Source of the DNA: Chaetoceros tenuissimus
Taxonomy: Eukaryota > Bacillariophyta > Thalassiosirophyceae > Chaetocerotales > Chaetocerotaceae
Assembly (NCBI GenBank): GCA_021927905.1
Contig: BLLK01000069.1
Location: 2,480,001 to 2,544,000, forward strand
Reading direction: 5' to 3'
DNA: 64,000 nucleotides
This document shows, piece by piece, positions 1-64,000 of the stretch. Made by a program: the position numbers and the translations under genes. Under the pieces are notes generated by a model. It ran no database searches, was not told the DNA's origin, and saw only the letters and a list, made by a program, of their open reading frames with translations. The first letter of the stretch is position 1. The number at the start of each line of letters is the position of its first letter.

Positions 1-123
1 ATTCATGAATCTTCACTGATCCCTCTGGTTCAAGCATTGGCTATGCGTTCAGTTTCCATTCCCATCTCTGCTTTGATTAGAGAAAGTATGAATGATGCAT
101 TGAAAAGAACTAAGCTTCTTTAG
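1..123 (+). CDS. 3' end of an unidentified gene (partial)
   Basis: Frame 1 is open from the first base to a TAG at 121-123, giving 40 residues of ordinary composition that end in D-A-L-K-R-T-K-L-L. The rest of the gene lies outside the window. Nothing here identifies a family. It could also be chance open frame, since 120 bases is short; the protein-like composition is the only support. Confidence 0.35.
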   Translation: MHESSLIPLVQALAMRSVSIPISALIRESMNDALKRTKLL

Positions 124-469
124 AAGAAATGAATGATTTTCAATTTAACTCTAAAAATATGGACAGGTAAACGATCCTTTGTAATTGTGTACTTAATTCT
201 TTGTACAAATTAGATCTCCGTCGCACGGCAGGTTCCTTGACAGTAAGTGCACGTCTCTATCACTGCATCCTACATGGTGCCATGATGAAGAGAGCTGATT
301 TGTCGTTACTTCTACTACTTTCTACTAATGGAGAGGTCTTTGGATCCCAAAACATCACAGATGCCACAAACAGGTTTTTGATTGATGAAACAACCACGTC
401 AACTCCAAGAAATGCGATTTTCTCTTTAAAATGTTTCAGATACTTACTTTGATCGCTTTAGACAGTCTA
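124..469. other. Gap with one short open frame
   Basis: AT-rich DNA. An ATG at 282 opens a 56-codon frame with a leucine run near its start (residues 5-13), resembling a secretory signal, but it ends at 452 without any recognisable domain. I do not call it a gene. Confidence 0.3.
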
Positions 470-2390
470 AGCTGACTGCTTTTATACCATTGGTATACTA
501 CCATAGTCAGTCGGTAAAGGTCGTCTCAACAACAAGGGTAGACGACCCATACATTTATTCTTCTCATCTTTGTGTCGGATGGGCTGAGAGTAACCCTTCC
601 GACCCTATGTAATTGTACGATGATGGACCCAATGGTGATGATGCAGCTGGTGACGTCATTTTTTCTAGATCTATTGTCCATCTATGTAACTCCGAAGTAA
701 ATTACAATGATATTTCCGGATTTGCATATGGAGTGAACTTGTATGGTCAAGAGCTTGTCGCTTTGGATCTTTTTAAAAAGGGAACATTCCCATTCAAAGA
801 GACTGATACTCCCTTGACACCAGCGCCTTCGTTTGATACATCACATACTTTTCCTTTGTGGATGTACATGGGAAATACTTCCCCAATCTTCAAGACGTCG
901 ATAAAGAAACAGCGTTTACACCTAATCATGCTGCTTTTCCAAAAGGGAAGTTGATTGCCATAGAAGTTTTGTTGCAAATATTTGTTGACATATTTGATAT
1001 GATCACTTTCAGTCCACTGGAGGGTAAAGTAAACATACAAATAGCAGAATTGGTAAGAACTTTTAGACACGTGCTTATTCAATATTATATATTTTTCTGG
1101 TATCTTGCTTCTTCCACAGGGATAGAAGAGGAGGACCACAATCTGAACATGAAATTGGAAATATTGATACTTGTGCTTAGAGCATTCACAGGAGTTCCAA
1201 CTCGTCGTATGGTTGCTGGGATTACAATTTCCAACCCTGTGGACTCTGGTGAATTTAAATATTGGAATCATGAAGTACGTACTCCACATCTTTCGTATTT
1301 GGTTTCATACAACAGTATCTTTTGTATCTTCTAACTCTTTCAAATCATAGCACGACCAGCAAGCTGCACCACCGACTATTCAACTCTTCAATGACCAGTA
1401 TGGGATTGGGTCAAGATAAGATAAGAATAATACACTACTATAGTGGCTTCAAATTGAATACACTCCTATTTTTTGCTGATTTACGACTAGGGTGCACCGC
1501 ATGCGATTACAAGACTTGCAGGTCCAGACCTATATAGTCATGGTGGTTTACATCTCGAGGGTAATGCCCATTGCAATAGTTGTAAGCAAAATGAACTTGC
1601 TCAATGCTGTAGCTTTAGGTATGAAAATGGACTAATCGCAAAACAAGTAATTGTCGAGCATCCTAACTTTGCACAGTGTTTCCAATCATGTAATATATTT
1701 CAGGTTTCATCGATTACAAAGATGTTCCTCGGAATAAACGCTCATATTACTGCATGGGCTTTGACACTGATGGTTGTGGAAGTGAAGGAAAGCAATGCAT
1801 GATTCCAGTCAATGATGATGATCCAAACGCCGTGACCTCAACATTTGTACAGAGATTCACGCTGAATCAATTGGTAAAAGCAAAGAGGGAAACGCTTTCC
1901 TACCTAAAAGTTCGATGTGCTTCGTCTTCCTCAACGTGATGCTGAAATTGTCTTCTATACATTGTTTTGGCGGCAAGAAGAGATTGCTATCGAGCCCTGG
2001 GAAAAAGGGGTTGGCACTAACAATGTTAGAAAATATCCCTATGATTCATGGAGTTTTCATACCTAGTGGTAGTCAGTCCATCATTCGAGCTATATGTACA
2101 CCTTTTTGTGGCCAACCTCTTTGTATGTGAAGAGAAGGACTCGTTGGAGACGAATTTGAATGCACTTTTCCAACTGAAACAGTCAAGTATGATCCACTTC
2201 CTACTGCTTACTCAATCTCTGATGATTGCTTTCCACATAACAATTTATGGACTCAATTGATACCAGAGTCTTCCATACTACCTTATCCTGGTGGCAAGTT
2301 AGGTTTTTCTCCTCTTGCTTTATCTTTGGAGTATGTCGAGTGGCATGGTGTTGTGATAGGAAGGTTGTCTGCAACCCTTGAGTAGTCAAA
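470..2390 (+). pseudogene. Decayed multi-exon locus, family not recognised
   Basis: Stretches of protein-like sequence run through this region on the + strand but move between frames. Good splice signals join several of them in frame: candidate introns 1053-1119, 1275-1350, 1398-1490 and 1619-1703 all start GT and end AG and are 67-93 bases, the normal size here. After 1703 the text reads Y-K-D-V-P-R-N-K-R-S-Y-Y-C and later P-W-E-K-G-V-G-T-N-N. One exon (1491-1618) reads in two frames, one of them cysteine-rich (C-N-S-C ... Q-C-C-S). Only some of the joins work, and there are a few frame breaks, so the locus looks dead or dying. I do not recognise the protein; a multi-exon host gene or an unrecognised element are both possible. 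Confidence 0.4.
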
Positions 2391-4305
2391 CATGTGAAGG
2401 TAAAGGGTACAATAAAGGTCAGTGTCTAGCGATTGGATGCTGTCAATGGAGCAATTTAGAAGTAGTGTGTCTTAGGAAAGAAGGTACAAGTAACATCTGC
2501 CCAGCAAAGCCCTTTTACCTTGAGAGACCTCTCAACTGATTGTTATTTCGAATGCAAAAATCTCAACTTCAGCATTAATTCAGTCAACAAGGTAGTGGGA
2601 CTGTCGAGGTAACAGGCACCCAGAAGTTTACCTACTAACCGAGGGTAAGTCGAAAATCCATTGAGAGAAAATTGTGTGTCTTTCTCACATCTTGTACAAT
2701 TGCTCACTTGTTTCTTCTCTTACCAATGTGAGGTACTACACCAACACTGAGTTTTATTCATATGATGATCAAACGGCCCTTTCAACATCCAAGGTCACGA
2801 CAAAAAAATGTACCAACGTTTTTTTCGTGGTGATCAAAAAGAATACGGAAGGGACAAGTTCTTGTTAAATATAGTTAAGAAGAATGTGAATGATTTTGTT
2901 AAAATCAAAAGTTGCAATTGGTTGAAGAAGAAGCCAGAGGTCAAAAAAAGGAAGATATGCATCACGAAAAATCTGACAGCACGAGGATACAGACCAGCAA
3001 AATAGTATATCCAGAAACTGGTGGTCCATACTTCGATGAAGCTAAGGCCATGTTGTCACCTTGAACTGAATAGAGTGTAAAAGTGGGTGAATTTAACGAC
3101 TTCTCTAAAAAGAACAAATTTTACTTATTATAAATAGCAACTCGTACAACTATACTCATGTACTATTTGTTTCATACTATATATATAGCCAGCATCGCAT
3201 GGGAATTGGATGAGGTTACGTTGCCAAGACAAACTCTGTGAGGCAAAGTCTGTATAGTATGCTTCAACAGTGAAGGAGTTGATATTGTAGATCTGCAAGA
3301 AAAGCTTTGAATGGGACGCTTTCTTCTTTGACTTTGATTAAGGCACAATCATAACATATTCATTTGCAGAAACTGAAGTATTATACTTTGCAAAATGAAT
3401 TCTGATGGCTCGAGAGAAATCATGTCTTTTCTCTGAAACATAGAGATGCAAGTAATGATGGGCTTTCAAGACATCGATAAACCATCTGATCAAGATATTC
3501 GAATCAATCACTCCTGCAAGAACAGAATCTCCCAAGATATCAAAAAGTTCATAAAAAGCAAAATTTGCTACAGAGAGGTGTTCAATAGCATTCCTAACAT
3601 TCTATTGCGTCGATAATGAGTTCTCCGACCAATATGAGTCTGAAATAAAGAAAGTAATCTAAGCCACTATCATTTCTACCAAGGTAAAGGATTGTTTACA
3701 ATGGTTCATGTATGTGGCCTAAGCGAGAAAGGCTTACACTCAATCCTGTAAACAGCAGAATCAATGATGGTTATTGAAACTACTATACAAGGAGGCAGTA
3801 CCTCAGGAGCTCTCAACTATTGAATGTCGGCTTTGCGACTTGTATATGCACTGATTTTTGTTTGTAGATTACTTCAAGCTTTTGAGGGACGAAGGTGGTC
3901 TAACACCAATGATTTCGGGAAAAGGCGCAAACTTTCCGGGAGTAAAAGTAATTTTCTATTCATCTTTTGTATTGCACTTTGTATACGAGCATTTTCTCAA
4001 TTTCTTGTGAATTACTTTCTGTAATATTTACTCGTGGTTCTTGTAGCGAAATATTTTCCTGAGAAATCACACAACTATATCTGATTTTAACGAACACGCC
4101 CTGATATAGAGCTGACTATTCACACCGAAATTCCTTTTTCTGACATTTTTTTGGAAGATTTTCAATTTGAAAATTACAGAGGGACAGCTTTCTTTCTCGG
4201 CCTCACAAAATTCAAATCGAATTATTCAAACCCTACCATACCATACACGACGATACTTCCCATCTTCATCTACAAAACAATACCAATTCGCAATACAACT
4301 TCACA
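2391..4305. other. Gene-poor stretch
   Basis: Only short open frames (about 60 codons) with biased, lysine-rich or hydrophobic content, for example 2808-3005 and 3824-4024. Protein-like snatches around 3300-3640 are heavily interrupted. I see no RNA gene, no clear repeat and no element ends. The last 200 bases are the promoter and 5' leader region of the HA-domain gene at 4306. Confidence 0.5.
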
Positions 4306-5456
4306 ATGTCATCCTTTCACAATGAACCAGACTCCACCAATGACTTTGTAAACTCTATCCTACAATCGAATGGAAACGATCGAAACGACCTAGACATAAA
4401 ATTCGATTCACCTACACCTACAGTAGCTCAAAGCCATATGAATCCACTTCAGATGGAGCAAAGGCTTGATGTAATCCAACAACTCCTTACTTCTACTGTA
4501 ATGTCTATGCGTCAGCTCAGTGCACAGATTTACTCGTAAGTTCAAAACTTGAAAGCATTCCTTGATTGTTTTGAATCGATTGACCTTGTTCTTTTCACAA
4601 TGAATATAGTTGCGACTCCAAGCTATCTGCTGTACTGCGCCTACAAGAACAAGATCGTAAAATGCTCGAGGTTAACGTGACAAATGTTGCATCTATTCAG
4701 CAAACGATTGAGACAATGACAGCTATTCCTACTGCTGCATCAGGCGATACTTTCAGAGCTATCTCTGCTGCAAATCAAAGCCATAGCACTAGTCCTGATA
4801 CTTTGCAAAGCAAGAGTGACAAAGTAATGGTTGTCGATTCTTCACCAGTAACAGCTGAGGACGTTCTGACCAGCAATGGTAGCAGCAGTACTGTCACTAC
4901 ACCTAGCGAATCCGCTTCAATGGACATCCCTATCTTACCCTCTATCTCAATTTCCCAATCTTCTTCTTCTACTACTGCTAGTGAAGTTAAGAACACATGG
5001 AATGATAGGTACTCGGAACTCAAGCAATACAAAGCCAAGAACGGACACACCAAAGTACCTCAGAATGAAAATGGAGGCCTAGGAGTTTGGGTATGCCAAC
5101 AGCGTTCATCCTATAAAAAGTTCAAAGCTGGCAAGTCATCATCTTTGACCAATAGTCGAGTCAAGGCTCTTGATGCATTGAGTTTCGACTGGTCACTTCG
5201 CAAGAGATTTACCTGGGACGAACGCTACAATCAGTTGAAAAAGTTTAGCGAGGAGAATGGAGGGTCCTGTAATGTTCCATTCGATGGTCAGATGAAGGGT
5301 CTCTTTGGATGGTGTGAGAATCAGAGAAGAGCAATGAATACAGGGAAGGGACTGAGCGTAGAAAAGGTTGAAAAGTTGAATGCGATTGATTTTCCTTGGA
5401 CAATTTCAATTTCACCTTCAACTTCAGCTCTACCTGAAAATAAGACTGCTGTTTAG
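4306..5456 (+). CDS. Helicase-associated (HA) domain protein
   Basis: Two exons, 4306-4535 and 4610-5456, with a 74-base GT-AG intron; the join restores one frame (I-Y-S then C-D-S-K). The protein is about 358 residues. The N-terminal half is Ser/Thr/Gln-rich and probably disordered. The C-terminal half holds two helicase-associated domains of about 65 residues, each a short three-helix unit: the first starts T-W-N-D-R-Y-S-E-L-K and has G-H-T-K-V-P and G-V-W-V-C-Q-Q-R; the second starts T-W-D-E-R-Y-N-Q-L-K and has C-N-V-P and G-W-C-E-N-Q-R. HA domains are plentiful in diatoms and are thought to bind nucleic acid, usually without any helicase motor, as here. The ATG follows a CA-rich leader. 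The exact role is unknown. Confidence 0.85.
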
Positions 5457-5632
5457 ATTTTGGGGAAACTGCAGCTTTGTACGATTATCTAAAATTATGT
5501 TGTGTATTTACTTGCTAAACATACTTTGATATCTAGAATTGTATTTATGTAAGAGTGTATTGGCATTTCAAATGTTTCTTCTTCGTGTGACTTCTTGGAG
5601 TATGTTTTGTAGAAACTTCAATCATCATTTTG

Positions 5633-6605
5633 CTTTGATAAGAGTGTATTTGTACAAGGCTGATATTAATTTTATTTTAGATGGATGAATTATAAGCATT
5701 GGAGTTTAAATGGAACCTTCATGTTCTTCAAATGAAGATTGTTCACAGGGAATTCATTGCATCATCTGCATCCTTTTATGTTTGACGTTAGAGGAACTAT
5801 GATACGACGGTGATATGAGTGATTTCAAACCGAAAATGATATGCTCTGACTGTAATCTACACCCATAATACACGCACTATATGTATATAAACGTGGTTAT
5901 ATATCTGTCTACAGCAAAAGACATAATGGACCAATGTACATTGTACAGCTTACAGTACATTCAACTCAAAGAAGGCAGAGGAGGCTTTTTGTCTAGACTC
6001 ACATTACGCACAACACGAGCTTTTAAAAAAGATTTGATATATCATTTCCTTTTAATAACTATTACACACGTTTCTGAGAAGATGTCGAGGTATGGTTTAA
6101 TGCTTTTGAGTCTTTGTTTCTCTGATTGAGATATCGGCTGATCTGTGGCCATGGTAAAGATCTCTCTCTTCACCCCAACAAGAGGTGCATCAGATTTTAC
6201 TTTAGTTTGTACTGAAGCTTCACCTTCTACCGCTGATGTGATGACGCCAACTACTAGTTTATCATCAGCCTTTGGAGCTCATCTATGACATACCATACAT
6301 GTTGTACATCATCATCGTATATCCTGATATCCTCCATTTGGACCTGGGCTTTCGGCTATGGTGTATGGATTTTCGATACTAAAGGAAGTAGTGGATGTAG
6401 ACATGGATGCAGAATACTGTAACAAATATATTGTTGTGATGCAATTCGAATATCATTGAAACATACGAAAAATCAACAATTCTATGCATCATTATATACA
6501 TTATGTATTGCAGTGAGGGCTAACATTGACATGACGCGATGACCGAGCGGTCTAAGGCGCAACGTTAAGGCCGTTGTCTTCATTGGCGTGGGTTTGAATT
6601 TTGCT
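5633..6605 (+). repeat. Upstream copy of a dispersed direct duplication
   Basis: This stretch resembles 7298-7911 along most of its length. Shared landmarks in the same order include the block around 5680-5760 (matching 7350-7440), T-A-C-A-G-C-T-T-A-C-A near 5945 (7585), the AGACTCACA block near 5995 (7635) and the tRNA-Leu at the end. This copy has about 330 extra bases (roughly 6085-6420) that the other lacks. Flank similarity is moderate, so the duplication is old. No gene is supported inside it apart from the broken tRNA. Confidence 0.75.
6533..6605 (+). pseudogene. tRNA-Leu(AAG) pseudogene
   Basis: The first 62 bases match the intact tRNA at 7832 with a single difference (the tenth base, A instead of G, in the D stem). 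The T loop then reads TTTGAAT instead of TTCGAAT, the 3' half of the T stem has changed from CCCAC to TTTGC, and the acceptor 3' strand is lost. It cannot fold into a full tRNA. The near-perfect 5' part beside diverged flanks suggests the damage is much younger than the duplication. Confidence 0.85.
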
Positions 6606-6670
6606 TAAAAACAGTTGGTTGCAAAACATGATTGATTCTACTGTTCGAAGTAGCGCTTTTTCACTACTCC

Positions 6671-7114
6671 TTATTTTCTCTTGGATGCAGTTTTTGCCGC
6701 TTTCGCCGGTGCTTTTTTCTTGTTCACCCCTTTTGCCGGTACTTTTTTCTTCTTCGCCGCTTTCTCTGGTACCGGTGCATTGGTTGTTGTACTCTCCCTG
6801 GCGGCGGTGGCATTGAGGGCAGGAGTCCTCTCCTCGTCTTTTAAGAAGTTCTCCAAGCGGTTCAACTCTTCCCTAATATCATCGAGGGACATTGGCGTGC
6901 ATAAAGTAGATCCAAGCTCTCTCTGTTTCGTATGCTTCTTTCCAGCGTTGGCCGCGAACACCGAAATAACAGGATCGAGTGTGAGAATGGTACATTTGCC
7001 TTGTTCAACGCGTGTTATAGCTACGACACGATAGAGAAAGCCATCTCCAAAGTTGTAAAAAGCCTTGCACAAGGTGCCGACTTCCCAAGGCCTGGTGTCC
7101 CACTCGTCGGCCAT
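6671..7114 (-). CDS. Small Tudor-like protein with histone H1-like tail
   Basis: Single-exon gene of 147 residues. Residues 9-47 (W-E-V-G-T-L-C-K-A-F through I-L-T-L-D-P) resemble the small beta-barrel of Tudor/Agenet-type domains, with the G-x-x-C-x-A-x-Y start and an aromatic-rich strand (F-G-D-G-F-L-Y-R). Residues 75-95 form a short predicted helix. The last 40 residues are Ala/Lys/Pro repeats (A-A-K-K-K-K-V-P-A-K) like linker histone tails, suggesting DNA or RNA contact. The Tudor call is inference from pattern only. The gene sits exactly between the two copies of the tRNA duplication, and its base composition is visibly more GC-rich than the flanks. Confidence 0.65.
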   Translation of the reverse strand: MADEWDTRPWEVGTLCKAFYNFGDGFLYRVVAITRVEQGKCTILTLDPVISVFAANAGKKHTKQRELGSTLCTPMSLDDIREELNRLENFLKDEERTPALNATAARESTTTNAPVPEKAAKKKKVPAKGVNKKKAPAKAAKTASKRK

Positions 7115-7297
7115 GAGTTAGAGATCTAATGAATGCGAGATTGCTATCTTAATCAAGCGAGCTTAAAAATAGTGAAAGTAGAAAGAGGAAAAGAAAACAA
7201 CAATATCTCTCCAACGTCTTTTTCTCAACTAAAAAAGTTGACGAGGTTCGCTGTTCTGCTAAATTCGCTTATCATTTGAAAAAACTTTTTTTGAACT

Positions 7298-7911
7298 TTT
7301 TTGATAACAATATGTATTGTACAATGCTTACATTTGATTCCATTTCAGATGAATGAATATCAAGCATCTATATTTAAAAGAAACATTCATGTTCTTCAAA
7401 TGAAACTCGTTCACTGAAACTCGTTCACAGGAAATTCATTGCGTCATACTGTGTTTTGATATTGACGTTAAAGAAACTATTGTACGATGATGATCTAAAC
7501 CCATAACACAAATCTAGGCACACAATATATACATAAATGAGGCCATATCTCTACTACAGGAAAGATCATAATGAATAATTTTACAGCTTACAATTCAATT
7601 TCATCTCAAAGAAGGTGAAGAGGAATTTGCCTAGACTCACAGATTGCCCAACACGAGCTTATAAAAAGATTTGATACTCATCTGCCTTTTTAAACAATGG
7701 CACACGATTCTGAGAAGATTTCGTGTTGTGATAAAACAAACTATTCGAATACAGTATCATCAAAACTTGCGAAGAATCAATTCTATGCATCATTAATATT
7801 TATGTGTTGCAATATGTGGCAAAGTCAGCACGACGCGATGGCCGAGCGGTCTAAGGCGCAACGTTAAGGCCGTTGTCTTCATTGGCGTGGGTTCGAATCC
7901 CACTCGCGTCA
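7298..7911 (+). repeat. Downstream copy of the duplication
   Basis: Counterpart of 5633-6605, in the same orientation, carrying the intact tRNA-Leu at its end. It lacks the extra 330-base block of the first copy. A local doubling of A-C-T-C-G-T-T-C-A-C occurs near 7405-7430. Confidence 0.75.
7832..7911 (+). tRNA. tRNA-Leu (anticodon AAG)
   Basis: Folds by eye into a complete class II tRNA: acceptor GACGCGA (7832-7838) pairs with TCGCGTC (7904-7910), the discriminator is A (7911), the anticodon stem CAACG/CGTTG encloses the loop TTAAGGC with AAG at 7866-7868, there is a long variable arm, and the T arm is GTGGG-TTCGAAT-CCCAC. It reads leucine CUU (and CUC after A-to-I change of the wobble base). 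No intron. A T6 run at 7915-7920 is the likely RNA polymerase III stop. Confidence 0.95.
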
Positions 7912-7913
7912 GT

Positions 7914-7920
7914 CTTTTTT
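7914..7920 (+). terminator. Pol III terminator after tRNA-Leu
   Basis: A run of six T directly downstream of the tRNA, the standard RNA polymerase III stop signal. The pseudogene copy at 6533 has no comparable T run next to it. Confidence 0.75.
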
Positions 7921-8608
7921 GTTTTGCTTTCATCAACCACATTTACTTTTGTTCTTCTTCATCTGCTCTATCGATTGCGACAAGAACGAACACTATAGAG
8001 AATGTACTTCTTGAGATATGACGCTTTCACTTTTTACCTCAAGGTTTGCTCCTCACTCATTTTTCAAGCACACAAGATTATGTTTGCTTTCCTCGTCCAT
8101 TCTCATGTTTGTAGCATTCATTGTCTCCCTTGGCAACCTTGGAACCAACCTAACCAAACGATAGCACTTCAAGAAAAAGGTACTGGACGTACTTACGTAC
8201 GTACGTCTTCTATCTGTAAAAAGGTAAACTCACGATTTCTTCAATTCAAATCATCTTTTCCTTTTCTTTCCTTTTGCCTTTTTTAGTCAAGAAGTAAGAA
8301 AGAAAGCACTCTTGTTGGTCAATAGCAAAAACAACGGAAAACATTGAGCTTCTACTTCATGAGATATGATGCATTTGCTTTGACCATGCTTGTCTCGACA
8401 GAATCACCTCAATCCCCAAGTATTGTATTTCTTTTTGAGGAATAACTTTGCAACAGCTTGCAACTCCTACATTATACTTTTGTAACTTTTCAATTTATTA
8501 TATTTACGAATTCGTATGTTGAATACTTGAAAGAGGGATGCACCTATTTCTATTGTCCTTACTAGTATTGTTTGTATCTTTTTTACATGTACCAAATTCT
8601 TGTAAACT
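7921..8608. other. Intergenic, nothing supported
   Basis: A 94-codon open frame at 8002-8286 starts with ATG but has no family features and uneven composition. A loosely repeated phrase (TTCTTGAGATATGACGC near 8009 and TTCATGAGATATGATGC near 8356) suggests a small local duplication. No RNA gene seen. Confidence 0.45.
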
Positions 8609-9319
8609 TTATCCCACTACTTTGGGAATGAGACCCTTTTCTTCTAAATAGGATACAACCTTGTCAACACATTCGTCTAATTGCGTTTCACCAGTATTTA
8701 CAATCAGTTCAGGATTCTCTGGGGCTTCATATGGAGAACTTATTCCAGTAAAGTCTTTGATAATCCCCTTTCTCGCCTTATCATATAGTCCTTTTGTATC
8801 TCTCTTTTCACAAACATCTAGACTAGCATCACAGAAAACCTCGATAAATTCATGTTGATATCCGTTTCTATTGACTAATTGTCTGACTTGTTCCCTATCC
8901 GATCTAAATGGAGATACAAAAGCTGTAAGAACAATCATTCCAGCATCAAGAAAAAGGGCGGCAATGTGACCAATTCTTCTAATATTTTCCACTCTATCTT
9001 CATCTGAGAACCCAAGATCTTGATTGATACCATGGCGAATGTTGTCACCATCAAGTATATAGGAATGAAGAGGTACATTGGCTGTACTGGATTCGTCGTT
9101 ATCGTTTGTCATTCCCCTTTGAAACAGACGCATATTTACTGCATTTGCCAAGGTAGATTTTCCTGATCCACTCAAGCCAGTGAACCAAAGTATGCAAGAC
9201 TTGTGATTATTTCTTTTGTGAATATCTTCTTTGGTGACGGAGCTATGATGCCATGCAATGTTTGTAGCATTGCCAACGTCTTTCACCTCACCGTAGGTTT
9301 CTTTCTTATCATCAACCAT
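8609..9319 (-). CDS. cysC: Adenylyl-sulfate (APS) kinase
   Basis: Phosphorylates adenosine 5'-phosphosulfate with ATP to give PAPS, the sulfate donor for sulfotransferases. From the chosen ATG at 9319 the protein is 236 residues, with Walker A G-L-S-G-S-G-K-S-T at 48-56, the D-G-D-N-I-R-H-G substrate motif, G-F-S-x-x-D-R-x-E-N-I-R-R and the A-F-V-S-P-F/R-x-x-R segment, then the typical F-C-D-A-S-L-D-V-C-E-x-R-D-x-K-G-L-Y. This covers the whole APS kinase domain with no attached sulfurylase. The frame stays open to an earlier ATG at 9454 (45 more residues), but that part is AT-rich and not like a targeting peptide, so I prefer the later start. The next gene lies divergently 323 bases away. A sulfotransferase-domain gene also occurs in this window (23190-24998). 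Confidence 0.95.
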   Translation of the reverse strand: MVDDKKETYGEVKDVGNATNIAWHHSSVTKEDIHKRNNHKSCILWFTGLSGSGKSTLANAVNMRLFQRGMTNDNDESSTANVPLHSYILDGDNIRHGINQDLGFSDEDRVENIRRIGHIAALFLDAGMIVLTAFVSPFRSDREQVRQLVNRNGYQHEFIEVFCDASLDVCEKRDTKGLYDKARKGIIKDFTGISSPYEAPENPELIVNTGETQLDECVDKVVSYLEEKGLIPKVVG

Positions 9320-9642
9320 TTCAAGGATTGCCTTTATGTGATATAGTGTGTTCAATAGCACTAGATAGTTACGAGTGATATATATATTATCTCTTTCATT
9401 GCTTCTGACTTCTTCTGAAGTTGCCGTTGTTTTCGTTTGTTGCTTGTTGTACAACTACGTCATTGTTATACAAAGCTTTTATTTTTGTCATAAAAAATCC
9501 CTCCTTGGGGTGGGGGTGCTTTGGTTTTGATAGATCCACCTCTTTCTTCATCCTTCATCCTCATCTTTCTTCTTTGTGTGTATTGGCTTAGTGAAAATCC
9601 TTTAATACATATTCCTTAGCCCACTAAATCAGATTCAACATC
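9320..9642. promoter_or_regulatory. Shared upstream region of APS kinase and tRNA-binding protein
   Basis: Divergent intergenic space. It holds a G-rich run near 9508-9520 and CT-rich stretches around 9540-9580, but I see no motif that I can name. Confidence 0.35.
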
Positions 9643-10197
9643 ATGTCAATTGATCTCTCTCAATATAAAGTAGGCATCATTCTCAGTTTGGAAGACTGTG
9701 GAAAATGCAAGAGTGGAGGAAAAGCTTTACGAGCATGTAAAATTAGAGTCGGCGGAACAGATAATGATAACTATGATGGAGATTCTGATATTGTTTCAGT
9801 AGTTACATCTGCTCCTAATGTTCGAGAATTTTCTAGAGTAGTAGTAGCTATGCCAGGTTCAAGTGTATTAGCCGATAATGGTGAAATGATGGAAGTAAAA
9901 AAGGCTACCGTGGGTGGTGTGATTTCTGAAGGAATGCTTTGTGATTCCATAATGTTGGGGTGGACCGGGGGTGCTAAAGGAGTTGCTGTAAATCTTCCAG
10001 ATTCTATAGAAGTAGGATCAGTGCCTCCATCCTCAAAACCTAGACCAAATGGAGGTGGAGAAACTGAGAGTGCACCTATTCCTGAAAATCTACCAGGACT
10101 CTTTGAAAAGAAATTAACCAAGGAGGAAAAGAAAAAGTTGGCCGCTGAAAGAAAGGCAAAGAGAAAAGCTGCGAAAGAAGCAAAAGCTAAAGAGTAA
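9643..10197 (+). CDS. tRNA-binding (EMAP II/OB-fold) domain protein
   Basis: Single exon, 184 residues. Residues 5-135 resemble the OB-fold tRNA-binding domain found in Arc1p, AIMP1/EMAP II and some aminoacyl-tRNA synthetases: Y-K-V-G-I-I-L-S-L-E, then V-V-T-S-A-P-N-V, R-V-V-V-A-M-P-G, and the characteristic I-S-E-G-M-L-C-D-S segment followed by a P-x-S-x-x-V-G turn. Residues 150-184 are a Lys/Ala helix (K-K-L-T-K-E-E-K-K-K), a likely RNA-contacting tail. In AIMP1 the OB domain is C-terminal; here it is N-terminal. A role helping synthetases or tRNA delivery is likely but unproven. No organelle targeting signal is visible, so cytosolic. Confidence 0.8.
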   Translation: MSIDLSQYKVGIILSLEDCGKCKSGGKALRACKIRVGGTDNDNYDGDSDIVSVVTSAPNVREFSRVVVAMPGSSVLADNGEMMEVKKATVGGVISEGMLCDSIMLGWTGGAKGVAVNLPDSIEVGSVPPSSKPRPNGGGETESAPIPENLPGLFEKKLTKEEKKKLAAERKAKRKAAKEAKAKE

Positions 10198-10408
10198 AAG
10201 CAATTTTTCTTGTAATCATACTAATAATTACGTGTCGTGAAATAATTTTAATTGACTAACTTGAAACTGTTTATATAAATTGTAAGCTTTCTCAAAATTT
10301 TAGAATTTCATTATATTCTTATGCGATTCTAAAAACACATACAATGTACACGGTTGGCCAAGGAGACAAAGGACCAGATCATAAAATCTGTTTGAAATAG
10401 ATTTGAGT

Positions 10409-13110
<2,702 letters not shown>

Positions 13111-14841
13111 CTAAGGTGAAGCTGGTACGACTGGACTTTCCTCCTTTCCATCATACGCGTAGTCTCTTCCTTTGGTTGCATTCAATTCATTCTCATCAAT
13201 ACCCTTGTATGCTTCACCAGCATTGTATCCGTGGAATACCTTTGCTGTAATTTCTACTTGAGCATCAGCAGGAACAAGCTCCTGTGGAATTTCAATGCGA
13301 TTCTCAATCTTGATACCTGTACTGACGATAGCATTGTACTTCATATCAGACATACTGATGAAGTTATGGATCTTTGTCACTCCGAGCCAGTGAAGAGGAT
13401 CAGGCATTAGTGCTTGGAATCTAGTATCTTGGACTCCTGCAACCTTTTCAGTACAGTTAAAGTAGTTAGCAGCTGAATCTCCTCCCTCCTGACGCTTTCT
13501 GGTATTATAAACAAGGTACTTGGTTACCTCTCCAAGACTTCTTCCTTCCTTACGGAAATAAATCACAATACCACAACCTCCCTTTTGTGCTGTCTTGATA
13601 CATTCTTCAATAGCATGGGTCAAGTATGGGCGACAGGTACAGATATCACTTCCAAATACATCAGATCCATTACATTCATCGTGAACACGACAAGTCAATT
13701 CAATATCCTCATCAGGGATGGTATCTGGATCTCCCCAGATGTAGATGGTCAATCCTCCAATAGGTGGAAGGAAAATCTTGATATCTGGTCTGGTAATCAA
13801 TTCAGGGTACATTCCATTGGTCATGCGGAAAATAGACTGACGAAGAACTGCCTCGGTACATCCAAATCGTCTAGCTACCTCAGGCAAATACCAAACTGGC
13901 TCAATAGCAGCCTTTGAGCAAATAGACTGACCTCCCTCCAAAAGAATTTTTCCATCAGGAACTAATCTTCCTGCGGCAATTGCTTCTCTACATTCTGGAA
14001 GATCAATGTGGGCCTTTGTGACCGCAATGGTTGGACGAATATCAAAACCCTTGTCAAGGTACTTTGAATATGCATGGGTCACAATATGTCCAAATGGATC
14101 AATAGACGCAATCTTCTTTGGGTCATTCCAAGATGGATGTGGTCCAACTTTGAATACTGGAGTAGTCAATTTAAAATTTGGCACAAAGTCTGGATTCAAT
14201 TTTCCAGCTGCAACTGCCAGTCCAGTGTAAATACAGTAGGAGCCGGAATGTGCTCCAATAGCGTTTCTCTGAGCAGAATGCCTTACGGTACAAATTACTG
14301 GTCCACGAACAAGTGGATCTGGATGTCCCCAGCTGATTGGCAGCGGGTCGACACCAAAAGCATCACTATGGGTTGTCAATGCAACATGATCCATCTGAGT
14401 GATTTCTGGAGTTGGAATATCATCATCATCATCTGTATTGTAAAAGAAAACAAAGTGAGTGATTTGAATGAATGAATATTTAGACGAACTACTATTTGCA
14501 GTCATTGTACATCTCAAGAATTCTTCCGAAAAGAACATGCAGTCAACCTAGGAAATTCCACACGAATGCATTTTTCAACCTTTTGTGTCTTCTGGAGCAC
14601 TCTTTCCTCTCCATGATGTGTATGTTTTCCTTGAATATTTCAATGTATTATAGTGCACTCCTTTGACCCTCTGACATGCAAGATGCCAATGCATTCCGAT
14701 GGTGTCAGGTGAAATTGCATTGCCAAAGTCAAGCAACTAGTTCCATCAAGCAAGACACAAAACAAAAGTAAACTAACCTTCGCTGATTTTTCTCTTCTTG
14801 TTACTATCAGTTTGACGAGGTGGTGGGGATGAAGTGCACAT
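13111..14841 (-). CDS. URC1: URC1-type GTP cyclohydrolase II homologue
   Basis: Two exons, 14778-14841 (21 residues plus one base, M-C-T-S-S-P-P-P-R) and 13111-14432, joined through a 345-base GT-AG intron that restores the frame as I-S-E-D-D-D-D. The protein is 461 residues. The C-terminal part matches GTP cyclohydrolase II: zinc-type cysteines in H-D-E-C-N-G-S-D-V-F-G-S-D-I-C-T-C-R-P and I-Y-F-R-K-E-G-R-S-L-G. It has a long N-terminal domain absent from riboflavin RibA, and the region after the active site differs from RibA, as in fungal Urc1p of the pyrimidine-ring-cleaving uracil catabolism (URC) pathway. I therefore favour URC1 over riboflavin synthesis; the substrate remains inferred. 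No other URC gene is in the window. Confidence 0.85.
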
Positions 14842-15350
14842 GATTTGTTATGTTTCTCTTGGTTGTTTTTGTAAATGCGTTTGCGTTGTTAATTTGTATT
14901 CGTTGTGATTATGAGAAAGAAGGCGATGAAAGATTCTTGATGAAAAAGAATTCATTCCCTCCGATTGTTGTTGACGTGACGTTCAATTTGGAACACAAAA
15001 GAACCTTCAGGAAATTCTGATGTCGGTTGTCATCGCTAAAACTGTCAAATTTTGAACGTTAAAGAAGCAAGTTCAACATGGATCTTTTTTTGAAGAACAA
15101 TTCTTTCAACCTTCATGCGTATTGTTAGGGTGGACGATAGACAGAGAAAGGCTAAAGATATCGTCATCTATGAATACGTAGACGTTAGCTAAAATCCATT
15201 GTAGTCACGAAGAAGCATCACAGAGTACTGCAAGTTAGGGTTGACATCTGTACGAATCTTTGACCTTTGCTAAACCCTAGTCACCACGAACAAGCCATCA
15301 GCTAGAATACTGCAAGTTTGTAAGTCTTCTCTAGCTATCCACCTAACACG
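14842..15350. promoter_or_regulatory. Divergent upstream region of URC1 and TLDc gene
   Basis: Contains an imperfect tandem duplication: about 15187-15236 (TTAGCTAAAATCC... TACTGCAAGTT) resembles 15268-15318 (TTTGCTAAACCC... TACTGCAAGTT), both with a TAGTCAC-ACGAA core. The unit is roughly 80-85 bases. This may be duplicated promoter DNA of the TLDc gene. Confidence 0.5.
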
Positions 15351-16124
15351 ATGAAAAGAATAGCAACACACATATTTCTTGTGTTCCTGCATATATTACA
15401 AATTGCAATATGTCAAGCATTTGTTGTAAATTCAAAGTGCAGCAATTCATTGGAGAATGGAACATCCCTACACATGATTAATAGTTTTGTGCAAGGTTTG
15501 ACAGGAAAGGCTCCAGAAGAAATTATTTCTCCTGCATTGCAAGCAGACTTGCTTGCAAATTCAAACATTGATCCTGCGCGTGGTAATGTAGATTTACAAT
15601 GCGTGTACAAGGCATCGAGAGATGGGTTTTCAGCAGTTGATTTTCACAATAATTGCGATGGGAGAGGTTCTGGATTAGTAGTTCTTCTCACCAAAAGTGG
15701 AAAGGTTTTTGGAGGATATAATCCTATTGGGTGGGATTCTACCGACGACTATGGAAATACAAACTCTGCGTTTTTATGGTATAAGAAGGGTGCTGATAAA
15801 GCTGTCAAGATTAATGTGTTGAGTGGAGGGAATGCTGCCATTTTTGACTTTGCTACAGGTGGCCCACAGTTTGGGAGTTCCGACTTGATTGTTGGACCTC
15901 CTAAGGCTGCCGTTATGGGGGGATTTGCTGGGCCAGATATGGAAGATACTACAATCAATGCTGGCTCACTTCGAACTGCAACCTCGACGTTCGGAGGAGC
16001 TTATGAAACTGATAATGGTTGGCCGAGAGGAAATCATAATATAGTTGATGTTGAGGTATACTGCAATGGAAATATTAAACCAAGGAGTAAGTCTGGAGGA
16101 GGCTTTAATTTATGGCCCTTCTAG
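15351..16124 (+). CDS. Plastid-targeted TLDc domain protein
   Basis: Single exon, 257 residues. Residues 1-24 form a signal peptide (K-R then a hydrophobic run) ending C-Q-A-F-V, where the A-F step fits the cleavage motif of diatom plastid presequences. From residue about 75 the TLDc domain follows: L-Q-C-V-Y-K-A-S-R-D-G-F-S, F-H-N-N-C-D-G-R-G, G-K-V-F-G-G-Y-N-P-I-G-W, and the last strand I-V-D-V-E-V-Y. TLDc proteins (OXR1, NCOA7, TBC1D24 families) are linked to oxidative stress defence and, in animals and yeast, to V-ATPase control. Here the domain stands alone. Import into the plastid is inferred from the presequence only. Confidence 0.85.
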   Translation: MKRIATHIFLVFLHILQIAICQAFVVNSKCSNSLENGTSLHMINSFVQGLTGKAPEEIISPALQADLLANSNIDPARGNVDLQCVYKASRDGFSAVDFHNNCDGRGSGLVVLLTKSGKVFGGYNPIGWDSTDDYGNTNSAFLWYKKGADKAVKINVLSGGNAAIFDFATGGPQFGSSDLIVGPPKAAVMGGFAGPDMEDTTINAGSLRTATSTFGGAYETDNGWPRGNHNIVDVEVYCNGNIKPRSKSGGGFNLWPF

Positions 16125-16328
16125 ACTAGACTTTATAAATAGGATATTTGTTCGCTAAGCTAAATACAGTGCATTCTAGTAAACGCTAAAATAGAATTCT
16201 CAATACAAACAACAACAATGTATTATAAGAAAATCTGAACCCAATTTTAAATAATTGTTGTCCTTCTAGACCTAGACCAGAACAAATACTGGGATGTAAC
16301 ATATAACTAGATGGAGTTATCATAATCG

Positions 16329-18427
16329 TCATTGTCTATTCATTAGAATATCAAACGTATGTCTAGGTACTACCGGATCTTCACCAATAGCCATAAACTC
16401 AATCAACTCTTCGATAGTTGCAGTGTTCTGTGCATTGATCAATTTGTCTAACCCAGCCTCCCATCCACATACATCATCCAAAAAGAGTTTTCCATAAGAA
16501 GGGAAATATTCCGGTCTGCTGAACTTTTCGACAAATCCTACACAGAACCATGTCCACGCATTTACAAATTTCGAATCAAGGCTAGCATCCATTCGACGCA
16601 TCTCTACTGTTCCATATTTCTCGAGCGACATGAGATTCAATGAACACCATCGATAAAGTGTAGTTTTAATGGAACTGTGATCAAATACTCTGTCAAAGAG
16701 TGACAAAGTGTTTTCGTCATGCTGACATTTCATATAAGATGAATATTGCTCAAAGACATGCTTGTAAAAGGCAGGAACATTACATCTTTCAATCTGAATA
16801 TTCTGGTTGTCCAAAACAGTAGATCCTTGAGTCCAAGCAACTTCTTGCCATAGAAACTCCGGTCCTGAGGCAAACATCGGAGAGAGAGACCTATCTCTCC
16901 ACATCCATTCTCTTGAAAAGGTTCGAATGACATTGTCAAATTTTATCCAGTTGAATACAACATTCAATAATGATTGTGTATCTTGTAAGTCATTTTTATG
17001 GTCGTAGTCGTTTCTAGGCCAAGCTGATGGGTTTCTAACATTCACATGAATGTGTATAGAACTTGCACTCTGACCAATATCAGAGATAGTTGGTACAAGA
17101 ATAGGGACAGCATTTGCACTCTGCTCATTCTTCAGAACTTTATTCAGTAGCACTGATATCTCTCGATCTGATTTGTCCACACCATCTTCTGGTGGTGGAA
17201 ATGTATGGTAAAGTTCATGAGGTGGCAAAGGAGATTTATATTCTGGCGATGACTGCGCATACGGAGGCGACCTGTCATCACCAATAGAAGCTAGAAATTC
17301 CTCCGAGATCGGAATTCTACCTCCAAGAATGAGATTTTTGGTTTTACCAAAGGACTCTTTGTCTTTATTATAGCCTTCTACTGATTTCATGATTTTTTCA
17401 TAGAGGTCAATTCTAGCTTCTGGAGTAGCATTCTCAACTTGTGGATCATTTTCGACATTCCAAAGTAGCAATCTTTTCCATATGCAATCTATATCTTTAC
17501 ATTGACTTTTCTCTTGAACTTTTTCGTCAATTGGACTCCCTGTTTCCTCAATATTGTTCACATCTCTTTCACCTAAAACAACAATGAAATCATCTTCATC
17601 GTCCGTGATCACTCTTTCACTAGGATGGTGGTATCGTTCTTTTGCATTCTCAACCATGGCTGTGTATTCTTCCCGTTTTGTGTAAAATTCCCGTTCAAAG
17701 TCAGGTGGTAATTGAACAGTTTCAAGTTCTACAAAGATAAATGAATGGATTTTAGAGAAACAGAATGGCATGGATATAAAGCAGAGAAGAATAATAACTC
17801 ACCTATTCCAAAGCCTCTCTTCGTAATAGACATGATATCATCACGTGGCGGAGGATGGATATTGTTTGAACAAGAGGAACACGAACAATGGACTGCATGA
17901 GCAATATCTGTAGCAGTATATTTCATGGATGGGGCCCAAAGTACTTCGTCTACCCTATACTTCAATTCAAGACCAACAGGAGGGAGCACATGCATTGCAC
18001 GCTTCAAAATAATCTCATTATTGTTTCCATACTGATAAACACGTAACTCTACCAGATACTCGGGATATGATATCTCATCAACATTCCAAGTGATTGATAA
18101 TAAATCATCACCTTTTGAAATGTCATCCAAAGAACATGTCTTGGTTTCAATGTTCAAAATTGGTCTTTTTCCAATGCCTCTCACGCAAAGTTCAACTACA
18201 CAGTGTTCCAAACCACTTAATGAATCAAAGTCGAAATTTCCCCAGTTCATGAAAGCACGCAATTCACGTTTCTCCAAGAATTCAAAATATGCATCACTTC
18301 CTTCCCGAAATGTATGGTAATGCATTCCATCTCCAAATGTGACGTTTGTTCTTAGAACAGGATAGCACAAGTTGCAATTGGATTTGTCAACTGCTTTTGT
18401 ATTTGCGTTTTCCATCGTCATCGCCAT
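16329..18427 (-). CDS. Amidoligase family protein with N-terminal beta-rich domain
   Basis: Two exons, 17804-18427 side ending at 17803 and 16329-17728, with a 74-base intron; the join gives F-G-I-E-L-E-T-V, which is the start motif of the amidoligase fold (glutamine-synthetase-like, ATP-dependent amide bond former). About 674 residues. Other amidoligase features are H-I-H-V-N-V (450s), the W-R-D-R-S segment, and Y-R-W-C-S-L-N-L followed by G-T-V-E-M-R-R. Residues 1-200 form a separate part with no family I recognise, ending in a cysteine cluster H-C-S-C-S-S-C. The frame is open 14 codons further upstream to 18469, but M-A-M-T-M at 18427 is a better start. The substrate cannot be told from sequence. 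Convergent with the TLDc gene, 205 bases away. Confidence 0.8.
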
Positions 18428-18853
18428 GCTGTAATATATGATGAATGAAGCTGTAGAATGAATGGACAATACGAAATGCTGTGGTCAACAGCAAGGTATC
18501 TAGTAGACTATCATAGTTTTGGTCTTCATGAAGATTTCCAATAGGAAAGATTTTCTTTTTTCTTCTTCTTTCAGTCCCACTTTTGACTTCAAGAAAGTGA
18601 CAGGTTTTGATGTCCAATTTTTGCATGGCTAGTTGTCATTATCTTCGTCTTGAAAGGTGGCTAGAAATCTAAGATGTTTGAGCGATCTTCACGCTGTGCT
18701 GATAGTGCATTCTTCTGTGCCATCAATTCAAAATCTATTCAATAGAACATCTGAGATCAACCTGTTGTTATCTTGTACATAGCTTTTCTTCTATCTAGTT
18801 AGAGCTCATTGATTTGATCCAATTCCCATATCTTTCCAGAGCATTATTTAGTC
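18428..18853. promoter_or_regulatory. Divergent upstream region of amidoligase and recA
   Basis: Separates two divergently read genes. No named motif seen; a short open frame at 18387-18626 on the minus strand is the leader region of the amidoligase gene. Confidence 0.35.
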
Positions 18854-20065
18854 ATGAAAATTCAGTCCATACTTTTGCTGCTACATCTATCAGCAGTTAC
18901 TGCTTTCGCACCAAGTAAGAACTCCTTCACAACAAAGAACACTCAGGAGACATGGCCACTTCATGCAGCAAAAGGCGACGGGGATGCTGAAAAGGCGGCA
19001 AAAAGAGCTGCCCTTGATGGAGTTCTTCAAAAGATTGAAAGAAGTTATGGTAGAGGCAGCATAGTGAAACTAGGCGATGCTGACAACATGAAGGTTGACT
19101 GCATAAGTTCTGGTGCACTCACTCTTGATGTCGCACTCGGAGGAGGTTATCCAAGGGGGAGAGTCATCGAGATTTATGGACCAGAATCATCTGGTAAAAC
19201 TACTTTAGCTCTACATGCCATTGCTGAAACACAAAAGACTGGTGGAACTGCTGCATTTGTAGATGCAGAACATGCTCTTGATCCTGTTTATGCCTCCCTA
19301 TTAGGCGTAGATGTTGATGATCTTCTCGTTTCACAGCCAGACTCGGGTGAAATGGCTTTGGACATTGTAGATCAGCTTGTTAGAAGTTCTGCTGTTGATG
19401 TAATTGTGGTTGACAGTGTAGCAGCTCTCGTTCCAAGAGCAGAATTAGAAGGTGATATGTCAGATCAACAAATTGGATTACAAGCAAGACTCATGTCCAA
19501 GGCAATGAGAAAAATAACTGGTTCACTAGCAATGTCAAAGTGTACCGTAATTTTCTTGAATCAGTTGAGAAGCAAGGTAGGAGTTATTTTTGGTTCCCCT
19601 GAAGTGACAGCTGGTGGTAATGCTCTTAAATTCTATTCCTCTGTGAGATTGGACACCAGAAGAAAGGAAGTTTTACCTGACAATGTCGGAATCAAGGTGA
19701 AAGTCAAGGTAGTCAAGAATAAGGTTGCAGCCCCATTCAAAACTGTGATGTTGGATATCTTGTTTGGTGAAGGAATTGATAGAATGGGATGCTTGGTCGA
19801 TTCTGCTCTTGAACTTGACATTATTGAAAGAAAGGGATCTTGGTATGCGTTCAAGGGGATCAACTTTGCTCAGGGACGTTTCAATGCAGCAGAACATTTG
19901 AAGAAAAATTTGGACATGGCAGAAGAACTTGCAGCAGCTGTACAAAATGCTCTATTCAATGGAGAAGCTGATACAGAATTGCTTGTGAAAACGGAAGCAG
20001 GAGATGAAGATGAGAGCGATATGGCAGCATACGCAAACACAGATGATTCATCGATATTGGAATAA
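18854..20065 (+). CDS. recA: Plastid RecA recombinase
   Basis: Single exon, 403 residues. Residues 1-20 are a signal peptide ending V-T-A-F-A-P, the classic diatom plastid import motif, followed by a Ser/Thr/Lys-rich transit stretch. The RecA core starts near residue 50: A-L[16 protein letters not shown], Walker [10 protein letters not shown] at 109-117, [24 protein letters not shown] (Walker B plus loop L1), and [11 protein letters not shown] (L2). It pairs single strands with duplex DNA in recombination repair of the plastid chromosome. It is cyanobacterial/bacterial in type. The C-terminal tail is acidic, as usual. An MSH1-type MutS with a similar presequence lies 11 kb away. Confidence 0.97.
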
Positions 20066-20219
20066 GAAAATTTAAATCGAAAAGCAAAAGACATAACGAC
20101 ATATACATAGATATTTAGTAATTACATTGTATAAAATCCTAACATTTTACAATCAATAGTCGTTTTTTCTTTCTAATATGAACATATCCATTTTACAAAC
20201 TTTTCTTCACAACAAAACC

Positions 20220-22894
20220 TCAACCGTCATCCCCATAGGTTGAGTCACTGTCATAGTGACATGAATCAAATCTATTTTGATCACAAGCAACAATATGCTC
20301 TTGACTGTTGCCCGCCCAAAAGTGAATGGCATCGTCAAAGTCATCCTTGGTCACAGGACGTAAATTACCGAACCTATTCAAAAGTTCTTCTCTCGCAAGA
20401 TCGTCATCTGCGAGATTATCAGTGTTATGATGTTGATCAACCATTTGTTTCCTAGCTTTCATTTTCAGCACTGCAGCAGCTCTTAGGCATTCACGGATCG
20501 GAGCCATGACAGCTTCTCTAGAGACAGATTCCAAATCTGACCCTGACCAGCCGTCGGTCATTTCAGCAAGCTCCATGAGTTGCGAAGTTGTTAATGTGTT
20601 CTCAATACCATTCAATAATTTTGTGATTATTTTTCTTCGATCACGCTTTGATGGAAGGCCTACATGCACACGGATAGCAAATCTTCTCAGAAGAGCAGGA
20701 TCACAATCATCTGGTCTATTAGTTGCAGCTATCACAACTACTCGAGGTTTCAAGGTCTGCTGTTCTTGAAGCCTTGAACCATATACTGTGCAATCATCTA
20801 CAAGCTCAGATGCGTCCTTCTTCTCTTCACAAGAATAATTATTCTTTTCATCATGCGATAATTGAGTTAATTGAATAAGAAGTTCAGCTAGAATTCTCCG
20901 ACTTGAATTACCAGCTGATGAGTCTTCTCCTCCATTGTTACCATCTCCATTACCTCGACTCATACCAAGAGCATCAATCTCATCGAAAAATAGAATTGCA
21001 CACCGACTTTTGATAGAAGATGTAAGTCATCATCATGAAAGAAATGATTTAAAATTCTAAAGGTACCTAAGACACACTTACCTTTCCATTCGTAGAGCCT
21101 TTTGTTTCGCCTCTTCAAACAGCTTCTTGATAGATGCCTCGGACTCGCCAACAAATTTTGAAAGTACATCACTTGGTCCAATAGAGATAAATGCTGCTCG
21201 TGCTTCTCCTGCTACAGCTTTTGCAAGTTGAGTCTTCCCCGTGCCTATTTTTGAAAGCATATTAGAAATTCTGCAATATCCATGTGACTTCATAGTTGAA
21301 GAAAAGTACTCACCAGGTGGACCGTAAAATAAAATACTTGCTGGTACGGCCCTAATCCCTACCATCAAGAGGAAAAGTTTGAGTATGGAAAACTCAGATG
21401 AATTTGAATGGGATAAGGGACACACTTACCGACAAGTACATTTCTTGAAATAGTTGGTGGAAGAGCAAGGGGGAGCAGCATTTCATCTAATCTCAACTTT
21501 GCTGCACCATGTCCAATAATGTCACTGAAACGTGCAGTGATACTTGGTTTGTCAAACTCTACTTCACTATTTACCTCGCAAGAATTTGCATCGTTTTCAC
21601 TTTGAATCTCCTCATCATCAACTTGATCAGCATTCTCATTGCAATTCTCATTATCATGTCTAGCAATTTTACAAGTTTCTGAAGATTTCTCATTCACATT
21701 CATATTGATATCCTCATCTTCATCACTACTTGAACTTTGACTTACAACACGTTTTGAATCCATAGACTGGCCTCCACTTTCAAAAGTAGTGGTTGAATAT
21801 TCATATGCTTCTTCCGACGTTAGGCATTCTTTATCCTGTGTAAGCGCAACTTCTATCCTATGTTGATGTTCTTCATTGTGATGATCACTTCTCGCTGCAC
21901 TGTCATCATTACATGGTTTACCTCCATTAGTATTACTAAAATCTTGGGCAATACGAGAGTTGTGCAAATCATGAATTTCAGAATCTGATTCACAGATATT
22001 CTCTTGATACAACTGCTGCACTGGAACATTCAAGGCATTGCTTCGAATATGAGTATAAGTATTCTCCAAATGCTTGGAGAGTTTCACAACTGGTCTATCA
22101 TCAGAATCACGATAGGAGAGAGTAAGATCAACTGCATCACTTCGTCTTCTACCCCTTTTTCTTTTTTTCTTGGACGATCCAATGGTTCTTATCTGCCTTG
22201 GAGGAGGTGGTGGCATTAGAATAGAGTCGATGTCGTGAGACATGTCATGGTCTTGAGCACTGACTGGAGATGGTATATGATAAAAAGTGAAGGCGGATAG
22301 TTGCCGAGGCGTCTCGTTGATGTTCTTGTTTGGTGCAGTGTCATCATCATCTGTTCCTTCATCAATCGCTGCATCACTATTCCTTCCTCTCAATGTTAGT
22401 AAAACGTTATCACTGTCAAGATCCATGTCTTCCTCGTCAATGTCTGTCGAAGTTGAATCTTCATCGTCCTGATCAGGCATTGATTCGTGTTCCGCCTCAT
22501 TAGTTGCAAGATTATCACTATTCAGAGGTGAATCTTGACGGGCCCCTGGACTAATTGAGAAAGGCACAGTTGAAATAGATTCACCAATCATATGGTCCAA
22601 GTCATGCTCCTCTCCAGAGTAATCAAGTTGAGATTCATTGGAACACGAGTCATCAATGACGGCAAGATTCTCAGTCTGTGCTTCACTTCCAGATGAAGGA
22701 CTGGGGACATCTAAACTACCCAACCCCTCTATTTCAAATTTGATATTGTAAATTTGATCATTGATGATTTCGTTGTCACTGTATTCGTCAGATGGACTAT
22801 CTTCTCCTTTGCCATTTTGAATTTTACTTTTTGATGGACTGCTGTTCACGTCCAAGTCACGTAGGACTTTACCGGGCTCGTAGATTCCATCCAT
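20220..22894 (-). CDS. AAA ATPase (katanin/Vps4-like) with long acidic N-terminus
   Basis: Four exons: 21430-22894, 21314-21358, 21082-21244 and 20220-21006, all with GT-AG introns of 71-75 bases; lengths sum to 819 residues in one frame. Residues 1-460 are acidic and Ser/Asp-rich with a basic patch ([10 protein letters not shown]) likely to be a nuclear signal. The single AAA domain follows: F-S-D-I-I-G-H, Walker A G-P-P-G-T-G-K-T near 500, pore region K-F-V-G-E-S-E-A, Walker B I-L-F-F-D-E-I-D near 562, sensor A-A-T-N-R-P and arginine fingers L-L-R-R-F. The AAA part is closest in pattern to the katanin/spastin/Vps4 group, but no MIT domain is visible, so the substrate is open. Walker A is split by intron 2. 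Convergent with recA, 155 bases apart. Confidence 0.9.
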
Positions 22895-23189
22895 TTCTAA
22901 TCAACGAGCTTTGCTAGATTAATTCTAATGATTCAATATTTGAAAAGTATCGAGTTGTGATGTGAATGAGAGTAGACTACCTCTTGTTCTTTCAATCACT
23001 TCATTTATTACATTTGATGCTGTGCCTGAAGATGTCTGTCTAAGCGGGTCTATCAAAGTGGCGGGTAAGTAGTCGTTATTTAAATTATTTTAGTAAGTAT
23101 GTCGTCTAGTTGGAAAAAGTTATCGAATTTTTATTTATGCTAACTTTATTTTATTTAAATCATTTTTAGTACAGAATGTAAGACATCAT

Positions 23190-24998
23190 CTACTCAAAGG
23201 GAGGTATTGGCGTAGACCAACCATCGCGTTCTGGTAGAGTCTTGTATACTTCTTGAAGACGACTAGTAATTGGACCTTTAACTCCTTCTCCGATTACTCG
23301 TCCATCAATCAATGTCACAGGAGTAAGCTCTCCCATGGTTCCAGTGGTAAATACCTCATCTGCTGCATGAAATTCTGCCAAGGATATTCTACGAACTTCA
23401 GTCTCAATTCCAATTTCTTTTGCAATTTCAAGTACTGTCGCTCTTGTGATTCCTGGCAAACACGCGTCGGCATGAGGTGTTAACAGTACACCATCCTCCA
23501 CCATGAATACATTGGTCGCATTTGTCTCGCTCACAAATCCATCTAAATCAAGCATTAAGGCGTCCTCTACCCCAGCAAGATTGGCTTGAATCTTTGGTAA
23601 AATATTATTGATCATGTTGTTATGATGAACCTTGCTATCACAAGTTGATGGCGAGTTCCTTCTTATCGCACTAGTAATCAATGAAATTCCCTTTGTGTTA
23701 TCATATGTAGTCTTTCCTTCTGATGGTTTCCACTCAGCCAAGATTATAAGAGTTGTTCCATATACATTGAAATTAGGATTCATTGAACTGGTATATTTTT
23801 CTCCACGAGTCAAGGTTAGACGCATGTGAGCACCATCTCGCATTCCATTGACAGCTAATGTTTTGAATATGGCTTGAATAACCTCTTCCTTGCTATGTAC
23901 ATTCTTGAATCCAAGAGCCTTTGCTGATTTAAAGAGACGCTTCAAATGGCGCTCAAGTGATAATATTTTATTTCTGTACACCCGTATTCCTTCCCAACAG
24001 GCATCACCTCCTTGTACACTGCTATCCCATGGGGAGATACTAGCCATCTCTCTTGGGACTAGTCTTCCACGTCCAGGGGCGCCAATATACACCAAGATAT
24101 TCTCATTTCTTGGGTCTTCGTATATTTCACTTGGAGGAGGACCACGAGCTCTATGTTTGTGTGTCAAAGATTTCAAATAATTGTAAGGCCCGATTGAGAC
24201 ACGTAAAGCTCCCATCAAAGCCGGATCCAATGTCTGATAAGTATGTTTTGTATCGACAGACCATCCCGATGATTTATGCACTCCATGATACCACCACTTT
24301 GCCCAAGGCCCATCACAAGCTTTAGGTCCCTGTGGCCATGACAACATTTGTTCTGTGAAAGGAATGTCCAAGTCTTTGCAACATTGCTCGAGTGTAGCTG
24401 CTGGATCGGATGCTAATTCCTCGGATTCAATAAAAGCTACATCATCACCCCCACTAGCCTTACTTTGAATATTAGAGTAGATGGACAATAGATTAACCAT
24501 CCCAACTTCATCTGGCGATACTGCTCCGGCATGCACATCCTTTGAGCGATTCCATGAAGAAAGCATAGATACTGGATCTCGCACTAGGAGTAAGTACTTG
24601 TGCTCGATAGAAATATTTTCATCGTCCATACATAGACTGTCAAAGTCCTTCTCACAATCCTTGGCAAAGTCAAATAGTGTAGAAAATTTCGAGATATGCT
24701 TCAGAAATACAATTCCATGTTCTACATCACCCAATGAATGAATACAGCTTTTGATTCTTGTATTCATATCAAGCTTCTCACGAGACCATCGTTCAGCATC
24801 AGGAAAATCAGGATGAGATGTTCCATTGATTAATTCTTTCATATATGGTCTGGTCACATTATTCTCATTCACTTCAAGCCAACGCCTATAAAGAGGTTCG
24901 TCAATGACTTCTGTATCTTTCCTCGCATCGAAGCTGTACATTAGCGCTGTGCTCCTTGACCTTGGAGCACTCCAACAATGAACAATGGTAACTTTCAT
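23190..24998 (-). CDS. Sulfotransferase-like / class IV aminotransferase fusion
   Basis: Single exon, 602 residues. Residues 1-280 resemble a sulfotransferase-type P-loop fold: S-A-P-R-S-R-S-T (5' phosphosulfate site) at 10-17 and L-L-V-R-D-P-V-S-M-L-S-S-W at 137-149 (3' phosphate site). Residues 300-600 are a PLP-dependent class IV (branched-chain/D-amino-acid) aminotransferase: C-W-E-G-I-R-V-Y, L-x-R-H-L-K-R-L, the PLP lysine K456 in S-K-V-H-H-N-N, E-T-N-A-T-N-V-F and T-G-T-M-G-E-L-T-P-V. Plants have proteins of the same build, annotated branched-chain aminotransferase-like. Whether the first domain still moves sulfate is unknown. No targeting peptide is seen. The upstream gene is read in the same direction. 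Confidence 0.9.
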   Translation of the reverse strand: MKVTIVHCWSAPRSRSTALMYSFDARKDTEVIDEPLYRRWLEVNENNVTRPYMKELINGTSHPDFPDAERWSREKLDMNTRIKSCIHSLGDVEHGIVFLKHISKFSTLFDFAKDCEKDFDSLCMDDENISIEHKYLLLVRDPVSMLSSWNRSKDVHAGAVSPDEVGMVNLLSIYSNIQSKASGGDDVAFIESEELASDPAATLEQCCKDLDIPFTEQMLSWPQGPKACDGPWAKWWYHGVHKSSGWSVDTKHTYQTLDPALMGALRVSIGPYNYLKSLTHKHRARGPPPSEIYEDPRNENILVYIGAPGRGRLVPREMASISPWDSSVQGGDACWEGIRVYRNKILSLERHLKRLFKSAKALGFKNVHSKEEVIQAIFKTLAVNGMRDGAHMRLTLTRGEKYTSSMNPNFNVYGTTLIILAEWKPSEGKTTYDNTKGISLITSAIRRNSPSTCDSKVHHNNMINNILPKIQANLAGVEDALMLDLDGFVSETNATNVFMVEDGVLLTPHADACLPGITRATVLEIAKEIGIETEVRRISLAEFHAADEVFTTGTMGELTPVTLIDGRVIGEGVKGPITSRLQEVYKTLPERDGWSTPIPPFE

Positions 24999-25308
24999 AT
25001 CGACTGTTAGTGGATTTAGGTGTATGCGAAGGTAATAGAGAGCTTTCTTTCTTCAAAATAATAGGAAGAATAACATCGTATCATAGATCTACTCGTATCT
25101 TTGATCTTTCCAAAGTTCCGTAGAAGCTTGACGAAGATCCCATAACCTATTTTGATTTCTAACAAGCATTATTGAAATGTTAGACAATGACGGTCTATTT
25201 AAAAAATAAACAGGTAAAGAACAACTCATGAGAAAATTTCTTTACACTAATGTTTATAAACTCCAAAAGTCTATATTTAGAGACGAGAAAATACACTACA
25301 CGGATACC
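24999..25308. other. Short intergenic region
   Basis: About 310 AT-rich bases between two minus-strand genes; promoter of the fusion gene and 3' flank of the next. Nothing else seen. Confidence 0.5.
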
Positions 25309-26745
25309 TTACTCCTCTTCATCGCTTGAGACATCAGTTTCGTCCAGGAATACATCAAATGGATTTCGAAGAACATTTGATTCTTTCTTACGGAGCCAAT
25401 TTTTGCTGTTCAAAGCATTTGCCACTGTCTCTGCAGCTCTAGAAATCCCCATGATATTATTAGCATCTGGCCCAACACTAAGGGAGGAAAGGCCACCGAC
25501 TACATGTAAATTCTCCGTCCACTGAAGTTCATCCGAAACTATAGGGAAACCACCTGTCATTTTTATAGGCCATTTTTCTTGGATCTTTTGGACCAGAGGG
25601 TGCGCCATACAATCAGGTTTTAGACCACATGCAACAATTATTACATCAATCTCTATCGTCTCTTCGGAAGAATCATCTGCACGTTTAATAGTGACCATAA
25701 GTGAGTCATCGTTTTCTTCTGTAATTGATACAACATCACCTGTCATTCTTGTAATGAGTCCCCTAATCTCCAAAGCCCGCGTTTTCTTCATGTAGACAGG
25801 AGGGACGGTCCCCCCACCCCTCGTACTTTTGAGAGCTTTCAACCGTTCCTCTTCAGGTTCAAAGTAAAATTGCGACTGATGAAAACGAGCTTCTCTTTCA
25901 TCAAACCATTTCACTGGAATATCGAAATGACGCTCGACAAGATCCCTGCGACTACAAAGGACGACTTCAGCTCCAGATTTTTTGACAACTTTATGAGCTG
26001 TTTGAACTGCAGTCAAGCCACCTCCAACAACCAAGACTTTTCTCTTCTTAGCAGCGCATTGTTCAAGAGAGGAAATAGCTTGATCCAGTTGTTGCCATTG
26101 AAATATACGAGTAGAGGACAGTTCTTTGATAGGTTTCGGGATAATTGGACGGCCGACAGCACCAGTTGCTAAGATTACTGATTTTGATGAAATCACTTTT
26201 TCTGAATTTCCCCCTATTGTAATTTTGAAGCTTGAATCTAAAGAGTCGTCCTTGTCAATATCAACGACCTTGCCTTGAATATATTTGTGTTTTAACAGTC
26301 TAGCCAAGTCTCGAGAAAAGTCTATGAAAAGTTTCGTTGATGGAAGTTTCCAAAGGCCAACTTGTGGAAGGATAGTTCCTTTCAAAGACTTAATATCAGA
26401 GCAACCGGATTCAAGCAATTCATCTTCGCGTCCTTGTGATATTGCATAAGCTAAGAGAGCATTCCTATCAAAATAGCAACAATGCGCTACAGTCGGCGAG
26501 CGGAGAAATGAAATATCGAGAGCCTCGAAATTTCTTTCCCATTGACTTAGCCAATCAGGATTTGGATCGATAACACATATACGCTTAGCCTTGGAACGTT
26601 TGTTACTCTCACGAATGTGCCGGGAAGCTCTGTTGAGTTGAACATCAGAAAGCATATTGATGGAATAGTCTTCGCGGATCGCAGATAAGGCTGCGAGTCC
26701 CCCTGGGCCGCTTCCTATGATGGTTACATCAAAATCATTACTCAT
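25309..26745 (-). CDS. FAD/NAD(P)-binding monooxygenase-like oxidoreductase
   Basis: Single exon, 478 residues from the ATG at 26745 (the frame allows 12 more residues to 26781). It starts directly with a dinucleotide fold D-V-T-I-I-G-S-G-P-G-G (FAD), then I-C-V-I-D-P-N-P, later S-V-I-L-A-T-G-A-V-G-R-P (the ATG motif of flavin monooxygenases), a second Rossmann site V-L-V-V-G-G-G-L-T-A-V-Q for NAD(P)H, and V-A-C-G-L-K-P-D-C plus L-H-V-V-G-G-L near the end. The pattern resembles the ornithine/lysine N-hydroxylase and flavin monooxygenase group. Starting at the FAD motif leaves no room for a targeting signal. Substrate unknown. The C-terminus is acidic (S-S-D-E-E-E). Confidence 0.85.
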   Translation of the reverse strand: MSNDFDVTIIGSGPGGLAALSAIREDYSINMLSDVQLNRASRHIRESNKRSKAKRICVIDPNPDWLSQWERNFEALDISFLRSPTVAHCCYFDRNALLAYAISQGREDELLESGCSDIKSLKGTILPQVGLWKLPSTKLFIDFSRDLARLLKHKYIQGKVVDIDKDDSLDSSFKITIGGNSEKVISSKSVILATGAVGRPIIPKPIKELSSTRIFQWQQLDQAISSLEQCAAKKRKVLVVGGGLTAVQTAHKVVKKSGAEVVLCSRRDLVERHFDIPVKWFDEREARFHQSQFYFEPEEERLKALKSTRGGGTVPPVYMKKTRALEIRGLITRMTGDVVSITEENDDSLMVTIKRADDSSEETIEIDVIIVACGLKPDCMAHPLVQKIQEKWPIKMTGGFPIVSDELQWTENLHVVGGLSSLSVGPDANNIMGISRAAETVANALNSKNWLRKKESNVLRNPFDVFLDETDVSSDEEE

Positions 26746-27252
26746 TTTGAAGCTCAGTTTTCTTATTTGTGTAGTGTGCAATGAGGCAGTTTTGAAATTA
26801 TGATGGAAAAATGTTTTGTCTTGAGAGGAAAAGATCCGAATTGTGAGTAGAAAAAGCCTAAAGAAACCTTTTTACAGAGCCCTTTTTCGCCCTGACGCAT
26901 AACCATGGATAGATTTGTACGTATCTACGTAGGTATAGTCATTTCTAGGCTCAAAGATGAAGCCTAAAACCAGTACTTGGACGTTAACAGTTATCTCTAG
27001 CTGAGAAGAGAGACTAGAAAACTCAACAAGGCTCCTTTTTGAGTGATGAAGTGTTGTCATGACCACTGCCCGCAATCAAGCAATCAAGAAATATTGCTAA
27101 TGATAATTGCTGATTTCTTGTTTTTTCAACTCAAAACGGGTAAAATTGTTTTTCGTATGGTCTTGCTAAAATTGTTTCCAGATGCTGTTTGCTTTCATGT
27201 ATTGCCATGAGTTAAATTCTTGTGGCAATTCGTCGTCATTCATAGCCAATGA
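26746..27252. other. Intergenic, nothing supported
   Basis: A 67-codon frame (26872-27075, minus) has no protein-like features. No RNA gene or repeat noticed. Confidence 0.45.
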
Positions 27253-27773
27253 TTACTTTTTTGCTTTAATTGTAGAAAGAAGACCAACACCCAATAAGAT
27301 CATTGAAAATCCTACGACCCAAGCATAATTGACAACTTCTTTGAATATTAATATTCCAAACACAGCCTGAAAACGAATGAAATGAGAAAAACTTCTCTAT
27401 ATACATGCATAGCAGCCACAAGTGAAAAAGGTGATAGTTGAATCAACATACGTACCGATAGAACAAAGTTTGATCCTGTACTCAGAGCTGTCGCAATTGT
27501 AGATCCACTCTGAGTCATACCTTCTACAAAAGTGCCAACCATCAAAACATTACAACCAACCATGAGTAGCAAAGTCAAACCCCTAGTTAATGAACTTGAT
27601 GCTTCGCAAATATTGTAGGTGTCGCTTTCGTCCACGCTTTCTATCCTGGAGTAACAAATGTTCCTCATTGCTAGTGCTAGGTTTGAGTTAGAATCAAAAC
27701 TTAGTTTTGCAAAACACGACGCTCCCGCACCAAATGCACCTGCTAATATCGCTCGAAAGTTGAGTGCGCTCAT
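27253..27773 (-). CDS. TMEM234-like small multi-pass membrane protein
   Basis: Two exons, 27456-27773 and 27253-27366, separated by an 89-base GT-AG intron; phase 0 join reads V-L-S then A-V-F-G-I-L-I-F. The second exon is too short for most gene finders to notice. The protein is 143 residues with about four hydrophobic helices, the drug/metabolite transporter half-unit pattern of the TMEM234/EamA-like family: G-A-G-A-S-C-F-A-K-L near the start, G-S-N-F-V-L-S-A-V-F-G and W-V-V-G-F-S-M-I-L-L-G-V near the end. TMEM234 proteins are poorly understood. The soluble loop at residues 28-60 is longer than usual. Confidence 0.8.
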
Positions 27774-28090
27774 ATAATGTATTAGCAAAATAAGGTATTT
27801 ATTATCTATTTATTTGTTAGTCCTTCAGAACAAGAGTTCATTCTCATGTCTCATGATGTATTGTCTATGTTTGTAAAGGGGTCAAGGGTCACGGAAAATA
27901 CCATTATCCATTTCTATTAACTGTTTCTAACGCTATTATCACGTTGAAGTTTTTCGCACTCCCTTTGTTGGCAAAATGCCTCTCTCACTCTCTCATTTCC
28001 CAGTTGTAGCTTACGTACATGTTCATCAGAGCAAGCTAATAACATAAACTGCCCGCATTAAGAAAAGTATCTTCTACTTTCTCCGCAAAG
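27774..28090. promoter_or_regulatory. Divergent upstream region of TMEM234-like and PRMT1 genes
   Basis: 317 bases between two ATGs read apart. A CT-rich stretch (CTCTCTCACTCTCTC near 27981) lies upstream of PRMT1. No named motif. Confidence 0.35.
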
Positions 28091-29242
28091 ATGTCGTCTA
28101 CCAAGGAATCATCTGTGGAAGGAAGTAATATGAAAAGAAAGAAACTAGACACAGCTGATAAAGACGATGACAAAAGTTCCTCTAATAATGAGACCTCTAA
28201 GCAACTAAATAATGCAGAACAAGATGAAACAACAACAGGAATGACATCTAAAGACTACTATTTTGACTCATATTCACACTATGGAATTCATGAGGAAATG
28301 ATTAAAGATAGGGTCCGCACAGAAACATATAGAGCAGCTATATTGAACAATAAAAACTTATTTGAGGGGAAAATTGTGTTAGATGTTGGATGTGGCACGG
28401 GTATTTTATCAATGTTTGCAGCCCAAGCCGGGGCAAAACATGTCTATGGCATTGATTGTTCCTCCATCATAGAACAAGCAAAGAAAATCGTCAAGATCAA
28501 TGGATTTGAAAATCAGATTACTTTGATCAAGGGAAAAGTAGAAGAAGTAGAATTGCCTTTCCCTGATAATCAAGAAAATCTCAAACAGGTTGATATAATC
28601 ATCAGTGAGTGGATGGGATATTTCCTTCTATACGAATCAATGCTTGATACTGTCATTTATGCTAGAGACAAGTGGCTTGTACCGGAAAATGGTATCATCT
28701 TACCAGATCAAGCTTGCATGTACATTGGAGGCTTGGAAGATGGGAATTACAAGGGAGAACGGGTTGATTGGTGGAATGAAGTCTATGGATTCGACTTCTC
28801 TCCAATACGTGAGATAGCTCTGCAAGAACCAATTGTAGATGTTGTTAACGGCAATGCAGTGAACACTGATGTTGTACCATTCCTTTCTATCGACATTTTA
28901 ACTTGCAAAAAGGAGGATTTGGTATTTAACAACGAGTTTACTTTGACTGCCATCAGAAATGATTATCTACATGGATTTGTGGCATATTTTGAATGTGCAT
29001 TTACTCAGCTTCATAAACCAATTGGTTTCAGTACGTCGCCATTCAGCAATTACACGCACTGGAAGCAAACGATATTCTACCTACGGGACCCTTTGACAGT
29101 GAAAGAAGGCGAACAGATGAAAGGGTCTCTTTCTTGCAAACCAAATGCTTCCAATAATAGAGACTTGGATATCAGTATAAATATCAAATTCAATGGGGAA
29201 TATTCCAAATTTAATGGGCAAATAGATTACAATCTTCGATAG
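28091..29242 (+). CDS. PRMT1: Protein arginine N-methyltransferase 1 (type I)
   Basis: Single exon, 383 residues. It transfers methyl groups from SAM to arginines of histones and RNA-binding proteins, giving asymmetric dimethylarginine. Residues 1-50 are a low-complexity head. Then come the type I signatures: Y-Y-F-D-S-Y (55-60), H-E-E-M-I-K-D, motif I V-L-D-V-G-C-G-T-G at 96-104, the double-E loop S-E-W-M-G-Y-F-L-L-Y-E-S-M-L with E173 and E182, and the T-H-W loop near 322. The head-to-tail fit to PRMT1 is complete. It ends 33 bases before the convergent acyltransferase, so their 3' transcripts probably overlap. Confidence 0.97.
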   Translation: MSSTKESSVEGSNMKRKKLDTADKDDDKSSSNNETSKQLNNAEQDETTTGMTSKDYYFDSYSHYGIHEEMIKDRVRTETYRAAILNNKNLFEGKIVLDVGCGTGILSMFAAQAGAKHVYGIDCSSIIEQAKKIVKINGFENQITLIKGKVEEVELPFPDNQENLKQVDIIISEWMGYFLLYESMLDTVIYARDKWLVPENGIILPDQACMYIGGLEDGNYKGERVDWWNEVYGFDFSPIREIALQEPIVDVVNGNAVNTDVVPFLSIDILTCKKEDLVFNNEFTLTAIRNDYLHGFVAYFECAFTQLHKPIGFSTSPFSNYTHWKQTIFYLRDPLTVKEGEQMKGSLSCKPNASNNRDLDISINIKFNGEYSKFNGQIDYNLR

Positions 29243-29275
29243 AGTTTTAGTAAAAAATATCATAATCTCACACTA

Positions 29276-30244
29276 CTAGTCACTTTTCTTATCACTTCCG
29301 TGGTACAGTGGAGGAAGCTTGCTGTAAATAATATCATCGCACTTTTTCTTAAGTTCCTCAATATCATCGTCTTTTTTCACATCGATGGGATCATGTATCG
29401 TAACAATGATTTTCTGAACTGGTTGCTTCCAAATTAAATTGACGGGATATAACGTATTCCAAGCATTCAATGGAATGTTGATGGAAATAGGAACTAACTT
29501 GGATTCATTCTCCTTTGCGATTTTGAAAGCTCCGTCCTTAAATGGAAGCCTGGTAGTCATACGTCTTGTTCCTTGAGGAAAAATAACCATAGATACACCA
29601 TCTTGAATGGCAGCATTACTCTGTTCGTAAAGATTTTTGACAGACTTTTTGTTCTTTCCTTTTCGTTTGATAAATATATGATCGCCAAGTGAGAGAAGGT
29701 TACCTACTCCAGGAATCACTTGTACACTTTCTTTCGCAATCCATTTGAAGCGTCTCACTACATTGTACACAACTGCAGTATCTAATTGAGAGCAGTGATT
29801 TGCAACAAAAATAGGAGCTGGTGCATGATCCTTTCCAGGGAACAAAGAGATGGGAGGAATCTTTTCAGCATTTTCAATTTCGACTGATCCAATGAAACAT
29901 CTAATGATACCGATTGCGACAAGTTTTTCCATGACTGCATTCGCTTCTACTTGAACACTATTCCCACAGCCACGTTGGAGCCACATCGGTAGCAGAGAAA
30001 TGGACATGATTAGACACACGGCCATCCATACCATGTTAAAGACGTAGCATTTAATGATACCAAGTATGGTCATAGGTGTAGGAGTTTTCTTCCATATTTT
30101 GTATTCCTGATTTGTAGATACAATTGAAACTACAGGAATCAGCATTGCATAGTAGTACACGAATTTTCCAATGAAGAAGAGGACTTTGACAGTGACCTTG
30201 ACAAAGTCTTGAAGCATTTCATGATCAGGACCGTCGCTTTCCAT
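29276..30244 (-). CDS. PlsC-type acyltransferase (1-acylglycerol-3-phosphate acyltransferase-like)
   Basis: Single exon, 322 residues. Hydrophobic helices at about 20-45 and 60-90 anchor it in a membrane. The catalytic block N-H-C-S-Q-L-D (149-155, H150 and D155) is the N-H-x4-D motif, and F-P-Q-G-T-R-R (222-228) is the substrate motif with Q in place of the usual E. F-K-D-G-A-F-K-I-A and V-P-I-S-I follow. The family acylates lysophosphatidic acid or other lysolipids in glycerolipid assembly. There is no plastid presequence, so ER location is likely. Which acyl acceptor it uses cannot be told. Confidence 0.9.
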   Translation of the reverse strand: MESDGPDHEMLQDFVKVTVKVLFFIGKFVYYYAMLIPVVSIVSTNQEYKIWKKTPTPMTILGIIKCYVFNMVWMAVCLIMSISLLPMWLQRGCGNSVQVEANAVMEKLVAIGIIRCFIGSVEIENAEKIPPISLFPGKDHAPAPIFVANHCSQLDTAVVYNVVRRFKWIAKESVQVIPGVGNLLSLGDHIFIKRKGKNKKSVKNLYEQSNAAIQDGVSMVIFPQGTRRMTTRLPFKDGAFKIAKENESKLVPISINIPLNAWNTLYPVNLIWKQPVQKIIVTIHDPIDVKKDDDIEELKKKCDDIIYSKLPPLYHGSDKKSD

Positions 30245-30826
30245 GATTTAACTTAAAGTCTTGTCCAACGTATTGAATCTGCAATTGTGGATACTATCAG
30301 AGTCGCAGAAAGCTTATAAGTTAACAGTAAATAGTTGGTAGGTAAGGTGCCATTTTCATTTACCATTTTACCATGTTCTCCTCAACGGTTGGAGAGGCCG
30401 CAAAGAGGAGACAGCACCCGGAGTTACTAGGATAGCCAAATGAAAATAGATAAAGGCATTGCCACATATTTTAGTCCCCCCCTGTACCAAAAGGGTTGAA
30501 CTTCATCCTTTTCTCTTCACTCTTCACTGTTGAAAAATGGCAGTAAAATTGCGATGTCGATGGGCGATGCAATATCTATGTAATTACTGCAAGAAGATCT
30601 TTGTCAATACATTGTTTTCACAGTTGGATTCTCAGAAAGTCGAAGTTCATTTAGTCGGAGTCTATCTGGGTATAGCTTTGGCTCTCATTGCAAAAATCTC
30701 GCTACTCATTTTTGACCCAATTTGATTCCTGGCAACCCTCATTATTGCTTGTTGTCTTTGAATGGTATATATTGATTATACGTCGGTGCTTTTTATCAAA
30801 GACTCAAACAGTTGGAATAAGGTCCG
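30245..30826. promoter_or_regulatory. Divergent upstream region of acyltransferase and MSH1
   Basis: 582 bases. An ATG at 30538 opens a 62-codon frame upstream of MSH1 that would act as an upstream ORF if transcribed. A C-run (30475-30482) is present. No named motif. Confidence 0.35.
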
Positions 30827-33800
30827 ATGCTAAGAAACCAAGTTTTTGCTGCTCTTCTCTTCATTTGTATTGGGAATTTCATCTTTTCTGTAAACGCTTT
30901 TCAACAGCCTGGGACAATGCTATTACAAAGGGCTGCGAATTATGTGAAGGCAACCTATGCGATCCAAAAGCAATATCATTTTGTGCGACAACATTCAAAT
31001 GGTATTCATAATCAATTATTCAAGGGAAAAGTACAGCAGATATCATCGAGAAGCTTTGCTACAAGATTCTTTGCAACAAGAGATGTGAACCAAAATGTTT
31101 CCATTGATGATCAGCTGATACAACTTGAATTAGAAGCAAAACGATTGACAAACCAGGATATAAATCTGAATAGTCCAAGACAAGTGGCGTCAGCATTGTA
31201 TGGTGGTGATGGTAATGGTGGTACAAGTAAGCAAATATTGCAACAGTTTGCTGTTTCGACAGATTTAGATGATGAAAAAAAACGTTTCCAAAGAGATTTT
31301 TCACTTCTTGTATTGGAATATCGAAAAGTGAAGCGAAGAGTTCAAGACTTGAATAAAAGCTCAACCGATAGAAGGAAAGAAAGGAAAAGTATTGGTGGAA
31401 ATGAAGAGAAAAGCAAAAAGTCTGACATATCCAGGCTCAAACAATCAACATCACCCACATCTGCATTGCAGACGATGGCTTTTTCGACCTTTTCTGAGTC
31501 AGATAAGAAACAAAACGACATGGTGAAATCTTTAATGTCCCCAGAAGCTGTCACTTATAGTGATCGAGTCAATACATTGTTTAATCCTATACAATCAAAA
31601 AACAAGTCGAGAATCGACAAGTATTGGGAAGAAGCCTTACAATCATTATCTAAACCATCTGCGAAAGTAATTGTTGCCCAACTTGATCCATCTTGTCCCA
31701 TGGGATATGATCCACAGGCAACACCAAATATGTTGACCAACTCAAAGAAGGTTGTTAAGAAAACAACATCAGGAATGAAAGGGACATTGCTTGCATTTGT
31801 ACGCGAAGAAAAATTAAAGAATCCGACCAATGTGATTCTAACTAGAGTTGGTGAATTTTATGAAGCATTTGGTATCGATGCAATTCTACTTATAGAATAT
31901 TGTGGGCTCAATTCAATGGGTGGCAAAGCAAGAGCTGGTTGTCCCATTCAAAATGTTCAAGCTACTCTTGATGATTTGACCTCTTCTGGTTTCAAAGTTG
32001 CAGTTTATGAGGAAGTTAATGATATAGCTGCCAAACAGACAAAAAGCAAAGGACGACTTAAATCTCGTATGCTTGCACAAGTAGTTAGCCCAGCCTCTCC
32101 AAGCTATTTGGTAAGTTTGTGTAAGACATTTGTGTTTGAGTTTATAGAGCATTTTCTGAAATTTGTCATCTCTTAGTATGATTTGGTGCTGAAAGATTCA
32201 GGCACAACTAAGGATGCTTTGTATAATTCTCCCTCAGCTAGACCTTACATAGGAGTTATTCATTCTGCTTCAGGTTACTCCGTCGTTGAAGTATTCACGG
32301 AAGAAAGATTGGTACGTGTTACAGAGCGAGTCACGGCAGAGGCTGTGGCATGTAGACTGTCCAGCAATCCGCCTGCTGATCCACTATTCTATGTTCCTTC
32401 TATGAAAGAGGAAGAAATGGGTGTATCAGGAACAAGTGGATTGATAAATACACTACCGTTTTTACCATCTCGTTGGAGTTTGGAAAATGAGGGACAATCT
32501 GCAAGGAGGCATGTGAAGAAAGTGTCACCAAGTTTACACCTTGAGATGCCAAGGCCTAACGTCTCGGATATCGAAAGGTATAAGAATTGTATATTATCTG
32601 CTATTCGTGCCAATCTTGATGATGACAATGACGAAAACAGATCGGAAAATTATATTCTCTTAGCCACTGATGACAATGAAATGAGAAATTTGACGAATCC
32701 CCTGTATTCTGAAACAGCGATTCAATTAGGACTTATGGAAGACCCTCATATCCCGTCTCTGGTAAAGTATCTTCTTCCAGCTACTGCACCAAAAGCATGT
32801 GGTCAGTTTCTAAGACGATGGCTTTTAACTCCACCACCACCATCAGTGGCAAATGCAATGTCCCAACTTATCGATTATATGAAGCACGATAGTCCTGCGT
32901 TACCGGTATTCGAGATCCCTCCAACTGGAAAGTTACTTTCGCTCATACGAGCTGGTGAGGCCAGTGATCAAATCTTCAGAGAAATTCTTGGAGCGTTGAA
33001 AGCAACTATTCAAGTAATAGATCTATTCGCGGATGATCCAAGGAGTGAAGAGATAACGCAGTCCTTGATGAAAATTCTTCGCTTTGAGTCTGGTTTAGTC
33101 AGCTCCGCGGAAAACCTTAAAAATCGCTGCCTTGATGCTATTCAGTTGATAGAAGAAGTTGTCTTGGAAGAAAATCATTTCCAGGAAAGATTAGATCAAA
33201 TTTCAGTTTTCGAAGATGACATAATCCCCCCCATATTTTTGGAGCGTAATGAAGCAACATGGCGTGGACGAATCAAGCGAGAAGCGTCAGGAGATGCTTA
33301 TGATACAGTCGAAGCTGCCGCAAGAGCTTTGATTGAAGCTGTCAAAGTTGATTTCTGGGGATACACAGATGTATCAGACTCCTCCACTGCCAAGGAGGGC
33401 AAGAACCCAGTCCTTCATGATTATCACAACAACCTGATAAATCTCAAAGCTATCCCCACTTGGACTGAAGAAAAGGATGCTTACTACCACCCACACGATC
33501 GCAACAACAAGATCATTCGCTCTCGTTACACAACTCAACGTGTAGAAGATGCCTTATCGAAATACGTTGAAGCTTGTGAATATGCAAAGGTCTGTGTCGA
33601 AGAGGTATTAAAGACGCTGAGTCGGACTCTTTGCGAAACTGGCCATTTACCTGCCATCACACAAGCTTCCCATACAAATCTTATTCTATTCACTTCTTCT
33701 CAGCATGCAGCCCAAGCAAATACTTTAGGATGGGCACTTCCTGAAATCTTTGATAGTGATGAAGGTGATGTACCATCAGCATGTCGATTTGTCGATCTGC

Positions 33801-34888
33801 ATCCTTATTGGATGGACAAATCAGATGCTACTTTAAATTCTTTTGACCTGGATGGGATGTTTCTATTAACTGCACCAAACATGTCAGGAAAGAGTACCAT
33901 AATGCGTTCAGCTGCTGCTGCTGTACTTTTGGGCGTATGTGGGTTTTGTGCACCAGTCGCGGAAACATCTTTTGTCAAGCGTTTCGATTCCCTATTTGTT
34001 AGAGGCGCAAGTGCGGACATCCCAACAGAAAACAAAAGTGCATTTGGGGCGGAAATGGGAGACATAAGTGCACTGCTTCGAGCATGTAGCAATAAATCTT
34101 TAGTTTTTGTGGATGAGCTTGGAAGAGGAACTAGTCCAAAGGATGGTACTTCACTAGCCGGTGCTGTACTTGAGGATATGGCCAAAACAGGGATGAAAGG
34201 TTTCTTTGCAACACACCTGCACTCTATTTTGGACATGCCATTATGTGAAGATGCAAAGCAAAATATTCTACACAAACGGATGGAATTCCTAGAAAAAGGA
34301 AATGAATTCCGTTGGACATACAAACTTGCGGATGGAGTTTGTACAGACAGTAAAGCTCTTATGACTGCAAAAATTTTTGGAATTTCAGACAAAATCATCA
34401 GCAGAGCAAAAGAATTGTCATATTTCCTTGACAGCCAAGGTCAGACACCTTCTCAACCTGCTCCCATTTTACACAAAACATCAGAGGACTCCAATCATCA
34501 TGAAGATATTGTAGGTCCTGATGGTACCAAAAACCGAGAATTCCAATCAGAAGCTCTCCTCATCCTAGAAGAGATGAGTGGTGGAACTCCTGTTTGTATC
34601 GAGCCAAAATGGTCTCCTCCTGCGAAGCTTGAAGGGGTATCAATTGTATATGTCTTAAGTTTTAACGATCGATTTTATGTTGGAGAAACGGACAAGTTCG
34701 CGGCTCGCTTAAGAAAGCACAGATACAAACCTCATCTAACCAATGCTTTTACAATGGCTGTCGTAGTGGAAGGTGGGAAAACTGATGCAAAAAACCTGGA
34801 ATCTAGACTCATTCAACGAATGGCGAGAGAGGGTTTCGACATGATTAGTACAACTGACGGAAGAAAGATTAAACCAAGAAACAGATGA
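30827..34888 (+). CDS. MSH1: MSH1-type organellar MutS with C-terminal GIY-YIG domain
   Basis: Two exons, 30827-32110 and 32177-34888, 66-base intron, joining as S-Y-L then Y-D-L-V. The protein is 1,331 residues. Residues 1-25 form a signal peptide ending V-N-A-F-Q, a plastid-type A-F step, followed by a basic Ser/Arg stretch. The mismatch-binding domain has F-Y-E at about 343-345 (G-E-F-Y-E-A-F). The ATPase has Walker A A-P-N-M-S-G-K-S-T near 995, D-E-L-G-R-G-T-S and F-F-A-T-H-L-H. The last 80 residues are a GIY-YIG nuclease-type fold (Y-V-L-S-F-N-D-R-F-Y-V-G-E-T then R-L-R-K-H-R), the hallmark of MSH1. In plants MSH1 guards organelle DNA against mutation and illegitimate recombination. A mitochondrial or dual location is also possible. 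Confidence 0.95.
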
Positions 34889-35036
34889 TTTTAATTATAA
34901 AGTTAAGAAATTATTGCGGAGTCGTTTCATGTCACTGTACCTCTACCTCAACAAGAAGAATACACGTGTTTTAAAAGCCTTGAACTTGTTGTGCGTTCTA
35001 GACCATATTGTCTAACAAACTAAATAATTTTTTTCC

Positions 35037-37343
35037 TCACTTCCTTTTCAGTAATTCCTTGTTCGACTTCCGTTGATGGTCAAGCAGCTGCTTCTGCATT
35101 TTACGAATGTCTTTTCTGTATGTATCTCTAGAATTTGAGGGTACGCTCATTCTATAACGAAGTTCTTCAGTTCCTAAACATTCCGCAAGTTCTAGCAGTG
35201 TACCAATAACAGTGGAAATATGGTTTGGTGCAATTTTATCTGGTCTCATAGTTAGATAGTACCATTCACCAGTTGAAGGCTCAAGACCAACTTCTGCAAT
35301 ATTAGCATTTGTCTCATTTCGATCGGCTTCAAGACGTCGAAGTTCACTTTTCGGCAAATGGATGAAGCGTGACATTTCAACCATACTACCGTCTTCACCA
35401 GTGACTGCAACCGTGAGAGCATCTTCATCGGCATCGATCGGCCCTCTTCCATATCCCGGAGGCATGATTTGAACATCAATTGTAACGGTGTCAAGATATT
35501 TCCATTTAAGCAAATTTGTGTCTGTTCCACAAACATACGGAAGATTAGGTTGAAAAATAATTCCATCGGTCAAATGATTATGAAGATCACCATTTTTGTA
35601 AGTCCTCAACCCCTTTTCCTCGACTACATGTGACAGTAAGTTGTCAAGTTCGATTCTCTTCACAAAATTCTTTCGAACAAGAGGAAGTGGGATGTTTCGA
35701 TCTTTCACTGCAGATTCGGCAAACATGTCTCTATCAGCAGATTTTGTTCGAAAACCGGCTTGGCGAAGGCATTTCAGTCTCTGAGCAAATGGATATTGAA
35801 GAACTGGGCCATTATCTGATATACAAAGCACATCAAAAACAATAAAGATGGGCCTACGGAGTTTTCTATGCATAACTACTTCACCATCTAAAACCGTACC
35901 AGCATTGATCAAAGCAATAACGGAAGCCATAGGATCTTCGCTTCCTTTAAATTTGGGCTGCTTGCCCTTCATTGCCCTATCCACCAAGACAACAGTGTCC
36001 CCAGTAAATACCATGAAGTATCTAACTCCGTCTGTTTTCTCACTTAAAAAATATCCACCGGTGTCTCCACTTCGCTGAACCTCTTCAATGTTGTGTCGTG
36101 AAAAGTTAACAGGCATACATCCTGGAAATTTGATATTCATTAAATTTGCAGAAGGTGTAGGTGACTTCCCGTTTGTAGTAATTGCACTCTGAAACATTGC
36201 TTGTCCACCATTACGCCTGGAATCCATAAATTTCTTTAAAGCCCCACATTGTGCAAGTGCAAGATTGACAGCAGCTTGATTCGGATGATCTTGAAGAAAT
36301 TCTTCAACATCTAAAACATCGGAAAGGGGATTCAGTTGAGAAATCATGTACCATAGTTGTTTGGCCAATCCTTCACACAATGCGTTTGCTTTTTGATTGT
36401 CATTCTCATTCACAAGCTTTAAAGTGGAGTTCGGGTCTAATTCCATCTCGATTTCATACTCAATTGTTGTTTTGCCATTCATATCAGTTGTTGTCACTTC
36501 TGTCACATCAAGCTGCCATTTGAAAGAACCATCTTTTCGAACATAGCTTCTACGACGCTTCAGTCTCTTGCTTGTCCATCCACGAGGTGGCTCTATAACC
36601 TTATCATCTAGAATTCTTTCTGTAGCTAAACCAAGACGTAAATCGTATGGAGAACTTGGTAGACCAATATCCATGGTGCATAATTTGGATTTATTCTCCA
36701 TTTTACCCCTTCTATTTGGATTACTACGGCCACTATCATGTTCACCACTAAAGCAAACTCTGTTATTCTCCGCGTATCCACTATACACAGTTTCTACCAT
36801 ATCTTTCTCAACAAGTGAATTTCTAAGTATAGATGAATCATTAACTCCATTAGTCTTTAGTCCAAACGCAGATGATAGAGGTGATGCTTCTGACAATCCA
36901 GCAATTGTCCAGTTAACAAAATTGTTCTTTGTGATTCCACCTTCAAAATTGCATCGGGGCAAATTTGGCTTTGGTGTACAATCAAATGCATTCGCAATCA
37001 CCGACCTTCCATTCCTATTAATTGTTTTTGGGCCAGATGGAAAAACTCTCATTTCACGTGCCCCAAATGAAGGCTTAAGAATCCCTAGCCTAGCTTCAAT
37101 TTCACAGAAGGGCTTTGTGATTGGCATAGGTGTTCCCTTGGGAATATTTTTACGAGCTGTTGTTCGTGCTGTCATCAGAAAAATCCGAAGTGCCTCTTCA
37201 GGATCTACTGGATGGGCAAGGAAGGGATTTGAAGGCTTTCGAGATACATGATGACTTGCACTATTTTCATTCTGTCTAGCTTGCTTGCTGATTAAATTGG
37301 CCATCATGCCAGCTGATGTTGCATTACGTTTGTTGCCGCTCAT
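35037..37343 (-). CDS. mRNA capping enzyme: tunnel-type RNA triphosphatase fused to guanylyltransferase
   Basis: Single exon, 768 residues. Residues 40-350 look like a triphosphatase tunnel metalloenzyme (Cet1 type): first strand C-E-I-E-A-R-L-G with E81 and E83, and a late strand Y-E-I-E-M-E-L-D with E297, E299 and E301, the two metal-binding E-x-E motifs; basic patches R-R-R lie between. Residues 400-740 are an RNA guanylyltransferase: active site E-K-T-D-G-V-R with K436, then D-G-E-V-V (motif III), F-D-V-L-C (IIIa), L-T-D-G-I-I-F-Q (IV) and L-L-K-W-K (V). It would remove the 5' gamma phosphate and add GMP to nascent mRNA. Yeast has these on two proteins and animals use a cysteine phosphatase instead. 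Convergent with MSH1, 148 bases apart. Confidence 0.92.
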   Translation of the reverse strand: MSGNKRNATSAGMMANLISKQARQNENSASHHVSRKPSNPFLAHPVDPEEALRIFLMTARTTARKNIPKGTPMPITKPFCEIEARLGILKPSFGAREMRVFPSGPKTINRNGRSVIANAFDCTPKPNLPRCNFEGGITKNNFVNWTIAGLSEASPLSSAFGLKTNGVNDSSILRNSLVEKDMVETVYSGYAENNRVCFSGEHDSGRSNPNRRGKMENKSKLCTMDIGLPSSPYDLRLGLATERILDDKVIEPPRGWTSKRLKRRRSYVRKDGSFKWQLDVTEVTTTDMNGKTTIEYEIEMELDPNSTLKLVNENDNQKANALCEGLAKQLWYMISQLNPLSDVLDVEEFLQDHPNQAAVNLALAQCGALKKFMDSRRNGGQAMFQSAITTNGKSPTPSANLMNIKFPGCMPVNFSRHNIEEVQRSGDTGGYFLSEKTDGVRYFMVFTGDTVVLVDRAMKGKQPKFKGSEDPMASVIALINAGTVLDGEVVMHRKLRRPIFIVFDVLCISDNGPVLQYPFAQRLKCLRQAGFRTKSADRDMFAESAVKDRNIPLPLVRKNFVKRIELDNLLSHVVEEKGLRTYKNGDLHNHLTDGIIFQPNLPYVCGTDTNLLKWKYLDTVTIDVQIMPPGYGRGPIDADEDALTVAVTGEDGSMVEMSRFIHLPKSELRRLEADRNETNANIAEVGLEPSTGEWYYLTMRPDKIAPNHISTVIGTLLELAECLGTEELRYRMSVPSNSRDTYRKDIRKMQKQLLDHQRKSNKELLKRK

Positions 37344-38096
37344 TTTAGTATGTCTCTACTCCTTGCAACCGTCGCGTGATAAATTCTCACAGGAAATCTC
37401 AACTAGAGAATATTTTTTGCAAAGATAATGGTTCTGATGGTAGGTATCTTTTGTTGTACTGCACCTGAAAAATAATTACAAGCAGTTCTACAGTTGTATC
37501 TTTTTTGAAAGTATCTTTGTATCTTTTCAAGAGTTGATGCAGAAAATGTGATTTTTTGCTTTCTGTCTGGAAGTAAACCCCTTTTAATTTAAGAGGGAAA
37601 GAATAAAACGGTACTCTTTTGGACGCTTGATATTTAGTCTCTTTTTTGCTCTTTTTTTGAATGGCAGATTCTAAACAAAAATCAATTTCTTTCAAATTAA
37701 TTTTTAAAGAAAAAGTAGAAAATGAGCAAATTTATAAAAGCGACAAGATTTCTATTACATGCCGATTAGCACAACTATTAACTATTATCTTATTATGTCT
37801 TTATGCTGGAAGTCTACATGAGACAATTCTAAAATTCCCTATCCGTAAGTTGATCTTGAACGTTAACAGTTAGTAGTCTGATTAAAATATCAACGGACTA
37901 AAATAATGATATTTTTGTGTCAATGACACGCATTCGTGTTATCAAAACAAAGAGGGCTGGATCTGGTTTAGTGGCATTTAGACCAAAACAGTAGAGCCGC
38001 CCCTTCTAGCTCTGGAATTTTTAAACACAACGCACATGCCCTGTGACAACAATCTATGGAAATACAATTACTCGAAGTACCCCTAGACTCCATGCT
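37344..38096. other. Intergenic with one short ORF
   Basis: An ATG at 37661 opens 70 codons with a hydrophobic middle segment, ending at 37873; no family is recognised and composition is AT-driven. The frame ahead of 38097 is open back to 38040 but has no ATG. Serves as divergent promoter for capping enzyme and the next gene. Confidence 0.35.
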
Positions 38097-39982
38097 ATGA
38101 GTGAATATGGAAAGGAAGTGTTTGCCATGCCATCCCACCATGAAAAAGAAGTTAAAGAAGGAAAAGAGGTACATGGAAACCAACAAAGCATACAAAATAC
38201 TGTAAAGAAAAGTTCCGCCGAAAAAATGGAAGATAATGCTGCTTCATCAGGGCAATCATATTACAACATGAAACCTGGAAATACAATGGGGGATAGATAC
38301 GGTGGCAGTCAAGCTATACATAGCATTTATGGAAACTCTACCGAAACAAACACTACTAGTCCTCGACTTGGACCATCATCGGTATTGCTAAAACAGAAAA
38401 GCCCAGAGAACAAGAAAAATAATCACCGGGGTGGAAAATGGAGTGTAAGTCTGTCAAATTTCCTTTTTGAAACATGTATGATTTCAGAAGCAACAACTAA
38501 TGCATTGTATATGATTTTCGTAAACTCTTCAAACATGAATAGGATCTTGAATTAGAATATGTCAATACTTTCATCAAGTACTATGAAGATGGACTCGTAG
38601 ATGTTCCCGATGGAAGTTCCCTTAGACAATTCCTTTCCTATGTTTTACAATGTACTCCAATGAGAATAACAAAGAAATTGGGAAAAGAGAAAGGTGGAGG
38701 AATAGGAAATGTGAAAAGGAAGAAAATTTTAGAAACGAGGTAAGTGGTGTATTTTATTGGCAAATAGGCCCAGGGTAACTACAAAATCTCACTCATTATT
38801 CATATATGAAGTCTTGACGAAGATGAGTATTTAAAACGTCGCGAAGAAGCAGGAAATCATGTAAAAAGACTTGAGTATGAATTGCGTAGTCAAATTCAAG
38901 CAACAGAAACAGCTCAACGGGGTCTGCAGCCATTTTATGGTGACGATCAAGCCCGTGCTGCATCAGGATTTGCAAAGATTCATGGAGATATAGAGGATGA
39001 TTCTAATGCGGCAGTTATGAGCTTTCTACAAAGTCTTGCTCCAAGTTATTCCGACCAAAAGTCAAAAGCTCAACCTGTATCTCATACTGAAGAAGACAAT
39101 AGTAATATTGGTGGTGATCACACAACTCTCAATTTTCTGAAGTCAATATCATCTACCGAAAACCAGGGAGGTGATACAAAGAGAAACATGGAACTAAACA
39201 GACCCGATGAACAAATTCGAGGACAAGAGCAATACCAAGGCAGAGTTGATGATCAAATGAACGACGGAATGAGACAGCAAATGATGAGTGGTAGAAACTC
39301 TTCCTCGATGCAGTATATGCAAGGAAGCCCAAGTCATTTCAGGAGAATGCAAATGCAACCTATTGATCGCTTTGATGAGATGAATTTTCCCTCGTCATAT
39401 CAAAGTTCAATCAGACCCTCTTCAGGTCAAATATCTCAAAGTAATTCCAAAGATCAAGGTTTCAACGCACGAGATAAGTCCCTTCATCAGGATCTGCAAG
39501 GAACACAGCAGCCCATGTACCAATACAACTCTTCAGCTAACAAATCGCAAAGTGGAGGTCTACAGTTCAGGCAACATAACAACTCTTTCCGCGACTATGC
39601 ATCAGACCAATTTTACAGGAGAGGTCATCAAAATCTTCCACTGGATACACAAGGAATGCGCCAAAGTGCAAATCGTGCATATGGTCAACCAGTAGGAGTG
39701 CAAGCGCTTCTTGAAAATAATCCGGAATATGCCTTCATGCTTAGGCAGAATCCAAGCGCAATGTCTAATGTTCCGTTCGTCACACAGAACCAATTCACCC
39801 AAGACTCTCAAGGATCAAGTCCAAATCCTCAAGCTTTGTTATTTAGTCAAAACCAAGCCTTCCAATCTATACCTCCTCCATTGCAAGCGCGAGAATCTCC
39901 ATCGCAAAATAGAAATGCATCCTACTCTCCTAACTCTCGGCTAAATGACCCAAACCAAAATAATGACGAAAGGCCACTCTGA
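38097..39982 (+). CDS. Gln/Ser-rich protein with diatom R-I-T-K-K domain
   Basis: Three exons, 38097-38444, 38543-38739 and 38812-39982 (introns 98 and 72 bases, GT-AG); about 571 residues in one frame. Residues 112-180 form a compact domain: R-G-G-K-W-S, D-L-E-L-E-Y-V-N-T-F-I-K-Y-Y, V-P-D-G-S-S-L-R-Q-F-L-S and M-R-I-T-K-K-L-G-K, a pattern (R-G-K-W then T-L-R-x-x-L then P-M-R-I-T-K-K) that recurs in many diatom proteins and is presumed regulatory. A basic K-R-K-K follows, then a short charged helix (180-215). The remaining 350 residues are Gln/Asn/Ser-rich, typical of transcription cofactors. Function is inferred; it may act in the nucleus. An upstream non-coding or coding exon cannot be ruled out. 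Confidence 0.75.
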
Positions 39983-41349
39983 TTCTAGAAATCATAGTTG
40001 CCCAACAAAGTGAATGTGTTCAATTGTGACACTCTATGTCCAGAGATTTTTATGTACAGTGAAGACAAGTAAAAAGATAAATGTTTATTTTCAATTACTA
40101 TTTATGAGGAATTAACTAGTAATCGTACCTATAAAAAAATAATCCACCGCCTCATTTTCTCACGTTACTGTATTTAGAAGGAAAAGCATAACTTTTGCGA
40201 CAAAGAAGAAGGGAAAGTTCCGCTTGAATCTTGGAGAATACATGAATTTCCGAAATAAAATGATGCAGGGATGTGCATTCAAACACCAAAATACAAGAAC
40301 CAGGTAACTCAATCAAAGTAGTAAATATAAGTTCCACATTGACGATTTACCACAGATATATTGGTATTCCCGTTTTCTTAAACCTTGCCCTGTTGGAAAG
40401 AAAGAAGAGATTAAAAAACTGATTCGAAAAGGTTTCAAAAGATCCTTTTTTCAATGGCCTCATCGCGAATGTTGTCAGTCGTAGCGAGAAATTCTCTCTC
40501 CTGATCTCAAACTTTAAATGGTTGGATCATTGGCCAAGTCAAAAAGAATGGAAAAGATAGTTTACATACCAACGGTGCTGACATTGTCAGCTCATCAATC
40601 CAAATTACAAATTCTGAACATCAGTCGAACTTGTAACACATACATGATGAAAAAGATTTCTCAACCTTGTGCGCACACTTGTCTCTGTCCAACTGCCTAC
40701 TGCCAAGATACTCGAAAAGGAGTTAAAAAATCCATAGAACTCTGCGACAATCAATATTATTCATTACAACATATCGATATCATAGTTCACATTCATTTCT
40801 GTGAGAGGTAATCAATTGTACGTACCTTCATGGCTGTGTTGTGTGGCTGCTGTTGGTCTTTCATCAAGAAGTTTCTCATGCTACTACCATGAATAGAAAG
40901 AGAAGGGAAAGACAGAAACAGACATTTGATGGGACCGTTAGTGAACCGGTATAGAAGTTCTTAACTTTTCCATTCCTTGACAACACTTTCAGAGAAATGC
41001 GAAGCTACAGACGAGGCAATCGTACGATCCACTATCAATATTCTAGATAAGTGATGAACGAACACAGTGAGTCTATTTAGGTTTGCAATGCAGACTTTCT
41101 TTTTGGGATGGATCTTCTGTGTAGCTCGAAGAGATTCGATAAACTCGAGTTGACACCTAGTTCCGATTCTTCGCTTCCCGTCTTCATTTCCAACAAATAT
41201 ATCTTTCTCATAAAAAGTATTTTGAAAGATAACGTAAGTCATCACTATCTATATCATCATCTCACATTTACTTACTCTTCCTTACCTATACTTTCCTTGA
41301 CCATAGGCAACAAACATCAAAGGAAAAAGTTCAAACTATCGATTCAAGA
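39983..41349. other. 1.4 kb without a firm gene; promoter of the sHSP gene
   Basis: Several 60-97-codon frames on both strands lack protein character. A possible minus-strand first exon lies at 40826-40879 (see separate entry). The region 41270-41349 just upstream of the small heat-shock gene is CT-rich; I found no canonical nGAAnnTTCn pair there. Confidence 0.4.
40826..40879 (-). other. Possible short first exon
   Basis: ATG at 40879 begins M-R-N-F-L-M-K-D-Q-Q-Q-P-H-N-T-A-M-K and runs straight into a perfect donor, AAG|GTACGTAC. I tried acceptors downstream as far as about 40380 (including a good one, TTTCCAACAG near 40390); each leads to a stop within a few codons. It may be a tiny protein, a 5' leader, or chance. 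Confidence 0.2.
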
Positions 41350-41985
41350 ATGAAGGTTTCAGCACTTGTACTTCCATTACTATTCACTTCTTCCCATGCT
41401 TTCTCTCTGCTATCTCAGAGATTTCCAAGAACTACATTTGGAAAGTATTTGGAAGAGCTTGATGAAATGTTTGAGAAGGATTGGCCTTCCACTTGGATGG
41501 AGAAGCAGCTTGAGGAGTTTAAAGAAATGGGAATGCTTTCACCTGCAGAAGATGATAAAGCCGGATCCCTAGCTACTTTCAAGCGCTCTTCTCCAGGATA
41601 TGAGGTCACTGATAACTCTGAGCTGTTTAGTATTTCTCTAGATGTTGCTGGATTCAAACCAGATGAGATTGACATTGGTTTGAAGGCCGGTGGTCAACTA
41701 CTTTCTATCACAGGTCATCACAAAGAAGAAGGCGAAGGTAGAACATATGAGTCAAGATTCCAACAAAACTTCTCTCTTGACCCATCAATTGTAACAGATG
41801 AGCTCACTGCTAACTTCAAGGATAACAAGCTTATCGTATCTGCTCCACGGAACATGAAACAATTACCTGAAAACCGTAAAATCCCTGTGCAGATGCTCGA
41901 AGGAGGTGCTAAGCAGGATGAAGTTAAACATGATAAAATAGAGGCAAAAACTGAGGTACCAAAAGAGGAGGAAGCCACTGAATAA
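41350..41985 (+). CDS. Plastid-targeted small heat-shock protein (HSP20)
   Basis: Single exon, 211 residues. Residues 1-18 are a signal peptide ending S-S-H-A-F-S, fitting plastid import. Residues 75-170 are the alpha-crystallin domain: Y-E-V-T-D-N, F-S-I-S-L-D-V-A-G-F-K-P-D-E-I-D-I, the Q-L-L-S-I-T-G-H-H-K-E-E-G strand-loop, F-x-Q-x-F-S-L-D-P and the A-N-F-K-D-N-K-L-I-V-S-A-P signature (family A-x-x-x-n-G-v-L-t-v-x-v-P). An I-P-V tail motif is present (K-I-P-V-Q). The end is Lys/Glu-rich. ATP-independent holdase for unfolding stromal proteins. With the plastid trigger factor at 58109 it gives two plastid chaperones in the window. Confidence 0.93.
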   Translation: MKVSALVLPLLFTSSHAFSLLSQRFPRTTFGKYLEELDEMFEKDWPSTWMEKQLEEFKEMGMLSPAEDDKAGSLATFKRSSPGYEVTDNSELFSISLDVAGFKPDEIDIGLKAGGQLLSITGHHKEEGEGRTYESRFQQNFSLDPSIVTDELTANFKDNKLIVSAPRNMKQLPENRKIPVQMLEGGAKQDEVKHDKIEAKTEVPKEEEATE

Positions 41986-42238
41986 ACACGTTGCTTTCCA
42001 GTAGGATGGTCATTACTCGAGATCTAAGGTTTTCAAAGACCTGGAAATATTTAGGATGATGCTTTGATTGCATCTAAAATGTATGAACATCATGAACTTA
42101 TGTTGGAACGAAAAGGATATTGCTATTTCAAGATGTCTACTTAGGATTACGTATAAAATAAAAAATACATCATACACTGAAACCATCTTTTCTATTACTT
42201 CACCTTTTGCCATTCTTGTTTAGGATTGCAGAAAATGT

Positions 42239-43635
42239 TTAAACCAATCCAGGTTCTCCCTCTTTCCACCCATCATTTGACCTTCCGTATTTTGGTTTTT
42301 CTGCCTTCATTATTGAGATGTTTGCTGTTGATACAGGTTTGGTAGATTCTCTATCATTCACGGCAACCTTGATATCACTTTCTTTGATTATTGAATTGTA
42401 CAATTCATCTTCGGTGAACATGACTTTCAGATACATTGGAAGCACAATATTGTTTGCCACATTCTTGATCGAAAAAAGACATTTCTTCAACTCTTCAACT
42501 TGAACGTTTTCTATATCTTTCACTAGAGTGTCGAAAACAAATCATTAAGGTCATCAAATAGTATTTTCTCATTCGTCTTGACCTCTTCCAAACACTTACC
42601 TTTTGAATAGATGTTAGATATTGCAAACAACAGCAGTTGTGCTTCTTCCACTTGAGTCCCAGAAAGAGCGTCCAGAAAAACATTCAAAATCATTGTTGAA
42701 ACTCTGTCCTGACTAGCTACATATTCGCAGAATGAAACATATTTGCTCAGTCTGTACAGCGTCATTGCAAAAGAAGATTTCACTTGCAATGATGATGATC
42801 TTGAAGTATTGGATATAATTTGCAAAAGTTCCGGTTTCAATAGATTAGTAACAGACGCATTGCTCGTGTGTTCCAAGACATCAAGGTATTTCAAAATCAC
42901 ATCGAAGCCCACACTTTGCACCTTTTCTTCATTGCAGAAACTAACCATATCCTCTAAAACATTTGGGATTCCATACGATTCTTGAATAGGATGATTTCTA
43001 ATCTCGCGGTAACTTTCAAAGGCAATTTTATAGTCCAAAGCCTTTGCAATATCTTTTAACCTCGACACCGAAGACTTGTATTTGATATCATACTGTAGTT
43101 TGTCTATGGATCTCCTGTAGAATGACATGTTTTCGTTACCATTGTGGATCGAATAGAGGTCTTCCAGAACGTGTGAGTGTGTATCGACTATTTGACTTGT
43201 TGTCTCTTTTTCTCCTTCACTCTTGAGCAGCAATATAAAGATCTGAAGGGCAATTATTGAAAGCTCAAGGGTCGCATTTGACTCATCAATTGCTAAGATG
43301 AGTACTTCGATGCCTTTATTCTGGAGGAATGTTTTGCGTTGCCAGCGAAACATGCGCATTCGGTAGAATAAAGCGTTTAGGTAAGACACTGTTTCATTCA
43401 TTGCTTTTGGATCCATTTCTTTGCTACAAGAAATCTCAATTCTGCGAATGATTCTACGAATATCAAAAGTGGAGGATAGCATTGTCGCCAAAGCTAGTCT
43501 GTTGTTGTCGTCCTTTCTGAAGCAGATCACTATCACTGGACTTAAGTTTACTGTTGCAACAGAATCATTCTTAGAAAAGAAGACTGTGTAATTATAATTT
43601 GAAAAATCAAATCCCATTAGAGTTTGTACATACAT
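42239..43635 (-). CDS. ARM/HEAT-like helical protein, function unknown
   Basis: Two exons: 42600-43635 and 42239-42522, with a 77-base intron (GTAAGTGTTT ... CTCTAG); without splicing the first frame would stop within the intron. The join reads I-Y-S-K-V-K-D-I-E-N. The protein is 439 residues, almost all alpha helical, with repeated leucine-rich helix pairs (for example I-E-V-L-I-L-A-I then L-E-L-S-I-I-A-L-Q-I-F-I-L-L-L and V-I-L-K-Y-L-D-V-L-E), the look of armadillo-type repeats. No catalytic motif. The first 30 residues are hydrophobic/aromatic and could hide another start. Likely a protein-protein scaffold. Confidence 0.7.
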
Positions 43636-44007
43636 TTTCGATTTCTATTTCGAAAATAGTTGTCTTACATAAAAGATCTTTTATGTTACAGTATAATCAC
43701 GGCTAGTTGAGCTAGACATTGTTCCAAAAGGATCTCATATTCTTGATATTGAAAAGCTTATAATAGAAGAAAGCTTTGACACTATTTCTACAACTGTAGC
43801 AGTATTTGAAAATGTTGATGACACAATGAAAGAGAAGGAATCCTAAGAAAGCTACACATGTAGATCCGACTTAAAGTAGGACACAACCTAAGAATAAGGA
43901 GACGCAACGACTTTGTCAATTGAAGATACAAAGTCAAGTTACTAATTAATTACCAACGACAGAATATTTCTCTCTTTTGATCATTTCTCAGTCATCAGTC
44001 ATCATCC
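43636..44007. other. Intergenic, nothing supported
   Basis: 372 AT-rich bases between two minus-strand genes. No ORF of note, no RNA gene seen. Confidence 0.5.
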
Positions 44008-45192
44008 TCAAGTTGCAACAAGTAAGTTGTCTTTCATTATTTCTTCCAACTTAATGGTGATCTTTTCTGCAAATTTCTCATAGCCTTTTACTGTTGGATG
44101 TAAACTATCTTCCATTAGTTTGAATGGTATGTACTTGCTGAATTTCCCCCTTCCTAATTTTGAATCAGAATCTATGAAAATATCAGAGGCATCAAAATAT
44201 ACCAAGTTTTTGTGTTCGTCGCAGTACTCTTTCAGTAAATGATTCACTGTATCAATAGCATCCATGACAGTTTTCTTGTTCTGTTTGTAAAGTCTACCAT
44301 CTTTTCCTCTACCAATGTCTGACCGAGGCAAAAGTCCATTGACCACTATTGTAGCATCAGGCTTCAGTATCTGTAACTCTGCAACTACTCTTTCTATACC
44401 CATGAAAACAACTTCTTCTGAGCATTGACTCAAGTCTTCCTTTAAGAAATCATTGGTTCCTATCAATACCCAATATACTTTTGAATTCAAGCTCTTTGGT
44501 ATTTCACCATTTTGTAATCGCCACAGCAAGTTTGGACTTTTATCTCCTGCAATACCAATGACTAGACCCTCCATTTTCGCTGTACTACTCTTCTCCATGT
44601 CAAAGTATTTCTCGAATATTTGCTTATTCTCTTGCTTATGTTCAACTGGTTCTCCGAATGATGTTCCTCTCCATCCTTCTGTAATAGAATCGCCTAGGAA
44701 AACAACGTCCAATTCACGAAACGAAGAAGATTTCTGTGTAACTTTCTTGATATTCCTAGCTAAACCTACATTCTCCATATGAGCTTTGGTCCAAGTTTTA
44801 TGCCCATACCTATGCTGCGGTAATAAAGGATTGGCGCATTTGCAGTCCGTAACATTGGGCTGTAAACACCAATGACCTATATCATTCAAATGTAAATCAT
44901 GCCAATTTACTACCGACTCACCCTTTGCATGCCTACGAAATGGAGACCCATGAACAGCAGAATAGAATTTAAATCCTAATATGCTAATGAAAACAATCAT
45001 GAAGATCAATGACTTGTAAACCCATGGGCGACATAAACAGCAGTGTATCTTCTTTCGTCTACTAGATTTTGGCACTCGCACATGAATCACAGGAGCACTA
45101 GGTAGGAAGCTCATAGTTTCATCCTCGTCTTCACCCATATCACTCTCGAGAGGGAGCATGTTGACCTTTTTCTTTTTACTTGATTTTCTCAT
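44008..45192 (-). CDS. Membrane-anchored SGNH/GDSL hydrolase
   Basis: Single exon, 394 residues. A basic, acidic cytosolic head of about 57 residues precedes one hydrophobic helix (about 58-80), giving a type II membrane protein with the enzyme in the lumen or outside. The SGNH blocks are clear: G-D-S-I-T-E-G (167-173, nucleophile S169), G-I-A-G-D-K (block II glycine), G-T-N-D (block III asparagine) and D-S-L-H-P (D362, H365). The pattern resembles the platelet-activating-factor acetylhydrolase beta/gamma-like group and polysaccharide esterases. A pair of cysteines (C-L-Q-P-N-V-T-D-C-K-C) just after the helix may form a disulfide. The substrate, perhaps an acetylated sugar or lipid, is inferred. 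Confidence 0.88.
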   Translation of the reverse strand: MRKSSKKKKVNMLPLESDMGEDEDETMSFLPSAPVIHVRVPKSSRRKKIHCCLCRPWVYKSLIFMIVFISILGFKFYSAVHGSPFRRHAKGESVVNWHDLHLNDIGHWCLQPNVTDCKCANPLLPQHRYGHKTWTKAHMENVGLARNIKKVTQKSSSFRELDVVFLGDSITEGWRGTSFGEPVEHKQENKQIFEKYFDMEKSSTAKMEGLVIGIAGDKSPNLLWRLQNGEIPKSLNSKVYWVLIGTNDFLKEDLSQCSEEVVFMGIERVVAELQILKPDATIVVNGLLPRSDIGRGKDGRLYKQNKKTVMDAIDTVNHLLKEYCDEHKNLVYFDASDIFIDSDSKLGRGKFSKYIPFKLMEDSLHPTVKGYEKFAEKITIKLEEIMKDNLLVAT

Positions 45193-45557
45193 TCTATATA
45201 AAGGTTGCTGATTCTGGTTGTTACAAATATATAATAGTTTGGAAAATCTACAATTCCTTGGTTTTATGTTATGTTTTGTTATTTGTTATTTGCACGTTAG
45301 TACAGAGAATGGAGATTGGAGAGTTGTACGTAGATAGGGCGACAGAACGACCTTTTTTCCGTCTCGGAGAAAAGACCCTGTCAAATGACTCTAACGGAGA
45401 ATCTATCGTCTCATTTTTCTCATGAACATGTTGGCCACATTGAACATATTTACGAGTAGTATGATAGAGACCTCCATGCTATCTCTTGTACTAATGCAAT
45501 TATAATTACTATAAGCTCAGAGGTAATCTTCGAGACTAGGTACAAAGGCTATCCTCA
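45193..45557. promoter_or_regulatory. Divergent upstream region of SGNH hydrolase and cotransporter
   Basis: 365 bases between two ATGs read apart. No named motif; a short AT-rich frame at 45180-45425 is not supported. Confidence 0.35.
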
Positions 45558-48500
45558 ATGCATACCCCGTTCAAGTTCAGAAAAGAAGGTGCAACTGAAG
45601 TGTTTCACTTTTTATCTTCGCCTGCTCGAAGAATGCAGAAAGAAGCGAAGAATTTCACAGATGATAAACAGAAGAAGAAAGGAACATGCACTGGTGTTTT
45701 CATTCCTTGTCTAGATAGCATTCTGAGCGTTATTCTCTTTCTACGTCTTCCATCAATAACAGCACAGGCGGGTATAATCCAAACGACTATGATCATCATT
45801 ATTTGTGCGTTGTCTACATTCTTAACTGCAATTTCATTGAGTGCAATTGCTACAAACGGAAAATTAGGGAATGGGGGACCATACTATATAATAAGTCGGA
45901 CGCTGGGACTTGAAATTGGCGGTGCTCTCGGACTTCTATACTATCTAGGGATGACCATGGCATCTGCACTCTGTGCTCTGGGAGGTGTTGAGGCTTTCTT
46001 GTTATCAATTGAAGGGGACACAGTAGATTTGGAAGAAGTCACCAACGGAGCGCTTGGAGGTTCTTATGAGTCCACTGAACATGATTTTGAAATGAATGGA
46101 GAAGGTTTGGCTAGAAGAATTTTGCAGGGAAGTATGGAAGCAATCATTGAGAACCAAAATAATCCAGAAGTCATGATACAGTCTCCGCAGGGCGAAGTTA
46201 TGTCAATGCAGCAAACAGGAGAAATGTTAAGTGCGATGCAGCAAACAGGAGAAATACAAAATGCAATAGAAATGGAAGTGGTTCCTGATTTGACACAGTC
46301 AATGCTAGATACTCAAATGTTATCAATGTTCCTGGTTTTCATTTTGATGATGTTTGTGGCTACAGGATATAAAACAGCTTTGAGCATTTCCTCGCGACTT
46401 TTGTTTGTAGTGATTATTCTGAGCATTACAAGTGCAGTGGTAGGATGCATAATGTTTCGAAGCGGCTCTACTCATAGTGCTTTAGACTATCATGACCTCG
46501 GTACAACATTATTTGAAAATATCTATCCAAGATATGAACCTGACTCTCTGACGAATGTGACCCCTAATTTTATAAGCCTTCTAGCGCTATGGTATCCGAG
46601 CGTGACAGGAATTTTGACAGGATCTCTCAATTCCGAAGAACTTGAACAAGCATCGACATCAATACCTTATGGAACTATCGGGAGTGTTTTTGTTTCCACA
46701 TTTATCTACATTTCATTCTCATGGTTATTTGGAATGACTGTTGCAAACCAAACATTGAAGAAAAGAAAATTCATATTAGCAGCAATAGCATATCCTTCAC
46801 CATGGATGGTGAGAGTTGGGGTTCTAGTCAGTACAATAAGTGCAGCTTTAGGTTACATGTACTCGGCAACATTGGTTCTATCAGCGATTGCCTCAGATTC
46901 TTCTATGCCTGTATTAAATTTCATACAGAAAGGGGACCACATCATACATGATCAAGATGTATCAAATAAAGAGGAAGAAGGTTTAAAGAAATCGATTAAT
47001 AGAAGAGCTTTGATTTTGACTTGGATGATAGCTTCTTTTCTAACAATCAGTGGGAATCTTGATCATATTGCGCCAATGATAACAGTGATTTACATTATCA
47101 TGTTTGCAGGCATAAATTTCAGTTGCTTTCTTCTCGGCGTTCTGCAGTCCCCCGGATTCCGACCTACATTTCGGTGAGTGGAAAATACTTTCGTGAAAAT
47201 ATTTTGAAATGATCTTGCCATGATTTATATTGCTGACAGCTTGCTTCTTGCCCAGTTTTTACCATTGGTCTGTTAGTCTAATAGGTTTTGTCTGGAATGT
47301 ATCTCTAGCTTTAGTTATTATGCCAGCAGAGTTTTGTTTTGTATCGGGTATATTCCTCATTCTCCTTACCTATAACGCAAAGATGATTGAAAAAAGAAAA
47401 GATTTTGGGGATGTTTTTGATACCCTTAAATACAACGTTGTCACAAAAACATTGGAATCTTTGAGGTAAGATTTTGCTACATTCCGATAGATCATTATCC
47501 TCTTTATCCGCGAGTAATGGTAGTCTCAACATGTTTTTCTGTAATTTATAGTAAGGATACCACCGCCAACTTTAACGCAAAAAATTGGCGACCACAGGTG
47601 CTTACCTTTGTCGATATGGATGCTTATGGGCAACCAACCAATCTCTTCTTGCTTAGTCTCAGTTCTCAACTACGGAGAGGGAAGGGCATAAATATCGTAG
47701 TTGGGCTCATATTACGAGACCTGCTACAAGATAATTCTGATCTTGACCAACATCAATCCGGTATCGAAGACGACAACATTATGGAAGTTCTCAACAATGG
47801 TAAAAATGTGCTCCAATCGTTTATGAATTCTGAGAGAATGGAGGGTTTTCCACAGGTCTCTTTGACCACAAGGAAAGGCATGTGTGATGCTGCATGGTCT
47901 GCCATCTTGCACAGCGGACTTGGACCTTTGAGTCCAAATACTGTTTTGATATCATATCCATCGCAAATTCAGAGAAATACGTCAAAAGAGTATTGGTCGG
48001 AGACGGACTTTATCCGTATGATCAAAGGAGTCAACAACATGAAGCTTTCTCTTGGAATATTCAAAGGAAGCCATTCCTTCCCAAGCAGCAAACAGCTAGT
48101 TTCTTCGGGTATAATCGATGTATGGTGGATATTGAATACAGGTGGTCTTCTTTTACTCCTTCCTCATATTTTAGCAAAGAATTCAGTTTGGGGAAGAGGA
48201 GGTGCAAAAGTTCGTATTTTTGCTGTTTTGACTGATGAGAATGTTGACTCAGAACAATTTGAGTTTGAAGTTAAGAGATACCTCAAAGATTTGAGAATAG
48301 TTGCAACTGTGTCTATCGTTGACATGAGTGCATATTCATTGGAAAATGATATGCGAAAAACAGTTCCGCGTACAGGACCATACAAAAGTATGTTCGAGAA
48401 TAGAGAAATCCACGAACAAACTATAGCTGAGTCACTGTGTCTCAAAACAAATTACAAGGATGTTGATAATTCTTCATCGACTATTATCGACGTAAATGAT

Positions 48501-48782
48501 CGTGATATATCAGTGAAAAACCAGCAGTTGTCAGAAAGTACAATGGAAGAAGGAATGCAAACAATTCATATGAACAGACAGAGACTGAAAAATGCTGCGG
48601 CATTGAACGAAATCATGCGTCTTCATAGCTCTTGCTCGAATCTTGTCATCTGCAACATGCCATGGATAGATTCCAAATATTCAAGCGATTTTTTCCACTA
48701 TGTTGATACTATGTGTACGGATATTAATAATTGCCTATTGGTTCGTGGATCAGGGAATGAAGTTATTACAAGTTATGCTTGA
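45558..48782 (+). CDS. Cation-chloride cotransporter (SLC12 family)
   Basis: Three exons, 45558-47173, 47256-47465 and 47552-48782 (introns 82 and 86 bases), 1,018 residues in one frame. It carries Na+ and/or K+ with Cl- across a membrane. Diagnostic text: G-V-F-I-P-C-L-D-S-I-L-S-V-I-L-F-L-R-L-P in helix 1, L-T-A-I-S-L-S-A-I-A-T-N-G and G-G-P-Y-Y-I-I-S-R-T-L-G-L-E-I-G-G-A-L-G-L-L in helices 2-3, G-I-L-T-G-S-L-N, and R-P-T-F-R-F-Y-H-W-S across the first splice. The C-terminal half is the soluble SLC12 domain ending V-R-G-S-G-N-E-V-I-T. Odd: the loop after helix 3-4 (about 155-250) is long, acidic and Met/Gln-rich with a doubled A-M-Q-Q-T-G-E phrase. Ion preference cannot be read from sequence. 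Confidence 0.93.
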
Positions 48783-48889
48783 ATTCTCTCCATAATCAAG
48801 ATGTTCTTGGACTCAAATATAGGCCTTTCTCACAAGAGCATCATTTTAAAATTATTAAATTGAATTGTATAACTTTCATTCAGTTCGAG

Positions 48890-51800
48890 TTACCACCAAA
48901 AGTTTACGCTTGCGCTAGTTGTAATACCTCTGACATAATGCCAGACCTTTTCGGGAATGAATAGTAAATCCCCTGGCAGCAGTACTACTTCAACAAATTC
49001 TGCATTCTCCGCCTCGGGGTGTAGGTTGAAATTCTCTTTCTCGCAATCTACCGCACTCATATTTCCTTGTAATGCATAATTACTTCCATCCTTTCCTTTC
49101 AAAACATACAACTTTTCTCTTTCAGACTGATTGTAAAGACGAACATATTTTGATCCTACAAGTTGGATGAACAAGTTAGAGTACGTGTCGAAGTGAAGAG
49201 GTGTTCTTGTTCCACCAGTTCCAATCCACGCATTGGTTTGTATAGGACCTCCCTCACCACATTGTGAAGGGGTGATCACATCATTTCTTAGTTCAGGAAT
49301 CTGATCCAATAACTGGTGTTGAGCCAAGTATGCAACTTTGCCAGTAGCATCGTCAAGTGCAAAGATAGTATGCTCAGTGCTTGGTGCCATGTGGAACTGA
49401 ATGAAATCATCAATAGTCAAAAGCTCTTCTTTCATTCCCTGTTTGGTAGACATTAAACCATGTTCAATTGGAACAATTCGTGGGCCAAAATTATTCGCAA
49501 AGTAACTCAAATGCCTCCACTTAGAGATGGCAGGAAATTTTGCAGCATAGTTTCGGACAACAAAAGGCTGTTGTCCAAAAATTTGTTTGTTCTCTACAAA
49601 GTCCTCAAAATCGACTTCTTCCACAGGATTTACGATAGGCTTGCTGAGACCTTTACTGAAAATCAATTTTCTCAAGTTTTCATCTGAGTAGTCGGGAATA
49701 ATAGCCATTTGTGAATAGCTAGAAGTATGCGAACACGTTATTCTTCTTGCATGATATTCCAAATATTGAAACAAGCTTTCAACGCGATCACGAGGCAAAC
49801 CAAATATAGAAGCTTTGTCGAGGTATTGGATAGCATGGATATAATTACCATGTTGGCCATGGGAAAGTGCCGACATCACACAAAAACAGCCATGAGCTTC
49901 TCTCATCAGGGCATCGGGCCACATTTTGTGTTCATGAAGAAGAGAAATACAAGCCTTTTCAGCAACGTCTGACACTGCTTTTAGACCACAGAAATCCTTG
50001 CACATCATACAATCAATAGTTTTCTTCAACATGATAACTATTTCTGCATTTTCATGGGTTGTATTTGCAATATTTTGGCTCAGTTGAGCTCCCAACTGAT
50101 TTATAAAAGCTATAGATGGTGCTGCTATGACCATGGGTATTGCACCTATTGTCAACTGGCTTAACGAGGAGTTCAAATTTTGAAGTCTTTCCATGATCAT
50201 TGAATCTCCATTTTCTTCAACACTTTCATCATCTCCTGTACCACTGCTTTCGTCAGTATCGTCATCTTCACCAAAAGGATCATCCTCACCAAATATATCT
50301 TCATTTGATGCAGAAACATCTCTTTTTACCACATTTTGATCATCTTCATTTCCATTGCATTCTCTAAAGCATTTTGAACAAATACATTTGAATCCATAGT
50401 TTAAAAGTAATGCCTGCCTATTCTCATAAGAAGCATCTGCGTCAATGTAGCTGATGCACAGTTCTTCACCAGGCGCTATATCTCTCTTTGCAACGCATTG
50501 TATAACTAATGGATAGTCTTTCCCCCATCTTGCCATCATTCCTCCTCCAGCACAACTGTAAGAATATCTGGGCACAACATTAGCATCACAAGAGTGATTC
50601 TGTTTACAAGTAATAGAATACATGCATGTCCCATCTAATGGAACAAACATTGCATCAAGATCATCACCCATAACATTATCTACGTCATCGTGATCGTCAT
50701 CATCACCCTCTCCTTCTGCTTCGTCAACTCCTTCATTATTTACAGCATCACTTCCCTTATCTTTGAAACCAAGCCCTTGTTCATCAATTTTTAAAGTTGC
50801 GAGGAAAGATGCTATATCTTCCACACTGTAATCATATCCATTTTCACCTCTACTGTCTATCTCAGTAGTGTCAAGAGATGAATCCTTTTCAACTGTGTCA
50901 GCTGGTACATTATGATCATTCTCTTCCGCCTCGTCTTCATCATTTTCATCGTCATCACCAATCATACCAGCGAGATCGATGATAGTGACCAATTCTTCAT
51001 GTCTTCTCTTTCTTAAATCTGCATTTTCAAGAATATCTCTGCACAGAGGAGATCGAGCTCGAATACCAAGAGAATTTTGTTCAAATGATCCAATTATCTT
51101 TCCAAAAAAGTTTTCTGAGAAGATCGCATACTTTTCTTGACACTCATCCATAGCCATTTTCAGAGTATCTTTAAATTCGTCATCACCATCTATACAGACG
51201 AATGCCTCTTTTAATAATTTGGACGAAGTATCACAGAGTTCCCGAAGTGTTTTATTCAAGTGCACACATTCCGTCATCTTCATAGGATCATTAATCATGT
51301 GAGCAGTTGCAACCTCCCACCATGGTACAAGTGTGAAATCGAGATACGGAGCCAGTAACTTTTCCAATGCGTCTTTGTCATTTCCTGTTGAATCGTCATT
51401 CCTTTCTCTTAGCATCAAGTCTCGTGCAATTTGTCTGCGTCTAATTGATACTACTGCAGCTACCAAATCAGCCACAAGCAGAAATATTTCATTACTTTGA
51501 ACAGCATGAACTTTGAACTGTAATAAAGGATGAAGCTCTTCACATTCTGTTTCATTCTTTCCTTCTGGTATCAAACCAGTACAAAGTAAATCATGACCAG
51601 CCAAATGGCACTCATTCTCACATTTCTTGCTGCAAAATAATTCTCCACAATTATTACGACATGGAACCATCTTGTAGTTCAAATTTTCATTGGCAGAACC
51701 TAAGCCTAAAATTTCACTTTCATTTTCGTTGTAATAACTCCATACACCATCACGATTCAATTTACCAGATGCTAAAAGCATACATAGATCTGGTCCACCT

Positions 51801-51973
51801 ACAAATGCCCGACAAGATCGGCAACACAGAGCTCCTTGATGGGAATTTGCTACTGATTGGAGAGAGAGCAATGGCCTTTCAACAAAAATCACTTCATCTT
51901 TAGCAATATGTTCTGTTGCACATAGATGCCTTCCTCGAAATGCATCATCTTTCCTAACAAATCTATCTTTCAT
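48890..51973 (-). CDS. SET-MYND / JmjC fusion protein
   Basis: Single exon, 1,027 residues from the ATG at 51973. Residues 1-540 form a SMYD-like split SET domain: G-R-H-L-C-A-T-E-H-I at the start, a zinc cluster with C-C-R-S-C and C-x3-C-G-E-L-F-C-S-x2-C, N-H-S-C-D-A-N near 457, G-E-E-L-C-I-S-Y-I-D, and post-SET C-I-C-S-K-C. A long acidic stretch (about 330-440) interrupts it. After an acidic linker and helical region, residues 770-1027 are a JmjC/cupin domain of the KDM8 (JMJD5) type: W-I-G-T-G-G-T-R-T-P-L-H-F-D with iron ligands H927 and D929, K-Y-V-R-L-Y, then L-F-I-P-E-K-V-W-H-Y-V-R with H1012, ending S-V-N-F-W-W. Both catalytic sites look whole. It would methylate and oxidise protein side chains; targets unknown. 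Confidence 0.93.
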   Translation of the reverse strand: MKDRFVRKDDAFRGRHLCATEHIAKDEVIFVERPLLSLQSVANSHQGALCCRSCRAFVGGPDLCMLLASGKLNRDGVWSYYNENESEILGLGSANENLNYKMVPCRNNCGELFCSKKCENECHLAGHDLLCTGLIPEGKNETECEELHPLLQFKVHAVQSNEIFLLVADLVAAVVSIRRRQIARDLMLRERNDDSTGNDKDALEKLLAPYLDFTLVPWWEVATAHMINDPMKMTECVHLNKTLRELCDTSSKLLKEAFVCIDGDDEFKDTLKMAMDECQEKYAIFSENFFGKIIGSFEQNSLGIRARSPLCRDILENADLRKRRHEELVTIIDLAGMIGDDDENDEDEAEENDHNVPADTVEKDSSLDTTEIDSRGENGYDYSVEDIASFLATLKIDEQGLGFKDKGSDAVNNEGVDEAEGEGDDDDHDDVDNVMGDDLDAMFVPLDGTCMYSITCKQNHSCDANVVPRYSYSCAGGGMMARWGKDYPLVIQCVAKRDIAPGEELCISYIDADASYENRQALLLNYGFKCICSKCFRECNGNEDDQNVVKRDVSASNEDIFGEDDPFGEDDDTDESSGTGDDESVEENGDSMIMERLQNLNSSLSQLTIGAIPMVIAAPSIAFINQLGAQLSQNIANTTHENAEIVIMLKKTIDCMMCKDFCGLKAVSDVAEKACISLLHEHKMWPDALMREAHGCFCVMSALSHGQHGNYIHAIQYLDKASIFGLPRDRVESLFQYLEYHARRITCSHTSSYSQMAIIPDYSDENLRKLIFSKGLSKPIVNPVEEVDFEDFVENKQIFGQQPFVVRNYAAKFPAISKWRHLSYFANNFGPRIVPIEHGLMSTKQGMKEELLTIDDFIQFHMAPSTEHTIFALDDATGKVAYLAQHQLLDQIPELRNDVITPSQCGEGGPIQTNAWIGTGGTRTPLHFDTYSNLFIQLVGSKYVRLYNQSEREKLYVLKGKDGSNYALQGNMSAVDCEKENFNLHPEAENAEFVEVVLLPGDLLFIPEKVWHYVRGITTSASVNFWW

Positions 51974-52839
51974 TCTATGAGTAAATATCAACCAAATAGT
52001 ATCTATGTGAGGGAGTTAGGGTTTGTTTTTTGTATCGCATAGAAAGTAGATTGTTTAGAAAGTTTTTGACTATGATTGGTGATCGGGTTCATTTTTCTTT
52101 TCAATTGGTTGGTGCTGAGACGAGGAGAATGTCAACGTGTCAACATATGAAAATAGTATTAGCGTAAGTACCACTCATTTTGTATTGACAAAATGTAATA
52201 CTTAATGACTTCCCTCCTCTGAAGAGTGGGGCTCCTCTGAAGAGTGGGGTAGTTTGCAGCTTGCACAACGAGCACAACAATTCTTTTAGATTGAATAATA
52301 AGAGGAAAGGAGGTGATAATAAAACATAAATAAACTTCATTCGTAAATGCGAAGAAGAATGGGATGTCGTCTTCTCAAGACGAAAGATGACGGTCACACT
52401 AGAAAGCGTTCCAAAACTCCAAAAGACAAAAAATTGTTTTTCTAAATCCTACGAAAACGACAAAAGGCAATAATAATCCTATTCACTTTCGAATCAATAA
52501 AAGTTTATTATACATAATATTGTTTCAACTTTTATTGTTGTTGAATTCTCCACCAAAGCATACTTCGTACACATCGCGAAATATTCCGTAGGAATCTTTG
52601 AAGTTTTGGAAACCATTGTGGATCTTTCATTTTTAATAAGATTCATTTGTCATACATGTCGAAAAGTCGCAAATATCTGTGCCATAAGAATGCGGTCCTG
52701 CTTCCAATCTTCACCAAATAGAAAATGGAAAAGAATGAGTGCATGTGTGAAGAAATGAGGACATAAAACCAACTAATTTGTTTTTTCCATCAAATAATTT
52801 GTTAGGTTTCCAAAGAAAAAGAAAAATAGGGAGCAAAAT
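51974..52839. other. Divergent intergenic region with a short tandem repeat
   Basis: 866 bases, AT-rich. Holds a perfect double 18-mer at 52214-52249 (separate entry). A minus-strand frame at 52140-52397 is not supported. Confidence 0.5.
52214..52249. repeat. Perfect 18-base tandem duplication
   Basis: CTCCTCTGAAGAGTGGGG occurs twice head to tail at 52214-52231 and 52232-52249. Perfect identity points to recent slippage. Confidence 0.95.
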
Positions 52840-55800
52840 ATGAAGGCAAGCTATGTTTTTCTTTTCACATCATCATTTCTGCTGCGGTCAGCAATTGCTG
52901 CTGGTGTTGCCATTGCTCACAAAGCAAATGATAGCTTTGCAGCTTGTATTTTGGTTATGGATGATAACCACAGAATTATTGGTATGTAAAAGGATTGATA
53001 TTTCTTCTACATTGCACATCATGCAAAAGATCTAACATTTGTATTTACAAATTACAGAATGGCTGGCTTATCATTACCACACTCTTCCTCTTTGTCGAGT
53101 TATTGCAATGACTGACCCTAGAAGCAAGACTTCTCCTTTTTCTATTCTCCAGAGATGGGAGAAATATATCAAATTTGATCTTTGGTCTGATAATGATATA
53201 TTTTCGGAAGAAGAATTGAAAAATAGAAGTGATGAAAATATGATCAAGCTTCATTGTTCTCGTCAGCATGCTTTCAATGTTAAATGCATGCAAACATTGA
53301 GAGAGGAAGGAGCCGCATGGACTGTCATGACAGATGTTGATGAATATGTGTGTATTAATCCTCTTGCATGGAATCCATCTGCAAATTTGTATCAGAAAGA
53401 TATTGCTCCTATCCCAATTGATCAGCCAGGTTCAATTATTGACATGCTGAACAAGGTAGACCTCGACGACGAACAAATCCATGCACAAGAATGGAAAGCA
53501 TGTATTCCAATTGCTCATTTTCAGTTTGGCAGAATTGAAAGTTCCATCGACAAAGTCAATTCCATGTTCCCAAAAGAGCTCAAGCCTTCCATTCTTGCAA
53601 ATGACTTTGATACTTTCTGTTGGAGATACTATGGAACTGATAGAGTCACTGCTCGTAATGGTGTACTCCCTGGAAAGACTCTTGTTGATGTCAGCAGTAT
53701 TCCTGAGAAAGAAATGAAGAGATTAATTGGTGGTCCTCATCGTCCAGTGGATAAACGTTGTAAAGGAGGAAATGTTTGGCTTAATACCAACGAGACTCTA
53801 AGAAATTTGGATTTGAGTACAAGAGAGTTGGCATTCTTCCGCACTGATGCTTTTTACGCAACACCAGTTGATATTTTCAAGGTTGACAAGGATACTTTTG
53901 ATTATCACAACTGTTATGCAGTAATCCCAGGTTTCAGAAGATTCCCTGCCAATGATCGCATGATGTATGGTCCTATTGATGCTGTCAGAATCTGGGCAAC
54001 ACAAAGATTCAGTCGCCTAGAGCATCATATTTCCACCTATGAGCTCAAGGGCTACAGAATACACTCTGAAAGATACATGGGTCATGAAATTCTGCCAGCC
54101 ATCAGGAACGAAACTGGTTATGAAGTTGTTGAAAATGTAGATATTTGTTTCTATTGTGCTCGAGCTGCAGATAGTGTCATAATTACAGATTGTTCTGATC
54201 CAAAAGGAAGAATAGTTCGTGGAATTACAGATATTGATCAGGTTGCAATTGTGGAGAACATGATTCATTGTGTGTGTGAAGAGCATTCTTTTGATTCAAG
54301 TGGGCGCTTCAAGGAGCTTTGTTGCGATGACTCTCCTTCCAAAGTATCTATACATAAACTTCAAGGTTCGTTGAATCCATCTCTTGTCCTGTCAGCTGCA
54401 CCATACACATTCGGTGCTCCATATAATACTGCTGCTCCATATGACACAGCTGCTCCATATCCAAATAGTTCTCCTGCGGCTCCTTACAAAAAAGATGATG
54501 GAAACAAAGCTTCCCCAACAATGTCACCAAGTGCCTCTCAGTCTACACAGCCGTCAAAATTCCCAAGCTCCAAGCCTTCAGCAAAAACTTCTGCACCTTC
54601 TTCAACGCCATCATCGAAGCCAAGTTTTATGAAATCAACCGCACCTTCAGTACTTCCTTCAAAAAAACCAAGCTCTATTTCATCATCGAAGCCAAGTCTG
54701 TTGAAATCTTCGACGCCTTCAGTACTTCCTTCAAACAAACCAAGTCCAACTCTGACAAGCTCACCCAGCTCTCAGCCATTGGACAGTCCTTCAAACAAAC
54801 CAAGTTCAACTCCGACAAGCTCACCCAGCTCTCAGCCATCAGACAGTCCTTCAAACAAGCAAAGTTGTTTTCCTTCAAGTTCACCCAGCTCAACACCGTC
54901 AAATGAACCAAGTCTGTTGAAATCTTCGATGTCGTCAGTATTCCCTTCAAACAAACCAAGCACTATCCCAACTTCAAAGCCCAGTCTACTGAAATCTACA
55001 GCACCTTCACTGCATCCTTCCAGCTCCCCTACATTGATAACAAGCACAAATCCTTCCTCAACCCCAACTTTATTTCCATCAGATACTCCTTCCTTTTTAC
55101 ATTCATATCATCCATCTATCACTCCAACATATTCGCCCTCTTCATCAGTGTCATCTGATCCTTCGATATCATTATCGCCATCAACAAAACCAAGCCATTC
55201 ACCTTCAACAGAACCCAGCGCATCCCCAACATCTAGTCCAACATCTCATCCTTCGTTTGCACCTACATTTCAACCTTCAGCATGTATGGATTTGATTGAT
55301 AATTGGATGGACTCTAGTGGTGATACTTGTGAGTGGTATGGAAGTACTTCTAGCTGTGATCTTTTGGGTGATAAGTTTGCAGATACTGATGGTTTTACAG
55401 CAAAAGACATATGTTGTGTATGCGGTGGAGGAGGTACTAGGCAACAAAGAGCAAAGTTTGCCTCGCCATCTGATACATCTCCTCCAACTTCAAGCCCGAC
55501 TTTAAGTCCATCGAAGTCTTTACCGAATACATCTCAAGATAGTATGACTTCACAGATTAAAGTGTTTAAGTTGGAAATTGAAATCGGTCTGAAGGGTTAC
55601 AGCAAAAAAATGAGTGTCCATGAGATTGAAGTATTTCAAATTGTTGCAAGAAACTTTCTTAGTGATAGAACATCTGCCATAGAAGGTATGAAAGTGCACA
55701 TTGAGTCTGTACATGTTGATCACCAATTCACCAAACAGGGTGTTACAAATGGTATTATTTCAGTGAATGAGATCAAGAATAAAGGAAGAGTAATGCGTAG

Positions 55801-56236
55801 ACTGAATGAAAGTGGACTAAGGATTCAGATGACTGTCAGTGCTTACATATTTTATACTGACTTACCAGAAGAGTTCTCTTATAGTGAATTGGTATCTTCC
55901 GAACTTGAATCAGACTTTGACTTGTTCTTGCTAGAGGTGGAAAGTATTTTTAATCCTTCAACGATTAGTAGGGCAGATGTGGTAAATGAAGATTCTAAGA
56001 AATATGATATCAAATTTTGGTCATTTGTTTCAGCCACAGCTATGACAATTGTTGCTATAATAATTATTTTTGCATGGGATAGAGAGAAGAATATTGTTCA
56101 ACATGAAGTCAATCTTTTTGAGGCAGTACATGCTGAGTCATTGGCGAGAATAAACTTAATCAACATAAATTATTCGCTCTCTCCTTGTTTTTTCTCCTTT
56201 TTATTCAGCTCTTGCATTTTCAATTTTCTTCTTTGA
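52840..56236 (+). CDS. GT92-like glycosyltransferase with P-S-S-x-P-S region and membrane anchor
   Basis: Two exons, 52840-52981 and 53058-56236 (76-base intron; join I-I-E-W-L-A-Y-H-Y), 1,106 residues. Residues 1-21 are a signal peptide (F-L-L-R-S-A-I-A-A). Residues 25-430 match the GT92/DUF23 type glycosyltransferase: A-C-I-L-V-M-D-D-N, E-W-L-A-Y-H-Y-H-T-L, R-Q-H-A-F and a D-V-D-E-Y metal motif. Residues 535-785 are Ser/Pro repeats of the P-S-S-x-P-S kind common in diatom surface proteins. A cysteine cluster (789-841: C-E-W-Y, C-C-V-C-G-G-G-G) follows, then an unnamed alpha/beta domain (880-1018) and one membrane helix (about 1035-1053). A secretory-pathway or cell-surface sugar transferase is the best reading. 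Confidence 0.85.
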
Positions 56237-56347
56237 CCAGAACAAGAAAGATACTTTGACTTTGAACTTTTCCACTTTTGTATTGGATACCTTTAATAGT
56301 GTATAAGTTGAGCTCTAGAAATCTAGGCACTTGCACCTTACTATCAC

Positions 56348-56471
56348 CTCTCAGCTCTCAGCTCTCAGCTCTCAGCTCTCAGCTCTCAGCTCTCAGCTCT
56401 CAGCTCTCAGCTCTCAGCTCTCAGCTCTCAGCTCTCAGCTCTCAGCTCTCAGCTCTCAGCTCTCAGCTCAG
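56348..56471. repeat. Heptamer minisatellite CTCTCAG x17
   Basis: CTCTCAG is repeated 17 times without a single change (56348-56466), plus a partial unit. Because 7 is not a multiple of 3, the unit cycles through all frames, producing spurious L-S-S-Q-L-S-A open frames on the + strand. It separates the glycosyltransferase gene from its decayed paralogue. Confidence 0.98.
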
Positions 56472-56495
56472 TCTAAATCACAAAAGTCAAGTGAA

Positions 56496-57533
56496 ATGAT
56501 CTCAACATTTTTTATAAAGCATATCTTCCTATTCCTGTCATTGCTCAACCTCATCTCAGGTGGTTCTTCTCCAGAAATTTCTTCATTCAATTCAAAGATA
56601 ACACTATCTATTGTTGGTTGAAAGATGAATTGACTCCAACTGAAGATTTGCAGTTTACTGAAGCTTTGAAACAGTTCCTATTGTCAAACAAGAGAAATGA
56701 TGAAGGGATTCAAATATTTGTTCAATCAATCACTATCGATTACGTGATTGGCAAACAGAATATCTCAAATAGTATTGTATACATTCATGACAAAGTTGAC
56801 AAAGATTGCACTCTAATGCTTTCTGAAAGTGTGAAACATCGCCTAGAAGAAGTAGAAGGAGCTACTGTCAGAGTATCAGTTCAAGGAACTGTAGTCCATA
56901 GTACTCAGTTACAAAATGAATTCTCTTTTGGTGAATTCATTAGCTACCCACTACAAACTAACTTTGAATCATTCGTATTAAATTTGAAAGAGTTGGGATT
57001 GCTCAGCAATTCTAGAATTAGCACATTAGATATTAATGGAGCCAGCACGTCAGATACTACATCACAATACACCCCATATCTATGGCTTCTTCTGGCGATT
57101 ACTATTGCTCTCGTTGTGTGAACCATTTGTATGATCTCAAGAAGAAGAAGAAGAAACTATAGCAAAAAGACATTGAATCGATGGAAAGATCATATGAAAT
57201 CAGTGGACTTAGAAAAGGGTCCTTTCCATATTAACATAGACACATCAGCATCTGTTGGATCTTCCAACATTTCTTCACTCGAACTAAACAGTTTTGAATC
57301 ATTGAAACATCATATTTGATGGATTTACCAATGATAAAGCTTCAAATGAAGACAACAATGACTTGCACAATGGAAAAGATGCTTTGTGTAAGATTACAGT
57401 GAACAAAAGAAATACCGGAGATGAAGACGTCGAAGCAGTAGAAGAAAAGAAGACGGTACCTCCTGGATGGTGTATTGACGAGACACCTGAAGAACTTTTG
57501 GATGCCACTCGAGATATCATTGAAGCATTGTGA
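56496..57533 (+). pseudogene. Decayed partial paralogue of the GT92 gene's C-terminal domain
   Basis: Begins with ATG and a clean signal peptide (F-F-I-K-H-I-F-L-F-L-S-L-L-N-L-I-S). The next part resembles the unnamed pre-membrane domain of the upstream gene: compare K-Q-N-I-S-N-S-I here with K-Q-G-V-T-N-G-I there, and E-F-S-F-G-E-F with E-F-S-Y-S-E-L. A membrane helix and a basic/acidic cytosolic tail ending E-E-L-L-D-A-T-R-D-I-I-E-A-L follow. The frame is broken three times: a shift near 56618, an in-frame TGA at 57119-57121 inside the membrane helix, and a shift near 57318. Between breaks the text stays protein-like, so the decay is recent. No sugar transferase or Ser/Pro part is present. 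Sequencing error could explain one break but hardly all. Confidence 0.7.
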
Positions 57534-58108
57534 TTTCTTATACATCCGTTGTAATATTAGAGATTGAGAGAGCGTTAGAGATGTTTTTTTCTAGATAGGT
57601 ATAAATGTAACAAGAACTTAAGTAAACTTGAATAGATTTTTAATTGAATTTGCTATACCATACGTTTAGTTCTTATGAGTGAGTTCATGAGCTGTAATTT
57701 TTTTAAAATTATCGACCTCCATCAATATCAACATTAACACGTGAACAAGCTACTTCAAAATTTACGGAACAAATTTTTGCTTCAAGATGCTATTGAGCAA
57801 CCAATTCTATCGTAACGAATTTTTGGTAGATATTTATTATAAATGAAAATTATAATTTCATTTTAATCCTCCTTGAATTCTCATTCATTCTCACCTCCGT
57901 CAGGAAAAATAGCTGAAGACATTACACAATCCCTATAAAGATGGGGTAGTCGAAGTTCAAGTGCTCGACTGACGTTTGGACCTTTGCAAACCACAAATCA
58001 ATCATTGATGCGTGATGTTTGACTTTCTTACGGTTAGAGATGGAGACACTGCTTTGTTCCCTGTAGAATTCAATTCATTGTTCATACATTCATTACCGAA
58101 TCTGAAAC
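57534..58108. other. Intergenic, trigger factor promoter
   Basis: 575 AT-rich bases. No gene-like frame; short inverted AT stretch near 57835-57870 (TATTTATTATAAATGAAAATTATAATTTCATTTTAAT). No named motif. Confidence 0.45.
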
Positions 58109-60421
58109 ATGTTTCGTATTACCAATATTGCTCTTGCTGTGGCTCTAATGAGCGCAAGCTCTTCTGCTTTTGCTCCAGCAACTTTTGGCGTGTCAAAGGA
58201 TATCTCTGTAAATAATGTGATCTCTGTTGCTACTCCTTCTTTCAACACCAACAGAGTTCAGCTTTTCATGTCTTCCACCGAGGAGGAAGTAGGACCATCC
58301 AAACTTGTGCGCAAGCCAGACTCTGCAGTAGAACTTACTATCACTGCTCCTGGATCTGCAACCAAGGCTGCATATGATAAAGCATGTGCAGAAATATCAA
58401 AAACAATTTCAATTCCTGGTTTCCGTAAAGGAGCAAAGATTCCACCAGCAGTTCTCGAGAATGCAGTTGCTGCAAAGGGAGGAAGAATGACTCTTAGAAC
58501 ACAGGCAATCCAATCTCTTTTGAACGAGTTGTTGGAACCAGCTTTGAAGGAAGAACACAATCTTGAACCAATTGGACAGCCTGCACTAGCAACTCCTGCA
58601 GATGAATTGGCAGAGCAATTCAAGCCTGGTGAGCCAATTGAAATGGTTGTAAATTGCGATGTTTGGCCAGACATTGCATGGACTACTGTTGAGGGTCAGG
58701 AGAAGCCATATTATGGATTGAAAGCATCTTACACACGTCAACCATTTAACCAAGCAAGACTTGATCAAGCAATGAAGGATCTTGCAGAAAGATATGCAAC
58801 CACCGAGCCTGCTCCAGCTGATAAGGAGCTTGAGATGGGCGATCAATGTATTGTTGATATGAAGGGATACATGGCAGCTGAGGATGGAACTTCAAAGGCT
58901 GAGCCACTTCCAGATGCTGCAAGTGGAGATGATGTAGAAATCATTCTAGGAGATGGACGTTATATGACTGGATTGGTTGAAGGACTTGTTGGAGCTAAAG
59001 TAGGAGAGACTAAAACCGTATATGTAACTTTCCCAGAAAAATTGAGAGACAAAACTCTCGCTGGAAAGAATGCTGTTTTCGATGTCACTGTAAAGGAAGC
59101 AAATGTACGCACTGTTCCAAAGATTGACGATGAACTTGCTAACAGCATTCGCCCTGGTCTTAATGCAGAGGGACTAGAAGCAGAGGTGAGTTTTACATTT
59201 AAATACGAAATATTACATCGTTACAAATTATTAACATATCTTTCTTGATAGCTTCGTAAAGCAGTAGATGAACAAGATGCTGGAGAATGGATAGAGGCAC
59301 GTAATGCTGGGCTTGCAAAGGCACTTGCAGGTGTAATGGAAGTTGAAGTTCCTGATACCCTTGTAACAAATCAAGCTCGTGACAAATATGCTCAGATGAT
59401 GGCAGAATTCAGAACACAAGGAATGGCAGATGACGAAATCAAGAAACTTATTACACCTGAAAACTTCCAGAAATACAAGGAAATTCAAAAGAAAGACATT
59501 GTTGACGATTTTAAGACTTCCATGGCAGCGGATGAGATTGCGCGTCTTGAAGGAATTGAAGTACCAAGTTATCAAATCGACGAGCAGCTAGAGGCTTTGA
59601 AGAAAGAGGCAGAGGGTGAAGATCTTGGTGACGAAAATCAACTCAGAGCTAAGATTGAGTCTACTCTTATGCGTCGTATGGTATTTGATCACATTGCTGA
59701 ATTTGCAGAATTGGATGTTACTTATCAGGATGACAAATTTGATGAAGAAATGATGGAGAAGCTTGCTCAAGAAAGTGTTGAACGTGAAATGGCTGCGGAT
59801 GGAGCAGAAGAAGTAGAAGGTAAGCAAGAAAGCGAAACCGTCATTGTTGCAGAGGAGGTGGAAGAAGTGACTGAAGTAGTAGAAGACGAAGAGGATAAAG
59901 CTGCAAAAGCAGAAGCTGCTATAGTTGCTGAAAAGTTCCAAAGATCTCTACTTAGCGCAAAGTTGCAAAATGACAAAATTGCAAGCGCAGCAGCTGCTGC
60001 TCAAGCTAAGGCAGAAGCTGCTGTAGTTGCTGAAAAGTTCCAAAGATCTCTACTTAGCACAAAGTTGCAAAATGACAAAATTGTAAGCGCGGCAGCTGCA
60101 GCTAAGGCAAAGGCAGAAGCTGCTATAGTTGCTGAAAAGTTCCAAAGATCTCTACTTAGCGCGAAATTTGAAGTAGATGCCAAGGTAAAAGTAGCAGTTG
60201 CAGCAGCCAAGGCAAAGGCCGATGCTGAGGCAAAAGCAAACACAGAATTAGAGGCTGCTCAAGCAAAGGCAGACGCTGAAGCAGAAGCAGAGAGACTTGC
60301 AAACCTCAGTCCAGGAGAAAAGGCCTTTGAGATGCTTGTTAGTCTAGGACTTGTTGACCTGACACCAGATCCTGAAGATCCAAATTATGACCATAGCAAT
60401 GACGACGAAATAGTTTCTTGA
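58109..60421 (+). CDS. tig: Plastid trigger factor with C-terminal repeats
   Basis: Two exons, 58109-59185 and 59252-60421, 66-base intron, 748 residues. Residues 1-23 are a signal peptide ending S-S-A-F-A-P, the diatom plastid motif. The ribosome-binding domain (about 70-210) has G-F-R-K-G-A-K-I-P near 105, close to the family's G-F-R-x-G-x-x-P. A FKBP-type prolyl isomerase domain follows (about 275-350: G-D-Q-C-I-V-D-M, G-L-V-G-A-K-V-G-E-T), then the helical C-terminal chaperone arms. Bacterial trigger factor is about 430 residues; here about 170 more follow, with three 34-residue Ala/Lys/Glu repeats from residue about 577 (each A-K-A-E-A-A-I-V-A-E-K-F-Q-R-S). It would hold nascent chains at plastid ribosomes. 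Confidence 0.95.
59903..60210 (+). repeat. 102-base coding tandem repeat in trigger factor
   Basis: Three copies of a 102-base unit start near 59903, 60005 and 60107, each encoding A-K-A-E-A-A-(I/V)-V-A-E-K-F-Q-R-S-L-L-S and an Ala-rich spacer. The first two units are nearly identical; the third diverges after its first half. Predicted to be helical. Confidence 0.9.
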
Positions 60422-60739
60422 ATTTAAAAGTTTTATTTATCCACTTCATCTCTCATCTTTGTGTTCCCTTTTACTTCTTCATAGCATAGACGTTTAGATC
60501 AACAATAAAATAATAATGATGTATTAGGAGCAAGAAAGAGACTTTTAGTATAGCTCGCTACTGATGCTTGTCTTCTGATGGTGGATGAAATGGACTGCTC
60601 TTTGGAAGTGCTAGCTAGAATGACACGAATTTCAATTCTAAGCCAATTTTTCAGACGACTGAACCCACCTTCTACTTTCAATCTGGATCTCGAGTTATAA
60701 CCATTCTTGTGAATATACTTTTTGTTTCGATTGCCTTGG
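60422..60739. other. Convergent intergenic region
   Basis: 318 bases between the trigger factor stop and the stop of the next, minus-strand gene. A 60-codon minus-strand frame (60499-60681) is not supported. Confidence 0.5.
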
Positions 60740-61507
60740 TCATTCTAATATTAACTTGTAGTACCATTTTTCCTCCTCTGTTCCGAGAACCAACCATATT
60801 TCGTCATTTGTAGTACGTAGACTGCTACTTGAACCATGAGTAATTCTAATTGTAGCTCTATCAGAGTATGGCTTAGTCCGATCACATGCGTTCGAGGCCC
60901 CTCCTCTGGGAGCTAGTGATCCATGCTTTGGCTTCACTTGTATGTGGCTTTTTATGGATGCATCTGCTTCTATGAATTCTCCATTTGCTAACATCACCAT
61001 TAGCTTGCAATGGAATTTTTCCCATGATATCTCCTGATTTTGTATATCCACTGAAGCAGAGTATACCATACCATCCATTGGGTTACAATTTGAGGGTATA
61101 GATAAAAGTTGAGGATTTGCAAATGCAGCTTCAGAGGGTTTCATTTTCATTGCCCAATTGGGTAAATCTACATCTGCTTCGTCTTCGTCAGCAATATTTT
61201 GATATCTAGAACCTCTACCAGAAAATGCATCTGACGATGATGCACCACTGAAATTATTGAATTGATATTTTCCACCATGTAAATTTCCGACAACATCACT
61301 AATAGATCTATATTCTTCATTCTCAGAACTCAAAAATAAAGCTCTTCTTTTGAAATCACCAAACACTTGAATATCGCTTCGTGATTGTTTAGGAATGTTC
61401 ACATAATTGTCGAAGGGATTTGGGTCTTTTCTTGAAAACGAGAATGATGCGCAATATACAAAAGAAGAACACAAAAGCGCAATGGATATCTCATTCATTA
61501 GTTTCAT
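60740..61507 (-). CDS. Unknown protein with plastid-type presequence
   Basis: Single exon, 255 residues from the ATG at 61507 (the frame extends to 61594, 29 residues more, but the later ATG starts a proper signal peptide). Residues 1-20 are hydrophobic and end Y-C-A-S-F-S-F-S-R, close to the plastid A-S-F/A-F-x step. The first 100 residues after that are Ser/Asn/Asp-rich. A better conserved-looking block, about 150-255, contains L-P-N-W-A-M-K-M-K-P-S-E-A-A-F, W-E-K-F-H-C-K-L-M-V-M and a C-terminal W-L-V-L-G-T-E-E-E-K-W-Y-Y-K-L. I recognise no family. Divergent from the HMG-like gene. Confidence 0.65.
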   Translation of the reverse strand: MKLMNEISIALLCSSFVYCASFSFSRKDPNPFDNYVNIPKQSRSDIQVFGDFKRRALFLSSENEEYRSISDVVGNLHGGKYQFNNFSGASSSDAFSGRGSRYQNIADEDEADVDLPNWAMKMKPSEAAFANPQLLSIPSNCNPMDGMVYSASVDIQNQEISWEKFHCKLMVMLANGEFIEADASIKSHIQVKPKHGSLAPRGGASNACDRTKPYSDRATIRITHGSSSSLRTTNDEIWLVLGTEEEKWYYKLILE

Positions 61508-62037
61508 GCTTTCTTTTTCTATCACTCTGTTATCTTTCCTGTATACGTAGAGACAGAGAGCCAGTGAGCCTTGAAATTGAATTTTCTTCTTCATTCTTCA
61601 TTCATTCTGAAGCGTTGGGTATTGACATCGAATTGACGACATTCTACTACAATTTTAGCCTTCCAACCTCTTCCAACGCAAAAGAATGAGACTTCTTCCT
61701 AAACCTCAACGATTTAGAACGGATGCTTCTTGGTTCTGAATGTATCGTCTGATGCACAATAAAAGATCCACGAAACAACAACTGACAACTAGGTAAGATT
61801 AACAAACACTAACAAGTCTTCTTTGCTTGGATTTCAGATTGTTACTATTTTTCTGACGGAATTCAAATGGGGGAGCTGATTTATTTCTGTTCTTTTTCGT
61901 CCATCTAATGAAAGATGAAAGAATATGTGATATGAGACTTCTCATGTTCTTTTGATCAACGTCTAACATTTCTTTGATTTCTGTAGTTGATACCTGGTAA
62001 TTGCTACTTTAACAATTGAAAATTCCTTTCTGAAATC
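61508..62037. promoter_or_regulatory. Divergent region with a probable 5' UTR intron
   Basis: Contains a likely leader intron of the next gene: donor CTAG|GTAAGATT near 61792 and acceptor TTTCTGTAG|TTG near 61986, about 195 bases. Both sites fit consensus and the acceptor has a T-rich tract. It would lie 52 bases before the ATG. Confidence 0.4.
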
Positions 62038-62973
62038 ATGCCGAGTCCGCCTAAACAACGTTTCTCTCAGAATCCAATGTATGGTGGACGACAACCACCT
62101 ATGCACCATGATCCGAATGGACCACCTCCGCCAGGGTATCCTCAACCTCCATATGGAGCTCCTCCACCACCAGGATCGCAACAGTATTATCCATATCCTC
62201 CACCACCTTACGGATTTGCCCCTCCTCCTGGTCCTGGTCAAGGATCGTACGCGCCTCCTCCTTATTATCCGGGGCATTCTCCTTCCAATCAATATTCACC
62301 TACATCCTTTCCTCCTGCTCACTATCCACCTATGGGTCAGCATAAGCAGCCTGCACCTCAAGATATTTTAGAAACAAATGATAGTCCTCCTAAAGAAACA
62401 TTGCAAGAAAAGCCTTCCAAAGGTAATGAAGAAGATGAAAAAGTTGATGTTGAGAAATCGACATCAAAACCAAATCTTCAAGTCGAAATCGACGAAAAGA
62501 ATACAGAAAAGACAACTTCTTCTTCTGCAGAATCAAAACCAGAAAAGGAGCAAGATGATATGATTTCGAAAGTCAGTCCTATGAAATCTGACTTTCATTT
62601 CTATGCAGCTGCAAAAAAGGCTGCAGTTTTGAGAGAAATCCACTCAAACAAAGAAAAGAAAGATGCTGTTGAGGCAGTTTCTGAATTGAACAATCGTCTC
62701 ATGAAAATGTGGGAAGAAGAGGATAAAGGTAGCAGACAGGTTTACTTTGCAAAAGAAGAAGAAGATAGAATTCGTTATATTAATGAAGATGAAATTGAGA
62801 GCAGACATTGCGCAACATTAACTTCGAGACCTACTCCGAGATCGGATAGCAAAAAGAACACTCCTACATCTACTGATGCAGCTGCTGGAAAGAAGAGATC
62901 TGATACAGAAAATGGAGATGAAGATGGAAGTCCACTGAAGAAGAGTCGCGATGTTGGACATTCTTCTTATTAA
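62038..62973 (+). CDS. Pro-rich protein with HMG-box-like region
   Basis: Single exon, 311 residues. Residues 10-110 are a Pro/Gly/Tyr-rich low-complexity region of P-P-P-G-Y-P and P-P-P-P-Y-G type repeats, like the phase-separating or WW-binding tails of RNA/transcription factors. Residues 115-180 are Lys/Glu/Ser-rich. Residues about 183-250 resemble a degenerate HMG box: F-H-F-Y-A-A-A-K-K-A-A-V-L-R, L-N-N-R-L-M-K-M-W-E-E-E, then Y-F-A-K-E-E-E-D-R-I-R-Y-I-N at the spacing of the third helix. Near the end a basic motif P-L-K-K-S-R could be a nuclear signal. DNA binding is inference; the match is by pattern, not search. Confidence 0.65.
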   Translation: MPSPPKQRFSQNPMYGGRQPPMHHDPNGPPPPGYPQPPYGAPPPPGSQQYYPYPPPPYGFAPPPGPGQGSYAPPPYYPGHSPSNQYSPTSFPPAHYPPMGQHKQPAPQDILETNDSPPKETLQEKPSKGNEEDEKVDVEKSTSKPNLQVEIDEKNTEKTTSSSAESKPEKEQDDMISKVSPMKSDFHFYAAAKKAAVLREIHSNKEKKDAVEAVSELNNRLMKMWEEEDKGSRQVYFAKEEEDRIRYINEDEIESRHCATLTSRPTPRSDSKKNTPTSTDAAAGKKRSDTENGDEDGSPLKKSRDVGHSSY

Positions 62974-63098
62974 AAGATCTATATTCAAAAGCAGATTATG
63001 GCGAAAAGGGGGACAGTTTGTTTGATGATATCTAGGTAAAATGGAGCGACGTAACCATACGGCGCTACACAAATAAACTTACATAGCTTTAACAACCA

Positions 63099-64000
63099 CT
63101 ATACTAGTTTACTTAACTGATATCGCACTGGTTGCAAGTACATCATGAACATGACACCAGAATAATCTTTGATAAGCTTCCTCTTTCCTATCTTCTCATG
63201 AACAGGTTTCATTATGGAAAGATAATTAGACAAACATCTTCTCATGGTGTCATATGAAACGCCCAAATTACATGGAAGACCCCTCAAATCACATGCATCC
63301 AAAACTTCTGCATCTGTCAGCGATATACAATTCAAGTCATGTTGCCCTTCTCTCAAAAGATTACAGTCATCCAGAACGATATCTTTAACTTTCAGTTGCA
63401 GTCTAGAACGTATCATGTAATTAGGAGTTATCATCATTGCCAGTGATGACATTCCAGATGATGTTCCAAGATGATTCATCGCAGTTCCCGAAATGGAAAT
63501 CGATTTCCAATCTACTTGTTCACATAAATTAAAAAATTCCAACCCATCCAATAATACACCTGCATCGTCACCATCTTGAACTTTTAGCAATTTCTTCATA
63601 TCTTTACATTCAGAGTTTGTCATAATCAAATTAAAGAATTCATTGGCAGTTGATCCAAATGCCCCTTTTCTACTTCTGTAATTTTCACTTACGAAACGTC
63701 TATGATGCTCAAAGGCATAAAAATGTTTAGTCAGGAAGAAACTTGGGTTCAATGCTATTAATGGGAAAACAAAATTCCCAAGGATTGGAATATTGACAAA
63801 TGCTAATGGAGCTGCAACCTTCCATACGTCTCGAATCAATTGTCTCTGTTGCTCAGACTGGCGACGTGGGATGTAATTCAATCCTCCTTTATTTGTCCAT
63901 TCATTGTTTCTTGAATGTGAAGCTGCATTAATGTTGTAATATCGTTCAACATCTTTGAGCAGAAGTTTCATACCAGATGGAACACCTTTGATCAGATCGA
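63099..64000 (-). CDS. LETM1-like domain protein (5' end outside window)
   Basis: Open from the stop at 63099 through the window edge, so the true start is missing; at least 300 residues. The LETM1 pattern is visible: R-D-V-W-K-V-A-A-P-L-A-F-V-N-I-P-I-L-G-N-F-V-F-P as the membrane helix, L-N-P-S-F-F after it, then a helical matrix domain with L-T-D-A-E-V-L-D-A-C-D-L-R-G-L-P, the ribosome-binding-like signature, and M-R-R-C-L-S-N-Y-L. LETM1 relatives sit in the mitochondrial inner membrane and affect K+/H+ exchange and ribosome contact. The smaller LETMD1-like type fits best. Targeting cannot be checked because the N-terminus is cut off. Confidence 0.8.
   Translation of the reverse strand, partial: DLIKGVPSGMKLLLKDVERYYNINAASHSRNNEWTNKGGLNYIPRRQSEQQRQLIRDVWKVAAPLAFVNIPILGNFVFPLIALNPSFFLTKHFYAFEHHRRFVSENYRSRKGAFGSTANEFFNLIMTNSECKDMKKLLKVQDGDDAGVLLDGLEFFNLCEQVDWKSISISGTAMNHLGTSSGMSSLAMMITPNYMIRSRLQLKVKDIVLDDCNLLREGQHDLNCISLTDAEVLDACDLRGLPCNLGVSYDTMRRCLSNYLSIMKPVHEKIGKRKLIKDYSGVMFMMYLQPVRYQLSKLV

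Follow-up and report, generated by a model that had tools for sequence, protein, structure and literature searches.

The Phaeodactylum tricornutum gene model bd1647 was described in 2011 as carrying both a SET and a JmjC domain (PMC3145265). The paper tabulates it under SMYD as well as under SET+JmjC, reports that PCR on cDNA confirmed transcripts spanning both domains ('data not shown'), and proposes a dual activity for the protein. The combination is entered as 'not found' for the two other genomes of the table, a second diatom and Ectocarpus, and a Neurospora fusion is said to have the reverse order, JmjC-SET (PMC3145265). JmjC-SET proteins had been reported from filamentous fungi in 2008, with a SET domain that is related to SET3/4 of yeast, carries substitutions and is perhaps inactive (PMC2474616), and JmjC-SET genes are mentioned again in PMC9692433. 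An earlier note on the DNA analysed here had assumed that SET writers and JmjC oxygenases of known families reside on separate proteins; the P. tricornutum and fungal proteins described in these papers refute this. A diatom SET+JmjC fusion was found described in PMC3145265 only, in a search mainly of non-subscription journals, and a later mention is possible.

The locus reported here lies in a stretch of 64,000 nucleotides (the window), with a GC content of 39%. This is lower than the GC content of P. tricornutum, and the window most likely comes from a different diatom. It is a further example of the SET+JmjC kind known from P. tricornutum since 2011. The second diatom in the table of that year is reportedly T. 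pseudonana. A second instance, probably from another species, makes the P. tricornutum gene model less likely to be an oddity.

A SET half and a JmjC half in one frame

The fusion open reading frame occupies positions 48890..51973 on the minus strand and runs from ATG to TAA, 1,027 codons and a stop, bearing out the uninterrupted frame claimed in the earlier note, which gave no strand for it. From the N terminus to the C terminus it contains the following features.

51731..51934, minus strand: N-terminal SET segment, residues 14-81 (PF00856 profile positions 1-39)
51581..51826, minus strand: MYND-like Cys/His cluster, residues 50-131, with CCRSC, CRNNC, FCSKKC and HDLLC (by eye)
50651..50953, minus strand: acidic insert within the SET region, residues 341-441, 39% D/E (composition)
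50447..50653, minus strand: catalytic SET segment, residues 441-509, with NHSCDAN and GEELCISY (Pfam SET, 4.1e-10 when the SET half was searched)
50369..50386, minus strand: post-SET cysteines CICSKC, residues 530-535 (aligned to the SMYD3 post-SET region, E 0.038)
50204..50359, minus strand: acidic linker, residues 539-590, 40% D/E (composition)
49727..50200, minus strand: hydrophobic helical middle, residues 592-749 (8 helices in a low-confidence model)
48893..49591, minus strand: JMJD5/KDM8-like JmjC domain, residues 795-1027 (Pfam, PDB sequence and fold comparison)
48938..49195, minus strand: Fe(II)-ligand stretch with H927, D929 and H1012 (alignment to human JMJD5)

A Pfam search with the whole protein detected a SET domain at 5.4e-10, and the SET motifs were located as had been claimed, with GRHL at residue 14, NHSCDAN at 459, GEELCISY at 502 and CICSKC at 530. 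The SET profile aligned in two pieces, positions 1-39 with residues 14-81 and positions 51-104 with residues 446-509. The first of these is weak; scanned alone against the profile, residues 14-81 gave an E value of 0.012 and 16.4 bits, under the 22.4-bit cut-off. Since the start of the profile matches residues 14-81 and its end matches residues 441-509, the SET domain is split. SMYD proteins are defined by a SET domain split in two, with MYND between the segments, and by a cysteine-rich post-SET region (PMC3924839). No match to a MYND profile was listed by Pfam at E<=10, in searches where the HMMER filters discard most matches above 0.1. The acidic insert within the SET region is probably disordered. 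Among sequences of solved structures in the PDB, the relatives of the SET half at E<=10 were SMYD3, SMYD1 and SMYD2 only (25 of 25 matches), all of them weak, with SMYD3 the best at 0.038.

NCBIfam returned one weak and irrelevant match. The JmjC half matched Cupin_8 at 4.4e-34 and JmjC_2 at 2.3e-8 in Pfam. Seventeen of its 35 matches to PDB sequences were to JMJD5/KDM8, at 1.6e-40 to 2.8e-39; the next family, FIH, followed at 1e-8. The domain is 42% identical to human JMJD5 over the solved catalytic part. A full-length fold predicted from the single sequence had a pLDDT of 33 and was of no use. Residues 592-1027, folded with five bacterial rows in the alignment, gave a pLDDT of 47.7, and 49 of these 436 residues reached 70 or more; this model lends modest support to the JmjC fold and next to none to the middle. 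When the model, of modest confidence, was submitted to Foldseek, JMJD5 occupied ranks 1-21 among the 50 matches listed.

Roles of human JMJD5 residues in binding metal, 2-oxoglutarate (2OG) and arginine were taken from PMC5862942. The JmjC Fe(II) site proposed in the earlier note was confirmed by alignment, H927, D929 and H1012 corresponding to H321, D323 and H400 of JMJD5. Eleven of the 15 positions compared are identical (E238, Y272, Q275, W310, H321, D323, N327, K336, H400, V402 and W414); at the remaining four, the fusion has S in place of Y243, M in place of W248, T in place of S318 and F in place of L329. Five of the seven 2OG contacts are among the identical positions (Y272=Y882, W310=W916, N327=N933, K336=K942 and V402=V1014); the other two are changed, S318 to T924 and L329 to F935. 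To judge from these residues, metal binding looks intact in the JmjC half, and co-substrate binding mostly so. In the arginine-binding pair of JMJD5, E238 is kept as E837 and Y243 is replaced by S842. The tyrosine holds the substrate arginine through a cation-pi contact in the human enzyme (PMC5862942). Because this residue and three more positions are changed, the substrate may differ from that of human JMJD5.

The earlier labels of a SMYD-like SET domain and a KDM8-like JmjC domain stand in so far as Pfam and PDB matches assign both domains, but 'SMYD-like', with SMYD3 at E 0.038 and no Pfam MYND match, is weaker than 'KDM8-like'. The matches of the SET half to its relatives are far weaker than those of the JmjC half, which would suit a true fusion in which one half is catalytically important and the other is a binding or scaffold part, and the substituted, perhaps inactive SET domain of fungal JmjC-SET proteins offers a parallel (PMC2474616). 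The retention of NHSCDAN, GEELCISY, the post-SET cysteines, the HxD...H ligands and most 2OG residues argues against such a division of roles, which we regard as possible though not the likely case.

Predicted chemistry of the fusion protein

The reading that we prefer, with a probability of about 0.6, is that the locus encodes a real single chain composed of a SMYD-like split SET domain and a JMJD5-type Fe(II)/2-oxoglutarate oxygenase, by which a lysine is methylated and an arginine hydroxylated on the same substrate or complex, with no write-then-erase cycle. The alternatives to this reading are not mutually exclusive. The SET half would methylate a lysine on a substrate protein or complex, the JmjC half would hydroxylate an arginine on that same protein or complex, and the helical middle together with flexible acidic linkers would keep the two halves close together. 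'Methyltransferase plus hydroxylase' appears likelier in this analysis than 'writer plus eraser', because the JMJD5 class is associated with arginyl hydroxylation and not with lysine demethylation (PMC5862942). That paper reports C-3 hydroxylation of arginine by human JMJD5, and no demethylation by it of H3 peptides carrying mono-, di- or trimethyl lysine at K4, K9, K27 or K36. Assignment to JMJD5 thus shifts the prediction from demethylation to arginine hydroxylation beside lysine methylation. If true, the use of SAM and that of O2 and 2OG would be linked within a single enzyme in a major group of algae.

The helical middle (residues 592-749) gave no match to PDB sequences at E<=10, and its one match in Pfam, at E 0.1, was weak and irrelevant. 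A TPR-like helical region has been predicted N-terminal to the JmjC domain of human JMJD5 (PMC10065073), and helices likewise precede the JmjC domain in the low-confidence predicted fold of the fusion protein. Going by that model, the middle is perhaps a TPR-like region, and it could equal either the TPR-like part of JMJD5-type proteins or the C-terminal domain of SMYD-type ones. More speculatively, and with low confidence, we suggest that the complete JMJD5-type arginyl hydroxylase of some diatoms, TPR-like part included, may occur solely as the C-terminal portion of a SMYD-type methyltransferase. The two enzymes would then modify lysine and arginine residues next to each other on a single substrate, and the levels of O2 and 2-oxoglutarate would gate methylation.

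A writer and an eraser in cis, with methylation of a histone lysine by the SET half and demethylation of that lysine or another by the JmjC half, is in substance what was proposed for the P. tricornutum protein (PMC3145265). PDB entries also name JMJD5 as KDM8, and loss of Kdm8 is reported to raise H3K36me2 in mouse heart cells (PMC11041705). This combination is nevertheless unlikely in view of the results with human JMJD5 on methyl-lysine H3 peptides (PMC5862942) and the retention of the arginine-binding E238 as E837. The self-contained switch of the earlier note, writing and then erasing, is disfavoured by the same peptide results, human JMJD5 being the closest solved relative, and was set aside as unlikely. 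The second suggestion of that note, an oxygenase that acts close to the methylated site, may hold.

Integrity of the reading frame

Under an independent-base model with the base composition of the window, the chance of a stop-free run as long as the fusion frame is approximately 4e-30, and that of the 256 codons without a stop between the domains (residues 539-794) approximately 5e-8. The list of open reading frames contains no other frame of at least 100 codons overlapping 48890-51973, and the plus strand has many stops in frame 1 over this interval. A codon-usage score, for which 12 of 29 other open reading frames of the window served as the training set, favoured the fusion frame over the five other frames in all 17 full 60-codon blocks; this count omits the final 7-codon block, where the fusion frame is not favoured, and stop codons in the rival frames enlarge the penalty of those frames. 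The fusion frame was clearly top in the block covering residues 541-600. Absolute codon scores were below zero in five of the 17 full blocks, namely three in the middle (-0.9, -1.8 and -8.5, residues 601-780) and those of residues 1-60 and 481-540 in the SET half; the median for stop-free pieces of the window, themselves mostly coding, was +3.0. With five blocks below zero, the codon test therefore indicates the correct frame and nothing beyond. A chance frame was excluded by the two stop-free probabilities and by codon usage in the 17 full blocks.

Sixteen candidate GTRWG..YAG intron pairs were found in the linker, nine of which keep the frame. The remaining seven break it, and the exact protein sequence is therefore uncertain. 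An in-frame intron in the linker would leave the conclusion intact, whereas an out-of-frame one would alter it. These candidate splice pairs, and the low absolute codon score at residues 601-780, could reflect two genes taken as one, either by an assembly join or with transcripts ending between the halves. Such an artefact is very unlikely given the length of the stop-free linker, the lead of the fusion frame in every full block and the equivalent pairing reported from PCR on cDNA in P. tricornutum (PMC3145265).

The remaining alternative, which is compatible with a fusion, is that the JmjC half is a peptidase acting on methylated tails, so that a mark set by the enzyme leads to clipping; PDB depositors give the human enzyme the name 'bifunctional peptidase and arginyl-hydroxylase JMJD5', and entries 6avs and 6ax3 contain human JMJD5 with methylated arginine, but PMC5862942 reports hydroxylation of arginine and no modification when the arginine of its peptide carried one or two methyl groups, making this highly improbable.

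Prokaryotic and viral sequences were scanned for relatives. The JmjC half yielded five prokaryote relatives from 186 pattern matches, with best segments 24-27% identical, and none of their five stop-to-stop frames (284-351 codons) contained N[HY][SA]C, a motif of SET. On viral contigs, no relatives were obtained with the whole protein (one pattern match), the JmjC half (15), a JmjC alignment (308) or the SET core (10), the single-protein queries being sensitive to close relatives only. No relative bearing both halves was seen across the four viral scans or among the five prokaryote JmjC frames.

Several other genes of the window were noted in passing. Two adjacent open reading frames at 45558-48782 (plus strand) match amino acid permease/SLC12 and may belong to a single SLC12-type transporter gene with an intron between them; their 3' end faces that of the fusion gene across 107 bases. 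On the other side, at 53108-56236 (plus strand), is a 1,042-codon frame that includes a long stretch of Ser/Pro-rich repeats and for which Pfam gave nothing at E<=0.1. A single 602-codon frame at 23190-24998 (minus strand) encodes two enzymes, a sulfotransferase domain (Sulfotransfer_5, 9e-23) and, after it, a class IV aminotransferase (3.7e-48), and one frame at 35037-37343 (minus strand) encodes an mRNA capping enzyme with a beta-chain type triphosphatase (9.6e-12) and a guanylyltransferase (2.1e-24). A MutS domain V protein is encoded at 32402-34888 (plus strand), with a weak GIY-YIG-like stretch at its C terminus (E 0.002, 18.8 bits, under the Pfam cut-off); an architecture of MutS plus GIY-YIG is reminiscent of plant-type MSH1. 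The window also encodes RecA and trigger factor, whose N-termini carry a motif that we take to resemble diatom plastid presequences.

Comparison with known systems

With the SMYD family, of which SMYD3 is nearest, the fusion shares the split SET domain and the post-SET cysteines, and it has a cysteine cluster that resembles MYND by eye. It is unlike that family in its long acidic insert and C-terminal JmjC domain, and in that its MYND-like cluster has no profile match. To our knowledge, JMJD5 occurs without a SET domain. Human JMJD5/KDM8 and the JmjC half of the fusion have all three metal ligands and five of seven 2OG contacts in common, whereas Y243, W248, S318 and L329 are changed in the fusion.

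The fungal JmjC-SET proteins resemble the fusion in combining SET and JmjC within one polypeptide. As described in PMC2474616 and PMC3145265, they have the reverse order and a SET3/4-related, perhaps inactive SET domain, whereas the SET domain here is SMYD-like with intact motifs. The fungal proteins probably arose independently of the fusion described here. The closest described system is P. tricornutum bd1647. Like that diatom gene, the fusion gene, itself most likely of a diatom, encodes SET and JmjC together with SET first, and the two are putative orthologues; the likeness is drawn from the published description (PMC3145265). The refinement over that case is that the JmjC half here is, by its sequence matches, of the JMJD5 class.
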